Below are positions 1 through 5,206 of a DNA stretch of 5,206 nt, piece after piece. The translations under genes were made by a program, and so were the position numbers. The stretch lies in NCBI GenBank assembly GCA_900299205.1, contig OMIW01000155.1, positions 1 through 5,206 of the forward strand, given 5' to 3'. The stretch is from Pseudomonadota bacterium (GTDB lineage Bacteria > Bdellovibrionota_C > UBA2361 > OMIW01). Each line of letters starts with the position of its first letter. The stretch's first letter is position 1. The notes under the pieces are model-generated. The model worked only from the letters and a program-made list of their open reading frames with translations, had not been told where the DNA came from and ran no database searches.

Positions 1-254
1 ACGAGTGGGAGGTCAAGTGGGCCGAGGCGATGGGGCATCAGGTGGGATTGGAGAAGGGGCGTGAAGAGGGGTTAGAGGAAGGGCTCGAAAAAGGCCGAGA
101 AGAGGGCCGACGAGCGCTTCTCCGCCGTCTTGCGTTCAGCCTCCTCGCGAAGGGCCTCAGCAAAGAGGAGATCGCTCTCTCCGCGGAGTGCAGAATTGAC
201 GAGGTGGAATCACTCGTTGATGAAGGTCCGGTCACCGATCTGAATCTGGAATGA
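1..254 (+). CDS. C-terminal part of an Rpn-like (PD-(D/E)XK nuclease/putative transposase) family protein, 5' end outside the window
   Basis: The reading frame is open from the left edge (first full codon at base 3) to a TGA at 252-254, giving about 83 residues of a C-terminus. It starts with a Trp- and Glu-rich segment (EWEVKWAEA), followed by a highly charged Gly/Glu/Lys/Arg stretch in which GLEKGREEG occurs twice, 36 bases apart. It ends with a helical segment containing LLAKGLSKEEIA and a short second helix, which reads like a small helix-turn-helix. This tail (KGREEG-type repeats plus an LLxxGxSxEEIA motif) is typical of Rpn family recombination-promoting nucleases/putative transposases and related PD-(D/E)XK proteins. 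The nuclease domain would lie upstream and cannot be seen, so the family call rests only on the tail. The ATG at 30 is internal, not the likely start, because the upstream codons fit the same tail. A second in-frame TGA follows at 258-260. Confidence 0.72.
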   Translation, partial: EWEVKWAEAMGHQVGLEKGREEGLEEGLEKGREEGRRALLRRLAFSLLAKGLSKEEIALSAECRIDEVESLVDEGPVTDLNLE

Positions 255-426
255 AGTTGAATCAAGCCGCCCAACGTCGCGGAACGAAAGAGCGATGAAA
301 GGGAGCCGGCTTTGTCTGAACTGCGGAAGCACCATCCCGATGCCTCCGTTCCTTACCCTACAACTGATGCTCTCCCTAAGAGAAAAGGGGTCAAAATCAT
401 CCTTCACCCTTCGGCAGCACGTTCAA
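255..426. other. Intergenic stretch between the Rpn-like gene and the convergent DUF4397 gene
   Basis: This stretch separates two convergent genes. Open frames exist here on both strands, but they run into the antisense of the neighbouring genes and have no recognisable family features or ribosome binding site. On the minus strand there is a weak terminator-like element after the DUF4397 stop: AAGGG pairs with CCCTT across a long loop and is followed by TTTTCTCTT (roughly 380-412). The long loop makes this a poor terminator, so I do not call it as one. Confidence 0.5.
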
Positions 427-1164
427 TCACCGCTCATCCAGCAACGCCAAAGAAAACGGCGCACCCCCTCCCACCGCGTCGAGGGCCGCAACCGTCGCGA
501 CAAGCCCATCGACTACGATCAACCCAGGCGCCTGGATCGCCACTGTCTTTGTTCCAGCAACAGTCACTGCGACATCATACGTTCCCGCAGGCACTGTCAG
601 ATAATCTGAGATCGCCTTAAATGGCACATTTGAGAGCACCGGTGCCGCTGAAGAGATACCATTTCCGGGAGCAGTGACATACACATCAACCGACGGTGCA
701 CTCGCTGCCGAGTGGAGAACTCGCACTTTTGCGAAGCCCGCCTCGGGGTGGGACCGGTCGGCGGTCAAGACAAGCGGAGTAATATTTGCGACCTTATCCG
801 CTGCTACGATGAGGTAGTCAGTGTTGTCCGCGAGTTCGAGAGTAGCATCAATCGCCGTGGTATCGGTTCCGGCGACATTTACCTGAACCCGCGATTTTTT
901 CGCTTCTACCGGAAGGAAATCGGAAGCTGCTGTATACGGAACGTTTTCGAGCACCCTGCCCCCATCTATCAGGACATCGACCGCAGGGGCATCAGGAGAT
1001 GCGTGAAACACCCGGACACGCGCCTCGGAGCTATTCCCTCCCCCACATCCAACCGATCCTGCGACCAGCCCTCCTATCGCCATGGCGGTGATGACCGAAC
1101 GACTGAGAATGTGGCTAGCTCGCACTCCCGATGCCCGACTACCAACTAATGAACAATTTTTCAT
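427..1164 (-). CDS. DUF4397-domain lipoprotein with two tandem domain repeats
   Basis: The 245-residue product has a positively charged N-terminus, a hydrophobic segment (about residues 23-36) and a lipobox-like SVGC with the lipidated cysteine at 40, followed by GGG. This points to a lipid-anchored envelope protein; Ser at -3 is less usual than Leu. After the linker come two copies of the DUF4397 motif: VRVFHASPDAPAVDV (from 50) and VRVLHSAASAPSVDV (from 147). Each is followed by NVP[YF]xAxSD[FY]L and then a xVxVNVAGT or VAVTVAGT strand with TxAI. Known DUF4397 proteins are secreted or surface beta-sandwich proteins with no settled function, so none is assigned here. The start is supported by GGAGGT four bases upstream and a strong promoter about 35 bases further up. 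The gene is divergent from the DUF6502 gene and convergent with the Rpn-like gene. Confidence 0.93.
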   Translation of the reverse strand: MKNCSLVGSRASGVRASHILSRSVITAMAIGGLVAGSVGCGGGNSSEARVRVFHASPDAPAVDVLIDGGRVLENVPYTAASDFLPVEAKKSRVQVNVAGTDTTAIDATLELADNTDYLIVAADKVANITPLVLTADRSHPEAGFAKVRVLHSAASAPSVDVYVTAPGNGISSAAPVLSNVPFKAISDYLTVPAGTYDVAVTVAGTKTVAIQAPGLIVVDGLVATVAALDAVGGGAPFSLALLDER

Positions 1165-1168
1165 GATT

Positions 1169-1174
1169 ACCTCC
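1169..1174 (-). promoter_or_regulatory. Strong Shine-Dalgarno site of the DUF4397 gene
   Basis: GGAGGT on the minus strand lies four bases before the ATG at 1164. It is a perfect anti-16S match with a slightly short spacer and fixes the start codon. It contrasts with the divergent neighbour, which lacks a usable ribosome binding site. Confidence 0.85.
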
Positions 1175-1206
1175 GAATGAGTATTTGCTGTTACTTTCTA
1201 ACACCC

Positions 1207-1235
1207 ATTATCCATTCCTGCTCGTCTCTCGTCAA
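1207..1235 (-). promoter_or_regulatory. Sigma-70-type promoter of the DUF4397 lipoprotein gene
   Basis: On the minus strand, TTGACG (1235-1230, 5 of 6 consensus) and GATAAT (1212-1207, 5 of 6) are separated by exactly 17 bases. Transcription would begin near 1200-1199, leaving a leader of about 35 bases that contains the GGAGGT site. The position and match make it a good candidate for constitutive or high-level expression unless it is repressed. Confidence 0.75.
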
Positions 1236-1248
1236 CAATTACTGTTAA
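1232..1248. promoter_or_regulatory. Imperfect palindrome between the two divergent -35 boxes, possible operator
   Basis: TCAACA (1232-1237), five bases (ATTAC), then TGTTAA (1243-1248) form an inverted repeat with five of six pairs. It sits between the -35 boxes and overlaps part of the minus-strand one, where a bound protein could affect both promoters. Short AT-rich palindromes arise easily by chance, so the regulatory role is inferred only from position. Confidence 0.3.
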
Positions 1249-1250
1249 AT

Positions 1251-1279
1251 TTGACATCAATTTTTTTATTCCATATAAT
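1251..1279 (+). promoter_or_regulatory. Perfect-consensus sigma-70 promoter of the DUF6502 gene
   Basis: TTGACA (1251-1256) and TATAAT (1274-1279) are both exact consensus hexamers with the ideal 17-base spacer, which includes a run of seven T (1261-1267). The expected transcription start is around 1286, only about three bases before the ATG at 1289, so the message should be leaderless or nearly so. The -35 box is 15 bases from that of the divergent promoter, so polymerase binding upstream of the two start sites should overlap. Confidence 0.85.
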
Positions 1280-1288
1280 AAAGAGGTT

Positions 1289-2149
1289 ATGAGGAATAAC
1301 CACTTACCCACCCTTATTACCAACGCGATACTGCGTCCACTCGTACGGCTTTGCCTCGCGCGCGGAGTACGCATTCAAGAGCTTGAGGCCCTCCTGAAAG
1401 CAGTTCTCGTCGCCGAGGCCCGCACCGCCATCGAGGCGGCTCAGAGCGAGGTTAGTGTCAGTAAGATCAGCGTGATAACAGGCATCAATCGGACAGAGGT
1501 TGCGCGATTGGTCTCGGGGGATGGACCTTCTCAGGAAAAGCACGACGTTCTCAACCGAGTGATAGGATTGTGGTCGCACGGCCGAGCGTATGGCAGTCCT
1601 GATGCCCCCCCCCGTCCTCTCACCTACCAAGGACTCGGGAGCGAATTTGCGGCGCTGGTTGCGACGGTGAGTAAGGAAGTAAGCCCTTATCCCGTCCTCT
1701 TTGAGCTCGAACGAATTGGGGCTATTCGCTACGATGGTGACCGCGCTATTCTTCAGGTCGTTGAGTACACTCCGCACGGTGACGTTGAACACGGGGTGCA
1801 AGTGTTGAGCGATGACATCGAGGATCTGGCGACTGCCGTTGAGCAGAATTTGACCTCGTGCAACGAAACCCCCTCGGTGCATCTCAGAACATCTTACGAC
1901 AATATCGATCCCGCAGAGCTGCCCCAGATTCGTCGCTGGCTGCTCGAAAAGGGGGCGGCATTTCACCGCGAAGTGCGGAGCTATCTCTCCCTTTTTGACC
2001 GCGATATTAACCCATCACTGCCGCGCGGTGACGGGCGCGCAAGAGTAGTCGTATCTCTTTTTTCCCTCGGCGCGAAAATCGAAGCGCCAAAAGAATTGAA
2101 GCCCAAAAAACGAGGAAGAAAACCATGCGTCCCTGCCTCCGCCGATTAA
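1289..2149 (+). CDS. DUF6502 family protein, probable DNA-binding regulator
   Basis: The 286-residue product matches the DUF6502 pattern as I know it. It has an N-terminal ILRPLVRLCLARGVRIQELE segment (14-33), a helix-turn-helix-like stretch VSKISVITGINRTEVARLV (57-75), a middle part with LNRVIGLW, PRPL and SEFAALV (88-123), then a VLFELERIGAI helix (136-146) and a mixed C-terminal domain. The extreme C-terminus carries a basic KPKKRGRKP tail (271-279) that resembles an AT-hook. The family has no established function to my knowledge; a DNA-binding role is inferred from the helix-turn-helix and basic tail. The ATG is the only in-frame start before the conserved N-terminal helix. GAGG at 1283-1286 is only two bases from it and would be mostly untranscribed if the consensus promoter is used. 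Codons 106-108 contain a run of nine C (1605-1613). The downstream lipoprotein gene overlaps by 25 bases, so the two form an operon. Confidence 0.87.
   Translation: MRNNHLPTLITNAILRPLVRLCLARGVRIQELEALLKAVLVAEARTAIEAAQSEVSVSKISVITGINRTEVARLVSGDGPSQEKHDVLNRVIGLWSHGRAYGSPDAPPRPLTYQGLGSEFAALVATVSKEVSPYPVLFELERIGAIRYDGDRAILQVVEYTPHGDVEHGVQVLSDDIEDLATAVEQNLTSCNETPSVHLRTSYDNIDPAELPQIRRWLLEKGAAFHREVRSYLSLFDRDINPSLPRGDGRARVVVSLFSLGAKIEAPKELKPKKRGRKPCVPASAD
1605..1613 (+). repeat. Homopolymer tract of nine C inside the DUF6502 gene
   Basis: Nine consecutive C residues encode part of Ala106-Pro107-Pro108 just before the conserved PRPL segment. A gain or loss of one base would truncate the protein and could also disturb the coupled lipoprotein gene. 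The frame is intact here. Such a tract can be a slippage site or simply reflect proline codons. Confidence 0.8.
2112..2118 (+). promoter_or_regulatory. Ribosome binding site of the second lipoprotein gene, inside the DUF6502 coding sequence
   Basis: GAGGAAG is followed, after a normal gap, by the ATG at 2125; AGGA ends eight bases before it. The same bases encode the Arg-Gly-Arg-Lys tail of the DUF6502 protein. It decides the start at 2125 and suggests translational coupling. Confidence 0.7.
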
Positions 2150-2916
2150 TTCGATCGCTCAACCTGACTTATCGGCGCAACCTCTTCCCTCGTGCAGTTA
2201 TCGCCGGAGCTCTGTCAGCCATGGCCTCCATCTCGATCGGGTGCGGTGGTGGCACGACGGGAACCTCCCCCATCGATGGCTTCCACATGGTCGGCACTGC
2301 ACGCTCGACAATCGGCTCGCCCCTTCCGAATATTGAAATGGCGGTCCGCTCTGGGAGCGACAGTGCACCGGTTGTCGTCGCTCGTACCGATCAGCAGGGC
2401 GCCTTCTTAATGCGAATACCCTCTACGGTTTCAACACTGTCGGTATCACTCGGCAACCAACAAACGCCTCCGTTTACACGGACGCTCATCGGTTCGAGTA
2501 TTCTATCAACCGAGCTGCAAGCGACACCGAGCGGTGCGGTCGCGCTCGTAAACAGCTACGAAGTTCAGGTTGACGCTGCGCAGCTATGTGCCGAATTGCG
2601 ACTTCAAGGGAACGAACTGATCCGTGACCGAGAGCTCACCCCAAACGCCTCGTGCATCGTTCCATTTCTTCTGAACTCAACCCAAGGCTCCGTAGCCTCC
2701 CTGCCCAGTGCACGATACCGCGCCACGATAACAAGCCCGGCCTCCGAGCGCTGCACCGCTGCCACTCTCGGGTCACAACCAGCACGGCCAGATACCGATG
2801 GAAAATTGAGGGTCGACATTGCACCCGTCATAAACGCGGGATGTCGATCATTTTCAGTGGTGGTATCGCACGACGACACTCGCCAGCCGGGAGCCTCGTT
2901 CGGGGTGCTGGGTTGA
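2125..2916 (+). CDS. Putative lipoprotein with a carboxypeptidase-regulatory-like (Ig-fold) domain
   Basis: The 263-residue product begins with an Arg-rich n-region, a hydrophobic segment (about 23-38) and SIGC with the lipid-accepting cysteine at 40, followed by GGG. The layout closely matches the DUF4397 protein upstream (cysteine also at 40, Ser at -3). Residues about 56-100 (GTARSTIGSPLPNIEMAV, then TDQQGAFLMRIP) fit the beta-sandwich CarboxypepD_reg-type pattern: G-x-V-x-x-x-x-G-x-P-L then T-D-x-x-G-x-F. The rest is Ser/Thr-rich with no recognised family and has four cysteines (155, 177, 210, 240) that could form two disulfides in the periplasm. No catalytic motif is visible. The start is chosen for its ribosome binding site and because the next ATG (2221) would destroy the signal sequence. 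It is the second gene of an operon with DUF6502. Function is unknown; an envelope role is inferred. Confidence 0.82.
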   Translation: MRPCLRRLIRSLNLTYRRNLFPRAVIAGALSAMASISIGCGGGTTGTSPIDGFHMVGTARSTIGSPLPNIEMAVRSGSDSAPVVVARTDQQGAFLMRIPSTVSTLSVSLGNQQTPPFTRTLIGSSILSTELQATPSGAVALVNSYEVQVDAAQLCAELRLQGNELIRDRELTPNASCIVPFLLNSTQGSVASLPSARYRATITSPASERCTAATLGSQPARPDTDGKLRVDIAPVINAGCRSFSVVVSHDDTRQPGASFGVLG

Positions 2917-3100
2917 AAATCATTCCCTCGCTGATACAAGAAAATAATGGCGGATTATTACTTTCAGTCCGACTTTAGACTGAAATACGGTATATCGGAC
3001 CCGCCCTTCAAAAGGTATCACCCCAATCCTGATCAAGGCTCAGTGAGACCTCGTACAGATACTAAGCCGACAATATGTCGATTAAATTTTTGATGCGCAC
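2917..3100. other. Convergent intergenic region between the lipoprotein operon and the cyclase
   Basis: No gene is supported here. It holds a perfect 8-bp inverted repeat (2962-2985) and a small 5-bp hairpin CGACA-ATA-TGTCG (3068-3080) with a T-run (3087-3091) a few bases beyond it on the plus strand. The second could be a weak terminator for the lipoprotein operon, but its stem is short and the T-run is displaced. No canonical terminator for the cyclase was found on the minus strand. Confidence 0.5.
2962..2985. repeat. Perfect 8-bp inverted repeat with an 8-base loop
   Basis: TTTCAGTC (2962-2969) and GACTGAAA (2978-2985) are exact reverse complements around an 8-base centre. The location between convergent genes suggests a bidirectional terminator or an mRNA 3'-end hairpin, but neither side has a convincing T-tract. 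An overlapping alternative pairing, TCCGA (2968-2972) with TCGGA (2995-2999), is possible. Confidence 0.6.
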
Positions 3101-4819
3101 CTACTTTTCGGTCAGCATAAAAATACCATCCCAGGTATTTTCCTCCGAAAGCTTTCTCAGTTCGGGAATACGAGCAATCATCGTGCGCGATGGTCCGTCG
3201 CTTGGCGCAATCTCAAGCGCGCGTCCAAACCACTTAATTGCTGCCTCCCACTCACCAGAACGGTAATACCTCAAGCCTTCGGCGTAACTACTGCACAGCT
3301 GTGCGTGTGTAGGAGACAATTCCCCACTCAGGGCGAGTAATTCATAAATAGTGACCGACTCTGTCTTCCCCTTCACTGCGATGGAATCTATCTCTCGCAG
3401 TTCAAATTGCCCCTCAAGTCGCCGAGCAGTTTCTTCGGTCAACAGAATCCGAGTGCCGTAGAGCCGATTGACCGATTCAAGTCGGGCAGCGAGATTGACT
3501 GTATCGCCGATGACCGTGTAGTTCATAGAGCTCTCTGAGCCGAGGTTGCCGACAACAACATCGCCCGATGCAATCCCAATCCGAAGATCGAGCTTCGGCG
3601 CATCCTTTCGCAATCCCGTTATTTCGGGGATTGCCGCACACAATTCATTAAGCGCGGCGAGCTGCGCAAGGCAGGCCTTGCACGCCAGAATTGGATGTTC
3701 ATCTTCATCGACGAATGGCGGACCATAATAGGCCATCACAGCATCTCCGATAAATTTATCAACCACTCCGCGTTGCGATTGAATAGCCTGAGACTGGAGG
3801 CCAAAGTGCCGATTAAGGACATGTATCATCAGCGAGGGCGTTAATCTTTCCGAGAGTCCGGTGAAACCAACGAGGTCGGCGAATACCACACTCATCACGC
3901 GCCGGGTCCCCCCGGTCCGACTCGCATCTGGCTGACCCAATACATACTCAACCACCCTTGGGTCTACGTATTTTGCAAAGACGTGCTTCATTTGGTCCTT
4001 CGACTGAAGCTCCCTCACAAAATGATTGAATGCTTCCGTTAATATACCGACCTCGTCCGCGCTCTGAACGGGAACTTGAATCGCGAGATTGCCCTGTCGG
4101 ACAGCTTCCAGACTCTTCACGAGTAGGCGTAATGGTCGGGTCAATCTCTGCGTAATGAACGATGCGAAAATAAGTCCAACAAGTGCTCCCAAGCCGGTGA
4201 TAAAAAACATCCATTTTTCCATGGTCGCGTGCCTGTGGTGGACCTCCGCAGCTGAGCGCGTTGCAAGAGCTGCTGCATAACCATCCAGCTGATCCCGACT
4301 ATCGCGAATTTCGTTCAGCTGATCGGTAAAAAGGTTTAATAGCTCATTCGCCCGATTGTGATCACCTGAGGCTTGTATGGCCAAAATTTCCCGTTGCCGC
4401 TGGCCTTGCGTCGCATAGGCACTTTTCAATCGCCTCAATACCAACCCGATCTCTACGACTTCAGGGCGGGTATTATCCGGCTCTGAGTATGAATCAACGA
4501 TTCGTTGGGCGACCGCTAGCTCCTCGGAGATTCGGGAAGTGAATATATCGAAATTCCGTGACGCTTCGCCGACGACGACCTGATTTGGTGCATCTGCATT
4601 GAGCGCTCCGAACCAGCGCTCAAAAGCCAATCTGAGCCGCAGGCCGGCCTCTGATATCCTCTGTGCTGATTGATTAAGAGGGAGATCGGATTCTACCAGA
4701 CGACTCACCACCCGAAGCGTGCGGTCGGCCTCAAAACGAAGAAATACTGCTATTGCGATGGTGAGGGTAAGGAGAAATACAGCAAGGGTGAATATCTTGC
4801 CCGCTATCGTCTGTTTCAT
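3101..4819 (-). CDS. Membrane-bound class III adenylate cyclase with HAMP domain and TPR-like tail
   Basis: The 572-residue inner-membrane protein converts ATP to cyclic AMP. Transmembrane helix 1 spans about 9-28. A helical periplasmic sensor region (about 29-202) looks like a four-helix-bundle type. Transmembrane helix 2 spans about 203-223 and leads into HAMP (to about 275; RPL at 228-230, DEVG at 255-258), then the linker FAKYVDPRVVEYVL. The cyclase domain (about 305-495) keeps all key residues: metal-binding Asp315 (VVFADLVGFT) and Asp359 (DKFIGDAVMAYYG), substrate-selecting Lys355 and Thr435, and transition-state Asn442 and Arg446 (VNLAARLE). Lys with Thr fits a class IIIb adenylate rather than guanylate cyclase. 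The tail has one TPR-like repeat (about 511-540) and ends WDGIFMLTEK, a common ending for such cyclases. No alternative start exists before an upstream in-frame stop (4856-4858). No clear Shine-Dalgarno or promoter was found. Confidence 0.95.
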   Translation of the reverse strand: MKQTIAGKIFTLAVFLLTLTIAIAVFLRFEADRTLRVVSRLVESDLPLNQSAQRISEAGLRLRLAFERWFGALNADAPNQVVVGEASRNFDIFTSRISEELAVAQRIVDSYSEPDNTRPEVVEIGLVLRRLKSAYATQGQRQREILAIQASGDHNRANELLNLFTDQLNEIRDSRDQLDGYAAALATRSAAEVHHRHATMEKWMFFITGLGALVGLIFASFITQRLTRPLRLLVKSLEAVRQGNLAIQVPVQSADEVGILTEAFNHFVRELQSKDQMKHVFAKYVDPRVVEYVLGQPDASRTGGTRRVMSVVFADLVGFTGLSERLTPSLMIHVLNRHFGLQSQAIQSQRGVVDKFIGDAVMAYYGPPFVDEDEHPILACKACLAQLAALNELCAAIPEITGLRKDAPKLDLRIGIASGDVVVGNLGSESSMNYTVIGDTVNLAARLESVNRLYGTRILLTEETARRLEGQFELREIDSIAVKGKTESVTIYELLALSGELSPTHAQLCSSYAEGLRYYRSGEWEAAIKWFGRALEIAPSDGPSRTMIARIPELRKLSEENTWDGIFMLTEK

Positions 4820-4984
4820 AGAGATACTTTTCGGATAGGGAACAGTCGAGCTCGATCATGGTACTCACTGCCTCACGGATCGCTAGACACCCTTTTGGCC
4901 ATACGGGAGCCAAGATGGAAAATGGGCAGAGGCTCACCGCATGCGTAACCAGTCATCACTCACCAAATACTCCCACACCGTTTT
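4820..4984. other. Upstream region of the cyclase gene, no gene recognised
   Basis: This is the presumed leader and promoter region of the cyclase, read on the minus strand. I found no sigma-70 promoter better than about 4 of 6 in each hexamer: TTGTCT, 18 bases, then TATGAA, all just upstream at about 4985-5014. TTGGC (4895-4899) and GCCAA (4909-4913) form a small inverted repeat. Plus-strand open frames here have no ribosome binding site or family features and are rejected as genes. Confidence 0.45.
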
Positions 4985-5206
4985 TCATACCAAAAGGCTC
5001 TCAATCAAGACAAGAGGCAGCCGAGTCTTACGCGAGAAGAGAGTTTCCAGATGCAAGGGCAGATCATTTGGGTTCAGACCGCGCGGGGTGAGGGCACCTT
5101 GAATCCATCCTCGCAATGGCTTGTATTTTTGGGCCCCCACGCCCACCCTTTCCCTCACCTCGTACGATCCCACCTCGGGGATCTCGGAGCACCCCGCCCT
5201 TCTTGA
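4985..5206 (-). CDS. Possible C-terminal end of an unrecognised gene running in from the right edge
   Basis: On the minus strand a frame is open from the window edge to a TGA at 4987-4985, giving about 73 residues that end in RLPLVLIESLLV. I do not recognise a family. Hand-counted GC by codon position is about 60%, 47% and 64% for positions one, two and three. That is the order expected of coding sequence at this composition, but it is weak evidence over so few codons. If real, it would be the last part of a gene transcribed in the same direction as the cyclase, 165 bases ahead of it. It may equally be a chance open frame. Confidence 0.3.
   Translation of the reverse strand, partial: SRRAGCSEIPEVGSYEVRERVGVGAQKYKPLRGWIQGALTPRGLNPNDLPLHLETLFSRKTRLPLVLIESLLV

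Follow-up and report, generated by a model that had tools for sequence, protein, structure and literature searches.

What does a perfect sigma-70 promoter do when it stands directly in front of the start codon of a regulator-like gene? This question is raised by the DUF6502 gene in the window (the whole stretch of 5,206 nucleotides that was analysed), which is one contig of the 2.45 Mb assembly used for the genome-wide promoter scan. The initial annotation of this DNA proposed a nearly leaderless DUF6502 mRNA and offered two readings of the arrangement, namely high transcription with atypical translation initiation or tight repression at the promoter. The features on which the answer depends are collected in Table 1.

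Table 1. Promoters, genes, and operator-like sites around the DUF6502 gene, numbered by position in the window.
Feature	Position	Strand	Details
Divergent DUF4397 protein gene	427–1164	-	PF14344, 132.1 bits; Shine-Dalgarno (SD) sequence GGAGG at 1170–1174, -10.8 kcal/mol
Operator-like site O1	1188–1204		17-bp dyad CTGY-N9-RCAG, CTGTTACTTTCTAACAC; over the predicted DUF4397 start point
Divergent promoter	1207–1235	-	TTGACG-17-GATAAT; TTGAC -35 in all 7 orthologous loci
Operator-like site O2	1242–1258		Imperfect dyad in the window; over the DUF6502 -35
-35 hexamer of the DUF6502 promoter	1251–1256	+	TTGACA, exact consensus
-10 hexamer of the DUF6502 promoter	1274–1279	+	TATAAT, exact consensus; spacer of 17 nt (1257–1273)
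GAGG, SD-like	1283–1286	+	Mostly ahead of the predicted +1 and spaced 2 nt from the ATG; from duplex energies
Predicted DUF6502 transcription start	1284–1289	+	Inferred from -10 geometry
DUF6502 gene	1289–2149	+	286 aa; predicted autoregulatory DNA-binding protein; PF20112, 90.2 bits against the curated cut-off of 27
Predicted lipoprotein gene	2125–2916	+	GCGGGTTGTS motif; overlaps the DUF6502 end; SD GAGGA at 2112–2116

The DUF6502 promoter and start codon

The DUF6502 promoter agrees with the sigma-70 consensus (TTGACA, 16–18 nt, TATAAT) at 12/12 positions, confirming the original observation that both hexamers and the 17-base spacer are exact. A promoter of this quality did not arise by chance in any of 200 dinucleotide shuffles of the window, even when spacers of 15–19 nt were allowed. 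Furthermore, it is the sole instance of TTGACA-N16-18-TATAAT in the assembly, and the same assembly-wide scan with a reversed-pattern control returned 0 matches. The perfect hexamers are not kept across the orthologous loci; L033, for example, has TTGACG-17-TACACT, and the other orthologues are weaker. The candidate plus-strand -10 is weak in L021, L029, L030, and L031, where it scores between -0.9 and 2.6 bits.

The position of the start codon has been examined by comparison with orthologues. The ATG at 1289 is the first ATG, GTG, or TTG after an in-frame stop 90 nt upstream. Six orthologues (51–57% identity) align at the same N-terminus as the window protein, and four of them have in-frame stops 6, 9, 12, and 12 nt before the orthologous start (L033, L021, L067, and L031, respectively), which indicates that ATG 1289 is the right start codon. 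It is the sole plausible start of the gene, in line with the earlier statement that no other start exists before the conserved N-terminal helix. The gap between TATAAT and this ATG is 9 nt (AAAGAGGTT). A usual 6-nt discriminator puts the predicted +1 at G1286 and gives the leader GUU, while a +1 at A1289 would make the mRNA fully leaderless; from promoter geometry only, the predicted leader is 0–5 nt long.

The initial annotation suggested that the promoter-to-ATG spacing be compared in related loci. The short geometry is kept in the six orthologues, as the candidate -10 ends 9–14 nt before the start in all 7 orthologous loci. Such spacing is uncommon in the genome: in a 118-kb contig sample, for which the figures are approximate due to home-made gene calling, a strong -10 ending 5–13 nt before the start was found for 2/76 genes, DUF6502 among them. 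The other strong -10s in this sample lie mostly 18–29 or 39–47 nt upstream of starts. Leaderless expression as a general habit of the genome was rejected on the basis of the 2/76 count in this sample. Among DUF6502 genes at large, short -10-to-start spacing is mildly enriched relative to neighbouring genes (11/87 vs 3/115, p = 0.006) with no clear positional peak, so leaderless geometry was also rejected as a rule for all members of the family.

The translation signals set the DUF6502 gene apart from its neighbours. The best SD pairing at DUF6502 starts is between -0.1 and -3.7 kcal/mol in 6/7 orthologous loci. The pairing in the window reaches -6.5 kcal/mol, and it comes from a GAGG with almost no spacing to the ATG; with the GAGG at 1283–1286 and the ATG at 1289–1291, the initial annotation was accurate in placing this element mostly upstream of the predicted +1 and two bases from the start codon. 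A usable SD is consequently lacking, being absent in 6/7 loci and spaced by 2 nt in the window. Because the SD of the lipoprotein gene pairs at -5.9 to -8.5 kcal/mol in 6/6 loci scored and that of the DUF4397 gene at -5.6 to -10.8 kcal/mol in the four loci scored, the missing SD is a conserved property particular to DUF6502.

The presence of GAGG, and its pairing energy in the window, would also fit an mRNA that is not leaderless, in which transcription starts further upstream and GAGG functions as a poorly spaced SD. This is improbable, however, as GAGG stands just 2 nt from the ATG, the orthologues are without a well-placed SD, and a scan of the window upstream of the gene revealed no other plus-strand promoter-like site. 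A near-leaderless DUF6502 mRNA without an SD is instead the well-supported prediction, based on the promoter geometry, the spacing in the orthologues, and the finding of no properly placed SD.

The divergent control region and neighbouring genes

Three elements were absent from the initial annotation: the divergent DUF4397 promoter, the paired operator-like sites, and the downstream lipoprotein gene with its normal SD. The lipoprotein-like gene follows DUF6502 in the window and in five orthologous loci, and the two genes overlap in five loci (the window and four others), such that the lipoprotein SD sits inside the end of the DUF6502 gene. This gene has no Pfam match. It is probably the second gene of a DUF6502 operon, for which co-transcription is predicted. 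On the other side of the DUF6502 promoter, a minus-strand promoter lies between O1 and O2 (TTGAC in 7/7 loci, followed after 17–18 nt by a -10-like hexamer that is weak in L021). The divergent gene read from this promoter is DUF4397 in the window.

Conserved dyads lie over both promoters, with O1 and O2 present in 7/7 loci and O2 imperfect in three. The left half of O2, AATTACTGTTAAAT (1237–1250), is strongly conserved in the orthologues as AATTRCTGTwAAAT. Its right half matches well in four loci but is degenerate in the other three (the window, L021, and L033), in which it overlaps the -35. The O1–O2 distance is 54 bp in 6/7 loci (window included) and 55 bp in one, a fixed spacing that may be due in part to the intervening promoter, and O2 lies 47–52 nt from the DUF6502 start in the orthologous loci. 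In the seven upstream regions of 150 nt, the strict motif CTGY-N9-RCAG was counted 9 times, compared to 0.04 times in shuffles (maximum of 2 in 2000 rounds). Across the genome, O1 is the sole place where the extended dyad is found with at most 2 mismatches, and a search for further O-like sites elsewhere in the genome gave 3-mismatch matches at control level. Taken together, these comparisons suggest that the DUF6502 promoter makes up half of a divergent control region and shares it with the DUF4397 gene.

The position of the conserved left half of O2, immediately before the -35, is that of UP elements, and the conserved block takes in both -35 boxes. The conservation could therefore have been read differently, with an A/T-rich UP element or simply two -35 boxes in place of an operator, and a constitutive consensus promoter that makes much leaderless DUF6502 mRNA. 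This explanation is unlikely. It is difficult to reconcile with the O1 dyad, which has the CTG motif too and lies elsewhere, on the start point predicted for the divergent promoter, or with the fixed distance between O1 and O2, and a further point against it comes from the family-wide comparison described in the next section.

The identity of the protein that would recognize the dyads has also been considered. The LexA/SOS box of E. coli is CTGT-N8-ACAG, and the similarity of its half-sites to those of O1 and O2 would be expected if the two dyads were sites of another regulator, such as LexA. The chance of this is slight, given that the spacing is N9 rather than N8, that the fetched loci holding the genome's recA and lexA have no CTGY-N8/9-RCAG, and that O1, as the only extended dyad of its kind in the genome, adjoins the DUF6502 gene. 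Control by LexA was rejected on the absence of the motif from both of these loci. The reading in which DUF6502 itself would bind O1 and O2 is retained below.

Two further coding regions were noted in the window. The minus strand at 3101–4819 encodes a membrane class III nucleotide cyclase that combines HAMP, cyclase, and TPR-like parts. Positions 1–254 hold the end of an open reading frame that contains repeats of Glu, Gly, Lys, and Arg (EKGREEG) and matches Yae1_N below threshold; EKGREEG-like tails occur in Rpn/transposase-like nucleases. No Rfam match to a structured RNA or riboswitch was found in the window.

DUF6502 proteins and their upstream palindromes

The window protein belongs to the Pfam family DUF6502, as its score is well above the curated cut-off (Table 1). 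The AlphaFold2 model of this protein (mean pLDDT 87.8, pTM 0.70) contains a predicted helix-turn-helix (HTH) at residues 57–76, in which residue 69 is located in the second helix, and a winged-helix-like part near residues 83–155. Structural matches of the model include TetR HTH domains, HetR, and winged-helix domains, with weak to middling Z values. The sequence matches of DUF6502 to HTH families are weak, the best being HTH_29 (E = 0.0056). No TetR profile was matched by the window protein in Pfam, and none is present in the list of 25 families that 77 DUF6502 proteins match at E up to 1. Membership in the TetR family was therefore rejected, the resemblance being a local structural one of residues 29–81 only.

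Relatives of the window protein were sought by several routes. With this protein alone as the query, no close relatives were found in named genomes, while a search with the orthologue alignment found the six relatives, titled uncultured Deltaproteobacteria or Proteobacteria, and when the class search was widened, the same set of genomes came back. A PDB sequence search with the family profile gave chance-level matches only, and no paper naming DUF6502 was found in the open-access literature searched. In some relatives DUF6502 is greatly expanded, with 31, 19, and 17 copies per genome (G033, G019, and G036, respectively) and diverse upstream palindromes.

Many DUF6502 genes have a palindrome close to the start. 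Across 137 DUF6502 loci, the predicted recognition-helix residue 69 tracks the class of this palindrome, with Arg accompanying TGTG-N7-CACA and Lys accompanying GGGA-TCCC. In the first 90 loci, TGTG-N7-YRCH is found with R69 in 18/38 loci vs 3/52 for other residues, and GGGA-TCCC is found with K69 in 4/22 vs 0/68. The hypothesis was recorded before 47 further loci were fetched. It was borne out in these held-out loci, where the association of R69 is modest (5/14 vs 2/33, p = 0.018 with the strict pattern; 7/14 vs 6/33, p = 0.033 with the loose pattern), and K69 is found with its class in 4/11 vs 0/36 (p = 0.0019).

Residue 69 is also the best of 1102 column-residue tests over the whole protein for both classes (R/TGTG, p = 2.2e-6; K/GGGA, p = 7.3e-6). 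The association over all loci persists when they are grouped into 102 clusters at 55% identity (p = 1.2e-5 and 2.2e-4), which is the level at which the link was assessed; clustering at 45% identity merges nearly all loci. Proteins of the GGGA class are mutually 26–46% identical, with the exception of one 93%-identical pair. Additionally, the second DUF6502 gene of the genome (L003, on another contig) encodes K69 and is closely preceded by the palindrome TGGGAAAAAATCCCA, and so fits the K/GGGA class. Upstream of L068, which has K69, and L072, the palindromes are hybrids that pair a TGTGA half with a TCCCA half; they are possibly intermediates in operator specificity.

As residue 69 tracks the palindrome class, DUF6502 proteins are probably autoregulatory DNA-binding proteins, and the simplest explanation of the pattern would be that they bind their own upstream palindromes. 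The link is shown for the R and K classes, and the class of the window (T/S/V69, CTGY-N9-RCAG) is drawn from its orthologues only. The family-wide association points to recognition by the protein, which is a third argument against a UP element at O2. On balance, we lean slightly towards viewing DUF6502 as a much-duplicated, self-regulating DNA-binding family (up to 31 copies per genome), in which many members have a private promoter palindrome and residue 69 largely determines its class. To this, the branch represented by the window would add near-leaderless expression without an SD, driven by a shared divergent promoter.

Proposed regulation and comparison with known systems

From the sequence we infer the start point, the binding of DUF6502, the sign of the regulation, the weak translation, and the co-transcription of the lipoprotein gene, and together they suggest a mechanism that we consider likely: a strong, autorepressed promoter coupled to an SD-less regulator mRNA, with DUF6502 binding O1 and O2 in a divergent, autoregulated region. 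First, DUF6502 would repress its own gene by binding O2, which covers the -35 of the consensus promoter there; by binding O1, over the DUF4397 start point, it would probably repress the transcription of DUF4397 as well. Once the operators are empty, the consensus promoter would fire at once to give strong transcription. The resulting mRNA would begin 0–5 nt before the AUG and carry no usable SD, such that DUF6502 would be translated without a leader and probably weakly. Finally, the downstream lipoprotein, with its normal SD, could be made in larger amounts. The sign of the regulation at DUF4397 could be the opposite of that given here, as O2 lies just upstream of the DUF4397 -35 and a protein bound there could activate.

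Of the two readings offered initially, tight repression fits best because O2, a conserved operator-like site, extends over the -35 and because the comparative evidence is for an autoregulatory DUF6502. The other reading, with a high output of DUF6502, is less likely because leaderless regulator genes are reported to be poorly translated (PMC3017554). An isolated perfect promoter thus leads to a testable function for DUF6502 and, for many of its members at once, to predictions of the operator and of the residue that determines specificity. The locus would be one more case in the small set of regulators with a leaderless mRNA of their own, in which strong transcription and weak translation may combine. 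Leaderless regulators are a known kind, and the new part would be DUF6502 as a family of autoregulatory DNA-binding proteins in which one residue follows the class of the operator.

Tn1721 tetR and lambda cI lie at compact divergent control regions that contain several operators. Similar to the proposal for DUF6502, these genes encode self-regulating repressors, and passages of PMC3017554 and PMC3293720 cite both as having leaderless mRNAs. In contrast to the window, their protein families are unrelated to DUF6502, and their operators have other sequences and spacing. Mapping in Salmonella, where leaderless was taken as a start 0–6 nt before the AUG, identified 33 genes of this type, 6 of them regulators (PMC3293720). 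CvkR, the repressor of a type V-K CAST, is likewise made from a leaderless mRNA beside its target gene and has a dyad binding motif, and its start codon was corrected by alignment of homologues (PMC9938897). CvkR differs in being a MerR-type regulator in a mobile element, and its start point and binding site were found experimentally (PMC9938897), whereas those of DUF6502 are predicted from sequence.

The acuR-acuI-dddL operon of Rhodobacter sphaeroides, in which the leaderless regulator gene is transcribed like the downstream genes but translated far less (PMC3017554), also matches the proposed mechanism. Its first gene encodes an autorepressor with an inverted-repeat operator overlapping the promoter, the role predicted here for DUF6502 (PMC3017554). 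The acuR mRNA starts at the regulator AUG, the regulator has no SD, and the downstream genes are better translated, all of which is predicted for the window; the arrangement recurs in other bacteria (PMC3017554). In contrast to DUF6502, AcuR is a TetR-family protein with a known co-inducer. Moreover, the acuR model has no divergent partner, whereas the control region in the window is shared with the divergent DUF4397 gene.
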